A DNA stretch of 64,000 bases from Pseudomonadota bacterium (GTDB taxonomy: Bacteria > Myxococcota_A > UBA9160 > SZUA-336). Every line of letters starts with the position of its first letter. Within the stretch, counting starts at the first letter, position 1. Of this stretch, positions 1-64,000 are shown piece by piece. The notes beneath the pieces are model-generated. The model saw nothing but the letters and a program-made list of their open reading frames with translations, did not search any database and was not told the origin of the DNA. Both the position numbers and the translations under genes were made by a program. Location: the NCBI GenBank assembly GCA_003247575.1, contig QJZC01000066.1, positions 1 to 64,000 of the forward strand, written 5' to 3'.

Positions 1-95
1 CGATCGGCGATGCGCCTGTAGAGGCCGCACTCGTAGACCAGATCGAGGCGCTGGTCGACGCGGAGCCCGACAGCACAGACCCAGCAAGCCCTTGA
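1..95 (+). CDS. C-terminal end of an unidentified gene (partial)
   Basis: The reading frame starting at base 3 is open from the window edge to a TGA at 93-95. It encodes an acidic tail of about 30 residues ending DSTDPASP. The other two plus-strand frames either stop early or give an arginine/cysteine-rich translation, so this frame is the likely coding one. The product cannot be named from so short a tail. The gene lies upstream of, and in the same direction as, the TIR-ankyrin gene. Confidence 0.45.
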   Translation, partial: IGDAPVEAALVDQIEALVDAEPDSTDPASP

Positions 96-416
96 CTCTC
101 GCATCGAACTCCATCGACTGACTGCGAGCCCGCACCGCGCGAACGCAGCTCACCTCGGCTCACGCCCCGTGAGACCCGAATCGCATCGCGAGTGCGCGCG
201 GGGACCGGCCCACGCCGAGCGACCGACTCAGACCGAATACTCTACGAGGGATCCGCGATCGGACCTCTGCACCTGCACCGCGGCGAATCGATTCCGCGGC
301 TCTCCTGACTCGCGAGCCACACTCTCTCGGCTTCAGATTTACGAACGAGATGCTACCCTTTCCGGTCTCTCGAGTATCTACGCAGGATCTTCGATCCGAC
401 CTCCTGAGGGGGCGCG
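96..416. other. Intergenic region upstream of the TIR-ankyrin gene
   Basis: I see no convincing gene here; the short open frames are arginine-rich shadows. Two related stretches of about 28 bases (240-267 and 376-403) match at 22 positions in the same orientation, 136 bases apart. A GAGGGG ribosome-binding sequence sits just before the ATG at 417. No clear sigma-70 promoter was recognised. Confidence 0.4.
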
Positions 417-2645
417 ATGCTTGGCCACTTGGTAGCGAGAAACCGCGAGCAACGGCGGCATTCGGAATCTGCTGCCGATCCCCCAGGTGTCTTCATCAGC
501 TACCGGCGCACGGACAGCTCGGGGTACGCAAGCTGGCTTGCGCACGAGCTGCGAAGACACTTCCCGGCGATCGCGATCTTTCAAGACATCGCGATCGAAG
601 CGGGAGCCAATTGGATCGCCGCGATCGACTCGGCCCTTACCTCGAGTGTTGCGCAGCTCGTTGTGATCGGCCCCCATTGGCTCGCTGTAGAGAGCGACAA
701 GGGAGGCCGCCGCCTCGATGACGCGCAGGATCCGATTCGACGCGAGATCACTGCGGCTCTCGAGCGCCGTGTGCGAGTGATCCCACTGCTCGTCAGCGGC
801 GCGTCGATGCCCGCCGCTGAAGATCTCCCGAGTGACCTACGAGCCATCGCCGAGCTGCAGGCGCACGAGCTCAGAGATTCCAGCTGGGCATACGACATCG
901 AGAGCCTTGCAAAATCACTCCAGCGCATTCCCGAGCTGAACGAGCCACTCCTTCGCCGCGCTTGGCGCGTTGGACGGCGCCCGATGATCTATCTGGCCGT
1001 GGCCTCCGCAATCGGACTGCTTGCCTGGCGCCTCGCGGTGCCAACCTTGGCGCGGATTAGCCTCAACGAGATGGGCATCTCATACACTGCAGAGGCGTTC
1101 GCCGAGGCGTGCACGTCGGAAGACATGCTCGTTCTCGAGCTGTTCTTGAAGAGTGGAATCGACCCGAACTCATCGGGTAGCGGGGACTGGACTCCCCTAG
1201 AGCGCGCGGTCGCAGCAGGAAGGCGCGGTGTAGTTCAGCGTTTGCTCGCATCTGGAGCGGACCCAGGCGTCGGCTTGTACCGAGCGGCTGCGCGGGGCTA
1301 TGGCGAGATCGTGGAGATCCTGCTCGAGCACGGCGCCGACATACGTGCTGCTACACGCGAAAATTTCAACGGGAGATGGGCGTTCTCCTTCGGCTCCCCC
1401 CTTGCCGTAGCCATCGCGCACACTCATCTCGACGTAGCGATGCGCCTCCTCGAGCGCGGAGCTCCCGTTGTCTCTGAGCCTCGGACTAGGACCCCTCTCA
1501 TGGCTGCCGCAGCGATGGGGGATGGGCAGCTCATACGTCTCCTGATCGAAAAGGGCGCGGATCCGAACGCCGGAGATCCGGGTTGCTGGACGCCGCTCCA
1601 CTACGCAGTGCACGAGCTCCGCTTGGAAGCAACGAAGACGCTTCTCGCTGCCGGCGCCGATCCGAACGCTCAGCCCTGCGACGCCGATCCGTCCGGCCGG
1701 AGTCCGAGCCTGCCTGGGCTCCTGCTAGAACGTAAGGTCATGAAGTATTCCCTGAGCAGCTATCCCGTAGGTATCGGTCCCATCGCCTCTCTGGAGGATC
1801 GGCGCGCGACTGTCCCCGTGCTGTTGGAGGTGCTACTGAAGAACGGGGCGAATGCCAACACACCCGTAGGTGCGTTCAACCGAGTGCCCATTCAGCACGC
1901 GCTGATGAATCTCTATTCGAAGGATGCGCTTGAGTTTGTAGTGAAATCTCTCCTCGCTCATGGTGCGGATCCGAACGCGGTCGACGAGAAGGGCAAGACG
2001 GTGCTCATGTATGCCGCCGCGAACGATCACTCTGCCGCCGTGATCCCTGCCCTCGTCGAAGCGGGTGCAGACGTGAACGCGCGGGCACCGAGGGGCGCGA
2101 GCGCATTGTCCCACGCCATAGAATCCTACTCCGAGGACGCGGTTCACACGCTTCTCGATGCCGGCGCCCAGGTCGATCCGGACGCGCTCCTTGTTTTGAC
2201 CGGCTCCTCCACGGTCGCCAGCAGACTGAAGCAGCGATCGAGCTATAGAGAGAAGAGCCTGAGTTTTGATCTGGAGTCGTCTCTGATCGAACGCGGCGCG
2301 CGTGCCGATGTGGTCGATACCCTCGGCCGCACGGTCCTCATGCGCGCGCTCGACAGCAGTCCCACCTACGAATCAGACCTTGATCTCCACCTCGCTGCCC
2401 TCATTCGCTACCTGATCGGGAAAGGCGCTGATGTGCGCGCAACGGTCCGCGAGGGAACCCAGAAGGGCTGGACCGCCCTGATGTTCGCAGCACAGATTGA
2501 CGCTGTGCGATCAGCGGGCGCACTGCTGGAAGCCGGAGCCACTTTGGATCGCAGGAATGTCGACGGAGAGACCGCTCTCGACATTGCGGACAAGGAGGGC
2601 TCGACTCGAGTCGCGCGACTGCTTCGCTCGAACTCTGGACCTTAG
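417..2645 (+). CDS. TIR domain - transmembrane - ankyrin repeat protein
   Basis: A 742-residue protein. Residues 24-170 form a bacterial TIR domain: it opens with VFISYRR, continues with a DI...PG-like loop around 57-63, and has the segment PIRREITAAL followed by VIPLLV. E110 is where the catalytic glutamate of NAD-cleaving TIR domains falls. Residues 189-208 are one hydrophobic helix. From about 225 to the end there are many ankyrin-type repeats (patterns such as TPLxxA, LLxxGADPN). The predicted layout is a cytoplasmic TIR, one membrane span, and a C-terminal ankyrin recognition domain whose side of the membrane is uncertain. Bacterial TIR proteins often act as NADases in immunity or as protein-interaction modules; which applies here is inference. 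The start is set by a GAGGGG Shine-Dalgarno sequence. The gene borders an insertion-sequence-rich region. Confidence 0.88.
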   Translation: MLGHLVARNREQRRHSESAADPPGVFISYRRTDSSGYASWLAHELRRHFPAIAIFQDIAIEAGANWIAAIDSALTSSVAQLVVIGPHWLAVESDKGGRRLDDAQDPIRREITAALERRVRVIPLLVSGASMPAAEDLPSDLRAIAELQAHELRDSSWAYDIESLAKSLQRIPELNEPLLRRAWRVGRRPMIYLAVASAIGLLAWRLAVPTLARISLNEMGISYTAEAFAEACTSEDMLVLELFLKSGIDPNSSGSGDWTPLERAVAAGRRGVVQRLLASGADPGVGLYRAAARGYGEIVEILLEHGADIRAATRENFNGRWAFSFGSPLAVAIAHTHLDVAMRLLERGAPVVSEPRTRTPLMAAAAMGDGQLIRLLIEKGADPNAGDPGCWTPLHYAVHELRLEATKTLLAAGADPNAQPCDADPSGRSPSLPGLLLERKVMKYSLSSYPVGIGPIASLEDRRATVPVLLEVLLKNGANANTPVGAFNRVPIQHALMNLYSKDALEFVVKSLLAHGADPNAVDEKGKTVLMYAAANDHSAAVIPALVEAGADVNARAPRGASALSHAIESYSEDAVHTLLDAGAQVDPDALLVLTGSSTVASRLKQRSSYREKSLSFDLESSLIERGARADVVDTLGRTVLMRALDSSPTYESDLDLHLAALIRYLIGKGADVRATVREGTQKGWTALMFAAQIDAVRSAGALLEAGATLDRRNVDGETALDIADKEGSTRVARLLRSNSGP

Positions 2646-3052
2646 AGCAATTGGAAGTTCTGGAGTTTGACCCTATCCATTCTCGAGAACAAATCACGCC
2701 CGAGACCCACAGCGCCCGGGGGATTCCATGGAATCGCGCAGGCTACTGCGGAGGCCAGCCCTCTGCACTTCTGCCGTCGCTGGCGAATCCTACGAGCGAC
2801 CCAGCCTTCCGTTCGAACGGCTGCAGCTTCCGCCTCGAGCTTCGCGACCAGCCGCTCACGTATCTCCTCGGCCTCGTTCCGCGCCGCCTCTGACATTATC
2901 GTTGTCATCATGGATGACTGCGGGCTGCCGACCCGGACTGACCTGGCATAGTCCCCAACGAGCGGGCGGAGAACTCGAGGGAGGCGGGGAGCTACGCCAG
3001 GTCAGCCTGCGGCGACGAGTACTTCTCGAAGGATCGAGCTCTCGCCCAGCTG
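2646..3052. other. Stretch between the TIR-ankyrin gene and the IS-flanking remnant
   Basis: No gene can be supported. A minus-strand open frame (2642-2911) starts with a helical, Glu/Ala-rich segment (SEAARNEAEEIRERL) but then becomes compositionally odd and matches nothing I recognise. It may be a remnant or chance. Confidence 0.35.
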
Positions 3053-3299
3053 CTATGGATTCGGGTGAGCTTCGGCGATGCTGACCAACCGCTTCGTCAG
3101 GCTGCCCGGCTTGCCACTCGACTGGTTCGAGAGCACGACGATCACGAGTTCGTCGTCGAAACCGATTCGCCAGAACGATTTCGCCCCGCGCTGAGATCCC
3201 GAATGAGAGAAGGTCTTACCGGGCCAGAGCTCCTTGAGGGAATCAGGCTCGATGACCTCGCCCCGCAGCACCTTGATCCCCAGTTGCGTACAACGGACC
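3053..3299 (-). pseudogene. C-terminal remnant of a beta-lactamase-family serine hydrolase
   Basis: The minus-strand frame encodes about 80 residues, including FSHSGSQRGAKSFWRI and DDELVIVVLSNQ. These match the C-terminal end of class C beta-lactamase/esterase-type serine hydrolases: the H-x-G motif that replaces KTG, followed by the last beta strands. The N-terminal catalytic part (SxxK, YxN) is missing. The fragment begins exactly at the left end of the IS21 element, and the missing half is not found beyond the right end. The IS terminal repeat supplies an in-frame ATG (start at 3310), so a short peptide could still be made, but the gene is almost certainly dead. Confidence 0.72.
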
Positions 3300-3417
3300 A
3301 TCGTGAACACCTCGATCGGGATCGTGAACAGCTAGATCGGCGATCGTGAACACCCCCAGATCGGGATCGTGAACGCCTTAATCGGGATCGTGAACACCTG
3401 GATCGGGGATCGTGAAC
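3300..3417. repeat. Left-end array of six IstA-type repeats
   Basis: The core ATCGTGAAC occurs at 3300, 3321, 3343, 3366, 3387 and 3409, all in the same orientation, with centres 21-23 bases apart (about two helical turns). Most copies sit in a longer unit of the form GATCGGGATCGTGAACACC. IS21-family elements are known to carry several transposase-binding repeats near each end; six at one end is a long array. Confidence 0.85.
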
Positions 3418-3510
3418 ACCCGCTGCGGGTGCTTCGGGCGAGAGCCCGGTAAAGCAAGCGCAGCGGCGCACGGCAGACGGCTTCTGGGCCCTCGATGAGG
3501 AGGGCTCGGG

Positions 3511-5103
3511 GTGGCTGGGGAGAGATTGTCGATGCGTCCGATCCGTCGGATCTTGCGAGGGAAGTGGGTAGAGGGGCTTTCGCACCGGGAGCTGGGGCGT
3601 GGGCTGTCGCTGAGCGTGGGGGTGATCAGCTCGACGTTGCGTCGTGCGGCTCAGGCGGGGCTGGACTGGGCTTGGGTGGAGGGCCTGTCGGACCCGGAGC
3701 TGGAAGTCCGTCTCTACGGTGGGGCGTCGCCGAGCGGGGCTTCGAGGCGCGGGCTTCCGGACTTCGCGGAGGTGCATGCGGAGCGTCAACGCCGCGGGGT
3801 GACTCTGGCGCTGTTGCACGTGGAGTACTTGGAGTCGAACCGCGACGGCTACGGGTACACGCAATTCTGCGAGTACTATCGTCGCTGGTGCAAGAAGCGC
3901 CGCCTTTCGATGCGTCAAGTGCACCGTGCAGGCGAGAAGCTGTTTGTGGATTACTCGGGAAAGAAGCCGAGGATCTACGACACGAGCCGAGAGGGCCGCG
4001 AAGTCGAGCTCTTCGTCGGGACGCTGGGAGCGTCGAGCTTCGTGTATGCGGAGGCGACGGAGACTCAGAAGAGTGTAGATTTCATCTCGAGCCACACGCG
4101 GATGCTGGAGAAGCTGGGCGGCGTCCCGTTGGTGATCGTGCCGGACCAGCTCAAGAGCGGTGTCACGCGTGCGTGTCGCTACGAGCCGGGTCTGCAACGT
4201 ACGTACGCGGAGTGGGCGGAGCACTATGGGACGACGGTGATCCCAGCGCGTCCCCGCAAGCCGCGAGACAAGGCGAAGGTCGAGGTCTCGGTCCAGGTGG
4301 TGCAGCGGTGGATCCTGGCTCGAATCCGGAACGAGCGGCACCGGTCGCTCGCGTCTTTGAACGCACGCATCGCCGAGCTCTGCACCGAGCTCAACGCGCG
4401 GCCGATGCGCGCCTATGGCCAGAGTCGTCGGGAGCGCTTCGAGGCGCTCGACCGCCCTGCGCTTCGGCCTCTGCCCGTCGAGCGTTTCGCGTATGCGGAG
4501 TGGAAGCAGGCTCGCGTCAACATCGACTACCATGTCGAGGTCGGTCGTCACTACTACTCGGTTCCGCATCACCTGCTGCACGAGACGGTGGAGGTGCGTG
4601 TCGCGTACAGCACTGCGACGGTCGAGGTGTACTACCGCGGCACGCGTGTGGCCTGCCACGCGCACCACGTGCGGCGAGGTGGACACACGACGGATCCGCG
4701 TCACATGCCGCGCTCGCATCAGAAACATCTGGAGTGGACCCCGAGTCGGCTGATCGACTGGGCCTCCAAGATCGGCCCGGAAACGCGCGCCTTGGTATCG
4801 GAGATCCTGACGGAGCGCACGCATCCAGAGCAGGGCTACCGATCGTGCCTGGGCATCCTTCGCTTGGTGAAGCGCGACGGTGCCGAGCGTGTGGAGGCCG
4901 CGAGTGCACGAGCACGCTCTGGCAAGGCGCGATCGTATCGCTCGGTCGACACGATCCTGCGACGGGGTCTGGATCGGATCCCGCTTTCCGAGACCCATGA
5001 CGCGCCGGTGTCTCCACCTACACGAGTCGATCACGAAAATGTACGCGGAGAGGCGTACTACACGGCCGCTGTGCCACACCCCAAGGAGAAAGAAGAATGC
5101 TGA
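3511..5103 (+). CDS. istA: IS21-family transposase IstA
   Basis: A 530-residue transposase. The N-terminus carries a helix-turn-helix (about residues 10-50) for binding the end repeats. The Mu/retroviral-integrase-type catalytic core has its triad at D147 (FVDYSG), D212 (VPDQLKSG) and E258 (DKAKVEVSVQ). The C-terminal region ends in a basic tail. The GTG start at 3511 is chosen because AGGAGG lies 7 bases upstream; an ATG at 3532 with GGGGAG upstream is the alternative. The final codons overlap the istB start (ATGC...TGA), the normal coupling in this family. The frame looks intact, so active IstA may still be made. Confidence 0.92.
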   Translation: MAGERLSMRPIRRILRGKWVEGLSHRELGRGLSLSVGVISSTLRRAAQAGLDWAWVEGLSDPELEVRLYGGASPSGASRRGLPDFAEVHAERQRRGVTLALLHVEYLESNRDGYGYTQFCEYYRRWCKKRRLSMRQVHRAGEKLFVDYSGKKPRIYDTSREGREVELFVGTLGASSFVYAEATETQKSVDFISSHTRMLEKLGGVPLVIVPDQLKSGVTRACRYEPGLQRTYAEWAEHYGTTVIPARPRKPRDKAKVEVSVQVVQRWILARIRNERHRSLASLNARIAELCTELNARPMRAYGQSRRERFEALDRPALRPLPVERFAYAEWKQARVNIDYHVEVGRHYYSVPHHLLHETVEVRVAYSTATVEVYYRGTRVACHAHHVRRGGHTTDPRHMPRSHQKHLEWTPSRLIDWASKIGPETRALVSEILTERTHPEQGYRSCLGILRLVKRDGAERVEAASARARSGKARSYRSVDTILRRGLDRIPLSETHDAPVSPPTRVDHENVRGEAYYTAAVPHPKEKEEC

Positions 5104-5877
5104 ACGAACCGACCCGAGAGAAACTGGCGGAGCTCCGCCTACATGCAATGAACGAGGCTTGGAAACTACAACAGGAGGACGCCGACTCCTCATCGGATCC
5201 CTTCGACGTGCGCTTCGGTCATCTGGTGGATGCGGAATGGATCGAGCGCCAGAACAAGCGCCTGGGCAGGGCCCTGCGCGAAGCCCAGCTCCGCATCCGT
5301 GATGCCTGTCTCGAGGACGTGGCCGCGTCCCCCTCACGTGGCCTCGAGAAGGCCTTCGTCCGGGAGCTGGCAACGTGTCGTTGGGTCGTTTCTCATCACA
5401 ACCTGACGGTCACCGGATCCCTCGAGCGGAGTCGGCAAGACGTACGTGGCGTGTTCCCTTGCGCAGCAGGCCTGCCGCAAGGGATACCGGGCCTTGTATC
5501 GCCGGGCTCCACGTCTGTTTGATGAGCTGACCTTGGCCCGTGCAGAGGGTAGCTACGGGCGTTTGCTCTCGAAGATCGCCCGTATCGACGTGCTCGTGAT
5601 CGATGACTGGGGGCTGTCTCCCATCGACAGCGTACAGCGCCGGGACCTGCTTGAGATCCTGGAGGATCGCTACGGTCATCGCTCGACAATCCTCGCGAGC
5701 CAGCTGCCGGTAGACCGCTGGCACGAACACGTCGGCGACGCGACGATCGCGGATGCGGTGTGCGACCACCTGCTGCACAATGCCATCCCAATCGTGCTGC
5801 GAGGAGAGTCCCGCCGCAAGCTCGCCGCCCGGTCCGAAGCGAAGCGAGAGCGCAGTCCGGCGAGCGAGGAGTCCTAG
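5097..5877 (+). pseudogene. istB: IS21 helper ATPase IstB, frameshifted
   Basis: The first frame (5097-5522) gives the N-terminal domain (MLNEPTREKLAELRLHAMN...). The second frame (open to 5877) gives the C-terminal AAA+ part, with VLVIDDWGL (Walker B) and SQLPVDRWHEH. The frames switch inside the Walker A loop at about 5415-5430: expected coding is ...VTG-xxG-VGKT, but there is a net +1 offset (one or four extra bases). Together the two parts give about 260 residues, the normal IstB length. IstB is the ATP-dependent target-selection partner of IstA. A broken Walker A should abolish function unless the shift is a sequencing error or is bypassed. Confidence 0.85.
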
Positions 5878-5997
5878 AGCATCCCGTCGCTTTCGCTCCG
5901 ATTGAAGAACGATTGAGATTTTAGAGAGAAGAAAGAAGAGATCAGAGCCAACCAACACCGGACGTCGCTGCGCCTGCCCCCAAAAGTACAACGCCGC

Positions 5998-6028
5998 GTT
6001 CACGATCCCCGATCTTGGTGTTCACGAT
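5998..6028. repeat. Right-end inverted repeats of the IS21 element
   Basis: Two copies of GTTCACGAT (the reverse complement of the left-end core) lie at 5998-6006 and 6020-6028, 22 bases apart. The outermost copy pairs with the left-end copy at 3300. The right end therefore has two repeats against six on the left. Confidence 0.85.
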
Positions 6029-6569
6029 GACCGAAATACGCACTCAAACGCCCGCCGCGCGCCTTCTGGAATCGGACCACATCGAGCACTCCATGAAGGA
6101 GCGGTTGCGCGGCGTAGCAGTCACGGTGGACCCCCTGCGACTTCTCGACGAGATCCGCGCGGTCCAGCAGCACCTGGCAAACCTCGCGACGGGGGCGGTC
6201 ACGAGCACCCTTCCAGGGCGAGAGGTCGATCTGGATCGCTTCTTGAGAAGCCTCGCGAGTGCGTGGCAAGGGGGCGAGGTTCGGCCAACGCACCAAGTGA
6301 AGCCGAAGCCGGCACGGTCGTGGCGCACGCGACCGGATCCGTTCGAGCACGTTTGGCCTCGCATCCGCGCATGGCTGGACGAGGAGCCTGATCGCACCGC
6401 GAAGGATCTGTTCCAACAGCTGCAGGATGCATATCCCAACCAATTCCCGGCTGGGCAGCTGCGTACACTCCAACGTCGGGTCCGCACGTGGAGAGCGGAG
6501 GCAGCGCAACGGCTCGTCTTCGGAGGAAACAGCGCGCACACCTCGCCCTCGGCCCCATCGCGCGCGTAG
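6029..6569 (+). pseudogene. Fragment of a second transposase/integrase
   Basis: The open frame runs from the right IS end and encodes about 180 residues, including DPFEHVWPRIRAWL, TAKDLFQQLQ and GQLRTLQRRVRTWR. The GQLRT(L/F)QRRV-x-WR segment is a recurrent signature of a family of DDE transposases; no DDE catalytic core is present here. The IS21 end provides an in-frame TTG/ATG (MVFTM), so the fragment begins exactly at the insertion point. The likely reading is that IS21 landed in, or next to, an older and already degraded element. Confidence 0.6.
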
Positions 6570-6572
6570 GAG

Positions 6573-6647
6573 ACCGCGGATGGACGCGCGCCTCAAGGCT
6601 TCCCTTCGGCGGCTTCGCCGGCCCTGACCCGCGCGTCCATCCGCGGT
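6573..6647. repeat. 18-bp perfect inverted repeat
   Basis: The arms accgcggatggacgcgcg (6573-6590) and its exact reverse complement (6630-6647) are separated by 39 bases that contain a smaller GC-rich hairpin. It starts four bases after the stop codon of the transposase fragment. It could be a terminator or an end of the older mobile element. There is no T-tract. Confidence 0.7.
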
Positions 6648-7282
6648 GTGTAACGTCGTGGGCGATGGGGGACGGGTGCCTCCGGCGGGGACTCCGAGAT
6701 CCAGGTGTCCTGGAAGCCAGGTATGCAGTGCCGCAGGGCCGGGGGAAGACGACCTGCAGCCCATCCTGCTCCTCGGTAGGAAACGTCGTGAGACCGCTGG
6801 TAACATGCTGCTATGAGGCAACACGACGGGGAGAAATGGTTGTCGCCAGCCAGGCTCCGGTCATCCATCGCCCAGGGCCTGTCGCACCGCGGAGGTGCGG
6901 GCAGGTCGGAAGGTGGCAGGGTCGGGAACTGGCGCGATTGCCGATCGGTCCGTGCCCTTGTCTGCCTTCTCGGTTTCCCCATCCGTACCCGTGCTGGCCT
7001 GGCCGTGTCTCCGTCTCCAGCCCCCACCACGTCAGACGCAGCAAGGAGGTTTCCCGCACTACGCTCACCGCAAAGGCGTCATCTCACTGGTTTCCCGCTT
7101 CCCCCTTTTCGCGAGGCCGGCCTTCGCGAGGTCGAGTGGGCGCACGGTGCAGTCGTTATCCACGGTCAAGGTCGGTGAAGCCGCCAATTGGGAGCCTGGA
7201 CACGGCCGCGATCCACCCTACGCGCGATCGACCGTACGCCTCGCGCCGCACTCCACGCCCGTAGATTCTCGAGAAGAGCCGG
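6648..7282. other. Long stretch with no recognisable gene
   Basis: Open frames on both strands here have arginine/proline-rich, low-complexity translations with no family resemblance, and none has a good ribosome-binding site. The stretch lies between the transposase fragment and the 3' end of the SGNH hydrolase gene and is probably decayed mobile-element DNA. Confidence 0.4.
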
Positions 7283-8602
7283 CTAGTTTAGAGCCGCAGC
7301 ACTCCGCCTCGCTTGTGTGTCGTTGGTCAACCGTTTTCTACGCAACACCTTTTCTATCAAATGCGAGCTCATCACCTTCTGAGAGACGCACTCTGCAACA
7401 TCCCTAGACAGCGTTGGATTATAATGCACTTGGTCAACGTAGAGAATCTGTGCACGACCCCGATGAAGGTCTGCACACCAAGCGAAGTTCGCGGATGGCG
7501 GGCTACGCTCAACGAGCTTCTTCATTCTCGGGTACCCGTACCGGACCCTACGGTGCCCGTCTTGTATCAGAAAAGGATGAAACTTAAGGTTGTGCTGATA
7601 GAGCGGAACGGGCTGCCAGATGAACACTGACTCGATCCCGAAGGCCTCCGACACGCCAGAAGCGATGCGCTGGTTGGCGAAATATCGCCTAATGATGGTC
7701 TCCAGCTGATGTGGGTCAGTGATCGACGGTCCATCCGTGTAGATCTGATCGTAGTCTGCTGTGGTAGGTGGAACCTTCTCTATTCTCTCGATCTGGGTCG
7801 TCGGCTCAATCCACCGGTCGCCGAGCTTCGCAAGCGGGAGCGATCGCAACAGTTCCAGCGCGTGCCATCCCACCCCACGGCTCCGACCCAGTCTTTCGTT
7901 GAGAGAGTTGATAGTCATGATTGAGTCCCGATAATACCGACTTGCCGCCGTCAACCCATCGGCGAAGTAGAAATCGTTGAGCCCATCGATGAAGATCACG
8001 ATATCTGGAACATTCCCGTAGCGCAGTTGGTTCTGGAAGTAGGTAACCTCCTGCGAGCTAAAGTACGCTCCCACCCCAAAGTTGTAGACATGGATTCTCG
8101 AGTCTTCGTGAGCCTGGCGTAGCAGCTCCTGCAAGTTCGCAGGAATGGTCTCCTCATCATTCACACCACCCCCGAGAGTCGTCGAGCCACCGAACACAAA
8201 TATATTCACTCCATCATCGCGAAGAGGCCATGCGCTCTGTTCAGAACCAATTAGGCGAAAGCCTGCTTCATGGATGTTGTAACCAGGCCGTGAAATCGCT
8301 GGGCTCCGAAATTCAGCAAACGGTTCAAAGCTAGTCTCAAGAGCGGCCTGTCCGCGCACGATATCTTTAATCTGCTGGTCGCTTTTATGCGGGTACAGTC
8401 GACGAAAGTACTCAATCCCTCGCTTCGCCAGTACGGCATTTCCTTGCTCTTCGACGCTTGGGGGCGGAGCCGGAGATACCGCGCTGAGATATCGACTCGC
8501 CAGAAGATTGAGTCCAATGAACAGTGCACATAGAATCGCTACAAGCCCGAGAGTCATCGCAGGTGATTCAGATTCAGGCTGTAGATCTCTTCTCAATGCC
8601 AT
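7283..8602 (-). CDS. Membrane-anchored SGNH/GDSL-like hydrolase
   Basis: A 439-residue protein with one N-terminal membrane helix (about 16-36) and an SGNH hydrolase domain facing the periplasm. Visible blocks are FVFGGSTTLGGG (nucleophile S140), NFGVGAY (oxyanion glycine), FIDGLND (asparagine N209) and a late DQVHYNP giving the aspartate/histidine pair. This group often removes or adds acyl groups on surface polysaccharides; the substrate here is unknown. The ATG at 8602 is preferred over an in-frame TTG one codon earlier because AGGGGA lies just upstream. It is the last gene of the minus-strand glycan-type cluster. Confidence 0.8.
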   Translation of the reverse strand: MALRRDLQPESESPAMTLGLVAILCALFIGLNLLASRYLSAVSPAPPPSVEEQGNAVLAKRGIEYFRRLYPHKSDQQIKDIVRGQAALETSFEPFAEFRSPAISRPGYNIHEAGFRLIGSEQSAWPLRDDGVNIFVFGGSTTLGGGVNDEETIPANLQELLRQAHEDSRIHVYNFGVGAYFSSQEVTYFQNQLRYGNVPDIVIFIDGLNDFYFADGLTAASRYYRDSIMTINSLNERLGRSRGVGWHALELLRSLPLAKLGDRWIEPTTQIERIEKVPPTTADYDQIYTDGPSITDPHQLETIIRRYFANQRIASGVSEAFGIESVFIWQPVPLYQHNLKFHPFLIQDGHRRVRYGYPRMKKLVERSPPSANFAWCADLHRGRAQILYVDQVHYNPTLSRDVAECVSQKVMSSHLIEKVLRRKRLTNDTQARRSAAALN

Positions 8603-9014
8603 CAAATCCCCTGGACCAGCGATTCGATTTCACGCTGCGTCGCATACCCACTAGCTGTTCGGAGTCGCTAATGCAACGCCTCTCAAGGCGCGGCACATCG
8701 TCCAATTGGGCATTGGTCGGCGAACAAGTGCTGAGCTTGACACAGTAGGTCACCGGTCACCGCCCTGGACGCTCCGCACGATACGAGGCTATAGAGAGCT
8801 CGGCACCCTCAGCTGGGCCCTAGCCACCACGTTCTCGAGCTCAACACCGAGGCACTCTCTGCGTAGTACACTCGCTCGACTCGGCACCGCTTCCCTCAGA
8901 AGATCAGCATTCAGCAGGAGATCGTCCGGCGTTCAACATCGGGCGGAAGGTTGCCCAACGCCCGAAGTATGCCTTGCTGGTCTCTGCCCTTTCCGAGAGT
9001 AGCCACCTAGCCCC
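8603..9014. other. Intergenic stretch, no gene seen
   Basis: Nothing beyond short shadow frames. It separates the SGNH hydrolase from the sulfotransferase gene and may hold the hydrolase promoter, but I see no clear -35/-10 pair. Confidence 0.35.
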
Positions 9015-10409
9015 CTATATCGGCCAGTCGAAGTGTGCGCAGAGTTCCCCATAGAGACGTTCCCTCATCCACGCTTGCTGGGACCGCGAGAACACCCTTG
9101 TCCACTCCGTTGGGTCACCCAAGCGGTAGTTTCGCCCCGACTCGGGCCTCAGAGCGTCTAAGCTTCCCTGAAGAGTGGCCGTAGAGACCCCAAAGAAGGA
9201 AAGCAGTTCATCGAAGTACTGGGCCGGCTTGGCTACAAATTGCTCATAGGTTGTGACGTGGAGCGTCAGCTTCTGTTCCATGCCCCTAATCGCGGAAAAC
9301 CAGCTCAACGCGAACGCAGCAGCCCCTGGATAGTAGTTCTCGATGGCCCACTCGAGCTGGCGCTCAAAGGAAAGAGTCTGATATTCCTGAGGTAGTGGAG
9401 GATCGTGGTATCGAGTAAAGCTCTCGAACTCAGCCCGATCGATTCGGGCGATGTGATGGGCGAACGAGAGTGTTGCCGCTCTCGGGTCGCGCAAATGGAC
9501 CGCCAATCGCGTGATCCCTGACTCCTCGAGAGTCATCAGAGTCTCGCGGGTAGCCTCCAGATGAGCGCGGACGACACAGCCCCCAAGCGCGACGATCCGC
9601 GCCGCGCTTGGAATCAGGCGGTTCCGCGGGGTTGTTCCAACGTCTGGATAGACGAGGGGTGCACCTGTGACAGCAAGGAGCACGGAGCGGATATACTCCG
9701 TTGCACTCTTCTGCATCCCAACGAGGAAAATAGGTGGAATCCCCCGATCGATTGCCTCCCTCTGTCCAGAAACCGCCGTTAGCTTCGGGTCTGCCAGTCG
9801 GTACCACTGGTCATAGGCTTCCACGGAGTCGCTCAAGCGCCCTGTCTGTGCAAAAATTTGGCCGAGTGCATGAAAGGCGTAGGCCTGCAGGGTTTTCTGC
9901 GAGTCTGACAGCTCGTTATTGTCGCAGCGTTGAGGGTACGCAACCACGCGGAAACTATCCTCAGCCGCCGATAGCTTGCCTAGCCGAATCTGCTGGTGCC
10001 CTCTCCCGAACCACGCATCCACAAAGTGGGGATCGATCTCGATCGCCCGAGTGAAGGCTGATTCTGAGCGATCCAGCTCCCCGAGCACCGCGAGGGTGTG
10101 TGCAAGTGCATTCCACGCCGAAGCGTCTTGGACTCCAGTTGTGAGCACGGACTCAAATAGCGCGGCAGCTTCCGCCGCTTGACCACGGGCTGCCATTTCA
10201 TGAGCCCGAGCTAGCGATTTCGCAGGATCGCAGGCTCTCGATCTCTTGAATAGACTAGGACTCAACTTCTTCCCCCTGCAAGCTAGTGAGCTTCCTGAAA
10301 CCTTCAGAAGGCACTTGACACGGGAGGGACAAGTTGTCAAAGAGTGACTCAGGCAATCTTGCGGTTGAGGCCTTCGAACGCTTTGTATCTGGATTCGAGG
10401 AGAAAACAC
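9015..10409 (-). CDS. TPR-sulfotransferase fusion protein
   Basis: About 464 residues. The N-terminal half holds tetratricopeptide repeats (AAALFESVL...AWNALAHTLAVLGELDRSESAFTRA...). The C-terminal half is a sulfotransferase: IFLVGMQKSATEYI is the 5'-phosphosulfate-binding loop for PAPS, and VHLRDPRAATLSFAHH is the 3'-phosphate-binding segment. It probably transfers sulfate from PAPS to a glycan or small molecule. The first 60 residues look poorly conserved and the GTG start has no Shine-Dalgarno sequence, so the true start may be further in. It sits in a cluster with methyltransferases and sugar enzymes. Confidence 0.8.
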   Translation of the reverse strand: MFSPRIQIQSVRRPQPQDCLSHSLTTCPSRVKCLLKVSGSSLACRGKKLSPSLFKRSRACDPAKSLARAHEMAARGQAAEAAALFESVLTTGVQDASAWNALAHTLAVLGELDRSESAFTRAIEIDPHFVDAWFGRGHQQIRLGKLSAAEDSFRVVAYPQRCDNNELSDSQKTLQAYAFHALGQIFAQTGRLSDSVEAYDQWYRLADPKLTAVSGQREAIDRGIPPIFLVGMQKSATEYIRSVLLAVTGAPLVYPDVGTTPRNRLIPSAARIVALGGCVVRAHLEATRETLMTLEESGITRLAVHLRDPRAATLSFAHHIARIDRAEFESFTRYHDPPLPQEYQTLSFERQLEWAIENYYPGAAAFALSWFSAIRGMEQKLTLHVTTYEQFVAKPAQYFDELLSFFGVSTATLQGSLDALRPESGRNYRLGDPTEWTRVFSRSQQAWMRERLYGELCAHFDWPI

Positions 10410-10714
10410 GAACAGACGACGCCTAGGACCTGTGTATTAGATGATCAACGCTTCCTCGCGAAGGTCCAACTTTCCCCCGAGCTGCGCAAGGCTATAGACC
10501 AGATTGTGCGCGAGACCTGAAAAATCGGAGGTCTTCGGGGACGCAAATACCGTTTTTCACCAGCAAGTCCGAGACGGCGCAATGGCCTCGTCCGGAAGGA
10601 TTCTACAGCACACTCCATTCTCATCAACGCGCTTCATGCCATGCAGGTTGTCGGGAATTTTCCCAGATACGCACCGCGGACTGAAGCATCGAGTCCTGTT
10701 CGACCGAAAGGGCC
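10410..10714. other. Intergenic stretch between sulfotransferase and radical SAM genes
   Basis: No gene is supported; the open frames crossing it are shadows. It may hold a promoter for the sulfotransferase gene, but no strong motif stands out. Confidence 0.35.
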
Positions 10715-11833
10715 CTATCCCTCGCGGACCCCACCTCCTACATAACAGCCCTGGCACACCTTCGGGATGTTGCCCGATAGATGTGCTTCGCGGAATTCCT
10801 GGTACTCGCCGCTCTGCCAGATCTCGGAGAATCCGCCACTCTGCCTGAGGTCCTTGCCGATCTGCATCACGTTTGGATCTCCGAGATAGCAGCACGGAAC
10901 CACCTTCATGTCCGAGGACAGGTAGGCGCGCTCGAATGGCCAAGCGCAAAGACGGTCGGGGGAGCTCGTGTCATACTTCTCGGTCACCGTCCAAAAGCGC
11001 ACCTTGACGCCCAAGGCCCTACCACGATCCACAAGCGCCTCGAGGTTCGTTGAAGCCAGGCCGCTCACTGTTACGTCGGAATTGCGTTCATTCCAGGACT
11101 CGATTCCCCAGTCGGAAAGCGCTAAGGAAAAGACCTGATTCTCGAATCCCAGCTCGGCTGCAAGGTCGACCAGCTGTTCGAGTTGGTGCACGTTCCCCTT
11201 TTGAACGACGGTCCACATTTTCGTCGGCTTGCGCCCCACCTGATCGCAGTGACCGTTGATTGCCTTGCAATTTTCGACTACCCGGTCAAACTTCGATCCA
11301 ACTCGGATCGACTCGAAGGTACCGGCATCAGCTCCGTCAATGGATATCTGAATCTCGTTTATGTCGGTGTCTACGAGGCGTTTGAAGTTTTCGCGTAAAT
11401 GGAGGAGCGACGCGTTGGTGGTACTCCGGACCCATATGTGCCGGGCACGCGCGTAGCGAATCATGCTGAAGAAGTCGCCACCCTGCATGAGCGGCTCGCC
11501 GATCCCCTGGAGCTTGATTTCCAAGAGCCCGTACTGCTCATCGAGGATTCTACGGAAATCCTCCAGCGCCATATCATCGGCACGGCGCCCCTTCGGCCAC
11601 TCACTGACGACACACATCGTACATCGGAAGTTGCACCGGCTGACATTTTCGATGTCGAGCTTGATTGGTAGGTAGTCCACCTCGACGCACCGCCGGGTGG
11701 CGGCGAGGTAGCGCTGATAGTTCTCCCGACACTTGGGAGATGCGTCGAGCGCCAGCTCGCGCTCCCGATGATACGCATCAATCCCAAGAGACGGCTCCGG
11801 GGCTGGCAAATCCTGCAACGTGCGAACACTCAT
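10715..11833 (-). CDS. Radical SAM/SPASM domain enzyme
   Basis: A 372-residue enzyme. C67, C71 and C74 (RCNFRCTMC) form the CX3CX2C site for the SAM-binding iron-sulfur cluster. IKLQGIGEPLM and ISIDGADAGT are further radical SAM core elements. The last 80 residues contain DRLCAWPF, VVPCCYLG and VCQGCYVGG, the cysteine pattern of a SPASM auxiliary-cluster domain. SPASM enzymes modify peptides, sugars or small molecules; without a precursor peptide nearby, a sugar or lipid-linked substrate is more likely (inference). The stop of the upstream epimerase gene overlaps its ATG (ATGA), so the two are translationally coupled. Confidence 0.88.
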   Translation of the reverse strand: MSVRTLQDLPAPEPSLGIDAYHRERELALDASPKCRENYQRYLAATRRCVEVDYLPIKLDIENVSRCNFRCTMCVVSEWPKGRRADDMALEDFRRILDEQYGLLEIKLQGIGEPLMQGGDFFSMIRYARARHIWVRSTTNASLLHLRENFKRLVDTDINEIQISIDGADAGTFESIRVGSKFDRVVENCKAINGHCDQVGRKPTKMWTVVQKGNVHQLEQLVDLAAELGFENQVFSLALSDWGIESWNERNSDVTVSGLASTNLEALVDRGRALGVKVRFWTVTEKYDTSSPDRLCAWPFERAYLSSDMKVVPCCYLGDPNVMQIGKDLRQSGGFSEIWQSGEYQEFREAHLSGNIPKVCQGCYVGGGVREG

Positions 11834-12705
11834 AAAACCTCTCCCTCCATCTCCTCCGAGACATATCTCTTCAAGAGTAGATCGAGTGGCATCGGCGAGT
11901 AGTCATAGCGCTCGATTGCATGCTGGCTGGATATCGTAAATGGAGAGCCCTTGGGCTCACCGACCACCAGCTCACCGCGGTATCCACTGTGCTCGGCAAC
12001 CTGCCGAACCACATCTCGAACCTTCGAGCTGGTTCGCGCACCAATCGGAAATGCGTCGAACGCCTCCGCATCTCGCCTGAGCAAGCTCTCGATAAACTCT
12101 ACCAAGTCCGAAACGTGGACCGCGTTGTTGAAGCTTGCTTCCGGGTTGAAGTACGAAATCCGACCGCCAGAGCGCATCCGTGCCAGGAGAGACGACAGCC
12201 AGTTCCTGCGAGCGCCCAGCCCGACGACGCCAGGCAACCGGATACTGACGCTGCCCTGGGGAATTCGCTCGGCAACCATCTCTTCGCACAAATGCTTACT
12301 GGCGCCGTAGACATCAGGCTGGATGCGTGGAGTGGCGGGATTGACCTCTGGATCGTGTACCTGGCCATGGAGCGAGATCGACGACAGGAAGATGAACCTG
12401 GAAGCTCGGGAACACTCGAACGCCGCGATCAGGTTGCTAGTTCCGAGCACGTTGTCTCGAACGATATCTGTGGCGCTCACTCCTGCTGCGGGAGAAGTCG
12501 CTGCGGCATGAACGACGGCATCGATTTCGTCGGGAATCCCTTTCAGGCTCGAGAGATCAGCCTGATAGACATCTCTTCCCGCTGGTGCGCTTGCTGCCTC
12601 CGCTGCCGGGCGCTGAAGCGCAATAACCCGATGTCCCAGACGTTCCAGGCCTCGGACCAGGTGAGAGCCGACGAATCCTCGGGCACCCGTGCAAAGAATG
12701 TTCAA
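11830..12705 (-). CDS. NAD-dependent epimerase/dehydratase
   Basis: A 291-residue extended-type short-chain dehydrogenase. GARGFVGSHL at residues 7-16 is the NAD-binding glycine motif. S109 together with YGASK (Y133, K137) is the catalytic set. Family members epimerise, dehydrate or reduce nucleotide sugars. Its start is 51 bases after the TylF-like gene and its end overlaps the radical SAM gene by four bases, so it belongs to the same operon. The exact sugar cannot be told from sequence. Confidence 0.86.
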   Translation of the reverse strand: MNILCTGARGFVGSHLVRGLERLGHRVIALQRPAAEAASAPAGRDVYQADLSSLKGIPDEIDAVVHAAATSPAAGVSATDIVRDNVLGTSNLIAAFECSRASRFIFLSSISLHGQVHDPEVNPATPRIQPDVYGASKHLCEEMVAERIPQGSVSIRLPGVVGLGARRNWLSSLLARMRSGGRISYFNPEASFNNAVHVSDLVEFIESLLRRDAEAFDAFPIGARTSSKVRDVVRQVAEHSGYRGELVVGEPKGSPFTISSQHAIERYDYSPMPLDLLLKRYVSEEMEGEVL

Positions 12706-12756
12706 CCCGCAGCCTCCAGATTCCAGGCGCTGTCGATCGATTTCTGTTTGGGACGC

Positions 12757-13518
12757 TCAGTCGAGATCCACAGGAACCGAAGGGTCATCCTTGTAGGCGA
12801 TATAGGATCGCCCCCACCAGCCGATGTTGACATGGCGGACGAACTTGAAGCGACTTCTGGCACGGAACTCGGAGAAGGCGCGCGCGACCCCTCGCACAGG
12901 CGAACCGCGATAGCCCGCAAATAGGTCATCCAGGTAGAGAACGGAGCCTTCCTGGAGCATCGGCTCGATGAAGCGAAAGACCGGGACGGCAGACTCGTAT
13001 AGATCACAGTCGATGCACGCCAGAGCAATCGGCTGCTCTTCTTCCACGAATCGCTTCTGTAAGTCTTCCGAGAGCGAGTCGGCGTAGAACCCCGGAATCG
13101 TGCGCACGCGATCTGCGAAGATTCCGTGCTCACCGATCAACCGCTTGAAGTCAGCCTCGGAGGTTGAGAGAGCGCCCTGCTTCCACACCGCATGGTCGGG
13201 AGAGGACGTGGAGTCCGGCAGGCCCTGAAAGCTGTCAAAAGCGAAGAAATCCATCTCGGACAGGCCGTGCCGGCGGGCTTCGGTCAGCGCCATCCGAAAG
13301 GTGCGAACTCGATGGCATCCGTACTCGTGGTACGCTCCGGAGATGGAGTTGTCCGTGATGAAGTCGAAGATCTGACGAAAAAAGCGATACTTCTCCGCCT
13401 GCCTGCCCTGCTGGTTCCAGGTAATCCGCTCTTCCTTCCCCCAGCTCTCCAGCTCGTGGCCATCGGGAAGCTCGACCCACGGCTCGCCAACCTTGGAATT
13501 GATGTCTACTAGGCTCAT
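12757..13518 (-). CDS. TylF/macrocin-O-methyltransferase-like protein
   Basis: A 253-residue SAM methyltransferase. Matches to the TylF family include FAFDSFQGLP, CIDCDLYES (metal/SAM-site acidic residues) and VLYLDDLF. The glycine-rich SAM motif is unusual: HEYGCHRVRTF instead of the common E-x-G-x-x-G-G-S. Family members methylate hydroxyl groups of sugars in natural products and glycans. The ATG overlaps the stop of the upstream flavoprotein gene (ATGA), showing coupling. Confidence 0.82.
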   Translation of the reverse strand: MSLVDINSKVGEPWVELPDGHELESWGKEERITWNQQGRQAEKYRFFRQIFDFITDNSISGAYHEYGCHRVRTFRMALTEARRHGLSEMDFFAFDSFQGLPDSTSSPDHAVWKQGALSTSEADFKRLIGEHGIFADRVRTIPGFYADSLSEDLQKRFVEEEQPIALACIDCDLYESAVPVFRFIEPMLQEGSVLYLDDLFAGYRGSPVRGVARAFSEFRARSRFKFVRHVNIGWWGRSYIAYKDDPSVPVDLD

Positions 13519-14627
13519 GATCGAAGTGCCTCCGCAACACGCATGGCGTGATCTATGGTGTCGTCGATATCCACGTTGTAAAGGTACGAGCCGGCACGGC
13601 CAATCGAGAAGACTCCATCAGGCATTTCGTCGAAGTACTTCTTGGCCACGGCCTTCTCGGCCTCGAATGGCATCGGATAGAGCTTGTTGTTCTTGGAGGG
13701 GACTTCGAGACTGATCAAGGTCGTCGGCGCCTTGTGATGCGTGAACTTCTTGTACTCGACGATTCGGGTGAATTTTTCGGGCCCCGCGTAGTAGCAGAAG
13801 TACACGCTCGGAGGAAGAGCGAACTCCACAGGCAGCACGATCCTATGGAAATCGCGGCCTACGTAGGGAAGCTCTCCATGACAATAGTCGAAGAGTATGT
13901 CCGGAGAGATCGTGTTGATGATGATGTCGAAGCTCTGTCGCTCTCCGTTCAGAACGACGGTCTTGCCCGGGATGTCGTACTGCGAGATGCGCGTCGAGAG
14001 AAAGACCTGCGCATTCTTCGTCGCGATGTCGAAGTAGTCATCGTATCCGTTCGCGGCCTCAGGGTACGCGGAGATTGCGGTATCCCAGCAGGCGCGGGGG
14101 CCTTCCTTCAGAGTCACGCCCTTGGGGGACCAGGTGAAATCATCGATCTCCCGGTTGCTTTCGATCATCCACATCTTCTTGGAATAGCCGTCGACGAACT
14201 TCTTGTAGAGAGATTCTCCGATGGAGTAGATCCAGAACTCCTCGAAGTTTTTGGCAGCCTCGGCGCCACGGACCTGCTCGAGTTCGCGCTCGATCTGCTC
14301 ACGGTCGGGCATCAAGGGAATGTCGTCGCGATGAATCGGGTAACTGTAGAAGTTCTGGTCCTGCTCCACGTACGTGAGGAACTCGTGGTCTGCGCACCTT
14401 CTCAGAGGAACGAGGGAGTGAAGGTACTCATACACGTGCTCCCAGGGCGTCAGAAAGTGCCGGGGCCCGAACGTGTGGGGATGCCCCCCGTACTTCATCG
14501 TGCGGACTCCGGCGCCCAGTGCCTTGCCTGCTTCGACCAGAGTGACCTGCCAGCCGCCGAGGAGCTCCAGCTGATGTGCAGCGGCACACCCCGAGAACCC
14601 GCCACCGATGATCAGTGCAGTCTTCAT
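13515..14627 (-). CDS. UDP-galactopyranose mutase-like flavoprotein
   Basis: A 370-residue FAD protein. IIGGGFSG (residues 6-13) is the dinucleotide-binding loop, followed by LVEAG. A segment around 50-70 (YGGHPHTFGPRHF) resembles the YGPHIFHT region of UDP-galactopyranose mutases, and YSKKMW resembles their substrate-loop region. The enzyme would interconvert pyranose and furanose forms of a UDP-sugar, but divergence in these motifs leaves room for another substrate. The start follows AGGAGG about 10 bases upstream. It is first in the coupled run flavoprotein-TylF-epimerase-radical SAM. Confidence 0.78.
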   Translation of the reverse strand: MKTALIIGGGFSGCAAAHQLELLGGWQVTLVEAGKALGAGVRTMKYGGHPHTFGPRHFLTPWEHVYEYLHSLVPLRRCADHEFLTYVEQDQNFYSYPIHRDDIPLMPDREQIERELEQVRGAEAAKNFEEFWIYSIGESLYKKFVDGYSKKMWMIESNREIDDFTWSPKGVTLKEGPRACWDTAISAYPEAANGYDDYFDIATKNAQVFLSTRISQYDIPGKTVVLNGERQSFDIIINTISPDILFDYCHGELPYVGRDFHRIVLPVEFALPPSVYFCYYAGPEKFTRIVEYKKFTHHKAPTTLISLEVPSKNNKLYPMPFEAEKAVAKKYFDEMPDGVFSIGRAGSYLYNVDIDDTIDHAMRVAEALRS

Positions 14628-14985
14628 CGATAGCCTACCTCCTGAGTACCTGTTCTGCGCCGAGCCTGACGCCTAATTGAGTTATAGTTTTGCAATTCCA
14701 GAACGGAAACGATTGCGCGGCTTCAGTGGCTGCGCACACACCAACGAGAGCGGATCTCTCACCAGCCGGCGAGAAAATCCGATTTCATCGGGGACGCGTC
14801 AAGCAGGGCTCAATCACTCTCCGTCGCGCGCGCGTCAGAGGGGTACACCTTCGCCAAGAGGGCTTTGAAGTTGACGCTGGATCTCCGGAATTCACGGAAT
14901 TCCTACTTCACGATGTGCGATACCCGCACCTCCCGTATGGAACAAGCAGAAGCGCATGGGTCCAGCTGGAGCTACTCTCTTCGGG
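14628..14985. other. Divergent intergenic region with an AT-rich core
   Basis: It separates the minus-strand flavoprotein operon from the plus-strand TPR gene, so promoters for both are expected. The stretch 14673-14699 is clearly AT-rich (TTGAGTTATAGTTTTGCAA) against a GC-rich background and is the best promoter candidate. No gene is seen. Confidence 0.4.
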
Positions 14986-16566
14986 ATGACACGACTGCGT
15001 CGAAACCATACGAAGACGTTGCTTGCCTTCTATGACTTCGAGGTTTCTCCGACCAGCTTCGACTTCACGACGTTCGTCACTCGGGCCGAGATTCACCGAC
15101 GCGAGCTGGGGCTCGATCGGGTGTGCGTAGCCTTCGTTCCGGGACGCATCGAGCGCTTCTGGGGCAACGAGCCGCAGTCGATGAGAGAGAAGCAGCAGAG
15201 GCTCGAGCAGCTTCTGACTCCGCTGTGCAGCCTGATGCCGAGCTGTATCAGGCCCATCATCTGCGAGGACAGAGCGAGGGCGGAGGAGATCGAGCGCGCG
15301 GCTACGCATGTGTTTCCGCTTGGATATCGAGTGAGGAGCCCCATACCCGATGCCTTTCAGTGGGCGCACCTAGCTGCTGAGCTCGCATGCGGATGCGACC
15401 TACCGGCGTGGCGGGCCCCAGCGGACGCACGTGCGAGAACGGAGGACTGGCTGGCCGCGCGAAGCCACGGGCGGAAGGTCATCTCGATCACCCTTCGGGA
15501 GGCGGATTACTACGCGCCCCAGAACAGTCGCCTCGAAGAGTGGGGCGCATTCGCGAGGGGTCTCGATCAGGACGAATACTTCCCGGTCGTCGTGCGGGAC
15601 ACGTCTAGGGCTCACGACCCGCTGCCCAGAGAGCTTCGAGGGATCGATGCATTCGCGGCCGCGGCGGTCGAGGTCCCCGTGCGGGCGGCACTCTACGAGC
15701 GCAGCTACGTGAACCTGAGCGTAGCGACAGGGCCGATGCTCCTCTTGTGGCTGCTTCCGAACGCAGTCTCCGTGGTGTTCAAGCTACTCAATCTCGAGAA
15801 TCTCCAGTCGACGCCCGTGCCGATTCGGGGAATGGGCCTAGAACCCGGAGACCCCGCCCCTTTGGGAGACTTTCGCAGGCAGGTAGTGTGGGAGCCTGAC
15901 TCCCAGGAGAACATCCAGCGCGGCTTCGACAGGGCGCTCCGATATCTCGGGGGGAAGCTAGAGCCAGCGGGTCGGGAGCACCCCTTTCTGCTCGCTCGGC
16001 GGCTACGGGACACCGGTCGCCTCGGCCCAGCCTTGCGGATCTATTCCCATCTGTCTCGCACGGGCGCATACCCCTATGCGCACCTTGGGCGCGCGTTGGC
16101 GGAGCTCAAGAGACCGAACCAGCGAAAGCTGGTCCGCCTCGGACGAGCCCTCTGGGAGCTCGGTGGCCTTGCTCGCGAAGATCGCTCGATCGCGGAGCGA
16201 GACTCACAGCAGCTGCTCGAACGCGCACTCTTCGAGGAGCGCGTCGGGCTCCGCGGACGCGCGGAGCATACCTTTCGCCGGGTGCTCGACCTCGAGCCGA
16301 GCAACGCCGTCGCGCTGCATCGTCTCGGGCGCTCGGCACTGTCGCGAGGGCAGGTGGACGGATCGCTCCGCCTTCTCGGTGCTGCCACCACGCACGACCC
16401 CTACGATCCGGATCTTCAGTTCGATCTGGCTCGGGCCTACGAAGCCGCAGGCGAGAAGACGTCGGCCCAGGAGCATCTACAGCGCGCGGCCCTCTACGAT
16501 CCGTCGCACCGCGCAGCCCGAGAAGCACTCGAACATCGGGACCCACCCGAGAGCACGGTCCCATGA
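14986..16566 (+). CDS. TPR protein with an unidentified, possibly glycosyltransferase-like N-terminal domain
   Basis: About 526 residues from the ATG at 14986 (an in-frame ATG at 14956 would add ten). Residues 1 to about 310 are a globular domain I do not recognise, with KVISITLREADYY and YVNLSVATGPMLLLWLL. Its layout and genomic setting would fit a GT-B-type glycosyltransferase, but that is a guess. From about 330 to the end there are tetratricopeptide repeats (RAEHTFRRVLDLEPSNAVALHRLGR...). It is the only plus-strand gene inside the cluster. Confidence 0.7.
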   Translation: MTRLRRNHTKTLLAFYDFEVSPTSFDFTTFVTRAEIHRRELGLDRVCVAFVPGRIERFWGNEPQSMREKQQRLEQLLTPLCSLMPSCIRPIICEDRARAEEIERAATHVFPLGYRVRSPIPDAFQWAHLAAELACGCDLPAWRAPADARARTEDWLAARSHGRKVISITLREADYYAPQNSRLEEWGAFARGLDQDEYFPVVVRDTSRAHDPLPRELRGIDAFAAAAVEVPVRAALYERSYVNLSVATGPMLLLWLLPNAVSVVFKLLNLENLQSTPVPIRGMGLEPGDPAPLGDFRRQVVWEPDSQENIQRGFDRALRYLGGKLEPAGREHPFLLARRLRDTGRLGPALRIYSHLSRTGAYPYAHLGRALAELKRPNQRKLVRLGRALWELGGLAREDRSIAERDSQQLLERALFEERVGLRGRAEHTFRRVLDLEPSNAVALHRLGRSALSRGQVDGSLRLLGAATTHDPYDPDLQFDLARAYEAAGEKTSAQEHLQRAALYDPSHRAAREALEHRDPPESTVP

Positions 16567-16639
16567 TCACATCTTCGGAGCACCGCCTCGGAGTCCTTCC
16601 TTGGTCCGCCGGCAGCGCTGCGCTCTGCTGCCGCTGCTG

Positions 16640-17356
16640 CTAGGGCTTGAAGAGCAGTAGAATCCCGTTGCCCACGGGCAAGAGCAGCCGAAGGTAGCTC
16701 TTGGCTGCTGCCGCGGTCTCCAGCATCTTCCGAGCTCCTGCACCCTTCTCCGTCTGGCTCACCGTATTCAGAGCGTCACCGTGGAAGAGCACGTCGTCCA
16801 CGACGAAGAGGCCCCCCGGCTGCAGCCGAGGCTCGAGCGCGAGGAAGTACTCCGCGTAGCGCTCCTTGTTGCCATCGATGAAGATCAGGTCGAAGGTCTG
16901 GTCGCTCGGGAGGGTTGGGATCACTTCACTCGCGTCCCCGAGGCGCAGCTCGATGCGGTCCGCGAGACCGTTCGCCTGGAAGTTTCGCACCGCGATCTCG
17001 GCGAAGTGAGGGAACTTCTCGATGGTGGTGACACGCCCGCTCTCTCCGACCGCACGCGCGAGCGTCATCGCAGAGAGCCCGACGAAGCTTCCGATTTCGA
17101 GAACGCTGCGCGCGCGCACGAGCTTCGCGAGTAGCTCGAACAACCGCAGGTTGACGGGGTTGCTCGCCATGTCCTCGAGGCTTCGCAGACTCGACTCCTC
17201 GAGCAGGAACTCCTCGCGAGGTGCTCGCAGCCCACTCGCCTCGCTGATCGTGCGGAACAGAGCCGGGAAGTAGTCCGTGGGCGGATCCGCGTACAGGTCG
17301 TTGTTGAGCGCTTGATTCGGGACGAGCTTGTCGAAGACCGTGATCGTGTCGGACAC
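16640..17356 (-). CDS. SAM-dependent O-methyltransferase (CCoAOMT-type)
   Basis: A 238-residue enzyme. VLEIGSFVGLSAM is the SAM-binding motif I, and FIDGNKERYAEYF carries the metal-binding aspartate typical of class I, cation-dependent catechol/caffeoyl-CoA O-methyltransferases. The GTG at 17356 is chosen because GGAGAA lies seven bases upstream and the preceding in-frame sequence is arginine/glycine-rich and not family-like. It is 32 bases downstream of the transketolase C-half stop, so it is likely co-transcribed. The acceptor is unknown. Confidence 0.85.
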   Translation of the reverse strand: MSDTITVFDKLVPNQALNNDLYADPPTDYFPALFRTISEASGLRAPREEFLLEESSLRSLEDMASNPVNLRLFELLAKLVRARSVLEIGSFVGLSAMTLARAVGESGRVTTIEKFPHFAEIAVRNFQANGLADRIELRLGDASEVIPTLPSDQTFDLIFIDGNKERYAEYFLALEPRLQPGGLFVVDDVLFHGDALNTVSQTEKGAGARKMLETAAAAKSYLRLLLPVGNGILLLFKP

Positions 17357-17388
17357 AGAGATTCTCCTATTGGCGCTTCCGCACGGGC

Positions 17389-18318
17389 TCAGCGAGCCCG
17401 CAGGCCACCGAGGTCGGACTCGATCTTGCCGACGTCGATTCCGTGAGCGGCGAGCAGATCGTCGTGAGACCCATAACAATGAATGAACTGATCCTGAAGC
17501 GTGTACGTGTTCAGGCGGCACTGAGCGCGAATGTCCCATGCGATCTGCTTGGTCTGCGCAGCCAGCCCACCCTGCGGTGCATGCTCCTCGATGACCACGA
17601 CCTGCTCGTGAGAGCTGAGCACGCCTTCGATTCCCGGCCGATCGAGTGGCTTGAGCGTCGAGGCCGAGACGAGCGACACGGAGCGTCCCTGCTCCTCGAG
17701 ACGATCCGCCAGCTCGGCGGCCTTGCCCAGCACCAGTCCATACGAGAGGATGCAGACGTCCTCTCCGCGACGGAGGTACCGGAGCTTCCCGAACCTCCAT
17801 GGCTCGATGGCCGACTGCGTGAGCACGGGCTCTCCCGCCTTTCCGAGACGTAAGTAGATGGGCCCCGACTTCTGGGTCGCGCAGTAGCGGGTAGCCTCGC
17901 GAGCCTCCAAGGAGTCACAGGGCGCGATGACGGACATGTTCGGGATCGCGCTCGCGACCGCTATGTCCTCCTGCGCGTGATGCGTTCCGCCGAGCGTCGA
18001 GTAGACGACACCCCCACCGATTCCGACGATGGTGACCGGTAAGTTCTGGTACCCGAGATCATCTCTCACCATCTCGAAGGGGCGATAGAGTGCAAAGGTC
18101 GCGATCGTGTAGGCGAACGGCTGGCAGCCATTGAGCGCCAGCCCCGCGCAGATCCCAACCATGGACTGCTCGGCGACGCCTACATTGATGAAGCGATCCG
18201 GACACTCCTCTCGGAACTTGGCCATGCTCCCGGCCGGCGAAATGTCAGCGACGACAATGAAGATGCGGGGATCCTTGCTTCCGATCTCATAGAGCGTCTC
18301 TGCGAACATGTTTCTCAC
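17389..18318 (-). CDS. Transketolase, C-terminal subunit
   Basis: 309 residues: the pyrimidine-binding and C-terminal domains of a split transketolase. INVGVAEQSMVGICAGLAL carries the catalytic glutamate that activates thiamine diphosphate, and THHAQEDIAVASAIPNMSV matches the substrate-phosphate region. With the N-terminal subunit it transfers two-carbon ketol units between sugars. The start GTG overlaps the stop of the upstream subunit (GTGA) and has GGGAG eight bases upstream; an ATG nine bases further in is the alternative. Split transketolases are common in dedicated sugar or natural-product clusters. Confidence 0.9.
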   Translation of the reverse strand: MRNMFAETLYEIGSKDPRIFIVVADISPAGSMAKFREECPDRFINVGVAEQSMVGICAGLALNGCQPFAYTIATFALYRPFEMVRDDLGYQNLPVTIVGIGGGVVYSTLGGTHHAQEDIAVASAIPNMSVIAPCDSLEAREATRYCATQKSGPIYLRLGKAGEPVLTQSAIEPWRFGKLRYLRRGEDVCILSYGLVLGKAAELADRLEEQGRSVSLVSASTLKPLDRPGIEGVLSSHEQVVVIEEHAPQGGLAAQTKQIAWDIRAQCRLNTYTLQDQFIHCYGSHDDLLAAHGIDVGKIESDLGGLRAR

Positions 18319-19121
18319 GATGTGATCTCCCGGAGCTCGGAAAGCGCGAGCTGGTACTCTTCGGGGTTGGGGGCGCGGTAGTGCCAGATCGGGACGTTCT
18401 CCATGTAGCTGACCCCACGCCCCTTCACGGTCTTGCAGATCAAGACCAGCGGCTTGTCGCCCGACCGACTGGAGACCGCTTCGCAGATCGCCTGCGCGTC
18501 GTGCCCGCACACTTCGATCGCGTCCCAGCCGAAGGCCCTGAACTTGTCCTCCAGGGGATAGAAGGTGGGATGCGTCTCGCTGGTGCGGCCCAGGCTCTGA
18601 AAGTCATTGTTGTCGATGAACGCAATGAGATTGGTGGTTCGAAGGGTCGAGGCCATGAGCACGGCCTCCCAGGTCGATCCCTCCTGTACCTCGCCATCGC
18701 TCAACACGGCAAAGGCACGGCCGTCCCCACCTCGCGCGCGCTCGGCGCACGCGATTCCGACCGCAATCGAGAGTCCATGCCCTAGCGATCCGGTGGAGGC
18801 CTCGATACCTGGAGTGCCATAGTCGGGGTGTGCCCCCAGGCGCCCCTCGGGCGTGCAGTAACGCTCGAGGTCCTCGCGGGGCAGGATCCCGAGAGATTCG
18901 AGCACCGTGTACTGCGCCATGCAACCATGTCCCTTCGACAGGATCACGCGGTCGTTCGTGCGACCGTCTTGGTTCCGCAGCCCGTAGTAGATGGTATCCA
19001 CGATCTCTAGACAAGAGAACGCCGGCGCGATGTGAAGCGCCGAGACCCGCTGCGAGATCTCGAGAATGCGTCGTCGATGCTCCAGACAACGCTGCCGCGC
19101 CGCCCCTAGATCAAATGCCAT
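18315..19121 (-). CDS. Transketolase, N-terminal subunit
   Basis: 268 residues: the pyrophosphate-binding domain of transketolase. ILSKGHGCMAQY, GSLGHGLSIAVGIA and LSDGEVQEGSTWEA (the ThDP/Mg motif, continuing to FIDNNDFQ) are all present. The ATG at 19121 follows GGAGG by four bases and removes ten non-family residues from the longest frame. Coupled translation with the C-terminal subunit via the GTGA overlap ensures equal amounts. Together they equal one transketolase chain. Confidence 0.9.
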   Translation of the reverse strand: MAFDLGAARQRCLEHRRRILEISQRVSALHIAPAFSCLEIVDTIYYGLRNQDGRTNDRVILSKGHGCMAQYTVLESLGILPREDLERYCTPEGRLGAHPDYGTPGIEASTGSLGHGLSIAVGIACAERARGGDGRAFAVLSDGEVQEGSTWEAVLMASTLRTTNLIAFIDNNDFQSLGRTSETHPTFYPLEDKFRAFGWDAIEVCGHDAQAICEAVSSRSGDKPLVLICKTVKGRGVSYMENVPIWHYRAPNPEEYQLALSELREITS

Positions 19122-19166
19122 GTAGCCTCCGCTGATGTCGGGACCCAAGTCACGCTCCGGGCCGCT

Positions 19167-19823
19167 CTACTCGATGATCGTCCAGTAGTAGGCACCGGTA
19201 TATCCAGCCTCACGGAAGAGTTCGCGCCAGCCATCGGGATCGTAGTGAGTCTTGGCGGTAAGTACCCAGCTCAGAAAGAGCTCGCGCTCATGCTCGTTTC
19301 GATACGAGTCCACCTGGATGTAGCCCTTCCCTGGAGCGAGGCGTTCGATCTCGCGTATGGCCTGAATGCATTCGGCACGCTCGAGATTGTGGACGGTGTT
19401 CGTACAGATCACTGCCGCAAAGCTTCGATCCGGAAATGGGAGACTCTCACAGGACCCGAGGTGAAGCCGCCCGACGACCTCGGGCTCACAATTCTTGAGT
19501 GCATACTCCGAGATATCGAGACCGAACGCCTCGAGGCCCGGACAGGCAAGCATGAGATCCTTCACCAAGAAGCCCTTGGCGGCGCCGACATCCAGGACTC
19601 GGTCACCAGGCTTCAGGTCGAAGTACTTGATGATGTCCTCCGCAACGGGCAGCCAGCGACCGTCGTAGCGGTATCCCCCGTAGCCATACTCTCGGGGACC
19701 ATCGAAATACTCATGACCGTACTGGCGCGAGATTTCCACGGCTCGCGCATCACGCGTTGCCTCGCGCTTGTGTACGTTCCTCTTGCTGCGCGGATAGCGC
19801 TGCAGCAGATTCATCTCGTTCAC
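19167..19823 (-). CDS. Class I SAM-dependent methyltransferase
   Basis: About 218 residues from a GTG at 19823 with GGAGAG upstream; an ATG at 19814 is also possible. VLDVGAAKGFLVKDL is SAM motif I, FGLDISEYAL is the acidic-loop motif II, and the FAAVICTNTVHNL segment is motif IV. The N-terminus is basic. It lies 45 bases upstream of the transketolase pair in the same direction and is probably in the same operon. The acceptor (sugar, cyclitol or lipid) is unknown. Confidence 0.82.
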   Translation of the reverse strand: MNEMNLLQRYPRSKRNVHKREATRDARAVEISRQYGHEYFDGPREYGYGGYRYDGRWLPVAEDIIKYFDLKPGDRVLDVGAAKGFLVKDLMLACPGLEAFGLDISEYALKNCEPEVVGRLHLGSCESLPFPDRSFAAVICTNTVHNLERAECIQAIREIERLAPGKGYIQVDSYRNEHERELFLSWVLTAKTHYDPDGWRELFREAGYTGAYYWTIIE

Positions 19824-20168
19824 GCGACTCTCCTCTGGGTAGTGACGGGCACATGCGAGTCGGAGCAGAAGCGGCGGAAGCAAGACGGATCAGGGCAGCG
19901 ACAACGCCAGACAGGTGAGACAGAGCAGGAAGAAACAGCTCCGGATGGATCTATTCAGCTCGAGCAGCGGGGCTCGCGCAGCGGGCTTGAACAGCAGCGC
20001 ACGATAGCGCTCGAAGAGAGCGGCCGACAAACCGCGACATGGATGGCGAGCTACATCCAGAGCCAGCTTCGCCCAGCAGGTCCCGGAAGCGTCTCGTCTC
20101 CGGGCTCGGGCTCTAGTCGCAGCCCTGAGGTCACATCCCTGTAGTCACTCCGCTGGAAAGTTCGACGC
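19824..20168. other. Intergenic stretch between methyltransferase and phosphatase genes
   Basis: No gene is supported. As the gap between two same-direction genes it likely contains the promoter of the methyltransferase-transketolase operon, but no clear box was found. Confidence 0.35.
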
Positions 20169-20999
20169 CTAGGCTTCGAGCAGCAGCTTCCGCAACCGGG
20201 TGACGACCGCAGAAGAGGCTCCGACCAGAATCTCAGCCACGCCCGGCTCATATAGACTCGGCAGCGGGCCCAGCCCGGTTTCGACGCAGCCACCGATTTC
20301 GCGTGTCGCCAACGTGGAGATCCACGTCCGCCGTGAGAGTCCCTGCGGGTTGGTGGTGGTACGGATCGCTGCGACCGTATTGCGAAGCAGTGGCGCGACT
20401 CCGATGGCACCGCCAGCAGCCTTCTCCACCTCGAAGCCATCGGTCTCGAGTGCTTGCCAAAGTCCCGGCGGCAGCTCGTGCGAGACGAGCACGCGCGGAC
20501 GCGTGTTGGAGATCGAGCTTCCGTCGAAGCTCCGAAAGGGCTCACCCGCGTACGCCAACTCGACGCCACACCCGCGTACAGCGCGGATCACCAGCTGCTC
20601 CTGCGGGAGACCGACGATCGACGCCTCGATCCCGTGCTCGGACTCGAGGCCCAACAGAATGGCGTAGATCCCGTCGCGCTGGACGTAGCGGAGCGTGCCG
20701 TCGATCGGATCGATCAGGACCCGCTGTCTGCTGCGGTTGTCCGCGAAGGGAATTGCCGTCGGCGTATCTTCTTCGGCTTCGACCTCGACCCAGGGATAAT
20801 GCTCTCGCAAGGCGGTCAGGAGGATCTCCTGAGAGACGCAGTCTCCATAGGTAAGCGCTGCCTTCGCCTCGCTGCTCTCCCCTGGCTTCGGAAAGTTCTC
20901 GACGCGTCCTTCGAGCCAGCGCACGGCAGCGCCGGCCTGCCGCACCGGAAGACTCATCGCCTCGAGGAACGCAACCGGATCGATGTGCTCAGCTTTCAT
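20169..20999 (-). CDS. Inositol monophosphatase-family protein
   Basis: A 276-residue protein. VLIDPIDGTLRYV is the family metal-binding motif (DPIDGT), and VEVEAEED earlier supplies the glutamate ligand. The usual third metal motif (WDxAAG near the C-terminus) is not seen; the corresponding place reads LYEPGVAEILV, so activity or substrate may differ. Family members dephosphorylate inositol phosphate, histidinol phosphate, PAP or sugar phosphates. In a cluster that also holds a PAPS-using sulfotransferase, PAP hydrolysis is one option and a sugar or cyclitol phosphate is another; neither is shown. Confidence 0.78.
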   Translation of the reverse strand: MKAEHIDPVAFLEAMSLPVRQAGAAVRWLEGRVENFPKPGESSEAKAALTYGDCVSQEILLTALREHYPWVEVEAEEDTPTAIPFADNRSRQRVLIDPIDGTLRYVQRDGIYAILLGLESEHGIEASIVGLPQEQLVIRAVRGCGVELAYAGEPFRSFDGSSISNTRPRVLVSHELPPGLWQALETDGFEVEKAAGGAIGVAPLLRNTVAAIRTTTNPQGLSRRTWISTLATREIGGCVETGLGPLPSLYEPGVAEILVGASSAVVTRLRKLLLEA

Positions 21000-21077
21000 C
21001 TCAGGCTCGAGTGTAGCTCCAAGTCCTCAGTAGATCCGCCCTCCTGCGTCAGGGGCGGCCCCTCCTGCGGCGCGAGC

Positions 21078-22142
21078 TCAGTATGCGCGCGTGGTTCCGG
21101 CTTCGTCTACCAGGAGGCAGACCTTGATGGAGCCGGCGCGCTTGTCCGCGGCTATTCGTAGGGCGTCCTCGGTGCGTTCGAGCGGAAAGGCATGCGTCGC
21201 CAGGCTCGCCAGATCCTCCCGCAGACGCGGAAGCCACGCAATCGCCGCCTGAAAGTCGCTCCCGCGACGCGTGACACCGTAGGTGTTCGAGCCGATCAGC
21301 TCGAGCTCCTTCAGCATCAATGCGCGCGCGTCGATGGGCACGCGCCCCTCGAACAAGCCGAGCACGATTACCCTGCCACCTGCACGGCAGCTGCCTACGG
21401 CATCGTCCAACGTGGTAGCAGTGCCTCCGACCGTCTCGATCACCACGTCGGGCTCGTGAGCGGTGGCCCAGGCTCGCAGGTCGGCATCGGCAAGAGCTGT
21501 GACACCGAGACTTGCAGCGATCGCGCGCTGGTGCGGGTAACGTGCCGACAGGGCAACCGTTGCAACCCGCGCCCGCGCGCAGGCAGCGACGAGCAGTCCC
21601 AAGCTGCCCCCTCCGAGCACGAGCACCTGATGCTGAGGCTCGAGCCGGGCAAGCCGGAGCGCATGCAGGACAACCGCCAACGGCTCTACGAATACGGCCT
21701 CTCTCGCCGTCACGTCAGGCGGTAGCGCGTGCACATTCTCCAGTGGCGCTGCGACATACTCTGCGAAGCCCCCGGGCCGCGTAATCCCAATCAGCTCGCC
21801 GCGGCGACACAGCTGGCGCGCTCCAGCGACGCAGTAGTCACAACCTCCGCAGGCGACACGCGGATCGACCACACACATCCGTCCGGCCAGCTCGCGAACG
21901 CGGTCTGCGTCCGCGTCGGAGAACTTCCCGAAGTCCCCGTCTGCCCCGGTCCAATCCGCCAACGCAGCGATCTCGTGGCCCGGAATGCGTCCCCGCTCGA
22001 GGTCGAGACGAGACCAGGCGTGCAGATCGCTTCCGCAGATTCCGCACGCCTGGACTCTGAGACTCACCCAGCCCGGAGGCAGCGCCTCCTGCTCGACGTC
22101 TTCCACTGCGACCCCGTTCGCGAAGAAGCGGGCCGCGCGCAT
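21078..22142 (-). CDS. Zinc-dependent alcohol dehydrogenase (MDR family)
   Basis: A 354-residue enzyme. CGICGSDLHAW carries the catalytic-zinc cysteine, GHEIAALA the histidine/glutamate, and ACGGCDYCVAGARQLC the four cysteines of the structural zinc site. LVLGGGSLGLLVA is the NAD(P)-binding loop. It oxidises an alcohol or polyol to a carbonyl; sorbitol/threonine dehydrogenase-like members are closest in motif style. The ATG is nine bases after the citrate synthase stop, so it is probably co-transcribed with that gene, although its activity would also suit the sugar cluster downstream. Confidence 0.87.
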   Translation of the reverse strand: MRAARFFANGVAVEDVEQEALPPGWVSLRVQACGICGSDLHAWSRLDLERGRIPGHEIAALADWTGADGDFGKFSDADADRVRELAGRMCVVDPRVACGGCDYCVAGARQLCRRGELIGITRPGGFAEYVAAPLENVHALPPDVTAREAVFVEPLAVVLHALRLARLEPQHQVLVLGGGSLGLLVAACARARVATVALSARYPHQRAIAASLGVTALADADLRAWATAHEPDVVIETVGGTATTLDDAVGSCRAGGRVIVLGLFEGRVPIDARALMLKELELIGSNTYGVTRRGSDFQAAIAWLPRLREDLASLATHAFPLERTEDALRIAADKRAGSIKVCLLVDEAGTTRAY

Positions 22143-22151
22143 CGAGTCGGC

Positions 22152-23441
22152 TCAGGCCTTGCGCTGATCGATCGAGACGAAGTCGCGCATCGACGGCCCG
22201 ACGTAGATCTGGCGCGGGCGACCGATCGCCTGATCCTCGATCACGAGCTCGCGCCACTGAGCGATCCAGCCGGGCAGGCGGCCCATTGCGAACATCGTCG
22301 TGAAGCTCGCCACCGGAATTCCGAGCGCCTTGAAGATGATCCCCGAGTAGAAGTCCACGTTCGGGTAGAGCTTGCGCGAGATGAAGTACTCGTCGCTGAG
22401 CGCGATCTCGGCCAGCTCGACCGCGATCTCGAGTAGCTTCGTGGTGACGCCGAGCTTGCCCAGCACATCATCGGCGGCCTTCTTGATGATCGTCGCCCGC
22501 GGATCGAAGTTGCGGTAGACCCGGTGTCCGAAGCCCATCAGGCGGGACGTATCGTTCTTGTCCTTGGCGCGATCCACGAACTGGCGTGCCGACAGCCCCT
22601 CGTCGGCGATCGACTCCAGCATCTCGATCACGCTCTGGTTGGCACCACCATGGCGCGGTCCCCAAAGCGCATGAATCCCCGCCGCAGTCGATGCGAAGAG
22701 ATTGGCGCGCGAGCTCCCGACGAGGCGAACCGTGCTGGTCGAGCAGTTCTGCTCGTGGTCGGCATGCAGAATCAGGAGCACGTTGATCGCACGCTCGACG
22801 ACCGGATCGACGTGGAACTCCTCGCACGGAGTGCCGAACATCATGCGCAAGAAGTTCGCGACATAGCCGAGACGATTGTCGGGATACAGGAAGGGCTGGC
22901 CCAGCGAGTGCTTGTGCGAGTAGGCGATGATGGTCGGGAACTTGGCCACGAGGCGTTCGATCGAGTTCATGACCTGACGCTCGTCGGTCGGATCGAGATC
23001 CTCGGTGTAGAAGGTGGAGAGCGCTGAAACCACGGCCGCGCTGACCGCCATGGGGTGTGCGTTCTTCGGGAACGCGGCGAACAGCGCGCGCAGGTCTTCG
23101 TGCAGCATGGTGTGGTAGCGGAGCGCCTCGGACCACTCCTCGTACTGATCGCGCGTGGGCAGGTCGTCGTGGATCAGGAGATAGGCCACCTCAAGAAAGG
23201 AGCTCTGCTCGGCGAGCTGCTCGATGGGGTAGCCGCGATAGCGGAGAATGCCCTTCTCACCATCGATGAAGGTGATGTTGCTGAGGCAGCTGCCGGTGTT
23301 CTTGTACGCGGGATCCAGGGTGATGCACCCCGTGTCCGCTCGCAGGCTTGCGATGTCGATACCCCGTTCACCTTCGGACCCCGTGATGATCTTGAGTTCG
23401 TGAACCTTCCCGTCGATCTCGAGCTTCGCCGTATCCGTCAT
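22152..23441 (-). CDS. gltA: Citrate synthase
   Basis: A 429-residue citrate synthase that condenses oxaloacetate with acetyl-CoA in the TCA cycle. LILHADHEQNCSTST and WGPRHGGANQ contain the two catalytic histidines, and GFGHRVYRNFDPRA supplies the catalytic aspartate. The N-terminal beta-rich extension (IDGKVHELKIITGSEG...) marks the hexameric, Gram-negative type. The ATG at 23441 is preceded by AGGAG and matches the family start; the longest frame would add 24 non-family residues. Confidence 0.96.
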   Translation of the reverse strand: MTDTAKLEIDGKVHELKIITGSEGERGIDIASLRADTGCITLDPAYKNTGSCLSNITFIDGEKGILRYRGYPIEQLAEQSSFLEVAYLLIHDDLPTRDQYEEWSEALRYHTMLHEDLRALFAAFPKNAHPMAVSAAVVSALSTFYTEDLDPTDERQVMNSIERLVAKFPTIIAYSHKHSLGQPFLYPDNRLGYVANFLRMMFGTPCEEFHVDPVVERAINVLLILHADHEQNCSTSTVRLVGSSRANLFASTAAGIHALWGPRHGGANQSVIEMLESIADEGLSARQFVDRAKDKNDTSRLMGFGHRVYRNFDPRATIIKKAADDVLGKLGVTTKLLEIAVELAEIALSDEYFISRKLYPNVDFYSGIIFKALGIPVASFTTMFAMGRLPGWIAQWRELVIEDQAIGRPRQIYVGPSMRDFVSIDQRKA

Positions 23442-24306
23442 CGCCTTTCTCCTCTGTATGGATCCCGATCGCTCTGCGTCGGGCCATGCTCCGCAGGTTC
23501 CGCACGAACCCACCGCCCCATCTGTGGCTATCTCTGGCTATCTGTGGCTATCCCGATTGCGTGGCCAGCCGGATTGCACGACTGCCGGATGGCGCGGCCT
23601 TCCTGATAGCGCGGCCTGCCCACGCCTTTCAATCTTTACTGCTGAGAGATCCGCTCAGGCACGAGCCAGGGTACCGCAGCGACACGTGCGGTACCGCTTC
23701 CTGCACTGGCACCTAGAAGCTCGGACGGCCGGCGAAAACCTATAGCTCGCAGCACCATCCCACGAGCTCGGATCCACACGAAACCGCCTTGCCGATCTAG
23801 CGCCAAAGCAGGCCCTGTACAACATCCGAGACCAATCGAGCCCACTCTGGGAACACCCCGCGGAACGGAAACACGCCGCGGAAGAACTCCAGAACGCGGG
23901 AGCACTGCGAACCGACTCCCAGGCCCCTACGCCAACATCTGGAGCACCTGACGCCTGCCGCGAGGTGAGCTCCCAACGACCCAGTCCGCCCGGTCCACCC
24001 GGTCCGCACGCGGGTCGCACACGGACCAGCACCCGCTCCATCGCCACGCGAGCCGCCGAGGTCCGCCTCCGCGCTACGTAGAAAAACCGAAAATCGAGCG
24101 TCCGGGCAGGCTTCCTGGATCTCCTGCCCACATCTTACCGCGCGGACACACTGCGACTCCAGCACTCTGGCGTGCCAATTCGAGAAGAACGGCGCGATTC
24201 CCTGTGCGCGAGACGCCTCCAACCCCTCTCGAGGCGCATTCCTGCGCCCGTTGATTCAGCCTGGCAAGGTACTGGAGTTTCGCCACACTCGACCGATAGA
24301 CAAGGC
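23442..24306. other. Long non-coding stretch with a small tandem repeat
   Basis: This 865-base gap separates divergently transcribed citrate synthase (minus) and the PilB-like ATPase (plus). A 10-base unit (tctgtggcta and one variant) is repeated three times at 23521-23550. Open frames across the gap are glycine/serine/arginine-rich shadows. Promoters for both genes must lie here; I could not pick one out with confidence. Confidence 0.5.
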
Positions 24307-26223
24307 ATGTCCGCCAATCGTGCCCCCAAGGACTCGGTCTCGCACAAGCGTTCCCCCAACCCGCAGGCTCCGGCCGCACGCGACGGTAGACCCCCCAAGG
24401 CGCCGGCCGAGGAGCCCCGCCCGCCGCTCAACCTCGGCGAGCTGCTCGACATCCTCCGCGAGCAGGATGTGATCACCGCGCAGCAAGGCAAGGAGATCGA
24501 GGCCCGCGCGGTCACCCTGCGCAGCCGGGTGCTCAAGGAGAAGGTGGGATCCGTACGCTCCCAGGCAGCAGCGCGCTACGAGGCGGCTCCGGCGGAGATC
24601 GTCGCAGCAGCCTCCCTCCCCCACCCCAAGCTCTCGCACCGCCGGCTCGACGAGGACTTCGTCGCCGAGTGTGTCGCCAAGCACGCCGGGCTCTCCTACC
24701 TGAAGCTCGACCCGCTACGGCTCAACAACGACCTCATCTCGAAGACTCTGTCACGGCCCTTCGTACGGCGCCACGTGGTGCTACCCGTAGCCCAGGATGC
24801 GGACGGCCTGCGCCTCGCGATCAGCGACCCGTTCGATAGCGCGCTGCGAGAAATGCTGACCGAGCTGCTGCGCCAGCCCATTCAGTACGTCGTCTCGTCG
24901 AAGCGTGACATCTTGTCGATCGCCGATCGCGTCTTCGGCTTCCGGGACAGCGTGAAGCGCGCCCACACGGACCTGGGCGACGAGGCCGCCGCGGGTCAGC
25001 TGGTTCAGCTGATGCAGCTGCGCTCGAACGAGGATCTGGCGACATCGGACGATGCGACCGTCACCAGCGCCGTGGACTACATGCTGAACTACGCCTTCGA
25101 GCAGCGGGCTTCCGATATCCACCTGGAGCCTCGCCAGGGGGACGCGGTGGTCCGGTTCCGCATCGACGGCATCCTCCACGACATCGAGATCGTCCCGCGC
25201 CGAGTGCACGCGGCCATCACGTCGCGGGTCAAGGTGCTCGCCGGCATGAACATCGCGGAGCGGCGGCGTCCACAGGACGGGCGCATCAAAACGCAGCGCG
25301 GCGAACGCGAGGTCGAACTGCGCGTGGCGAGCATGGCCACAGCCTTCGGCGAGAAGGTGGTCGTGCGGGTCTTCGATCCGCAGGTCCTGGTAGCGGACCT
25401 CCAGGATCTGGGCTTCAGCATGCGCGAGCGAGAGCAGTTCGAGAAGTGGATCACGTCACCGAACGGCCTGATCCTGGTGACCGGGCCCACGGGCTCCGGC
25501 AAGACGACGACCCTGTACTCGACCTTGCGGTACCTATCAGGGCCGGAGCTCAACGTCACCACCGTCGAAGATCCCATCGAGATGGTGGATCCGCGCTTCT
25601 GCCAGATCCAGGTGCAGGAGCAGATCAACCTGAGCTTCGCGAGCGCGCTGCGCTCGATCCTGCGGCAGGATCCCGACATCATCATGATCGGCGAGGTGCG
25701 CGACAAGGAAACCGCGCAGATGGCCGTTCAGGCAGCTCTGACGGGGCATCTCGTGTTCTCCACGGTGCACACGCGCGACGCCGCCGGAGCCGTCACGCGC
25801 CTGATGGATCTGGGCATCGAGCCCTTCCTGCTCTCGAGCGTGCTGCGCGGCGTGATCGCGCAACGCCTGATTCGTCGCGTCTGCTCCCACTGCGGCGTCG
25901 ACGGGTTTCTGAGTCCGGATCAGGTCTCGGCCCTCGGCATCAAGGTTCCCGTCGAGCGCCGTGAACGCCTAGCCGTGCGCTGGGGCGAAGGATGTGTCGA
26001 GTGCCGCCATACCGGTCTGCACGGGCGCACAGGCGTATTCGAGCTGCTCGACGTCAATGCGCGCGTCCGCGACCTGATCAAATCGGGACAGGATGCGAAC
26101 GAGATCGGCCGTGCGGCCCGCATCGAGGGCATGGAGTCGCTGCGCGAGTGCGCCATGCGACGCCTCGCCGCTGGTGAGACCACCTACGAAGAAGTGCTGC
26201 GGATGACGATGGAGATCGCGTGA
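24307..26223 (+). CDS. PilB/GspE-family type II secretion/type IV pilus-type ATPase
   Basis: A 638-residue hexameric secretion ATPase. After a low-complexity, proline-rich N-terminus, a MshEN-type N-terminal domain (about 120-210) is followed by the T2SS-E ATPase. Walker A is GPTGSGKTTT (G393 to K399), Walker B is DPDIIMIGEVRD (around D457), and a late CSHC...CVEC four-cysteine zinc site is typical of PilB/GspE. Such ATPases power pilus or pseudopilus assembly. The ATG at 24307 is preferred over an upstream extension that lacks family features. The stop overlaps the next gene (GTGA), so the two ATPases are coupled. No pilC, pilT or pilin gene is nearby. Confidence 0.92.
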   Translation: MSANRAPKDSVSHKRSPNPQAPAARDGRPPKAPAEEPRPPLNLGELLDILREQDVITAQQGKEIEARAVTLRSRVLKEKVGSVRSQAAARYEAAPAEIVAAASLPHPKLSHRRLDEDFVAECVAKHAGLSYLKLDPLRLNNDLISKTLSRPFVRRHVVLPVAQDADGLRLAISDPFDSALREMLTELLRQPIQYVVSSKRDILSIADRVFGFRDSVKRAHTDLGDEAAAGQLVQLMQLRSNEDLATSDDATVTSAVDYMLNYAFEQRASDIHLEPRQGDAVVRFRIDGILHDIEIVPRRVHAAITSRVKVLAGMNIAERRRPQDGRIKTQRGEREVELRVASMATAFGEKVVVRVFDPQVLVADLQDLGFSMREREQFEKWITSPNGLILVTGPTGSGKTTTLYSTLRYLSGPELNVTTVEDPIEMVDPRFCQIQVQEQINLSFASALRSILRQDPDIIMIGEVRDKETAQMAVQAALTGHLVFSTVHTRDAAGAVTRLMDLGIEPFLLSSVLRGVIAQRLIRRVCSHCGVDGFLSPDQVSALGIKVPVERRERLAVRWGEGCVECRHTGLHGRTGVFELLDVNARVRDLIKSGQDANEIGRAARIEGMESLRECAMRRLAAGETTYEEVLRMTMEIA

Positions 26224-27680
26224 GCGAAATCCGACGGGAGCTGGCGCTCCTCATCCAAGCAGGCTGGCGCGTGATCGCACTCGAGACCTTCGAGGAGGCG
26301 CGCGCAACGCGCCTGTTGGAGCAGATCGCCAAGAGTCAGGAGAAGCGCTTCGTGTCGTGGTCGTTGGCGGGCGGCCTGGGGGCCAGCGGTCAGGGAGCGG
26401 GCTCGCTCGACGACGGGCTGCGCAGCATCGCCGCCGTCTCCGAGCCTGCGGTGCTGGCGCTGCTCGACACCCCGTCCGCGCTGCAAGACCCGATCGCCGT
26501 GCGCCGCCTACGCGACCTGCTCCCTCTGCTGAGCGAGCGCTCGCAGGTAATCGTCCTGATCGGTCCCTTGGCCCATGTCCCTCTCGAGCTGCAACGGGAG
26601 GTTGCGATCGTCGACCTTCCGCTACCGCGCCGCGAGGAGCTCGAGGCCCTGTTTCGGCGTCAGCTCGAGGGCGCCGACGAGGCCGGGATTCAGCAGGCCG
26701 TGGCTTCCACCCTGGGCCTCACCGCCGCCGAAGCGACGCGCGTGTTCCGCAAGGCTTGCCTCAGCAGCGGCGGCCTGAACGACGGAGCCATCGACCACAT
26801 GATCCGCGAGAAACGCCAGGCGCTGCGTCGTACGCCCGGCCTCGAGTTCTGCGAGTCGGCGCCCGAGATCCGCGAGGTGGGCGGGCTCGGTGAGCTCAAG
26901 CGCTGGCTGCGGGAGCGGCGCCGAGCCTTCAGCAGCGAAGCGCGCGACTTCGGTCTACCCAACCCGCGCGGCTTGTTGCTGCTCGGCGTCCAGGGCTGCG
27001 GCAAATCCCTCTGCGCGAAAGCGATCGCGCGCGAGTGGCAGTTCCCCCTCCTCCGTCTCGACCTCGCCGAAGCCTTCGGCCATCCCGAGCTCAGCCCCGA
27101 AGCCATGGTGCGCGGAGCCACCGCGGTGGCCGAGTCGCTGGCTCCGGCGATCCTCTGGATCGACGAGATCGAGAAGGGCTTCTCCACGGCGTCTGGAGAG
27201 GCTGCGAGCGGGCGCGTCTTCGGCTCCTTCCTGACGTGGCTGTCCGAGAAGCAAGCGCCGGTCTTCGTAGTCGCGACGGCCAACGACATCCAGGCCCTGC
27301 CACCGGAGCTGCTGCGTCGCGGCCGCTTCGACGATCTCTTCTTCGTAGACCTCCCGAACGTGGCCGAGCGGCAAGAGATCTTCGCGATCCACCTCGAGAA
27401 GCGGGGCCGCGATCCGTTGCAGTTCCCGCTCGAGGAGCTCGCCAACGAGTCGGAGCGTCTGTCGGGGGCGGAGATCGAGCAGGTCGTCCATGCCGCCCTC
27501 TACCATGCATTCGCCGAAGGGCGGGAACTCGGCGAGAACGACCTGATCGACGCGATCACGGAGACCGTTCCCCTGTACGAGACGTACGAGAAGCGCATCA
27601 AGGAGCTACGCGACTGGGCGCGCACGCGCGCGCGCCCAGCGACCCTGGACACCAAGCTCGTCAGCTACTTCGGCGCCTAG
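26220..27680 (+). CDS. Ycf46-like AAA+ ATPase
   Basis: A 486-residue AAA+ ATPase. Residues 1 to about 200 form a degenerate N-terminal domain that contains no working P-loop. The active AAA domain follows: GVQGCGKS (G256-K262), [12 protein letters not shown] (Walker B), [22 protein letters not shown] (sensor 1 and arginine-finger region), and a C-terminal lid helix bundle. The layout matches the Ycf46 family known from cyanobacteria and plastids, whose role is poorly defined. It starts at a GTG overlapping the PilB-like stop, which suggests a shared process. It ends at the stem of a strong hairpin. Confidence 0.85.
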
Positions 27681-27716
27681 TGTCCCGAGTCAGAAGTTCC
27701 GACCCGGGACACTAGG
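27676..27716 (+). terminator. Hairpin terminator after the two-ATPase operon
   Basis: A perfect 12-bp stem (cctagtgtcccg at 27676-27687 pairing with 27705-27716) with a 17-base loop. It includes the stop codon of the Ycf46-like gene. There is no T-tract, so termination strength is uncertain. Confidence 0.65.
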
Positions 27717-27822
27717 AGGACATCGCGTTCGCGCGTCTGCGAGCGCCTCACGTGGCCGACTCGGTCCCTGCGCCCGCTCCAGGGCTGCCGAACGCGCGCT
27801 CAGGCGTTAGGCTCACTGCTCC

Positions 27823-28542
27823 ATGCGATTCATCAGTACGACTCTCGAGCAGCGGAAAAGGCAGAGATTTCTGAGTTCGACCCGGATGCGTGCAACGCTC
27901 GCTCGCGCCACGAGCGGGGACGGGCGCGACGACGGCGCGACTCCGAGCGGTGTCGCGCGCTGCACGGCGGCAGCTCTACTGGGCATCGCCTTGCTCAGCC
28001 AACCGGGCTGCCTGTACGACCGCCTGACCACGAACACCTCGCGCTCGGCGACCGAGCAGCTGCTGGTCGGGGATTCGATTCGCAAGGCCGTCGGGCAGCT
28101 GCGCATCCCTGACGTCAAGGGACGCGCCCTCGCCGTCGAGATCCGAGCGATCCCGAGCGCCGATACCGAGTACCTGAAGAGCGTGCTGGAGGTGCGCCTG
28201 GGTGAGGCGGGCGCCCGCATCGTGGCCCCCGAAGCCGCCGAGTTCAAGATGGTGGCGCTGGTCGGGGGAATCGGGACGGTGGCGCGCGATGCCGCGTTCG
28301 GGCTCCCGTCCCTTCCCATCCCGTCGATCGGTGCCACACCCGCGATCCCGTTCGTCTCTGCGTCGCGGCAGCGCGCCTGGACACAGGCTCAGCTGTTCAC
28401 CTGGGACATGGACGGAGCCCTGGTGCATCAGAGCGATCCGGTCCTACAGCGTTCTCGCTTCGACATCACGAGCGTCTTGTTCGTGGAAATTCGACGCAAC
28501 GACGTGTATCCGAACGAGGATGGCTCACTCGCCGTAGAGTGA
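27823..28542 (+). CDS. Putative lipoprotein, DUF6655-like
   Basis: About 239 residues, or 218 if translation starts at the second in-frame ATG (27886). A hydrophobic stretch ends in ALLSQPGC, a lipobox with the acylated cysteine at C63 (C42 from the later start). After it, RLTTNTSRSATEQLLVGDSIRKAVGQL resembles the TNTSRTATEQLL opening of DUF6655 lipoproteins. The function of that family is not known to me. It is probably anchored to a membrane facing the periplasm. It stands alone between two hydrolase/ATPase genes. Confidence 0.68.
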   Translation: MRFISTTLEQRKRQRFLSSTRMRATLARATSGDGRDDGATPSGVARCTAAALLGIALLSQPGCLYDRLTTNTSRSATEQLLVGDSIRKAVGQLRIPDVKGRALAVEIRAIPSADTEYLKSVLEVRLGEAGARIVAPEAAEFKMVALVGGIGTVARDAAFGLPSLPIPSIGATPAIPFVSASRQRAWTQAQLFTWDMDGALVHQSDPVLQRSRFDITSVLFVEIRRNDVYPNEDGSLAVE

Positions 28543-28648
28543 GTCAGGCTCGCGGCCTGTCGCATGCTGCCGATCTGAGTGCAGAGCTGCGCACCTTCGC
28601 GCCCTGCTGCGCTCATCTCCAGGGAGTGGGCATCCGATACAGCGAAGG

Positions 28649-29626
28649 ATGTCCCCCTATGCATCAGCCGCATTCCTTCGCATTGGTCTGCTCCTAGCCG
28701 CACTGACCCTGCTGCCAGGGGCTGCCACGTTACGACTCAACGGACAGCTGCTCGGGGCGACCGCGTTGCGCTTCGACTCGCGCGAGATCCAAGAGCTCGA
28801 GAACGTCGAGCCGGACACACGTGAGATCCTCGCCGCCGTGCAGTTCCAGGCGATCTCGTACGCAAGCGACGGAATGCAGATCGACGGATTCATGGCCCGA
28901 CCTCGGTCTGGGTCGGGGCTCCCGTGCGTCATCTACAACCGGGGCGGAAACCGAGATTTCGGCGCCCTGAGCGACATGCAGGCCGTGCTGGAGCTCGGAC
29001 CGATCGCTCGCGCTGGCTATGTCGTCGTAGCCAGTCAGTACCGCGGGAACAGCGGAGCTCCCGGCCAGGACGAGTTCGGCGGCTCAGATGTCAACGATGT
29101 ACTCAACCTGATCCCGCTGCTCGACTCACTCCCCGATGCGGACTCGAGCCGCATCGGCATGGTCGGCTGGAGTCGCGGCGGCATGATGACGTACCTGGCG
29201 CTCACTCGCACCGAGCGCATTGCAGCAGCGGTCGTCGGCGCCGGCGAAGCCAACCTGCTGGCAGCCGCACAGCGCCGACCGGAGCTGGAGCGAGTCTTCC
29301 GCGAGCTCATCCCGAACTACGACACCGATCGGCGCGCGCAGCTCCGAGCCCGGTCGGCCATCCACTGGCCGGAGCGCCTCCACAAGCAGACGCCGATTCT
29401 CGTGATGCACGGGGGAGCCGACTGGCGCGTAGACCCGATGCAGGCGCTCGAGTTGGCGCAAAAGCTCTACGAGACGCAGCACCCCTTTCGCCTCGTCTTC
29501 TTCGAAGGAGGCGACCACGGCCTCACCGAGTACCGGACCGAAGTCCAGGGCCTGGTCTCGGGCTGGCTCGACCGCTACGTACGCCACAGCACCCCGTGGC
29601 CAAGCCTCGAGCCCCACGGGAACTGA
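28649..29626 (+). CDS. Secreted S9-type alpha/beta hydrolase
   Basis: 325 residues with an N-terminal signal peptide (hydrophobic stretch LLLAALTLLPGAA). The hydrolase domain carries the nucleophile motif GWSRGG (S175), an aspartate at about D262 (WRVDPMQA) and H290 (GGDHGL), the catalytic order of prolyl-oligopeptidase-family (S9) peptidases and acylaminoacyl-peptidases. The N-terminal beta-propeller of larger S9 enzymes is absent. It likely acts in the periplasm or outside the cell on peptides or esters. The start ATG sits right after GAAGG, which is unusually close, so it is only fairly sure. Confidence 0.82.
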   Translation: MSPYASAAFLRIGLLLAALTLLPGAATLRLNGQLLGATALRFDSREIQELENVEPDTREILAAVQFQAISYASDGMQIDGFMARPRSGSGLPCVIYNRGGNRDFGALSDMQAVLELGPIARAGYVVVASQYRGNSGAPGQDEFGGSDVNDVLNLIPLLDSLPDADSSRIGMVGWSRGGMMTYLALTRTERIAAAVVGAGEANLLAAAQRRPELERVFRELIPNYDTDRRAQLRARSAIHWPERLHKQTPILVMHGGADWRVDPMQALELAQKLYETQHPFRLVFFEGGDHGLTEYRTEVQGLVSGWLDRYVRHSTPWPSLEPHGN

Positions 29627-29659
29627 GCCCGAGCTCTGCTGCCTTGTCCAAGCGTATGA

Positions 29660-29674
29660 CCGGGCAGCGCCCGG
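29660..29674. terminator. Small GC hairpin between convergent genes
   Basis: The perfect 6-bp stem ccgggc/gcccgg with a 3-base loop lies between the ends of the convergent S9 hydrolase and pectate-lyase-fold genes. There is no T-tract, so it is only a weak terminator candidate. Confidence 0.3.
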
Positions 29675-29731
29675 ACTGTCGCACCATGGCGCCCCGGGGA
29701 CCGCAAGGCCCGCTCGGCTGCGGGCAGCACA

Positions 29732-31600
29732 CTACTGGCAGCTGCGACGGCTGTCGCGGATGACCTCGGTGTTGCTGCGCGCGAGCGGGGAGTTGAACGG
29801 AATCTCGCCGACATTGCCTGCGGTTGCGTTCGTGTAGTCGACCAGGTCCTGCCCGTCGGGAAGGCGCTGCGCCAGGATGATGGCCTGCGACTGCGGAGAG
29901 TAGTCCCGTAGCAGATCGCGCACGCTCCCCGAAGAGGGCGAGAAGCGGCGCCTCGCGTTCGGATCGAGGACGCAGCTGCGCGTCGCGAATGAGACCGATA
30001 CGCCGGAGCTGGCGAAGTTTCCCCGATCGATGTCGGTGATAAGGTCCCCAGCCAGCTCGTCGAGTGAGGCATCGACGCTCGACTTCTCCATGAAGTCCCG
30101 GTTGACCAGGAAGGTGTTGTCCTCGAAGAGCACACTCGCCCCGACACGCACGCTCAGAAGGTTCTTCCGGTAGTTCATGAAGAAGTTGTTGAACAGATGG
30201 GAGGTGCCTCGGCGGATGAGCGGAACGCGTCGGCCCGTGTTCCCGAACAGTTCGAACCGCTCGTCGCGAGTGACGAACGCGTTGTTGTGAATCGTCGTGG
30301 TGATGTTCTCGTTCACGGTGCGACTGTCGTTGGAGCCGTGCAGCGATGCCCGCTCGACGTCCACGACTCGATTGAACGAGATGGTGATGTTCCGGGCGCC
30401 TCGCTTCACGTCGAACGCCGAGTCGCCGGTCAGATCGAAGCTGTTCTTGTGGATCCAGATGTTGCTCGACTCTGCGGTCGAGCGAATCATGTCTGGATCC
30501 AGCTCGTGATCCTCCACCTTGCCCGCGCCACGGAAGTCCAGGTGGGTGAGAATGACGTTGTCCGCGGAACCCGAAGGCTCATCGCCGATCGCAAATCCGC
30601 TGAACAGGAAGAATCCGCGACTGAAGCGACCGTCCACGGTCTTGTTGGAACCGATCTCGATGTTGCTGATCGGAAGATCGCCGTTGTTCAGCCGTCGATT
30701 GAAGAACTCGTTGACGCACGCCCCGGAAGAGATGTTCCGATTCGAACAGAAGCGTCGGAAGTCACGGCATTCATCCGCACTCGCACCGAGCACCCTCAAC
30801 ACATCGGGATTGCTGCACTGTGTGCGGTAGAGTCCGATCTCGACCTCGCGGGCGAAGTCGCGCTTGTCGAACACGATCCAGTTCGGGGAATCGCCGCTCA
30901 CCGCATCCGCGATCTGTTGCTCGACCGAGCGCGCATCCCGCGTCGAGATGATCGTGAGCTTGCTTCCGCCGCGCGGATCGAATCCGCCCCGCGCGTTCTC
31001 CCCATATCCGACAGCTCGTCCCAACGTGGCGGACAGACACTGGACGATCTCCTGATCCGTGCGCAGGCTCGTATCGCGCCAGTTGACGCTTGGATCGACC
31101 GCGAGCGCAATGCAGTCGCGGCTCAGGTTGCCCACCGAGACGGGCGGCGCAAGGCGCACCGGCGGCTGCATCTGCGCAGGATCAGGCTGGGGCGCGGGAG
31201 CGGGGTTCGCACGCGGCGGTGCCAGCTGGGGAGGTGCAGCTGGAGGTGCCGGCTGGGGTGCTGGGGGACTGACCGGAGCCGCCGGCTGGCGTTCGGGCGC
31301 CCTGCCACCTGCGTTCCCGTTCTTCGGGATCGAGCACTCCTTGACCGACTTCTTGGGAACGGGATCCGACCCGAAAGTCGCCGCGGTGCACGTGAAGGTT
31401 CCGTCGAGTCTTCGGAAGACGAACTTGCCACTCGCGCCGAACGCCACGTCGGTCGGCCCATCGACTCGACAAGTCTCAGGATTTCTGCAGATCGTCTTGA
31501 ACCCGCTCGGCCGATTCGAAGCTGCTTCCGAGTCCAGCGGAACTCCCAACAAAACAGCACAAACAATCAACTGCGGCACGAATGAAAGTTGGCGACGCAT
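29732..31600 (-). CDS. Secreted pectate-lyase-fold (PL1-like) protein
   Basis: 622 residues. A signal peptide (1 to about 27) leads into a small N-terminal domain with four cysteines (C38, C44, C71, C89). An extreme Pro/Ala linker (about 100-155) follows, then a right-handed beta-helix domain. In that domain, DVKRGARNITISFNRVVDVERASLHGSND and RVPLIRRGTSHLFNNFF match the calcium/substrate-side signatures of polysaccharide lyase family 1. It probably cleaves or binds a uronate-type polysaccharide outside the cell. Several canonical PL1 residues are altered, so the substrate is uncertain. A TonB-dependent receptor lies upstream in the same direction, which may form a glycan-use pair. Confidence 0.8.
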   Translation of the reverse strand: MRRQLSFVPQLIVCAVLLGVPLDSEAASNRPSGFKTICRNPETCRVDGPTDVAFGASGKFVFRRLDGTFTCTAATFGSDPVPKKSVKECSIPKNGNAGGRAPERQPAAPVSPPAPQPAPPAAPPQLAPPRANPAPAPQPDPAQMQPPVRLAPPVSVGNLSRDCIALAVDPSVNWRDTSLRTDQEIVQCLSATLGRAVGYGENARGGFDPRGGSKLTIISTRDARSVEQQIADAVSGDSPNWIVFDKRDFAREVEIGLYRTQCSNPDVLRVLGASADECRDFRRFCSNRNISSGACVNEFFNRRLNNGDLPISNIEIGSNKTVDGRFSRGFFLFSGFAIGDEPSGSADNVILTHLDFRGAGKVEDHELDPDMIRSTAESSNIWIHKNSFDLTGDSAFDVKRGARNITISFNRVVDVERASLHGSNDSRTVNENITTTIHNNAFVTRDERFELFGNTGRRVPLIRRGTSHLFNNFFMNYRKNLLSVRVGASVLFEDNTFLVNRDFMEKSSVDASLDELAGDLITDIDRGNFASSGVSVSFATRSCVLDPNARRRFSPSSGSVRDLLRDYSPQSQAIILAQRLPDGQDLVDYTNATAGNVGEIPFNSPLARSNTEVIRDSRRSCQ

Positions 31601-32040
31601 TATCCAGAGATCCCCTCATCGACTTGTTACTCGTAGGCCGGACGAGGGATAGCATACCTGGAAGCCAATAGGGGCGTGTGTAATCGCAGGTCGACTAGGA
31701 ATACTCTGCATGAGACTCCCCGCCGAAGGTCGCTCACGAAGTCCGAGGAAAGGGGGGTCGAATCAGCCGAAGCATGCCCTGCCAACGCCATGCGTGCTTC
31801 CAAGAGGATCTTGCCGCGATCCAGGCACCAGCGCGACGATCCCGCACCATCCCCGAACTTACCCCTCGCCTTCCACGACCGGAGTCGATCCGAGCAGCAT
31901 GCCACAGAGCCAAGGACCGACCTCTTCCCGCAGGATGAAGCGCACAACCAGGGCAGAGCCGCCGGAATGCCTGACGGAGCTCGGCCTTTGCAGGGCCTAG
32001 CCGCCCTCCATCATGCCCGGGGCCTCTCTGCCCGGCTCTC
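31601..32040. other. Intergenic stretch between receptor and pectate-lyase-fold genes
   Basis: No gene or clear structure is seen. The 440-base gap makes a single tight operon for the two flanking genes unlikely. Confidence 0.4.
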
Positions 32041-34098
32041 TCAGTATCTCCAGGTCATGGTCGCGAACACGCTGCGCGGAACCTGGGTAGCGAGGAAGAG
32101 CGTCTGGTTCCCGAGCTCCTCGTGCTCCTCGATCAGATTCTGGCCAACGAGGGCAAGCTCGATCTGATCGCTCACCTTCCAACCCAGGCGCAGGTCGAGC
32201 CGGAAGTAGGCGTCCACGTTGAGCGAGCTCAAAGGCCCTACATAGTACAGATTGGAGTCCGCCGTCAGACGGTCGGTCAGGTTCACGCGCGATCCGACGT
32301 GAAACTGGTGCTCTGGACTCTGACTGTCGTCGAACGTGCTCGTCACGACGGCGGGGTTCCCATCGATGTCGAACGCCAGATGGAGGTAGGTGTAGCTCAA
32401 GGACAACTGCCACCAATCCGTCGCACGGTACCGAAGCGAGGCTTCGAAGCCCTTGCTCTGGGCATCTTGATCGTTGTCGGTCGTGATCAGCTGTCGTAGA
32501 CGATTCCCGCCCACCGCACACGCAATGACCGACGCGGCACCCGTAATGGGAGTTCCGTCCGTACAGAGCGTCGCCCCGACGTTGAGTGTCTGGACGTGGT
32601 CGTATCGATGATAGAACGTCGCCAGATCGACCAGAGTCTGCTGCCCCAGCTTGAAGCGAAGCCCGAGTTCGTACGCGACCATGTCCTCGGTTCGAAGGTC
32701 GCCGTCACCGAGGATCCGCACCTCGGTGGGGAGAGGTGCAGTCGGCGGCAGAACGCTCGAGAGAGTAGCGATCGCATCGTCCGAACCGCGGGCGGGCGTG
32801 CGCGCCGCTCGCGAGATTGCGCCCCAAAGGGTCACGTTCGGGGTCGGAACGTACGCGACTCGGATGTTGGGCTGATGTTCGAGCCCAGTGAAGTCATTCT
32901 TCTCGAGCTTGGTTCCCGTCGTGATGCGCAACTGGTCGTCGAGGAGCCGAACGTCCATCTGCGCAAACGTGCTCCACTGGTCGAACGTCCGACTCCGCGG
33001 GTCCACAGTGATCAGAGGTCGATTGCCGCTGTCGTCGCGATGAAGTCGATAATCTCCGCCCCACGTGATCCCCGTGGTGTCATTGAGCGAAAAGCGATGC
33101 TGAATCTCGGCGTCGAACGTGCCGCGCCGATAGGAGAACAGAGCCTCCTTTCGACTCGCGAAGTCGTAGTAGAGGGCAAGGGTTCCTTGTGAGTCGTCGC
33201 TGAAATCGTGCGTCAGGCGAGTGAGGAAGTTTCCTCCATAGAGATCTCCATCGCTCAGGAACTGCCGCGAGACCAACGTCGTCGGATCCGGCCCCTGCGA
33301 AATCGCGTATGAGTTTCCAGAGTAGAGGTCACCCTGGAGAGTCACGCGATCGGCCTCACCGAGAGCGAGATCAGCCCGTACACCTCCTCGAATCTGCTCC
33401 GTACCGTCCTTCCCGGGAACAGTCCCATTGTCATCGAACTCATCCCGTTGTAGATACTTCGCGTAGGTTCGCCAGTGCCCCAAGCGGCCGACCTTTCCGC
33501 CATGGCGTACCCCGGCGAAGGCTTGCTCCGAGATGCCACCACCCGCGGTTGCATACGTTCCGAGTGTCTGATCCGTTTTTTTGGTGACGATGTTGATGAC
33601 GCCGTTGACCGCGTTGGATCCCCAGAGAGTCCCCCCGGGGCCTCGGATGATCTCGATCCGATCGATGTCCTCGAGCAGGGTATCCTGCACGTCCCAGAAC
33701 ACTCCCGAGAAGAGCGGAGTATAGACACTACGGCCGTCGATCAGGACCAGCAGCTTCTCGGCGAAGATTCCGGCGAATCCGCGCGATCCAATCGCCCAGC
33801 GATTCCCTGACAACTGAGACACCTGAAGTCCCGGGACACCTCGCAGGGCGTCAGGCAGAGAGCGCGCTCCGGAACGTCGGATGTCTTCACCGGTTACGAC
33901 ATGCAGTGCCGCGGCCGCTTCGCCCGCTGCTTCCTCTCGCTTGGAGACCGAGGTCACCTTGAGAGCGAGAATATCCTCCAGATCCATGTCGAAGACGTCA
34001 GACTCCGCGTATGCATTGCTCGGGCGCACGAGAGCCGTCATCGCGAAGGTTGCCAGGCATCCGATGGCAATCCACCGTGGAGTCCGAGAGCGCTTCAT
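32041..34098 (-). CDS. TonB-dependent outer-membrane receptor
   Basis: 685 residues. A signal peptide ends near residue 31 (PSNAYA). The plug domain contains VVTGEDIRRSGARSLPDALRGVPGLQV, VLIDGRSVY and IEIIRGPGGTLWGSNAVNGVINIVTKK, all standard TonB-plug motifs. The remainder is a beta-barrel with alternating aromatic strands and ends in ATMTWRY, the C-terminal aromatic signal for outer-membrane insertion. It takes up a siderophore, vitamin or oligosaccharide using TonB energy. Its plug is of the iron-siderophore/oligosaccharide kind, and the neighbouring pectate-lyase-fold gene hints at a glycan. No ExbB/ExbD/TonB genes are present in the window. Confidence 0.93.
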   Translation of the reverse strand: MKRSRTPRWIAIGCLATFAMTALVRPSNAYAESDVFDMDLEDILALKVTSVSKREEAAGEAAAALHVVTGEDIRRSGARSLPDALRGVPGLQVSQLSGNRWAIGSRGFAGIFAEKLLVLIDGRSVYTPLFSGVFWDVQDTLLEDIDRIEIIRGPGGTLWGSNAVNGVINIVTKKTDQTLGTYATAGGGISEQAFAGVRHGGKVGRLGHWRTYAKYLQRDEFDDNGTVPGKDGTEQIRGGVRADLALGEADRVTLQGDLYSGNSYAISQGPDPTTLVSRQFLSDGDLYGGNFLTRLTHDFSDDSQGTLALYYDFASRKEALFSYRRGTFDAEIQHRFSLNDTTGITWGGDYRLHRDDSGNRPLITVDPRSRTFDQWSTFAQMDVRLLDDQLRITTGTKLEKNDFTGLEHQPNIRVAYVPTPNVTLWGAISRAARTPARGSDDAIATLSSVLPPTAPLPTEVRILGDGDLRTEDMVAYELGLRFKLGQQTLVDLATFYHRYDHVQTLNVGATLCTDGTPITGAASVIACAVGGNRLRQLITTDNDQDAQSKGFEASLRYRATDWWQLSLSYTYLHLAFDIDGNPAVVTSTFDDSQSPEHQFHVGSRVNLTDRLTADSNLYYVGPLSSLNVDAYFRLDLRLGWKVSDQIELALVGQNLIEEHEELGNQTLFLATQVPRSVFATMTWRY

Positions 34099-34393
34099 GT
34101 ATCCTCCGCACGTACCAGCTTCGTTGCGAGCTCCATGCGCTCTCTTCGGAAGCGGACAATGCGGACTGGAGATCCGTCGAGCCCTTGTCGCTCTTGCGAA
34201 CGTAGCAGCACTTCTGTCTCAGACGACGAGCGCCGCGTTCGCACACGAGCGTCACCAGAGCAAGGTCGCGCGGTCTCAGGCTTGGCCGGAAACCGGCTTC
34301 CCCAGAAGGCTGAACGGAAGACCAAAGGAAGGAGATCACTGCAGACCACCATTACGCGCTGAGCAACGGCCTACACCCAGTAGTGAAACTCGC

Positions 34394-35092
34394 CTACCCC
34401 GCTTCGGGATCCTGATCGGGATCGAGACCCACGAGATGATCCACACGCCCAAAGCCGTGCAGCTGCCAGATGAACCCATCCGCCGCAGGGGCCGTGCACA
34501 ACCTCGTGATTCCAGTCCAAGGGCTGGAGAAGCGCGACCACGCCCAGGGAACTGGCTCGACCCCGAGCAGATGCGAGACGATGACCGAGTTCGTACCGTT
34601 GTGGGCTACGATCAAGATGCGCGCATCGCGCTTCTCCGGATGCCACACGCGGTAGCCCGAATTCTGGCGAATACGCATCCCATGCCCTTCGGAGAGCAGC
34701 GATTCCACGCCGGCCGATACGCGCTCGTACATGTGCCGGAACGACTCGCCACCTGGCATCGGCTCCCACCATTGCTCGAGATCGCGCGCCCGCGTCCTGC
34801 GGAAATGATCCTGCACCTCATCGGGCGTCCTTCCCTCTAGGGTGGGGAGCCGAAGCTCAGCCAGCCAGCTGAGCACCTGCGGATCTCGCCCGAGTCGCTC
34901 CGCAATCGGGGCAGCAGTCTCGCGCGCTCGTTCGAGCGGGCTCACATAGAACGCGTCGTAGTCTCCGACGAGGCGATTCGCAGCGGCGTCGGCCTGACGA
35001 CGCCCCCATGCGGTCAGCGCAGGATGGTCTACGGCGCGCCCCATGGGCTCCCAATCCGGTTGTGCGTGGCGAACCAGCACCAGCTCGATCAT
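34394..35092 (-). CDS. Histidine phosphatase (phosphoglycerate mutase-like)
   Basis: 232 residues. VLVRHAQPDW (R8, H9) is the phospho-histidine motif, SPLERARETA is the second arginine segment, and LIVAHNGTNSV carries the second histidine. Most small members of this superfamily are phosphatases of sugar phosphates or nucleotides rather than true mutases. The ATG at 35092 follows GGAGG by five bases; longer upstream frames lack family residues. It is transcribed divergently from the MscS channel gene. Confidence 0.88.
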   Translation of the reverse strand: MIELVLVRHAQPDWEPMGRAVDHPALTAWGRRQADAAANRLVGDYDAFYVSPLERARETAAPIAERLGRDPQVLSWLAELRLPTLEGRTPDEVQDHFRRTRARDLEQWWEPMPGGESFRHMYERVSAGVESLLSEGHGMRIRQNSGYRVWHPEKRDARILIVAHNGTNSVIVSHLLGVEPVPWAWSRFSSPWTGITRLCTAPAADGFIWQLHGFGRVDHLVGLDPDQDPEAG

Positions 35093-35204
35093 GAAGACCT
35101 CCTTCTGCCCGCGCAGCGATCCGCCCGCACGGCGATTCTCGATCCGCTCGAACAAGGCTACGTCGCCCCGCGCAAGAAAATACGCAAGACTAGCCGGTGT
35201 CCCC

Positions 35205-35232
35205 ATCGCAGACCGCGGATCGCAGACCGCGG
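35205..35232. repeat. Two-copy 14-bp tandem repeat
   Basis: The unit ATCGCAGACCGCGG is present twice head to tail (35205-35218, 35219-35232), followed by a partial third unit. It lies in the 205-base divergent region between the histidine phosphatase and MscS genes, where a regulator could bind. Confidence 0.6.
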
Positions 35233-35297
35233 ATCGCAGGCGACGAGGTGAGACAACGTGCTGAGCGCATGCAGCGAGAGCGGAACGAGAGCACACG

Positions 35298-37115
35298 ATG
35301 AACTCACAAGGACGAGTCGGCCCTGAGTCCCAGCCCGCCAGGAGCGGGGGCGCACTCCTCCTGATCTCATCTCTATGGGTCCTTTGTTGGGTTACGACTC
35401 CGAACGCCGCTTCGGCACAGACCCCCACGCCCTTTCCGCCGGTCGAACAGGTCGACCTCACGGACGACAGCGAGCCCGCACCGGCGCCCGTCCTGGATCC
35501 GCCAGCACCGCGGGCAACGCCCCGCTCGGCGATGCTGAGCTTTCTGCAGGCCGCGCGCGCCGGGGACTACGAGCGCGCGGCAGAGTTCCTCGACCTCAGC
35601 CAGCTCGAGGATCCCGACGGTCCCCGACTCGCGCGGCAGCTCAAGCTCGTGCTGGATCAGACGTTGTGGATCGAGCTCGAACGCATCTCCGATCTGCCCG
35701 ACGGCGACCCTACTGACGGATCCCCGAGCCGCGACAAGGCTGGCGAGATCGAGGCATCCCGCGGGAAGGTGCCCGTATTGCTCGAGCGAAGTCGTCGCGA
35801 CGGCGAGTGGCGGATCGCGCCTCGCACCGTGGGGCGCATCGAGGCGCTCTACGGGGAGTTCGGCCTCGGGATTCTAGGCGAGTACTTGCCACCTGTGATG
35901 TTCCGCTCACTCGGAGAGCTCCAGCTGTGGCAGTGGACCTCGCTGCTCGCGGTCGTACTGCTGGCTTACGTGCTCGCGGCGATCACGATCGCCGCCGCAC
36001 TGCGCGTCGCACGTCGATTTGTAGCCAAATCGGAGTCGAAGATCGACGACGACCTGCTCGAGGCCGCAGTCGGGCCGCTGACCGCACTACTGATGATCCT
36101 GTTCATCTCTGTCGGCGTGCTTCCGCTGCGAATTACCGGACCCGCCAGCTCACTGGTTGCTGCGTTGTCCCAGGTGTTCACCATTCTCGCCTTCGCCTGG
36201 TTCACCATCCGTGCAGCCGATGTCGCCTCGCGAACTTTCGAACGCCGGCTTGCCGCGAGCACCGACACCACGGTGCTCACGATTATCCCGGTGGGGCGAC
36301 GCCTCACGAAGTTCTTCCTCTCGCTGATCGCCATCCTGGCCGTGCTCCAGAACCTGGGCTTCAACGTGCTGAGCATCATCGCCGGGCTCGGCGTCGTCGG
36401 CATCGGCGTCGCACTCGCCGCGCAAAAGACCTTCGAGAATTTCTTCGGCACGATCTCGATCCTGATCGACCAGCCCATCCGAAGGGGAGACTTCTGTCGC
36501 TTCGGCGATCAGGTCGGAACCGTCGAGGATATCGGGCTCCGATCCACGCGAATCCGCACGCTCGACCGCACGATCATCACCTTGCCCAATGCCGACTTCT
36601 CCATGGTGCGGATCGAGAACTTCACTGCGCGAGACCGGATTCGATTCACGACACTCCTGGGCCTCCGCTACGAGACGACGCCCGACCAGATGCGTCACGT
36701 GCTCATCGGTATCAAGCGCTTGCTCGTCTCACACGCGAGGGTCACTCCCGATCCTGCGCGCGTACGCTTCGTTGGATTCGGAAGTCACTCGCTCGACCTC
36801 GAGATCTTCGCCTACGTGGACACGGCAGACTGGAACGAGTTCCTCTCGATCCGCGAGGATCTCCTTCTGCGGATCATGGATGCGGTCGCCGCGAGCGGGA
36901 CGGCCTTCGCCTTTCCTTCACAGACGATCTACCTCGGACGCGACTCGGGCCTGGACGCGGAGCGCGCACGGTTGGCCGAGACCGACGTGGCCCATGCGCG
37001 AGAGCGCCGCGAGCTCGCGCTGCCCGACCCTACAGCCGAAGCGGTCGCCGAGCTTCGCGGCTCCATCGCCTACCCGCCGGATGGATCCGCTGCTTCCGCC
37101 GGGTCGAGAGAATAG
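35298..37115 (+). CDS. MscS-family mechanosensitive ion channel
   Basis: 605 residues. A signal peptide (to about 41, NAASAQ) is followed by a periplasmic domain, several membrane helices (about 210-380), and the MscS core. FNVLSIIAGLGVVGIGVALAAQKTFENFFG is the pore-lining helix TM3 and its junction, and RRGDFCRFGDQVGTVEDIGLRSTRIRT begins the cytoplasmic beta domain. It protects against osmotic downshock and belongs to the larger, extended MscS type. The last 46 bases overlap the end of the convergent gene on the other strand. Confidence 0.92.
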   Translation: MNSQGRVGPESQPARSGGALLLISSLWVLCWVTTPNAASAQTPTPFPPVEQVDLTDDSEPAPAPVLDPPAPRATPRSAMLSFLQAARAGDYERAAEFLDLSQLEDPDGPRLARQLKLVLDQTLWIELERISDLPDGDPTDGSPSRDKAGEIEASRGKVPVLLERSRRDGEWRIAPRTVGRIEALYGEFGLGILGEYLPPVMFRSLGELQLWQWTSLLAVVLLAYVLAAITIAAALRVARRFVAKSESKIDDDLLEAAVGPLTALLMILFISVGVLPLRITGPASSLVAALSQVFTILAFAWFTIRAADVASRTFERRLAASTDTTVLTIIPVGRRLTKFFLSLIAILAVLQNLGFNVLSIIAGLGVVGIGVALAAQKTFENFFGTISILIDQPIRRGDFCRFGDQVGTVEDIGLRSTRIRTLDRTIITLPNADFSMVRIENFTARDRIRFTTLLGLRYETTPDQMRHVLIGIKRLLVSHARVTPDPARVRFVGFGSHSLDLEIFAYVDTADWNEFLSIREDLLLRIMDAVAASGTAFAFPSQTIYLGRDSGLDAERARLAETDVAHARERRELALPDPTAEAVAELRGSIAYPPDGSAASAGSRE

Positions 37116-38323
37116 GAGCGAAGAGCCTCGTCATAGAGACTCTGGAGCACGCCGAGCGGCGGGAGCTGCCGCACCCGAACTCGCGCCGGCAGCAGCGGCA
37201 AGGTCTCGACCAGACCCCCGAGCTTGGGCATCACGTCGCGCCATTCGAAGAGGGTCGCGGAATGCCCTTCGATCGCGGGGAGCTGGATCCGATCTGTAAC
37301 CGGCAACAGCAAATCTCCCTGGTGCACCCAGCGGCAGAACGTGTAGCCCCCACCACTCGCAGGAGCCTCTGCGGCAACGACCCGAATCGGGTTACGTTCA
37401 CGCGCGTAGAGCGCCTGGAGTAGCTTGCGCTGACGCTCGAAAGCTCGGAGCTCGGGAGGAAGCTCCAGCGCACGCAGCTCCGCTGGGAAGTTCTCGTCGG
37501 TCGAGACATAGCGCACCCAACCATCGGCTCCCCATCGCAGCGCGGTCATAGGAAGCTCGTCCCGCATGGCGAGCTTTCTTGCCAGCTCGACCATCGCCGC
37601 CAGCGAGCCCGTATCGCCAGAGTCCGCTAGCAGAAGCTTCGCACCTCCAACGATCATGGCGATGGGAGATCCGACGAAGAAGAGCCCCTTCAGGAGCTCG
37701 TGGCTGCGCCACAACGCTCCACCGAGGCGCGCTCCGAGGTGCGCGATCCGAACCCCGCCTGGGCCGGCATCGAAGAGATCGCTCGCCAGCGGACCCGCAT
37801 GTTGCCCCGCCACTCGAATCGCGCGGTCGGCGGGGACACCCCATCGCTTCAGGTCGAGAGCCGTGCAGGCGAAGCGGCCTGCACGAGACTCATAGAAGAG
37901 ACCCAATGCGAGCACCTCGGACAACGGATAGAGCACCTTCGTCCCCTGATCCGAGGGGCCTGCCAGCAGACAGATCTCTTCTGCGGCGCGACTGCATACC
38001 CGCAAGCAGAGATAGGGGGCGGCGCGCGCAAAGTCCTGCGGTACCGGGGGCACCATGAGCTGACGACGCAGCTCCGCGAACACCTTCTCTCGATCACCAC
38101 CCGTCAGATAGCGCTCGAACGCGGGCGCTAGAGCGACTTCGCGAGCGCTCTCTTCCTGCACGAGCGAGAATCGATGCGAGTCGAAGCGGTACTCGCGCAC
38201 ATGCGCGGTGTCGTGCAAGCCCTCCGCGAGCTCGGCCAAGAATTGCCGGCGTTTCGCGGCGACGCGAGCACGCCTCACCATCGCCACGGGACTCCAACGC
38301 TCTCGAAACGACTGCGACTGCAT
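37070..38323 (-). CDS. Conserved-looking protein of unknown function
   Basis: 417 residues, largely soluble and with arginine/leucine-rich composition. I recognise no family. Visible parts are a basic N-terminus (MVRRARVAAKRRQFL), a middle segment with short hydrophobic stretches (GLFFVGSPIAMIVGGAKLLLADSG), and a C-terminus rich in charged residues. Codon pattern and length support a real gene, although there is no strong Shine-Dalgarno sequence. It converges on the MscS gene with a 46-base tail overlap. An AT-rich tract 38345-38369 upstream contains a TATAGT that could be a -10 box. Confidence 0.6.
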   Translation of the reverse strand: MQSQSFRERWSPVAMVRRARVAAKRRQFLAELAEGLHDTAHVREYRFDSHRFSLVQEESAREVALAPAFERYLTGGDREKVFAELRRQLMVPPVPQDFARAAPYLCLRVCSRAAEEICLLAGPSDQGTKVLYPLSEVLALGLFYESRAGRFACTALDLKRWGVPADRAIRVAGQHAGPLASDLFDAGPGGVRIAHLGARLGGALWRSHELLKGLFFVGSPIAMIVGGAKLLLADSGDTGSLAAMVELARKLAMRDELPMTALRWGADGWVRYVSTDENFPAELRALELPPELRAFERQRKLLQALYARERNPIRVVAAEAPASGGGYTFCRWVHQGDLLLPVTDRIQLPAIEGHSATLFEWRDVMPKLGGLVETLPLLPARVRVRQLPPLGVLQSLYDEALRSYSLDPAEAADPSGG

Positions 38324-38906
38324 TCGCTCTGACCAAGCCGCCCCAAACTATAGTGGTAGAAAACAATGCACGGGTGAAGACCCCACGGTCCCCAGCCCTC
38401 GCGCTCCGGAGCCGCCGACGCCCCGACGCCCCGACGCCGAACCTACGACCGGCCATACTCCCCGGACGTCTTCCGGCGAGACGCCCTCGAGCAGAACGTA
38501 TTCGACCACGCCCGTGCCCGGGGCAATCCCGTGCCTGCTTCAGAACACTAGTCCATCCCGGCTCCGTTTCCCATCAGCTCTTCCCTGCCCGCGCTGCCGG
38601 AGCGCAGACCCTCCCGTACGCCCCGCTGGCACGCGAGCAAATGCTCGCGAGTGCACCAGCTCTACCGAGCCACGGGGCCTGGCTCGTACCGCACGCCTAC
38701 CGGATGCGCGATCCGACTCGAAGCTTCTGGGCTCGGGGGTGTCACCCGTCGCCTCGGCAAGGCCACTCCCTCACATCCAGAAATGACACTTAAATGAGAC
38801 ACTCCCATGACTTCTGCGCAGCGCGCATTCCCCTCGTCGCGGCTCTCGAGATCGCAAAGCAGGCTCCGTGAAGCGTCGCGGGCATCGACCGCTGCCGATT
38901 TCTTCG
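38324..38906. other. Non-coding stretch between the unknown gene and putA-like gene
   Basis: No gene can be supported; the plus-strand frames are proline/arginine-rich shadows. An AT-rich patch at 38345-38369 is the likely promoter of the minus-strand gene ending at 37070. No terminator-like hairpin was found after the proline dehydrogenase gene. Confidence 0.4.
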
Positions 38907-41900
38907 CTAGAGCTCCGGGCTGAAACCGCGGCGCATCGAGTTCTCGCAGATGGAGCGGTGGACGACGAACTGGTCGAGATAGCCGGCTCCGCCGGCTTGG
39001 GCGCCGACGCCCGACCAGCCCAGTCCTCCGAACGGCTGACGCGCGACACGCGCACCAGTGATGCCTCGGTTCAGGTAGAGATTGCCCACGCGAAACTCCC
39101 GGCGCGCGCGCTCGAGATGCGAGGGCGTTCGGCTGAACACGCCCCCCGTGAGGCGCGCCCGGGTCGCATTGGCCTCGCGTAGGGCTGTGTCGAAGTCGGA
39201 CACACGCATCACGGAGAGTACGGGCCCGAAGATCTCCTCGTTCGCCAGCCGATGCTCACGCCCGATAGCCGAGAAGATATGAGGCCCCACATATGGCTTT
39301 CCAACCGCCTCGGCCAAACCCTTTGGAACGGGGCACGCGAGCTCCAAGCGACCTTCCTGCTTCCCGATCTCGATGTAGTCGAGCACCTTGCGCAGCGCGG
39401 CCGCATCGATCAGGGGACCGACGTCGGTGTTCGGATCTCGCGGGTCGCCGATCACCAGAGCGCGAGTCGCCTCGATCAGGCGCTCGAGGAACAGCTGGTA
39501 CACGCCCTCCAGCACCACGACACGGCTGCAGGCGGAACACTTCTGTCCCTGGAAGCCGAACGCACTGTCGCGCACGCCCACGACGGCCTCGTCGAGATCT
39601 GCTGTGGCGTCGACGATGATCGCGTTCTTGCCTCCCATCTCGCAAACCACATGCTTGATCTCCCGTTGCTCTGGTACGACCTGCCCGGCGACGCGCAGGA
39701 TGTCGAACCCAACTTCCTGCGAACCGGTGAACGCGATCATCGCCACGCGCGGATCGCGCACGAGGCGGGCGCCCACCTCCTCTCCGGTACCGGGCACGAG
39801 CTGCAGCACGTCTCGCGGCACTCCGGCACGCCAGAGGATGTCTGCCAGCGCGCGCGCACATGCGTTGGTCTGCTCGGCGGGCTTGAGTAGCACGACGTTT
39901 CCCGTGACCAGTGCGGCGCAGGTCATCCCACAGGGAATCGCTACGGGAAAATTCCAGGGTGGGATCACGGCGACGACACCGCGCGGCTCGACCCGCTGCT
40001 CGTCGAGCTCGCCCACGTAGCTTCCGAGCTTGCAAGGCTCGAAGAGCGAGACCGCTTCACGCGCATAGAATTCGAGGAACTCGATCGCCTCGCAGACATC
40101 GCCATCGGCATCGGCCCAGCATTTTCCGTTCTCCGCTACGACAAGCGCGGCTACCTCATCGCGCTTTCCGCGCAGCACCGCAGCCGCTTCGACGAGGATC
40201 TCGGCACGTCGCACCACCGAGGTAGCAGCCCAGCCGCGAGCCGCAGCTTCGGCTCGCACGAGATGCGGCTCGATGTCTGCAACCGACACCGGCGCAGCGG
40301 GGACAGTCGCGGCCGAGACCGCGCTAGCGAAGGCATCGAACTGCCGAGCGTCGTGGAAGTCTCGCAGCGGCTCGGACGCGAACGGACGTCCGCCACAGAT
40401 GGCGGCAGCTCCCGGCCGCAAGCTAACCGGCCTGAGAGCAGCAGCAGGCTCCCGCGTCTCCACACCCCCCTCGGCACACGGCTCAGCGCGAGGCTCCGGT
40501 CGGCGCAGCAGGATCTCGTTGCTCGCCCCTTGCAGGAATCCAGCCTTGAGCCAGCTCTCGTTCGACGTGTTCTCGAGCAGGCGTCGCACCAGATAGGCCA
40601 TGCCCGGAATCATCGCGCCGATGGGCACGTACTCGCGTAGACGCAGCCCACGCGCCACCGCCACCTCCTTGAGTGGCTCGGCCATTCCGTAGAGCATCTG
40701 CAGCTCGAGAGCGGACATCGGAAGCGATGTCCGCTCGAGGTGTGCGACCGCGCAGTTGATCGAACGAACGTTGTGACTTCCGAGGGCCAAGCGCACACCA
40801 CCGCTCCCGGGTGTCGTCGGCGCGGCCGCGATGAAGCGGCCCACCAGATCCTCGAAGCAGGCATCGGTCGCAGCCTTGCTCGACCACACCGGGCACGGCC
40901 AGCCCTGCTGCTGCGCATGAATCGTCTCGTAGTCCCAGTAGGCGCCCTTGACCAGCCGCACGGTGATGACCCGCTCGTGCCGCTGCGCCCATCCGATCAG
41001 CCGCTCGGCATCTGCCGCCGCAGATCGCAGATAGGCCTGCAGCGCAATCCCGGCGTGGAACTCGAAACGTTCGCAGCAGCGCTCGAAGGTGCGCAGCACC
41101 AGCTCCTTGATCGCGAACTGCTCGATGTCGAAGTTGACGAAGACACCTAGCTGTGTTGCTTCCTCGAGAATGGGCGTCAGCACGCCCACGAGACGCTCTA
41201 CGCCGCGATCCAGATCGATCGAAGTCGCTCGAGGATCGAGCGAGCTCAGCTTGATCGAGACGCTCGCGCGCGGCAACGCCCCGAACGGATCGTGCTCGAG
41301 ACGCTCGCTGCTGGGCCAGTCGGTCACGCGCGCGGCCAACTCCCGGATCAGCGCCAGATAGCGCTCGGCATACTGCTCGGCCTCGGCCTGACTGACACAG
41401 GCTTCGCCGAGTAGATCGACCGAGAACGCGCGCTCCTTCTCCCATGCAGCCCGGAGACCGGGCAGTGCACCGTCCACCGACTCTCCGGCGATGAAATTCT
41501 GTGCCATCGAGCGAATCTGATGTCCGATCGCCCGACTCGCGGCGCCCTTGGCCATGCGCGTCGCTCGTAGCCCCACCTGCATGCCCCGCGGCAGCACTAG
41601 CCCAGGCATGGAGAAGTAATCGTTCAGCACGTCACACAGATGCGCGGGATCGCCCAGCATCGGAAACACATCGACGAAGCGAAACAGCTGCACCTTGAAA
41701 GCTTCGTCCGCAAGTGCGCGCTCGACCAGTCGCTCCGACCAGACGCTTCGGCTCGCCTTCGCCGCTGCACGCGCATCCTCGAGCCACTCTCGCCCCTGGA
41801 TCTGGATGTCTCGTTCGAGCTCGGGATCGTGGGCCTGATAGGGGAACTCGGGCAGGCCTCGCTCGCTCTCAGGGCCCTCCTGTCGGCGGCTCCGAGGCCC

Positions 41901-42161
41901 GCCAGAGGTTACGCGAGGCCCAGCGGTGTCCTCATGCAGCGCGCCGCCCTCGCGGTTGCGCGACTCCGGGGTCACAGACTCCGGGGTCGCAGACAGGATT
42001 CCGGAGACGGGCGACGGAACTCCGGCGGGGGAACGCCCCGCGTGCCGTTCCTGACCCTGCGCACCGCGCCTACCACGCGCTGCAGACCACGTCGCTCGAA
42101 GTCGAGCCGCCCAGTGCATTCTGAAGTTCAGGGTACTGTGGATCGAGAAGACGGCAAGCAT
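38907..42161 (-). CDS. putA: Bifunctional proline dehydrogenase / L-glutamate-gamma-semialdehyde dehydrogenase
   Basis: 1084 residues. It oxidises proline to P5C (FAD domain, about 110-560) and then P5C/glutamate semialdehyde to glutamate (NAD domain, about 580-1080). RLVKGAYWDYE is the proline dehydrogenase signature. CEMGGKNAIIV, FTGSQEVG and FQGQKCSACSR (catalytic C875) belong to the aldehyde dehydrogenase. The N-terminal ribbon-helix-helix repressor domain of enteric PutA is absent. The first 100 residues are low-complexity, and the start (ATG 42161, weak GAGGGG upstream) could be wrong; an ATG at 42119 is possible. It follows the PilZ gene by 45 bases. Confidence 0.92.
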   Translation of the reverse strand: MLAVFSIHSTLNFRMHWAARLRATWSAARGRRGAQGQERHAGRSPAGVPSPVSGILSATPESVTPESRNREGGALHEDTAGPRVTSGGPRSRRQEGPESERGLPEFPYQAHDPELERDIQIQGREWLEDARAAAKASRSVWSERLVERALADEAFKVQLFRFVDVFPMLGDPAHLCDVLNDYFSMPGLVLPRGMQVGLRATRMAKGAASRAIGHQIRSMAQNFIAGESVDGALPGLRAAWEKERAFSVDLLGEACVSQAEAEQYAERYLALIRELAARVTDWPSSERLEHDPFGALPRASVSIKLSSLDPRATSIDLDRGVERLVGVLTPILEEATQLGVFVNFDIEQFAIKELVLRTFERCCERFEFHAGIALQAYLRSAAADAERLIGWAQRHERVITVRLVKGAYWDYETIHAQQQGWPCPVWSSKAATDACFEDLVGRFIAAAPTTPGSGGVRLALGSHNVRSINCAVAHLERTSLPMSALELQMLYGMAEPLKEVAVARGLRLREYVPIGAMIPGMAYLVRRLLENTSNESWLKAGFLQGASNEILLRRPEPRAEPCAEGGVETREPAAALRPVSLRPGAAAICGGRPFASEPLRDFHDARQFDAFASAVSAATVPAAPVSVADIEPHLVRAEAAARGWAATSVVRRAEILVEAAAVLRGKRDEVAALVVAENGKCWADADGDVCEAIEFLEFYAREAVSLFEPCKLGSYVGELDEQRVEPRGVVAVIPPWNFPVAIPCGMTCAALVTGNVVLLKPAEQTNACARALADILWRAGVPRDVLQLVPGTGEEVGARLVRDPRVAMIAFTGSQEVGFDILRVAGQVVPEQREIKHVVCEMGGKNAIIVDATADLDEAVVGVRDSAFGFQGQKCSACSRVVVLEGVYQLFLERLIEATRALVIGDPRDPNTDVGPLIDAAALRKVLDYIEIGKQEGRLELACPVPKGLAEAVGKPYVGPHIFSAIGREHRLANEEIFGPVLSVMRVSDFDTALREANATRARLTGGVFSRTPSHLERARREFRVGNLYLNRGITGARVARQPFGGLGWSGVGAQAGGAGYLDQFVVHRSICENSMRRGFSPEL

Positions 42162-42206
42162 CGCGCCGCCCCTCGAGCCTCATCCATCGAAGCCGCTCGG
42201 TGGTCG

Positions 42207-42827
42207 TCAGTTCCCGGCACGTCGTCGCAGCTGATTGCGCTGCACGGCCATGGCTATGCGCGGCAGCGCCTGGACCAGATCCCCCTCGATCACACGGAGT
42301 CCATAGCGCGTGCGGCCGCCCGGAGGCACCTGAACACTCTGTACCACCACCAGTCCATTCGACGGCTCGCCCTCGAAAGTCAGCGACACGTCGAGCTTGC
42401 TCCCGGGTGCGTATGTGGTGCGAGCGAGCACCGCGAGCCCCGTCTGGCTGACGTCGAGAACCTCACACCCCTGCTCGGAGCCGAGCCGGGCCTGAATGTC
42501 CTCGACGAGCGTGCCACAGCGATACGACTGGCGGCTCTCGGCGAGAATGGCATCGGCTGTGGTCTCGAGCCGCACGCTGGTCTCGGATTGCAGCTCGAGA
42601 ACGCATGCGGGCTGCTGCATGAACTTGCGCTGTTGCTCGTAGTAGACGAACACGTTCTGCTGGACCTCGAGCGGGAGCGGCTGCTCGAGTTCGAGGATCA
42701 GCTCGTGTCCATCGCCACCCGCAACACGCGCTCGATGCAGAATGCGGTCTCGACTGGGCTGGCCGCCGCCATCGGGCTGCGGAACCTGAACGAAGATCTC
42801 ATCGCTGTCGGGCTTGAATCGAACCAT
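42207..42827 (-). CDS. PilZ domain protein
   Basis: 206 residues from an ATG at 42827 with GGAGG nine bases upstream. The C-terminal part has RQSYR (the R-x3-R half of the motif) and EVLDVSQTG (the D/N-x-S-x-x-G half), together the cyclic-di-GMP-binding PilZ signature. The N-terminal half is beta-rich (YcgR-N-like layout) and may set partner binding. It probably senses c-di-GMP and controls motility, exopolysaccharide or secretion. It may share an operon with the proline dehydrogenase gene just downstream. Confidence 0.85.
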   Translation of the reverse strand: MVRFKPDSDEIFVQVPQPDGGGQPSRDRILHRARVAGGDGHELILELEQPLPLEVQQNVFVYYEQQRKFMQQPACVLELQSETSVRLETTADAILAESRQSYRCGTLVEDIQARLGSEQGCEVLDVSQTGLAVLARTTYAPGSKLDVSLTFEGEPSNGLVVVQSVQVPPGGRTRYGLRVIEGDLVQALPRIAMAVQRNQLRRRAGN

Positions 42828-43118
42828 CGCTGCGCCCCTCCGAGCCTGCATCGGCCGCACAGAGACGCAGCTTGACACCAGCAGCGCGCAGATCGTGGGC
42901 GTTCGGAGCGTCGCCGCGGCGCACCCGCGGTCGGCGCACTCGCCTACGCTCGCAACGGGCGCTCCTGAAGCCGCCCCCCGTCGCGAGCGTATTCGCCCTG
43001 CTTGGTGCTACGCGTCCCACCTGCACACTCACCTCGCGCGCGCTGCGCACAACGGTGTGCACGAATGCTTCGAAGCGCATTCAGCCCGACAGGTCTTTCG
43101 CCGTAGAGCATCTACGCC

Positions 43119-43727
43119 ATGAAGATCACAAGCTTCGACAGCTCTACGCAGGTTGCGCAGGATCGCAGGGGGGAGCTGCGCGCGCTGATCGACGCGCTCG
43201 ACCTGGAGCTCGCCCGGCCGTGCGCCGACTGCACGAGCCCGTGCGGGTGCGCGCGGCGCTCCCCCACGTGCGCCTGCAAGTGCTCCCCGCAGTGCCTGGA
43301 TGCACCGCGAAAGCTCTCCAGCGAGGGAGACCGCTACCCCATCGAGCCGGGAGTGGTCTCGCTCGTGTTCGCCTTCCACACGCTACGCCTGGTAAAGCCC
43401 TGCTGGTCGTGCGAGGGACACGGCCACGGCACACACTTCAAGACGCCACAGCTCTGGTTCTACGCCGACAGCGCGCTCTATCCCGAGCTGATCTCGCGCT
43501 ACGTCACAACGCAAAGCCGGCGACTCTCGACGACCTGGACGGTGTCCCTGTGCGCCCACCAAGCGGATCCCACCGCAACGACCTTCGCCCTGATGCCCAT
43601 CCTGAAGGAAGCGGACGAGGCCGACCTACCCGCGCTCCAGAACGATCTCCGCACCCTGGCCAATGGCCTGAAAGCAGGAGTTCGCCAAATCGCGAGCGAC
43701 CTACTGCGTCAGCTCACACTCCGCTGA
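43119..43727 (+). CDS. Cysteine-rich protein of unknown function
   Basis: 202 residues. The N-terminal half is packed with cysteines: C35, C38, C42, C44, C51, C53, C55, C59, then C95 and C98 followed by H101, H103 and H106 (CWSCEGHGHGTHF). This could bind two or more metal ions, zinc or iron-sulfur. There is no signal peptide. The C-terminal half is an ordinary soluble domain ending in a leucine-rich helix. I recognise no family. The ATG is clear, but the upstream ribosome-binding sequence is weak. It stands alone on the plus strand. Confidence 0.6.
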   Translation: MKITSFDSSTQVAQDRRGELRALIDALDLELARPCADCTSPCGCARRSPTCACKCSPQCLDAPRKLSSEGDRYPIEPGVVSLVFAFHTLRLVKPCWSCEGHGHGTHFKTPQLWFYADSALYPELISRYVTTQSRRLSTTWTVSLCAHQADPTATTFALMPILKEADEADLPALQNDLRTLANGLKAGVRQIASDLLRQLTLR

Positions 43728-43909
43728 GAGCCGCCCGCTCGTCGAGCGTCACCTGCGAGGCGGGCTAGAACGCGCTCTCGGACCTGGACGACCCCAGACT
43801 CTCGCGTGATACCCTTCTGCACGGAGCAACCCTGCATCGCCTTCCAGGCAAATATCGCAGGCGCGCCTCATCTTCCTGCAAACCGAAGGGCAGTACGACG
43901 CAACCCATC

Positions 43910-44275
43910 GTGACCCTTACCCTTGGGCGCATCATCGGAGTGATTGGCCTCGCGCTCGCGTTTGGAGTAGTGCCTCTGTCTCTCGTTGATCCCGTGCTGA
44001 GCGGTGCCGCGCTCGCATCCTCAACGATTGCCGCCGGAATCTCCGCAATCCTCACACGCAATCCGCGCTTCGGCCCGGCAGTCTCTGCAATGGGGCTAGC
44101 CTATTGCTCGGCACTGGTCCTCTGTCACAGCCATGGAAACTACCAGCTCGAAATTCCAACTAGCGCTTCTATCGTCAGCTGCGGAGCAGTGCTGATCCCT
44201 CCCCTCTCGGTGGGTGGCGTCCTGTTCATGGTGGCGCACATTCGTAGACGAGGGCTTCCGAAGCGCCCAGGTTGA
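43910..44275 (+). CDS. Small membrane protein of unknown function
   Basis: About 121 residues starting at a GTG. Three or four hydrophobic segments are visible (IIGVIGLALAFGVVPLSL, ALASSTIAAGISAIL, and two later ones), and the protein ends in a basic RRRGLPKRPG tail, which should face the cytoplasm. No family is recognised. The strong hairpin right after it supports a real transcription unit. Confidence 0.5.
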   Translation: MTLTLGRIIGVIGLALAFGVVPLSLVDPVLSGAALASSTIAAGISAILTRNPRFGPAVSAMGLAYCSALVLCHSHGNYQLEIPTSASIVSCGAVLIPPLSVGGVLFMVAHIRRRGLPKRPG

Positions 44276-44308
44276 ATCCGAGCTCCGACCGGTCACCCCG
44301 AACGATCA

Positions 44309-44379
44309 GGGCCCAGGAATCACGCCTGCCGGGCCGTTCGAGCCTGCGACTAGGCCTGGCAGGCGTGATTCCTGGGCCC
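44309..44379. terminator. Very strong bidirectional hairpin
   Basis: A perfect 22-bp stem (44309-44330 with 44358-44379) extends inward to about 27 pairs with one G-U. The core arm reads cccaggaatcacgcctgc. It lies between two convergent genes (the plus-strand membrane protein and the minus-strand DUF4404 gene) and so could end transcription from both sides. There is no T-tract; a repeat-derived origin is possible. Confidence 0.75.
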
Positions 44380-44406
44380 CGACCACAGCCCAGTGAACCA
44401 GCGCGC

Positions 44407-44697
44407 CTAGAAGCCCAGGCTCGCGAGCTGATTCGTCAAGCGGTTGATCAGTCCGGCGAGGAGCGGGTGTGCGGTCTCGAACTCGAGCGCGAGCCTCTCG
44501 ACCTTCTCCGACAGGCCACTCTCATCCAAGTCGGCGCCCTGTGCGTGTGCGCGCTCGAGGGCGTGTTCGACCTCGTGTAGCGTTTCGCGGAGCGGTGCTT
44601 CGAGGCTCGCATCGATCGGCTCCGAGTCCGCCAGGGTCTGATGCAGCTCGCGCAGGAGCGAGCGGACGTGCTCCGAGCGCTCGGACGAATCGGTCAT
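44407..44697 (-). CDS. DUF4404 family protein
   Basis: 96 residues, almost wholly helical. VRSLLRELHQTLADSEPIDASLEAPLRETL and the ending FETAHPLLAGLINRLTNQLASLGF match the DUF4404 family of small helical proteins of unknown role. The ATG is well placed. It is separated from the next minus-strand gene upstream, the LysM-like gene, by about 150 bases. Confidence 0.78.
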   Translation of the reverse strand: MTDSSERSEHVRSLLRELHQTLADSEPIDASLEAPLRETLHEVEHALERAHAQGADLDESGLSEKVERLALEFETAHPLLAGLINRLTNQLASLGF

Positions 44698-44849
44698 GAA
44701 CGAAGCTCCGCTGTGGCTGGGCGGCTCCTAGCCGGTCGCTTCCGAACCTGATCGTTGTCCCTGTCTCTGACAGCCTGACAGGCCGTAAACGTCGTCGGTC
44801 CGGTGCTCCGCTGAGCCCAGAGGTTGGTCGATCCCTATCGCTACTATCC

Positions 44850-45662
44850 CTAACCGGCGTGCCGTTCCTTCACTCGACGCGCGAGCTCGAGGACGGGCGC
44901 CGTCGCCTCCTCGACCTCTGCTTCCGTCAGCACGCGGCTCTCGTGCCACGATAGCAACTTCAGCATGCGACGCTGCAACTGAACGTCGAGATCCGAGATC
45001 GACCTGCGAAGATCCGTGTACTGTCCCTCGACCTGCTTGATGCGGCGCTCTAGCAAGGTGCGCGCGCGCTGCCCCGAATACACCGCGGTCACCGCGGCAG
45101 CGAGCCCGACGGCCAGCAGCAGCGCAACGAGCCCGAGCGCCAGCTGGATGGCGATGGCATTCCGATCCGAGGACAGGGCGGCATCGAGCGCGGCTTGCAC
45201 CTCTGCGAGCTCGGCCTGCTGCGCCTCCTCGCGGGCCACCATGCCCGCCGAGCGACGCTTCTCCTGCTCGGCCACGACCTCGGCCGCCTCGGCGCGCTTG
45301 CGCGCTTCATCCAGCAGCTGCTGCTGCTCGTCGAACTGTGCCGCTGGCACGAAGGGAGCTTCGATGCGCTCCCCCTCGCGCAGGCTGCGCTCGGCCAGGC
45401 TCGGATTGGCTCGCTTCAACGACTCGACCGGACAGATTCGGCTGCGCATCGAGAACCACGAGTCGCCCGCGCCGACGACCCATTCGCGGGTCCCAGGAAT
45501 CGGCCGCGCGTCCGCCGCCTCCTGGGCCCGAGTGGCCGAGAAGGGAAGCGCGAGGAGCAGGGTCAGGCAGGACAGCGCAACCCCCAGGGGCAACCCTCCA
45601 GGACAGCGCCACCCCCGGCCAAGGCTGCGGTGAGTCAATCTCGAGTCATCCAGCTTCCGCAT
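44850..45662 (-). CDS. LysM-like, coiled-coil membrane protein
   Basis: 270 residues from an ATG at 45662 with GGAGG nine bases upstream; the longer frame to 46007 is arginine-rich and rejected. A signal peptide (about 24-46, ending ATRAQ) precedes a LysM-like segment (REWVVGAGDSWFSMRS...LKRANPSLAERSLREGERIEAP). A long coiled coil (about 108-165), one membrane helix (about 170-198) and another coiled coil follow. It may link peptidoglycan to the membrane or a cytoplasmic partner, similar in layout to polar or FimV-type proteins; that comparison is loose. Confidence 0.65.
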   Translation of the reverse strand: MRKLDDSRLTHRSLGRGWRCPGGLPLGVALSCLTLLLALPFSATRAQEAADARPIPGTREWVVGAGDSWFSMRSRICPVESLKRANPSLAERSLREGERIEAPFVPAAQFDEQQQLLDEARKRAEAAEVVAEQEKRRSAGMVAREEAQQAELAEVQAALDAALSSDRNAIAIQLALGLVALLLAVGLAAAVTAVYSGQRARTLLERRIKQVEGQYTDLRRSISDLDVQLQRRMLKLLSWHESRVLTEAEVEEATAPVLELARRVKERHAG

Positions 45663-46233
45663 GCGATCCACCCTCCAGGCGTCCCATCTACCGGTGTCCC
45701 TTCTCCACGATCCACGATCCAAGAATCCCGTGAATTCCAAGAATCCGGCACCACTCGATCCCACTACCCGATTCCAGGCTGAGCGCAGTTGCGACCGGAC
45801 GACTCCGGTACACCCGATCCGTTCGTCTCGAGGTTCGTCTCGGGCCGATCTGCCCCGAACAGAGCGCGTGCGAGCCACCCTTCGCGACGCTTGGCCGGGA
45901 CGACGCGCACGGGCTCGAGGCAGCGCGGCGGAAACAGTCACCCCCATGGGGTGCACTGTTCGAGCATCTTCCCTCGCCAAGTTCGACTCCAGGCGACTCC
46001 AACCCATTCCATCCAGGAAACCCAGCCAGCACTCGGTGCTCCCGCGTCACTGGCTACGATCCGCGAGACCAGCTCAAACTAGATTCAGGTATTTCGAATC
46101 AATTCGATCAGGCTCGAATCGAAATTCTATCACGCCTAGAACCCAGAGAGTGGGTTCCAACCCTGAAGAAACAGACTACGCCAACGCAAAATTGTTGCGG
46201 GATCGCAACTGCCGGGTAGACATCGCGCAAGTT
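45663..46233. other. Intergenic stretch with an AT-rich palindromic patch
   Basis: No gene is supported. An AT-rich patch (46085-46130) repeats the elements TTCGA/TCGAA several times with partial dyad symmetry, and a 7-bp hairpin gaaccca/tgggttc lies at 46139-46157. These could be an operator or the end of the antiporter transcript. Confidence 0.45.
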
Positions 46234-48126
46234 CTACGCAGAAGCGGCTTCGGACATGTCCGGCGCGGCTTCGAAACCGCGCTCTGCCAGCAGAGACTCG
46301 GCATCGGCGAGATCGGGCTTGTGGATAGCCACCGCAACCAGGTCGCCCTTGCGCAGCTCGGAGCCGACCGACATCGGATGCGTCTGCTTCCCTCGCTGCC
46401 AGGTCAGGATGACGAAGCGCTCCCGCGTGGGTCGCAACTCGGCTTCGACCCCATCTGCGTCTGGCTTGCCGACATAGACGAAGCGGCGCACGAGATACTC
46501 CGCGTGGCGCACCCGCACGTCCCAGCGCTCGACGTCGTGTGCGTCATCGAAGAGCGCATCTGCGTCGCGACTCGCAATGAACTCCTGCGTGACCTTGGGC
46601 CGCAGCTTCGACAGCGCGACGAAGCCGCGGGGAACACCGAAGAGCTCATGGGTGCGGCTCACGAACAACCCGTTCAGCGTGTCGTTCGGAGTGAGTCCGA
46701 TGGCGATTCCGACGGACTCGAAGCGAGCACGCTGGAGCGTTCGCTCCTCGAGCGCATTTCCGTAGACCACCGGGAACCCGGCCTCCTCCGCGCGTCGGCA
46801 GTTCTGCGGATTCGAATCGAGGAAGACGACCGTCCGGCCCGCGGCCCGAAGCTCCTCGGCGAGCAACAGCCCGAGCCCCTGCGCGCCGAGGATCGACACG
46901 CGATCGCGACCCGGCATGCGCACGCCAAGCCAGAGCGCGACCGGTAGCGCAGTCACTCCGGCGAGAGAGACGGTGGCACCGATCGTGAGAAATACGAGCG
47001 CGCGCAGCTCGACCCCGCCTTGCATCCCTGCTCGTGCCAGCTCGCTGGCGGTCACAGATGCGACGGCCGCCGCGACGATCCCCCGCGGAGCCACCCAGCT
47101 CAGGAAGACGCGCTCCCGCAGCTCCAGCTCGGAGCCGTACGTGGACCAGCTCACGCACAGCGGGCGAACCACCAGGATCAGGGTCGCGACCACAACGATG
47201 CCACGCCAGCCGAGCTCGCGCACATCCGCGATTCGAACGTCCGCCGCCAACAGCACGAAGAGCAGCCCGATCAGGAGGACCGTGAGCTGATCCTTGAACT
47301 CGCGTAGATCTCGCTTCTCGGCCTCGGGCACGTCGGAGTTGCCAACAACGATTCCCGCGACGGTCACCGCGAGGATTCCGCTGGTACGCAGCAGCGACTC
47401 ACATCCCTGGAACAGGAACAGCACGCTCGCGAGCGCCACGATGTTGGCTTGTCCCTCGGGAATCAGCGCCTGCTGCCGCAGCACCCGGGACAGGATCACA
47501 CCGCCGAGCAGCCCCGCGCCCGCGCCGAATCCGGCGCGCAGCACGAAGTCGCCTCCGGCCAGGCGCCACGTGTCGGCCTCGGGCGCAAGCACCACCGTGA
47601 GCGCGAGTGCTGCGAGCAGCGCGCCGACGGGGTCGATCATGACGCCTTCGGCCTCGAGCACTGTGGCGAGGCGCGCGCGCAGTCTCAGATCGCGCACCAA
47701 CGGGCCGATCACGGTCGGCCCGGTGACGACGACCAAGGTCCCGAACAGCAAGCCTTGCTGCCACGGCCACTCGAGCACCCACACGGCCGATCCGGCCGCA
47801 CCAGCCAAGGTCACCAGCGCCCCGGACGTCACCAGCCTGCGGATCGGAGCGCTCGAACGACGCAGCCGAGACCACTCGAGGTTCATGCTGCCCTCGAACA
47901 AGATCACGGCGACGGCGAGCTCGACGATCGGAAACAAGCCCTCGCCCAGGTCGGCGGGGGTGACCCAGCCCAGTCCGTCCGGCCCGAGACTCGCCCCGAC
48001 GGCCAAGAGCACGACGATCCCGGGCACGTGGAGGCGACGCGCCAGAGCTTGCGCGAGCACGCCCACCATGAGCGCGATCACCAGGGTCAGCGCCGGATGA
48101 GCGGCACCGGGATGCAGAGAGTCCAA
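46234..48126 (-). CDS. CPA-type sodium/proton antiporter with C-terminal NAD-binding domain
   Basis: 630 residues. About 12 membrane helices (1-400) form a monovalent cation:proton antiporter of the CPA1/NhaP type, with VILFEGSMNL and GPTVIGPLVRD near the ion-binding region. The C-terminal part begins with SILGAQGLGLLLAEELRAAG, a Rossmann/TrkA-N nucleotide-binding domain, followed by a TrkA-C-like end. NAD(H) or another nucleotide may gate transport. It exchanges Na+ or K+ for H+ in pH and salt balance. It starts divergently, 46 bases from the glutathione reductase gene. Confidence 0.9.
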   Translation of the reverse strand: MDSLHPGAAHPALTLVIALMVGVLAQALARRLHVPGIVVLLAVGASLGPDGLGWVTPADLGEGLFPIVELAVAVILFEGSMNLEWSRLRRSSAPIRRLVTSGALVTLAGAAGSAVWVLEWPWQQGLLFGTLVVVTGPTVIGPLVRDLRLRARLATVLEAEGVMIDPVGALLAALALTVVLAPEADTWRLAGGDFVLRAGFGAGAGLLGGVILSRVLRQQALIPEGQANIVALASVLFLFQGCESLLRTSGILAVTVAGIVVGNSDVPEAEKRDLREFKDQLTVLLIGLLFVLLAADVRIADVRELGWRGIVVVATLILVVRPLCVSWSTYGSELELRERVFLSWVAPRGIVAAAVASVTASELARAGMQGGVELRALVFLTIGATVSLAGVTALPVALWLGVRMPGRDRVSILGAQGLGLLLAEELRAAGRTVVFLDSNPQNCRRAEEAGFPVVYGNALEERTLQRARFESVGIAIGLTPNDTLNGLFVSRTHELFGVPRGFVALSKLRPKVTQEFIASRDADALFDDAHDVERWDVRVRHAEYLVRRFVYVGKPDADGVEAELRPTRERFVILTWQRGKQTHPMSVGSELRKGDLVAVAIHKPDLADAESLLAERGFEAAPDMSEAASA

Positions 48127-48172
48127 GGTGTGGTTAGGCTAGCAACACCGAATGTCCTTGGCTGGAGCTCGA

Positions 48173-49525
48173 GTGGAATCCTACGACTTCGATCTGTTCA
48201 CCATCGGGGCCGGATCCGGCGGCGTGCGCGCGTCGCGGGCATCGGCGCGCTATGGCGCGCGCGTGGCGGTAGCCGACGAGCGCGCGCTGGGCGGCACGTG
48301 CGTGAACGTCGGCTGCATTCCGAAGAAGCTGCTCGTGTATGCGTCTCACTACGCCGAAGATTTCGCGGAGGCGGCCGGCTTCGGCTGGAACGTGGGCGAA
48401 CGCAGCTTCGACTGGGGCCGCCTGATCGCGAACAAGGACAAGGAGATCCGGCGGCTCAACGAGGTCTACGCGCGCCTGCTCGATCAAGCTGGCGTCACGC
48501 GACTCGAGGGTCGGGCGCGCATCGTCGACGCGCACACCGTCAGTGTGGGTAATCAGACCTACACGGCTCGCTACATCCTGATCGCAGTCGGTGGCTGGCC
48601 GACCCTCCTCGAGATTCCAGGCGCCGAGCACGCGATCACCTCGAACGAGGCCTTCCACCTGGAGCAGCTGCCGCAACGCGTCGCGATCGTCGGGGGTGGC
48701 TACATCGCCGTCGAATTCGCGGGCATCTTCCATGGACTGGGCTCGCAGGTCACGCAGCTCTACCGGGGCCCGCTGTTCCTGCGCGGCTTCGACGACGACG
48801 TGCGCACGCACCTGGCCGAAGAGATGCGAAAAAAAGGCGTCGATCTACGCTTCGACTGCAACATCACTGCCATCGAGCCGGGCCCCCGCGGCTTGCGGGT
48901 CGCGCTGACTCGCGGGGAGCCACTGGAAGTCGATCAGGTGCTGATGGCCGTCGGGCGCCACCCTCTGACGAAGGATCTCGGCCTGGAACGCGTAGGAATC
49001 GAGCCGGGGAGCAGGGGCGAGATCGCGGTCGATCGCCTCTCTCGCACCTGTGTCCCGAGCATCTTTGCCATCGGCGACGTCACGGATCGGATCAACCTGA
49101 CTCCCGTCGCCCTCGCGGAGGGCGAGGCCCTGGCGCGCACCCTGTTCGCCGATACCCCCACGGAGCCGGATCACGCCGACGTTCCATCGGCCGTCTTCAG
49201 CCAGCCGCCGATCGGCACCGTCGGGCTGACCGAGGCGCAGGCGCGCGCGCAGTTCCAGGACGTGGCCATCTACCGCTCGAGCTTTCGACCGCTCAAGCAC
49301 ACCGTGTCGGGCAGCGAGGAGCGCAGCCTGATGAAGCTGATCGTCGATCGGAGCAGCGACCGGGTCCTCGGCGTGCACGTGGTGGGCCCAGACGCGGGGG
49401 AGATCGTGCAGGGATTTGCGGTGGCCGTGAAGATGCGAGCAACGAAGGCCCAGCTCGACGCGACCATCGGGATCCATCCGACCGCTGCCGAAGAGCTCGT
49501 CACCCTGCGCGAACCGATCGCCTGA
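48173..49525 (+). CDS. gor: Glutathione-disulfide reductase
   Basis: 450 residues from a GTG at 48173 with GGAG five bases upstream; an ATG at 48152 would add seven residues. YDFDLFTIGAGSGGVRA is the FAD-binding start, GGTCVNVGCIPKKL carries the redox cysteines C43 and C48, IVGGGYIAVEFAG is the NADPH-binding loop, and IGIHPTAAEEL gives the C-terminal histidine-glutamate pair. The order and spacing match glutathione reductase, which reduces oxidised glutathione with NADPH. It is divergent from the antiporter gene. Confidence 0.93.
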   Translation: MESYDFDLFTIGAGSGGVRASRASARYGARVAVADERALGGTCVNVGCIPKKLLVYASHYAEDFAEAAGFGWNVGERSFDWGRLIANKDKEIRRLNEVYARLLDQAGVTRLEGRARIVDAHTVSVGNQTYTARYILIAVGGWPTLLEIPGAEHAITSNEAFHLEQLPQRVAIVGGGYIAVEFAGIFHGLGSQVTQLYRGPLFLRGFDDDVRTHLAEEMRKKGVDLRFDCNITAIEPGPRGLRVALTRGEPLEVDQVLMAVGRHPLTKDLGLERVGIEPGSRGEIAVDRLSRTCVPSIFAIGDVTDRINLTPVALAEGEALARTLFADTPTEPDHADVPSAVFSQPPIGTVGLTEAQARAQFQDVAIYRSSFRPLKHTVSGSEERSLMKLIVDRSSDRVLGVHVVGPDAGEIVQGFAVAVKMRATKAQLDATIGIHPTAAEELVTLREPIA

Positions 49526-49673
49526 ACGCGACCTTCGGGCCGCTACACGCCACCCCGAGCGGCCGAATTCGGAATCGCGCCTCGGCGAGGCGCTCGCGAC
49601 CCCCTCCGTCTCCCAGTCGTGCCCTGGCCCTCCCGCTGTCGACAGGTGGGGTGCGGTCTGGTATCCGTCGCGT

Positions 49674-51197
49674 GTGAGCCATTCAGACGCCACAGGTTCC
49701 GGTGTCATGAACCCCGATGCCGTCGAGAGGCTGGCGGCGGGCACCCGCGTGCTCGTCGGAGAGCGCTGGGTCGAGATCCCGGAGTCGATCGCGAGCGAAT
49801 ATCGGCCTGGGGACCGGCTACTCGCGGTGCGCAGCACCGGGGAACTGCTCCGGGTCCCGAGCGAGGAGCACGCCCTCGTCACCGAAGCAGTCAGCCGGAC
49901 GCTGCGCGCGTTCGAGCACATGCGCTCCGTCTCGGATGCGCAGATCTCCCAGTTTTTCGAGGGGTTCGCCGCCGCACTCGAGCGCAGCGACGTCTGGGAA
50001 CGCATCGCCGCGCAGAACGCGCGCGACGTCGAGCGCGCAAAACAGCAGGGCCGCTCGACCACACGGCTGGTGGCCGACGACAAGTTGCGCAGCGGCATGA
50101 TCGATGGCCTACGAGGCTGGATCTCGGCACCGTCTCGGCGCGGACAGGTGCTCGAAACGATTCATCAGGACGGATTCGACATCGAGCTGGTGGGAGACGC
50201 GCTCGGGGTCGTCGCCTTCGTGTTCGAAGGGCGCCCGAACGTACTCGCAGATGCCTGCGGCGTGATCCGAGGCGGCAATAGTGTGGTGTTCCGCATCGGT
50301 AGCGATGCCCTGGGGACCGCACGCGCGATGATGCAGCACGCCCTCGAGCCCGCGCGCGAGGCGGCCGGGCTTCCACCCGGAGTCGCCACACTGCTCGACA
50401 GTGCCTCGCGTTCCGCTGGCTGGGCCCTCTTCTCGGATGCGCGCCTATGTCTAGCGGTGGCTCGCGGCTCCGGACCCACCGTCGAGCTCTACGGAGCCCT
50501 GGCGCAGAGCGCCGGAATCCCCGTGAGCCTGCACGGAACGGGGGGCGCCTGGCTCGTGAGTGGCCGCGCGGCGCAGCGCGACGCGTTCGGCGAGGCCGTG
50601 TTCCGTTCGCTCGATCGCAAGGTCTGCAACACGCTCAACACGTGCTGCATCTTGCGCGATCGAGCCGAGGAGCTCGTGCCGATCTTCATCGAGCAACTCG
50701 AGGCGGCCGCGCGCCGCCGGGGCCAGAGCTTCAAGCTGCACGTGCTCGACAAGGATCGCGGGGCCGTACCCAGGGAGCTGTTCGCGCGGCGCGTGACCAT
50801 CCGCCGTGCCGAAGGAGACGTCGAGGAATCGCAAGCCGAGCTCCTGAGCCACGACCAGCTAGGACGCGAATGGGAATGGGAGGAGAGTCCCGAGGTCACC
50901 CTCGCGCTCGTCGACTCGGTCACCGAAGCCATCACCTGGTTCAATTCCCAGAGCCCGCACTTCGTCGCCTCGTTGATCTCGTCCGATGCCTCGGAACACG
51001 ACGACTTCTTCGCGCAGGTCGACGCACCCTTCGTCGGCGACGCACACACACGCTGGGTGGACGGTCAGGTCGCCCTGTCGAAGCCAGAGCTCGGACTGTC
51101 GAACTGGCAGTCCGGTCGGCTGTTCGGGCGCGGGGGCGTATTGACGGGCGATAGCGTATTCACCGTGCGCACGCGCTACCGCACGCGTCGGAGCTGA
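49674..51197 (+). CDS. ProA-like aldehyde dehydrogenase (glutamate-5-semialdehyde dehydrogenase family)
   Basis: 507 residues, about 90 longer than typical ProA. The catalytic core has FVFEGRPNVLADACG, RIGSDALGTARAM, DRKVCNTLNTCC (catalytic cysteine C318) and VDAPFVGDAHTRWVDG, all close to gamma-glutamyl phosphate reductase. ProA makes glutamate semialdehyde in proline synthesis. The extra N-terminal domain (about 1-90, with RVLVGERWVEIP and GDRLLAVRSTGELLRVP) is not part of classical ProA. No proB gene is nearby, so another acyl-phosphate or semialdehyde substrate is possible. The start is either this GTG or an ATG at 49707. It overlaps the next gene tail to tail by 22 bases. Confidence 0.8.
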   Translation: MSHSDATGSGVMNPDAVERLAAGTRVLVGERWVEIPESIASEYRPGDRLLAVRSTGELLRVPSEEHALVTEAVSRTLRAFEHMRSVSDAQISQFFEGFAAALERSDVWERIAAQNARDVERAKQQGRSTTRLVADDKLRSGMIDGLRGWISAPSRRGQVLETIHQDGFDIELVGDALGVVAFVFEGRPNVLADACGVIRGGNSVVFRIGSDALGTARAMMQHALEPAREAAGLPPGVATLLDSASRSAGWALFSDARLCLAVARGSGPTVELYGALAQSAGIPVSLHGTGGAWLVSGRAAQRDAFGEAVFRSLDRKVCNTLNTCCILRDRAEELVPIFIEQLEAAARRRGQSFKLHVLDKDRGAVPRELFARRVTIRRAEGDVEESQAELLSHDQLGREWEWEESPEVTLALVDSVTEAITWFNSQSPHFVASLISSDASEHDDFFAQVDAPFVGDAHTRWVDGQVALSKPELGLSNWQSGRLFGRGGVLTGDSVFTVRTRYRTRRS

Positions 51198-51838
51198 ATT
51201 GCGGCACAGGATTCGAGGGCGGCCTCCAGGTCGCAAACTCGGGTCCCGGATTCCTGGGCCACGGCTGCAAGCCATTCGGGCCGCTCCTTCGCGACGATGT
51301 ACAGGGCCGGATCCAGCTCGGACAGGTGCGTGGCTTGGTGAAGGTAGATCGCCGCGTAGTCTGGCGGTCGCACGTCGCGCGTCAGCTCCGCCAAGGCGAA
51401 CGGATCGGGAATGCGCTGCTTGCCGAGCTGCGGGCGCGAGACGTAGCCCGGTACCGCGCCGATGCCCCCGGCCGCGAGGCCCGGACCGTCGCGCAGGATC
51501 GCGCCCCGGACCTGCTTGGGACGACCACCTGCAAGCAGCAACGCCACGTAGGCTCCGAGGCCGCGCCCCACCAGGCAGGCTTCGCCCGCGTGCTGCAACG
51601 CCGCATCCGCATCGGCCATCAAGATCTCGGCGGTGTACCCCCCGCTGCGCGGGACGTCGGACTGACCGTGACCCGTGAAATCGAGTGCTGCGACCGGACC
51701 GGGCCAGCTCGCCAGCTCGGCGGGGACATCGAGCGGCGAGCGCTCACCCAAACCGTGAAGCAGCAGTAGGGTGCGCCCGTGCCCGCGGCGCAGCTCGTGC
51801 AGCGCCAGGCGAATCTTGCCGTGCATCAGCTCGATCAT
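51176..51838 (-). CDS. Alpha/beta-hydrolase-fold protein lacking the nucleophile serine
   Basis: 220 residues with an alpha/beta-hydrolase outline: LLLLHGLGERSP, VAALDFTGHGQSDVPRSGG. At the nucleophile elbow the sequence is VGRGLGAYVALL, where G93 stands in place of the serine of G-x-S-x-G. Unless another residue serves, it should be inactive as a serine hydrolase. Its ATG overlaps the stop of the upstream hydrolase gene (ATGA), so the two are made together. A regulatory or substrate-binding partner role is a possible reading. Confidence 0.75.
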   Translation of the reverse strand: MIELMHGKIRLALHELRRGHGRTLLLLHGLGERSPLDVPAELASWPGPVAALDFTGHGQSDVPRSGGYTAEILMADADAALQHAGEACLVGRGLGAYVALLLAGGRPKQVRGAILRDGPGLAAGGIGAVPGYVSRPQLGKQRIPDPFALAELTRDVRPPDYAAIYLHQATHLSELDPALYIVAKERPEWLAAVAQESGTRVCDLEAALESCAAIQLRRVR

Positions 51839-52770
51839 GCGAAGCCCGGTTTGCCCAGGAACGCGAGCACCCGCTCCGCGATCTCGTGCGGCTGCTCGAT
51901 ATGCAAGAAATGCCCGACCCCTTCCACGACCTCGAGACGCGCGTCTCGCGGCAGGCAGGGGCGCAGCTCCTCGGGCACGACGCCCCAGCCCATCTCCTCG
52001 TGCTCCGTACCCACCAGACCGTAGAGCGGAATCGGGAATCCGGGCAGCCGATCGACGCCCCACTGCCCCCGCCATGGACCGATGCCGCCCATCCGCAGCG
52101 AGGGATCGATCTTCCAACGCCAGCCATCCGAATCGCGGCGCGCACCCACGCCGGTCAGGTAGTAGAGCCATTCGGGCGAAAGGCGTGGGTTCATGCGCGC
52201 GCGACGCCGAGCGAGCTCTTCGCGTGTGCCCGGCTTGCGCACCAGATCAGCGCAGCGCCGCCGATGATCGAGCCACGTGGAGATCTCGGCTTCGAGCTGT
52301 CGCGTGCGCTCGTGCTCCGCGACATCGGGAGGCGGCCGCCCCGAAGGCAAGCCATCGATCGCAACCAAGCGCGAGAACAAATAGGGCAGAGCCTGGGAGA
52401 CCTGCACCATGAGCGCACCTCCCTTCGAGTGTCCGATCGCAGGACAGGGACCGTCGATCAGCGCTTCTTTCACGATCACCAGATCGCGGCAATCCGCGTC
52501 CCAGCTGTAAAGCTCCGCATGCTCCGAGTTGCCGTGCCCCCGGTGATCCCAGGTGATTACGCGCCACCCCGCATCCGCAAGCAGCGGTGCGAACACATCG
52601 TAGGTACGCGCGAAGTCGAAACCACCGTGTGCCAGTAGCACAGGTGGCGCATCCGGTGCTCCCCACTCGTAGGTCGCGAGCCGAATCCCATAGGACTCGA
52701 CGAACCCATGGCGTTCGGGAGCCCTGGCTCCCGGGTAATCCAGATCGAACTCGGGTTTGGACTCACTCAC
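51835..52770 (-). CDS. Alpha/beta hydrolase
   Basis: About 311 residues from a GTG at 52770; the frame upstream of it is low-complexity. VLLAHGGFDFARTYDVFAP is the oxyanion loop, ITWDHRGHGNSEH the next strand, AIGHSKGGAL the nucleophile elbow (S115), and VEGVGHFLHIEQP the catalytic histidine. The substrate is unknown (epoxide hydrolase, haloalkane dehalogenase and esterase types all share these motifs). It is coupled to the downstream serine-less paralogue. Confidence 0.82.
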   Translation of the reverse strand: MSESKPEFDLDYPGARAPERHGFVESYGIRLATYEWGAPDAPPVLLAHGGFDFARTYDVFAPLLADAGWRVITWDHRGHGNSEHAELYSWDADCRDLVIVKEALIDGPCPAIGHSKGGALMVQVSQALPYLFSRLVAIDGLPSGRPPPDVAEHERTRQLEAEISTWLDHRRRCADLVRKPGTREELARRRARMNPRLSPEWLYYLTGVGARRDSDGWRWKIDPSLRMGGIGPWRGQWGVDRLPGFPIPLYGLVGTEHEEMGWGVVPEELRPCLPRDARLEVVEGVGHFLHIEQPHEIAERVLAFLGKPGFA

Positions 52771-52886
52771 TGATGCGGGAGTGTAGCCTGGAGTTCGTCC
52801 ACTTCCAGATTCAGCCCCAAGGGCGCCAGGTCCGGGGCTCGACGGAGTGCGTTGCGCTCGCACGCACTGATCGCTCCCTGCGCATC

Positions 52887-54389
52887 CTAGAGCTCACAGA
52901 TCGCACATGCATCGCGGCCGCCGTTCTTCACCGAGTAGAGGGCGCGATCGGCCGCTTCGATCACGGCAGCCTGAGACGGAACCGAGGTGCCGGCCGAGAC
53001 GACGCAGCCGCCGATGGAAGCCGTGCGTCTCACCTCACTCTCGCTCACCTCGATCTTTCGCGCGGCAATGGATTCTCGAATTCGCTGCCCACACGCTTCG
53101 AGCGCGTCCCTGTTCGTCTGGCGCACGATGACGGTGAACTCCTCGCCGCCGTAGCGACAGCACACGGCATCGGAGCCGCACGCGGCCTCGATGGCACGAG
53201 CCGTCTGCTTCAGCATCTCGTCTCCTGCTGCGTGTCCGTACTGATCGTTCACACTCTTGAAGTGATCGATGTCGATCAGCAGCAGCCCCAGGCCGCCCTC
53301 CCCTTCGCGCAAGTTCTGGAGGGCCGAGGCGAGTGAGTCGTCGAAGTATCCCCGATTGCGAAGCCCTGTGAGCGCATCCTTGGTTGCGCGCTCTTCGAGC
53401 GCACGCTTCTGCTTCTCGAGCTGACCCATCTCGTGACTCACGGTCTCTACCTGATGCTGGAGCGCGAGACTCTCGCGCAGGAGCAGCTCGGTGGCGCGCT
53501 GACGAATGACCAGCACGTGGGCATCGTCTTGAATGTCGAGCCCCAGCGTCTCCGCCACAGCGGGCAACGCCTCTTGGATCTCGGTCAACACACCGTTGCA
53601 GGTTTCTCGATCGAACTGCAGCAGGTGTTCTCCGATTTGCAGCAGCTCGGTCACCCGGTGCTCGACCGCTTCCCCGGTGAGGATCTCACCACAACGCGTC
53701 GCGAAGGCGGAGAACCGCGCGAGCTGACGCGCCACCGTGTTCTCTTCGGAGAGCTCCTCCAACTCCTCAGACTGAGAGATCGCAAGACAGACGTCCCGCG
53801 GAAGCCCCCAGCTGTCGAGCAGCTCTCCGCCGAACCTCATATGCGTCGTTCCGAGACGCTCGAACTCGGCCTCGGACAAGGGGACTCCGGTCGCTTCGAC
53901 CTGCTCGAGGACGTGGTTGTAGTCTTCGGCTGCGCACTCTGCGAGCACCAACTGCCCGAAGCGCGCCAGCAGCCCAGCCAGAAAGGCCTCATCCGCCAGG
54001 GCAGGCTTCAGGCGCTGCGCGATCAACCGCATGCCCTTCGTCATGCAGGCGGTGTGCGTCCAGAAGCGCGGATACGAGAACAGGCGCCCTGCACGACCAC
54101 TCGACACCGAAATGACCGAGAAGGAGAGAGCGAGCAGATTGACCGTCCGCAGGCCCAACACCAGAATCGCCTGGCGCAGGCTCGTGACTTCGCGCGGCAT
54201 GCCGAACATTCCGGAGTTGGCCGTTCGGATGACTCGCGCAGCCAACACCGGGTCTTGACCGAGCAGCTTCGAGAGCTCGTCGATATCGACGTCGTCTTGA
54301 CGATTGAGCTCCACGATCCGCAGTGCCACACCGGGCGCCGTCGGCAACTGGTCCGCGCTCTTCAACCGCTCGAGTAGGTCTGACTGCAT
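52887..54389 (-). CDS. HDOD-GGDEF signalling protein
   Basis: 500 residues. The N-terminal HDOD domain (about 10-210) has LPTAPGVALRIVELN and DPVLAARVIRTANSGMFG. A linking helix (about 290-340) leads to the GGDEF domain, where RYGGEEF (414-418) is the active-site signature of diguanylate cyclases. No RxxD inhibitory site lies before it, so product feedback by that route is unlikely. It should make c-di-GMP, which the PilZ protein in this window could bind. The ATG at 54389 is preferred to an upstream TTG. A terminator-like hairpin lies upstream of it. Confidence 0.9.
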   Translation of the reverse strand: MQSDLLERLKSADQLPTAPGVALRIVELNRQDDVDIDELSKLLGQDPVLAARVIRTANSGMFGMPREVTSLRQAILVLGLRTVNLLALSFSVISVSSGRAGRLFSYPRFWTHTACMTKGMRLIAQRLKPALADEAFLAGLLARFGQLVLAECAAEDYNHVLEQVEATGVPLSEAEFERLGTTHMRFGGELLDSWGLPRDVCLAISQSEELEELSEENTVARQLARFSAFATRCGEILTGEAVEHRVTELLQIGEHLLQFDRETCNGVLTEIQEALPAVAETLGLDIQDDAHVLVIRQRATELLLRESLALQHQVETVSHEMGQLEKQKRALEERATKDALTGLRNRGYFDDSLASALQNLREGEGGLGLLLIDIDHFKSVNDQYGHAAGDEMLKQTARAIEAACGSDAVCCRYGGEEFTVIVRQTNRDALEACGQRIRESIAARKIEVSESEVRRTASIGGCVVSAGTSVPSQAAVIEAADRALYSVKNGGRDACAICEL

Positions 54390-54426
54390 CGCTGGCCCCA
54401 ACCTCTAGTCTCGGCTGTGCGATGCG

Positions 54427-54461
54427 ACGCTTGAGCGGATCGGCAGGATCCGCTCAAGCGT
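54427..54461 (-). terminator. Terminator-like hairpin after the acyl-CoA dehydrogenase gene
   Basis: A perfect 15-bp stem (acgcttgagcggatc at 54427-54441 pairing with 54447-54461) with a 5-base loop. It lies 50 bases beyond the stop of the minus-strand acyl-CoA dehydrogenase gene and upstream of the HDOD-GGDEF gene. There is no clear T-tract. Confidence 0.75.
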
Positions 54462-54508
54462 GCTCGCGCGCGCCAAACGAGCCGCACCGAGGTGGGCCCA
54501 AACGGCGA

Positions 54509-55684
54509 CTACTGCGCGCGGATTCCGAGCATGAACTCTGCGATCAGCTTCGTGTGCAGCTCGCTCGTGCCCTCACCGAACTCGAGCGACTTCGCTTCGA
54601 GCAGCAGCCGCCCGACCTCGTACTCCTCGGACAGGCCATGCCCACCGTGGACCTGGATCGCATCGAGCGCATTGGCAACGGCCGCCTGGCTCGCCATCAA
54701 CTTTGCGACCGACGACTCCATGCTCGCGCGCGCGACCCCAGCATCCTTCATGCGCCCCAGCTGATAGACGATCTGCCGTGCCGCCTGCGTGCGGCACGTC
54801 ATGTCCGCAATCTTCTGCTGAACGAGCTGGAACTCTCCGATTTTCTGACCGAAGGCCTCGCGATTCATGGCATAGGGCAGCGCGAGATCGAGACAACGCT
54901 GCGCTTGCCCGACACAGCGCGCCGCGACCGAGAAGCGGCCCGTGTCGAGCGCTGCTCCCAATACCGGAAATCCGCGACCGGGTTCGCCCAGCAGACCCTC
55001 ATCAGGCACGAAGACATCCTGCATGTGGACCTCGGCCAGGTTGTCGCGCTTCAAGGTCCGCATCGGGAACTCGCCGATCGAGATTCCCTCGCTGGCGGGG
55101 TCGACCAGGAAGGCCGTCACTCCTTTGTGTCGCGCATCGCGATCCACACTGGCGACGACGAAGAAGAGGCCTGCGTGCGCCGCGTGCGAGATGAAGATCT
55201 TCGTGCCCGACAGGAGCCAGCCACCCGAGACGCGACGCGCCAGCGTGCGCATGCTCGCCAGATCGGTGCCACCATCGGGCTCGGTGAGGCACGCCGAAGT
55301 CAGGCAGGTCCCGTCCGCTATACGCGGCAGCCAGCGCTCCATCTGCGCAGCGGATCCGAAGTTCAGGATCGAATTTGCGACCAGCGAGTTGCTGACCGAC
55401 ACGACCGAGGCGACGACCCAGTCGACGCGCGCCAGCTCCTCACACACGATCCCATAGGTCATCACATCACTGCGCGAGCCGCCGTATTCGGGGGGAATCA
55501 GTGGACCCATGTAGCCGAGCGGGACCAGCTTCTGGATCAACTCCAGTGGGTACCTTCCCGCACGTTCATGCTCCTCGACGTAGGGCAGGATCTCGCTCTC
55601 GGCGAAGGCTCGCACGGCGCTACGCACCTCGCGCTGTTCGGGCGTCAGATCGAAGTCGGCCATGCGATCGAGCGGAGTATTCAT
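54509..55684 (-). CDS. Acyl-CoA dehydrogenase
   Basis: 391 residues. The FAD enzyme introduces a double bond between C2 and C3 of an acyl-CoA. CLTEPDGGTDLASM is the FAD-binding segment, GTKIFISHAAHA and AVHGGHGLSEEY-type regions (here QVHGGHGLSEEY) are family signatures, and FGEGTSEL near the C-terminus carries the catalytic glutamate of short- and medium-chain enzymes. GAGG seven bases before the ATG supports the start. No other beta-oxidation genes are beside it. Confidence 0.93.
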   Translation of the reverse strand: MNTPLDRMADFDLTPEQREVRSAVRAFAESEILPYVEEHERAGRYPLELIQKLVPLGYMGPLIPPEYGGSRSDVMTYGIVCEELARVDWVVASVVSVSNSLVANSILNFGSAAQMERWLPRIADGTCLTSACLTEPDGGTDLASMRTLARRVSGGWLLSGTKIFISHAAHAGLFFVVASVDRDARHKGVTAFLVDPASEGISIGEFPMRTLKRDNLAEVHMQDVFVPDEGLLGEPGRGFPVLGAALDTGRFSVAARCVGQAQRCLDLALPYAMNREAFGQKIGEFQLVQQKIADMTCRTQAARQIVYQLGRMKDAGVARASMESSVAKLMASQAAVANALDAIQVHGGHGLSEEYEVGRLLLEAKSLEFGEGTSELHTKLIAEFMLGIRAQ

Positions 55685-55789
55685 GTGGAGACCTCGGGAA
55701 GGTAGTGCGAACGCGGTGATGCGCAGCGGACTCGAAGGAGGCAGCTCGGGTAGACAGACGATCGCCCGAGCCGGCGCATCATGCGGAGC

Positions 55790-58033
55790 TCAAGGTTCGG
55801 CTGAAGCGCGCGCGCGCTCGATCTCGTACAGCTGCTCGGACAGGCGCTCGCGCTGCAACCGGCGGATCTCTAGGTCGGGTGGATCGCTACGGCCTGGCTC
55901 CGGAAGCTCGAGACCCGCGAGGTCGCCCACCGAAGCCGCCGGGTCGTAGGGCCCTAGCCGCGGAGGGGACTGCGGAGCTTCCTCGCCGAGGGTCGTTCGG
56001 AGCGCACCGAGCACACCACTCACGCGCATCGCGCGCTCGACGACCTGCGCATCCTGCTCGAAGGTCAGCGAGCCACTCAGCTCCACCGAGCGATCACGGA
56101 AGGTCAGCTTCCCGGCGACGCGCGCCTCGGCGCGCCCCTGCTCGAGCTCGACCGCGCGAAAGCGCGCAACACCATCGGCGAACGTGAACTCGCCGCTCAG
56201 CCTCGAGAAGGGCTCGGGGGCGCGCGTCTCCTGGGGATCCAGGTCCGCGGCGAGCTCTCGGAGGGAGGCTCGGGCAAGTTCTCCGCCAGGCACCTCGAAG
56301 CGCCCCACACCGCGAATCCGATCGGCCCGAGCAGAGCCGTCGAGCCGCAGCTGGGCATACAACCTGCCACCCATGTGCGGTTCGCCCAAGAAGCTCGTAC
56401 TGATGCGCGCCAGGTCTACTCCGTCCAGACTGAGCTGCAGCTCGAGACGATCGCGCTCCAGATCGTAGGCGGTGTCGGCAAACGCCACTTGCTCGGCCCA
56501 TTCGAGGCGGAGGTCACGCCCCGAGAGCTGCGAATCGACGAGCCGGAGCGGTCCACTGATTCGCACGGGCGGAAGGTCTGGCACCTCGAACTCGAGCGCG
56601 CGCGCCTCGGCCTCCACGTCCGCTCCGGACCCACTCTCGTAGCCGAAGCCGGAAAGCTCGAGCTCTCCAGCGCTCGGAGCCAGATCGCCTGGCAGCCAAC
56701 CCGCCAGATCGCGCGCGTCGACTCGCCCGGCCCCACGCAGCGACACACGGGGTTGTAGGCGGCCCGGGAATCCCTCGACCCGCGGGTTCTCATCGGACGC
56801 GTTCTCGTCAGACCCGTTCTCATGAGACCGAATGGATGCTTCGGAGCCCTCCAGCACGCGCCCGTCGGCGTAGCTTCCTCGCAGGGCGAAGCGTCCTCGG
56901 AGCTCACTCGCGCCGGACCGCAGCTCGAAGGCTTGTTCCCCGAACGCAGTTTCGAGACCCGCGAGCGTCCCGGCGAGCTCGGCCTCGACGCCGGCCGGCT
57001 TGCGCACCAACGATCCGGCTACGATTTCACACCCACTCAGGTCGAGCCGCCAGCGATTCCGCCGCACCTTCTCGGACACGACCTCGGCCGTCGGCGCCAG
57101 TTCCTCCCCGGGGCGCGCACTCCAGTCTGCCGCCACATCTGCGGGCCCGAGCACGCGGAGATCCGCGACCCGTAGGTCGAGGCTAGCGAGCTTACCCTGG
57201 AGCCCGACGCGGTCGAGAGAGCCTCCGGTCCCCGCCAGCTGCAAGCGCGCGTCGAGGCTCCCCCAGAGAGCGAGCTCTGGCGACAGGCGCGACCTGAGCT
57301 CGGCCAGATCGAATCCCCCGAGCTGCAGCTCCGCAGCCCAACCGACGCGGGAGGGGCCGGGCGCACCCAGTCCCTCGAGCTCGACCCATCCGCTGCGAAG
57401 CCTACCGACACCCGGGAGCTCGGCGCTCCAATCGATGCGGGCCCTCCCATCGAGCTTACCGACGAACGCAGCCTCGATGCCGTCGATCACCCAGCCCTGC
57501 GATCCTGTGGCCGGGTCCCTCGATTCCTGCGATTCCGTGGACCGGTCGCCCGCAGGTCCGGCGGCGGACCTCGCGACGGTCAGGCGTCCGCCGTTGACCT
57601 GCAGGGTGCGCACTGCCGGCGATCCACGGAGCAGGCTGATCCAGGAGAGACCCAACTCGAACGCGTCGATGCGCAGGCGCAGCTCCGCCGAAGGCACGTT
57701 CGCGGGCGCATTCGCAAGAGGACTCTCCCTGCCTCTCCACAGCTCGACCGACCGTCCCCAGTCGCCGACGAGCGCGGACACCAGCGCGGCATCGTCGATG
57801 CGCACACCCTCTACGCGCACGTCCTCCACACGCAGACTGGGGCGCAGCCCGACGGCAAGCTGCGCGGAATCCCACTCGATGCGCGCCCCGGAGCGGGCCT
57901 CGAGCTCCTGAAAGAATGGGCCGACGACCGTGTCCGGTTCGAGCTCGGACCAGGCCCAGCCGAGCGAGACGAGCGCAGACCCCAGCACGAGCAATCCCAG
58001 ACCGCCCGCGACCACACACAGAAACCGCTTCAC
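55790..58033 (-). CDS. AsmA-like envelope protein
   Basis: 747 residues. One N-terminal membrane helix (about 5-30) is followed by a long, beta-rich periplasmic domain of AsmA/DUF3971 type. The leading ARIEWDSAQLAVGLRPSLRVEDVRVEGV is the typical AsmA opening, and repeated LxLSG / VDLARIS-type strands follow. Related proteins form bridges that move phospholipids between inner and outer membranes. The GTG start has AAGGA upstream. It precedes no clear operon partner; the pseudokinase-like gene lies 64 bases upstream in the same direction. Confidence 0.75.
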   Translation of the reverse strand: MKRFLCVVAGGLGLLVLGSALVSLGWAWSELEPDTVVGPFFQELEARSGARIEWDSAQLAVGLRPSLRVEDVRVEGVRIDDAALVSALVGDWGRSVELWRGRESPLANAPANVPSAELRLRIDAFELGLSWISLLRGSPAVRTLQVNGGRLTVARSAAGPAGDRSTESQESRDPATGSQGWVIDGIEAAFVGKLDGRARIDWSAELPGVGRLRSGWVELEGLGAPGPSRVGWAAELQLGGFDLAELRSRLSPELALWGSLDARLQLAGTGGSLDRVGLQGKLASLDLRVADLRVLGPADVAADWSARPGEELAPTAEVVSEKVRRNRWRLDLSGCEIVAGSLVRKPAGVEAELAGTLAGLETAFGEQAFELRSGASELRGRFALRGSYADGRVLEGSEASIRSHENGSDENASDENPRVEGFPGRLQPRVSLRGAGRVDARDLAGWLPGDLAPSAGELELSGFGYESGSGADVEAEARALEFEVPDLPPVRISGPLRLVDSQLSGRDLRLEWAEQVAFADTAYDLERDRLELQLSLDGVDLARISTSFLGEPHMGGRLYAQLRLDGSARADRIRGVGRFEVPGGELARASLRELAADLDPQETRAPEPFSRLSGEFTFADGVARFRAVELEQGRAEARVAGKLTFRDRSVELSGSLTFEQDAQVVERAMRVSGVLGALRTTLGEEAPQSPPRLGPYDPAASVGDLAGLELPEPGRSDPPDLEIRRLQRERLSEQLYEIERARASAEP

Positions 58034-58097
58034 GCCACACGATCCTTCGCAGCAGACTGCGTCTCATTCTAGTCGACGCGCGCGGAGGGCAGAGAAG

Positions 58098-59465
58098 CTA
58101 GCCGGATGCCGGGCAGATCTCCTCGGGCGCGGAGGCACAGAGCGCCTCGAGCTGTCGCCGCAGCTGCGCGAGTACCTCGCGCCGCTCCCCGAGCGTGCGC
58201 GCCAGGGGCGCCCGTCGTAGGGTCTCCATCGCGCGGTAGAGCGGCGCGATCATCCGAGCCCGCTGGAAGAGCTCTTCCAGCCGATCGAGATCCGCGAAGT
58301 CGAGCCAGTGCTGAAGGTAGAGCGCCTCGAGGCCCATTCGCTCCTCTGGAGACTCGAATCCGTCCACCAGCCGCAGCGGCGTCAGGAACGGATGCGACAG
58401 CGCGCCGGACCAACCGATGATGCGGCTCTCCCCCGCCTGCTGCACTACGGACTCCGGGCCGAATTGCGGCAGATGCAGACTCGCAGGCACGTCGGCCTCG
58501 GCCAGCTCCGCGAACGCCTCCTCGAACGAGTCGAGGTGCTTGCGCAGACCGACCGAATCGAGTTCCGTGAAGAAGGCTCCCCCATCGACGCACTGAGACA
58601 GCGCGTGCACGAAGCGATCGAGGTCGGCCCGCAGGATCTCGGGACGCTGATCCGGACAGCCCAGCTCGATCAGCTTGTCGGGATGCTCGGCAGTCTGCAT
58701 CTGCACTTCGGCCAGGCCCCGCAAGAGCCACTGTGCGTGCTGGAGGTCGATGGGGCTGCATACACCGGAGTCCTCGGTCAGCAGGTATCCACGCTTGGCG
58801 TCGATCGCGAAGACGCGCGGAATGAGGCGTGGACACTCCCGTGCCAGATAGGCGGTCAGCTCCGGCTCGTGTGCCGAAGCCTCTCCGCACGCCTTCAGGT
58901 AGGCCGCGCCCGAATCGAGCGGAATGCGTGCGGTGGCGTTCTGCGAGGAAGCCGTCACCGGATACATGCGCCCCACGGCTCGCAGACCGACACGCTCGAA
59001 CTCGTCCTCGAGCCAGGAGACCGCGCGCCCGAGCCAGCCGGGCCGGGTCCAGGGCGGGCTGTGCTCCGGAAGCTCTTCCGTGAAGTAGCGCTCGATCAAC
59101 TCCGCGTGGCGGGGGTGCACGTCGTCGAGCTCGAGGAGCTCTTCTGGACCGAACCAATCGGTTCCGGACGGGCGTGCCCAGCTGAGCTGACGCGGCTCGA
59201 TTACGAAGACGCAGACATAGCTAGCCGGATCGAAGGGGTCCTGCGCCTCGATCGAACGCAGCACCGTCCCATCGAGCTTGAGGCTACGCAGCACGGCCTC
59301 GTGAATCTCGCCGACGACGCGCCACCAGGGCTGCTCAGTGGGCACCTCGACCATGGGGAGCGCCCATCCCTCACGCGTAACACGCAGCAGTACCTTCGCA
59401 TCCCGGGCGTCGGGAATGAGTACGTGAAAAGCCTGGACGGGGACATCGGTTCCGGATTCAGACAC
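58098..59465 (-). CDS. Predicted pseudokinase with a Nudix-like N-terminal domain
   Basis: 455 residues. Residues 8-128 resemble a Nudix-fold domain (VQAFHVLIPDARDAKVLLRVTREGWALP, then a GEIHEAVLRSL helix) but without the catalytic Nudix box. The rest has the shape of an APH/choline-kinase-type kinase: AAYLKA gives the ATP-site lysine (K191). The catalytic loop reads SLHLPQFGPESV where H-G-D-x-x-P-x-N is expected, and the metal site reads IIGWSGA where IDWE is expected, so both catalytic acids are missing. It is probably a non-catalytic binding protein. Its GTG start is only fairly sure. Confidence 0.65.
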   Translation of the reverse strand: MSESGTDVPVQAFHVLIPDARDAKVLLRVTREGWALPMVEVPTEQPWWRVVGEIHEAVLRSLKLDGTVLRSIEAQDPFDPASYVCVFVIEPRQLSWARPSGTDWFGPEELLELDDVHPRHAELIERYFTEELPEHSPPWTRPGWLGRAVSWLEDEFERVGLRAVGRMYPVTASSQNATARIPLDSGAAYLKACGEASAHEPELTAYLARECPRLIPRVFAIDAKRGYLLTEDSGVCSPIDLQHAQWLLRGLAEVQMQTAEHPDKLIELGCPDQRPEILRADLDRFVHALSQCVDGGAFFTELDSVGLRKHLDSFEEAFAELAEADVPASLHLPQFGPESVVQQAGESRIIGWSGALSHPFLTPLRLVDGFESPEERMGLEALYLQHWLDFADLDRLEELFQRARMIAPLYRAMETLRRAPLARTLGERREVLAQLRRQLEALCASAPEEICPASG

Positions 59466-59684
59466 GACAGCCTACGGTAGGAGCTACGCACCGCTAAGTC
59501 ACCCGAGCCGTGCGCATCCTGACGACACGGGCGTCATCAGCAGACACCAAGGAGAGTAATCACACTCGTTTCCTCGAACGACGAGCAAGAAACCGACCCG
59601 GCTGCCAGCGGCCTCGCCACCAATGCTCGCGGCTCCCCATGGGTTCAGCTCTGAGCGGGCTCTCGCTCGAACCTCGAGGTTAGG

Positions 59685-60059
59685 TCAGTTCTTCGTCATC
59701 GCGCGCTCCACGGCTTTGAGCAGCTCTGCGCGGCCGAACGGTTTCTGCAGGAACAGCTCGAAGCCGGCCCGCTTCGACGCTTCGCGTCGGTTCGAGTACG
59801 CAGACATCATCACCGCGGGGATCTCGAGATCCGTGCGGCGGCGCAGGGTCTCCACCAGCCGCAACCCGTTGATGTCCGGAAGCTGGTAATCGAGAATCAG
59901 TAGATCGGGCTGCTCGATCTCGAAGCTGGCGACCACCTCTCGCCCGCAGCCGCGTACTGAAACATCATAGTGTTCCGACAGAATCACCGAGACCGCCCGA
60001 GCGCAGTCCTCATCGTCCTCGGCAACGATGATAAAGGGACGAACCGAACCGTAATCCAT
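59685..60059 (-). CDS. Single-domain response regulator
   Basis: 124 residues, a bare CheY-like receiver. Acidic residues near the start (AEDDED), the phospho-acceptor D57 (LLILDYQLPD), the conserved serine (MMSAYS) and the lysine (FLQKPF) are all present. The ATG at 60059 follows GGAGGAAGG. There is no output domain and no histidine kinase nearby. It is divergently transcribed from a clear paralogue at 60414. Confidence 0.92.
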   Translation of the reverse strand: MDYGSVRPFIIVAEDDEDCARAVSVILSEHYDVSVRGCGREVVASFEIEQPDLLILDYQLPDINGLRLVETLRRRTDLEIPAVMMSAYSNRREASKRAGFELFLQKPFGRAELLKAVERAMTKN

Positions 60060-60413
60060 GCTTCCTTCCTCCGCGGTCTCGTCCCCAGGGCCTGCGCGAG
60101 ACCGCGCCTTCCTCCCTCGCTTCGGCCCTGACAACTGCGACCTTGAGCGACCAGCGACGCCACACGGGTTCCCTTGCACTCGACTAGAGCTCGGAACGGA
60201 GATGCGCACCCAAGTCGAGAAGTGCACCCCCTCGCGACCGGCGGCCTGCCGCCAGGTGCGACCGAGTTGCCTACGCCCTGGTTCCGCCGCAACCAAGCTT
60301 CCGGAGAAGCACGTCGCTGGCACTCAAGCAGCGCAGGAGCTCCTCCGATCGAGCCCTTGCGGTCCGGCGAATGACGGGCCGTCTGAACGTCCCCGCTCCA
60401 GGCGAGACATGCG
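60060..60413. other. Shared promoter region of two divergent response regulator genes
   Basis: No gene is seen. The region must carry promoters for both response regulators and is a natural place for shared control, but no inverted repeat or clear sigma box was identified. Confidence 0.35.
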
Positions 60414-60944
60414 ATGCCAGATCACCCCCTACTGAAATTCCGGCTCACGGGCTGCTCGAGACAGAGTGAAGACGAGCGCTCGGGGGCAGTCCCCAACGCC
60501 GCGCTCTCTCGCCGCTCCGGCTGGCTGGATCGATTCCTCGATCCGAGCGACAAGCCTCTCTCCGAGGGCTCGAATTCCCCGAATACCCTGCCTTCGATCG
60601 TCGTCATTGAGGACGACGGTGACATCGCGAGGGGACTCGCATTCATGCTTTCGGGCGCCTATACGGTCGAGACGGCAGAGCGCGGATCGCTCGCGCTCGA
60701 GCTGGTGGCCCGGACCCAGCCCGATCTCCTGCTCGTGGACCACCAGCTGCCCGATACCAACGGGATCGCACTGATCTCCGAGCTGCGACAGCGCGGCGTC
60801 ACAGCGCGAGCGATCATGATCTCGGCATACGAAAATCAGCGCGAAGCCAGCTTGGCGGCCGGCTTCGAAACGTTTCTCTTGAAGCCATGGGAAAATGGAG
60901 AGCTCGTCTGGCAGATCGAACACGCGCTGGCACGTTCGGCTTGA
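60414..60944 (+). CDS. Response regulator with an N-terminal extension
   Basis: 176 residues. Residues 1-60 are a charged, poorly structured extension. Residues 61-175 are a receiver domain with VIEDDGD, D109 (LLLVDHQLPD), ISAY and FLLKPW. It is strikingly like the receiver of the divergent neighbour (QLPDxNG, SAYxNxREAS, AGFExFLxKP), so the two are recent or co-evolving paralogues. The true start may be further in if the extension is not translated. No output domain. Confidence 0.86.
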   Translation: MPDHPLLKFRLTGCSRQSEDERSGAVPNAALSRRSGWLDRFLDPSDKPLSEGSNSPNTLPSIVVIEDDGDIARGLAFMLSGAYTVETAERGSLALELVARTQPDLLLVDHQLPDTNGIALISELRQRGVTARAIMISAYENQREASLAAGFETFLLKPWENGELVWQIEHALARSA

Positions 60945-61071
60945 ACCGCTCCGATGCGCGCTGCGCTCGAACGCCCTTCAACGTGTGAATATGCGGGCGC
61001 CCTGAGAGTCCACTTCTGCAGCGCTACGGACTAGGCGCTCGCGGGGTGATGTCGTAAAGTACGCGGCGAGT

Positions 61072-61449
61072 ATGGATGCTGAGAGCGACCCGATCTGTCG
61101 TAGAGACATTCGAGCTGGTGCCGGCGCACCAGCCCAGGGGCCCTGCTCGGTGCGCTCTCGACCCGGATTCGTCCTTCTTCGCGCGAGCGCTGCGCTCCTC
61201 CTGGCGCTCGCGAGCACCGGCTGCTTCGCGTGGGTGCGGTCGGTGCAGACCGCGGTGGTCTGCAAGCCGGAAGCCGCGCGCAGCGCGGGGCGCGAAGATG
61301 CGCTCGCTGGAGACCCGGTACGCGACGACTACGCATCGATGTGCGGTGTCGCGGAGGAGTCCCTGAATCGCATGTATCAAGAAGCATACGAAGCGGTCGA
61401 CGAGCAGAGCCGCGGAAGCCGACGAGGCCTGCTGCGACGCGTGTTCTGA
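61072..61449 (+). CDS. Small putative lipoprotein
   Basis: 125 residues. A hydrophobic stretch ending LLALASTGC gives a lipobox with C51; the first 30 residues are probably not translated or are an unusual n-region, so the start is uncertain. The mature part is about 75 residues, rich in charged and alanine residues, with two more cysteines. No family is recognised. It is followed 19 bases later by the DUF2314 gene, so it may be the first gene of a short operon. Confidence 0.55.
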   Translation: MDAESDPICRRDIRAGAGAPAQGPCSVRSRPGFVLLRASAALLLALASTGCFAWVRSVQTAVVCKPEAARSAGREDALAGDPVRDDYASMCGVAEESLNRMYQEAYEAVDEQSRGSRRGLLRRVF

Positions 61450-61468
61450 TGATGAAGGGGGCCCGCGA

Positions 61469-62017
61469 ATGACGGTGCGACTCTGGGTCCTGGTTGGTGG
61501 GGTGGTCGCACTCTCCGGTGCCTGGTTGCTCTACTCTTCGAGCTTGCCGCGCGCACACAGCGTGGAACGGCCAGGGAAGCCGCCTGTGCTGTTCTTCGCG
61601 GCCGATGATCCCGCCCTCGAAGAGGCTGCGGAGCAGGCCCGGCGCACCGTCGATACGTTCCTGACCGAGCTCGCCCGCACGCATGGTCCCCCCTCGCAAG
61701 CACAGCTCAAGGTGAGGATCGAAGAAGGCGACATCGTCGAGCACGTCTGGCTGGTCGACCTCCGCTACGAGCACGGCATGCTCTATGGCGTGGTAGGCAA
61801 TGATCCTCTAGAACTGCGTGAATGGAAGCGGGGAGACCCTGCGATGGTCGACCCGAACGAGATCTCGGACTGGCTCCTGATCAACGAGCAGGGCCTCCAG
61901 GGAGGCTTCACTCTGCGAGCCGCCCGCGAGCGCATTCCGCCCGACGATCTGGAATCATTCAACGCAAGCTTCGCAGCCCACTTCGGGGTCGATCCAGAAG
62001 GACTCTTCAATGACTGA
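61469..62017 (+). CDS. DUF2314 (YegJ-like) membrane-anchored protein
   Basis: 182 residues. An N-terminal membrane helix (about 5-22) precedes a DUF2314-like domain: ARRTVDTFLTELA, VEHVWLVDLRYEHGMLYGVVGNDP, ISDWLLINEQGLQGGFTLRAARE. The family function is not known. The last bases overlap the start of the VKOR-DsbA gene (ATGACTGA, 8-base overlap), so these two are translationally linked and may act in the same envelope process. Confidence 0.78.
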   Translation: MTVRLWVLVGGVVALSGAWLLYSSSLPRAHSVERPGKPPVLFFAADDPALEEAAEQARRTVDTFLTELARTHGPPSQAQLKVRIEEGDIVEHVWLVDLRYEHGMLYGVVGNDPLELREWKRGDPAMVDPNEISDWLLINEQGLQGGFTLRAARERIPPDDLESFNASFAAHFGVDPEGLFND

Positions 62018-63407
62018 TCGCTCTGTGCCAGAGCCTGGCTCCACGCGAGGCTCTGGACCTCTCACCGCTCCGAGCGGGGCCACCTTGGGCATCTTGGTAG
62101 CCCTGGGCTTGGCCCAGCTTGCATGGGCGCTGTTCCAATGGAATCAGCTCATCGTTCATCGCGCGGGTGAGGAGGCGTTCTGCGGAATTGCAGCGCTCGG
62201 CGACTGCACCCTGCTCTGGGACTCCCCCTTCGCCCAGGCGGTACGCAGCTTCACGGCCTTGCCCGTGGCCGCCTGGGGTGTGGTCTGGGGGATCGCAGCA
62301 GCCGCGCTGCCACTCATCGCAGGCTTTCGCCAGCGCTCCGGGAAGACGATCGATCCCTTCTGGTCGGCCGCGGTGGTCACGGCTCTCGCCGGTGCGGCCG
62401 GAGTCGTGGTCCTGCTCACGGCCTCGGCCACCACGGGTACGCTCTGCTCGAACTGCGTCGGCACCTACCTGCTCGTGGCGGCCTATGCGGCCGTCGCTCT
62501 GTTCGCCGCATTCAAGCGCGGACCGCTCTCGCTTGCGCCGGGCGCCGCCACCGCCATCGCCCCGGTCGCCGCGGCCTACCTGATCCTCCTCTACCCGGCC
62601 CTTCAGACGCCCTCCGCACAGCCGATCACGGCCTTGGTCGAGGCGGCGGGACCCGCGGCCGAGCAGGGCTCGGGGGATGATCCAGTGAGTCCGGCCGAGC
62701 TCGAGGAAGGCCTGCGCAAGTTGCTGACCCAGCTGCAACCCGAAGGTCTCCAGCTTTTATCGGACGCCCTCTCGCGCTACCGCAGCGCTCCACAGGTTCC
62801 CGTACGGGAGACACGCAGCCTGATCGGCGATCCGCAGGCTACGGTCAAGCTGACAGAGTTCGCTGACCTACTGTGCAGCCACTGCGCCAACCTGCATGTG
62901 CAGTTGAGCGCACTTCGCGCTGAAGTGCCTCCCACGATCTTGAGCATCGAGCCGCGTTACTTTCCGCTCGACTCACGCTGCAACCCCGAGATCTCGCAAC
63001 CGCTCCCCCCCTATACGACTCCCGATACTCGCTGCGTCGCGGCAAAGACGATGATCTGCGCGGGCGGGACTCCGCGAGCCTTCGAGCTAGCGGGGCGTCT
63101 GTTCGAGAATCAGGCGGCGCTCACGCCGGAACGCATCGTGAGCATCGCCTCGGAGTTCCTCCCAGAGGCGGAGCTTCGCACCTGCATCGACTCGGAGGAG
63201 ACGGCCGCGGCGCTATCCGAGGACATCGCGTGGGCTACGGAACACGGAATTCAGGGGACCCCGCTCGTACTGCTGAACGGTCGCCGCATCCCGACCAGTG
63301 GGCTTCTGATCTACGCCCTGCTCCTGGCCGGCGGAGATCCGAACCATCCGGCATTCGCGTCCCTGCCGGATCCGCAGGAGCCAGAGCCGACGGAGAGCCC
63401 GTCGTGA
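62010..63407 (+). CDS. VKOR-DsbA fusion, disulfide bond formation
   Basis: 465 residues. Residues 25-200 are a vitamin K epoxide reductase domain: C58 and C66 are the loop cysteines and CSNC (C146, C149) is the redox site facing the quinone, within four or five membrane helices. Residues 270-450 are a DsbA-like thioredoxin domain with LLCSHC (C289, C292) and a cis-proline GIQGTPLVLL. The two together oxidise periplasmic proteins and pass electrons to quinones, replacing DsbB. The domain order is VKOR first. It is coupled to the DUF2314 gene. Confidence 0.9.
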   Translation: MTDRSVPEPGSTRGSGPLTAPSGATLGILVALGLAQLAWALFQWNQLIVHRAGEEAFCGIAALGDCTLLWDSPFAQAVRSFTALPVAAWGVVWGIAAAALPLIAGFRQRSGKTIDPFWSAAVVTALAGAAGVVVLLTASATTGTLCSNCVGTYLLVAAYAAVALFAAFKRGPLSLAPGAATAIAPVAAAYLILLYPALQTPSAQPITALVEAAGPAAEQGSGDDPVSPAELEEGLRKLLTQLQPEGLQLLSDALSRYRSAPQVPVRETRSLIGDPQATVKLTEFADLLCSHCANLHVQLSALRAEVPPTILSIEPRYFPLDSRCNPEISQPLPPYTTPDTRCVAAKTMICAGGTPRAFELAGRLFENQAALTPERIVSIASEFLPEAELRTCIDSEETAAALSEDIAWATEHGIQGTPLVLLNGRRIPTSGLLIYALLLAGGDPNHPAFASLPDPQEPEPTESPS

Positions 63408-63442
63408 CCTCACACAGCGCCGGATGAGCAGCTCGGCGCCCG

Positions 63443-64000
63443 ATGCGTAGCCTCGAGTTCAAACTCCTCGGGATCCCCATCGCGGTCGACCCATGGTTCT
63501 GGGCGATTGCCGTGCTGCTCGGGGCCCAGCTGACTCCGGCACTCATCCCGATCTGGATCCTAAGTGTGTTCGTGGGTGTGCTGGTGCACGAGCTCGGCCA
63601 TGCCCTAGCCGGTCGCTACTACGGCCTGGCCCCGGCCATCCGGCTCTATGCGCTCGGCGGCGTCACGACCTGGCCCGTGCGCAAACGACTGCCCACCTGG
63701 AACAACGTCGCGCTCAGCCTTGCGGGGCCCATGGCCGGCTTCGCGCTCGGCATCGTATTGTGGCTGCTCCTCCAGCTGATGCCGCTCGAAGTCGTGCGGA
63801 CGCGCTGGGTAAACGCGGCGCTCAGCTTCGGCCTGTTCGTGAATTTTGGCTGGGGGGCGCTGAACCTGCTGCCCGTACTTCCGCTAGACGGCGGGAACGT
63901 CATGCGAGAGCTGGTGTATCGCTACGTGCTGCGACCTGCCCCAGAGCTGCCCCCGCGCATCTCGATGATCGCCGCGGGAGTCATGGCATTGCTGGGGCTC
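63443..64000 (+). CDS. Site-2 protease family M50 metalloprotease (partial)
   Basis: The first 186 residues, cut by the window edge. VLVHELGHALAG (H49, E50, H53) is the zinc-binding HExxH inside a membrane helix, and LNLLPVLPLDGGNV is the NPDG-like second metal motif of intramembrane site-2 proteases. Several membrane helices are visible. It cleaves membrane-spanning substrates such as anti-sigma factors. The ATG at 63443 is chosen; an ATG at 63424 stops quickly. It follows the VKOR-DsbA gene by 35 bases and may be co-transcribed. Confidence 0.88.
   Translation, partial: MRSLEFKLLGIPIAVDPWFWAIAVLLGAQLTPALIPIWILSVFVGVLVHELGHALAGRYYGLAPAIRLYALGGVTTWPVRKRLPTWNNVALSLAGPMAGFALGIVLWLLLQLMPLEVVRTRWVNAALSFGLFVNFGWGALNLLPVLPLDGGNVMRELVYRYVLRPAPELPPRISMIAAGVMALLGL

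Follow-up and report, generated by a model that had tools for sequence, protein, structure and literature searches.

A bacterial TIR-membrane helix-ankyrin protein that may act as a receptor with a predicted SARM1-like NADase output

In the well-studied TIR-dependent defences of bacteria, among them Thoeris and the TIR effectors of the CBASS type, the trigger lies inside the cell, and ThsB, the TIR protein of Thoeris, does not have the receptor layout of the protein described here. The TIR domain of SARM1 has been found to group inside a bacterial lineage (PMC13142454). Neighbourhoods that pair TIR with SLATT, a predicted ADP-ribose-regulated membrane effector, are known from phages of Firmicutes (PMC9503650); ankyrin-TIR proteins are on record in oomycetes (PMC9153377), and caspase conflict proteins have been reported with a CHASE2 module and transmembrane helices (PMC8195603). 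The literature that we searched held no description of a bacterial TIR-helix-sensor family as such, an absence that is no proof of novelty. The present study concerns a gene whose product, judged from its sequence, could serve as a bacterial receptor: its trigger would lie outside the cytoplasm and its response within.

The gene occupies positions 417-2645, on the forward strand, of the window, by which we mean the whole 64-kb stretch of DNA that was analysed. It is an intact open reading frame of 742 codons with an ATG start, a GAGGGGG stretch directly 5' of it, and the GC distribution over the three codon positions (0.69/0.50/0.70) that is the pattern of coding DNA. Residues 25-155 (489-881) form a TIR domain that matches Pfam TIR_2 (PF13676) with an E-value of 4e-13 and 50.3 bits against a curated cut-off of 28. 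A predicted membrane helix with a positively charged N-side follows at residues 190-208 (984-1040), and the remainder, residues 209-742 (1041-2642), consists of a cap and an array of ankyrin repeats, which Pfam detects over much of the protein C-terminal to the TIR domain (E 3e-51). The first-pass annotation had read the gene as a fusion of these three parts, arranged as in a receptor with TIR as its output; the reading frame and the domain matches bear out the fusion, and the domain order and the SARM1-like character of the TIR domain support the layout.

The surroundings of the gene are only partly visible. The window opens a contig of 81.7 kb in a draft genome assembly, and the gene begins 416 bases from the contig end; before it, up to about position 95, are the final 30 codons of what may be a gene in the same direction. 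Downstream lies an IS21-family element (3299-6034) with istA at 3511-5103 and istB at 5097-5522 and 5446-5877; since istB is split across two frames, it is probably inactive unless frameshifted. The ends of the element carry repeated motifs of about 22 nt, ATCGTGAACACC, in inverted orientation. Beyond it, the open reading frames scanned encode surface-polysaccharide-type functions and then mostly housekeeping ones. The description of the region as transposon-scarred and accessory thus holds for one IS21 copy and does not extend to the genes that follow. Among the window's open reading frames scanned, no further convincing defence gene was found and none for ThsA or SLOG, in agreement with the earlier remark that no partner sensor gene stands beside the locus, the upstream side of which ends with the contig. 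A match to DrmD was set aside as the IS21 IstB ATPase and one to viperin as a radical-SAM enzyme, and Pfam gave no match for the stretch 3053-3310, at first suspected to be a beta-lactamase remnant.

Among proteins of solved structure, human SARM1 is the best sequence match of the TIR domain (E 2e-7). A family profile built from 49 sequences and run against the PDB retrieved only SARM1 and Caenorhabditis elegans TIR-1 at E <= 1e-5, the best at 5e-16. Glutamate 110 (codon 744-746), the last residue of a D-P-I-R-R-E motif, shows no variation across the 79 proteins aligned. As residue 91 of the query, it faces residue 86 of the SARM1 chain, which corresponds to E642 when an offset of 556, taken from the 724-residue chain (7knq), is applied. 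We take E642 to be the catalytic glutamate of SARM1, in line with the entry title "NAD+-bound Sarm1 E642A". In an AlphaFold model of the domain, the mean pLDDT is 93.5 and E110 falls within helix 87-97 of the model, helix alpha-C. A Foldseek search with this model gave SARM1 or TIR-1 entries, NAD-bound ones included, as its first 35 matches; AbTir, SPARTA and plant TIRs came next. Structure prediction and fold comparison, proposed earlier as a check, hence agree with the suggestion that E110 sits where TIR NADases keep their catalytic glutamate; its placement in the pocket comes from the sequence alignment and the helix rather than from a residue-level superposition.

A scan of 84,980 species yielded 447 TIR relatives, of which the best 80 were analysed; they were found with a three-sequence TIR alignment as query, and a query of TIR plus helix gave none. 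These 80 belong to Proteobacteria, Nitrospira, Bacteroidota, Acidobacteria, Actinobacteria and other groups. A helix follows the TIR domain in 70 of them, often behind a Pro-rich linker, and ten have no clear helix. What lies C-terminal to it varies: in the 78 relatives scanned for modules we found PASTA (6), CHASE2 (5), DUF4190 (3), FGE (2) and PG_binding_1 (2), with SBP_bac_3, TonB_C, tectonin, MORN, TPR and Sel1 as single cases, the last three of which do not by themselves indicate that the C-terminus lies outside. For the most part, then, the family would consist of a TIR domain, a linker, one membrane helix and a swappable C-terminus that is often extracytoplasmic where it can be recognised. 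Ankyrins occurred in none of the 78, which leaves the window protein as the single ankyrin case in this sample. No second TIR-helix-ankyrin protein was found in 91 genomes of the class, in 379 of the phylum, or among plasmids or phages, and no ortholog was found within the same bacterial family. Receptors of TIR-CHASE2 type are present in Accumulibacter and its relatives (L081, L086, L092, L101 and L106). Pfam CHASE2 is found in five proteins of the set of relatives, L081 being confirmed singly and the other four by sequence likeness; these receptors are a candidate tractable set for work on envelope-triggered TIR activity.

The location of the ankyrins depends on the hydrophobic segment. Its mean hydropathy is 1.87 and its N-side, LLRRAWRVGRRP, is charged; it is short, contains one Arg, and sits where 70 of the 80 relatives have their membrane helix. 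In those 70, Lys and Arg are more abundant on the N-side of the helix in 57 cases, the reverse holds in 6, and 7 are ties. This bias favours a TIR domain inside the cell, and the ankyrins would accordingly face the periplasm. The predicted helix and the charge bias together suggest the family's arrangement, a single helix directly after the TIR domain with the N-terminus inside. For the part C-terminal to the helix, the best match is an ankyrin protein (L111) with a lipoprotein-type N-terminus, and elsewhere in the same genome, on contig C28, the gene that follows a TIR gene encodes an ankyrin-SH3 protein (L012, 10366-11664) whose start resembles a signal peptide. In the full-length model (pLDDT 76, pTM 0.49) the ankyrin part has ankyrin solenoids and DARPins as its fold matches, the marginal helix is of low confidence, and the geometry between domains is not readable. 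Domains of the CHASE2, PASTA and family-3 solute-binding types belong outside the cytoplasm, whereas ankyrin arrays are usually cytosolic; from helix position and family topology, the ankyrins of this protein are probably outside the cytoplasm. A helix that probably puts them there brings the layout nearer to a Toll-like receptor with swapped termini than to a cytosolic sensor.

This genome also has other TIR genes. On contig C28, a 926-residue protein that lacks a Pfam family and has a hydrophobic C-terminus is encoded just 5' of the start of the TIR gene, and the whole arrangement (L012, 6646-11664) is possibly a split version of the TIR and exported ankyrin system. By sequence reading, one locus on contig C29 (L010, 6312-9182) combines TIR with a P-loop ATPase-like region and repeats, and one on C30 (L011, 13401-15116) joins TIR, a hydrophobic segment and an FGE-like domain. 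Elsewhere in the same class, a protein of genome G070 (L018, contig C2), likewise read from its sequence, has a different architecture: TIR is fused to an ATPase region of FtsK/HerA-like type, and the end is winged-helix-like.

The first-pass annotation had suggested a defence role and a survey of the neighbours of homologues. Among immediate neighbours of the relatives we counted TIR_2 (9), DUF4231/SLATT (6), patatin (4) and caspase (3) genes, with SLOG and CD-NTase genes as single cases; from the top 25 families listed for a sample of distant genes of the same loci all six are absent, although single members may have fallen below that listing. Of 28 conflict-effector genes found by a profile search of the loci, 22 lie within 3 kb of the TIR gene, a zone that holds 35% of the flanking DNA (binomial p 3.7e-6), a value that leans toward clustering since three of the four partner profiles derive from gene clusters that had been spotted beside TIR genes. 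In the loci of three relatives, the distance from a SLATT/DUF4231 gene to the same-strand TIR gene downstream of it is 4, 19 and 87 bases. The survey thus did bring out SLATT/DUF4231, patatin, caspase and second TIR genes within 3 kb. These neighbours lend support to a defence role of the family and not of the window locus; none of the relatives with this link has ankyrins.

Taken together, these observations are best accommodated by a membrane TIR NADase receptor, which the gene probably encodes, its NADase activity being predicted. One could picture a single-pass (type II) protein of the inner membrane, its N-terminus inside, whose cytoplasmic, SARM1-like TIR domain would be inactive while the protein is dispersed. 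Beyond the cytoplasmic membrane the ankyrin array would bind a ligand, be it a protein, a cell-wall component or something derived from an invader. Binding would cluster the protein so that TIR domains assemble, and E110 would then cleave NAD+, leading to NAD depletion or to a signal of the ADP-ribose type, and the protein may in this way serve in conflict or cell suicide. We give this reading as a whole a probability of about 0.5. It is favoured because E110 is invariant, the fold is SARM1-like, Lys and Arg are biased to the N-side, sister modules are extracytoplasmic, the ankyrin proteins L111 and L012 start with a lipoprotein-type and a signal-peptide-like sequence, and conflict genes cluster near relatives. 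Against it stand P106, the marginal helix, the usual cytosolic location of ankyrins and their absence from the 78 relatives scanned, the ten relatives that have no clear helix and the lack of a visible partner.

Several of these points feed alternative readings. Proline 106 (codon 732-734), four residues before E110 and close to the expected pocket, is unique among the 48 aligned relatives, 47 of which have F, Y or W at this position. Of the features that mark a SARM1-like NADase TIR, a glutamate on alpha-C and SARM1 as the closest solved homologue are present and the aromatic residue four before the glutamate is absent; such an aromatic is common, and bacterial members are not known to require it. 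P106 could lower or alter activity. It is conceivable that it disables catalysis altogether and that the domain is a scaffold for the recruitment of further TIR proteins, of which this genome has several. If the enzyme were dead, however, one would expect E110 to have drifted, and the residues invariant in relatives (E110, Y29, R30, R31, D57 and W88) are all kept, which makes a scaffold improbable. We are also doubtful of a cytosolic or peripheral protein, in which the hydrophobic segment would tether the protein to the membrane or lie buried as a linker and the ankyrins would sense a cytoplasmic ligand, for instance a phage protein, and so free the TIR NADase. The habitual location of ankyrin arrays and the short, Arg-containing and poorly modelled segment are in its favour, yet that segment has the family's helix position and a strongly positive N-side, CHASE2, PASTA and SBP_bac_3 sister modules are extracytoplasmic, and the junction's best match resembles a lipoprotein.

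The membrane receptor that we prefer might, on the other hand, serve an end other than defence. A receptor for envelope stress or development would use sensing outside to shift NAD-derived signals in a cell that survives, and the sensors of cell wall and small molecules among the sister modules, the surface-polysaccharide-type genes downstream and a visible context that holds no defence island all agree with such a role. The SLATT, patatin and caspase genes that adjoin relatives are typical of suicide or conflict systems, however, and we regard the alternative as rather unlikely.

It is tempting to speculate more widely, and we do so tentatively, that such receptors are widespread in bacteria: an extracytoplasmic sensor (CHASE2, PASTA, a lectin-like domain or, here, periplasmic ankyrins) would be joined to a cytoplasmic NADase of SARM1 type, and SLATT, patatin or caspase would often be its partner. 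They would be inverted counterparts of Toll-like receptors and the pool that gave SARM1 its TIR domain. If so, NAD-based suicide or signalling could begin at the envelope, before an invader enters, and the membrane family would be a bacterial setting for SARM1-type TIR domains.

Among described systems, Thoeris resembles the one proposed here in that its bacterial TIR (ThsB) is proposed to make an NAD-derived signal; its ThsA (SIR2/SLOG) has no counterpart in the part of the locus that can be seen. As in TIR-SLATT conflict modules (PMC9503650, PMC7159879), some relatives have SLATT/DUF4231 4-87 bases upstream, whereas no SLATT gene is visible beside the window locus. SARM1 and TIR-1 provide the nearest solved TIR domains by both sequence profile and fold, with a catalytic glutamate that aligns with E110; W638 of SARM1 is replaced by P106, and in place of autoinhibitory ARM repeats and oligomerising SAM domains there are a membrane helix and ankyrins. 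Toll-like receptors likewise combine an extracytoplasmic repeat solenoid, one helix and a cytoplasmic TIR domain, if the topology suggested here is correct. Their leucine-rich repeats are N-terminal and their TIR domain C-terminal, the reverse of the order seen here with ankyrins, and their TIR domains are mainly scaffolds, so that the likeness is one of analogy, not of membership.
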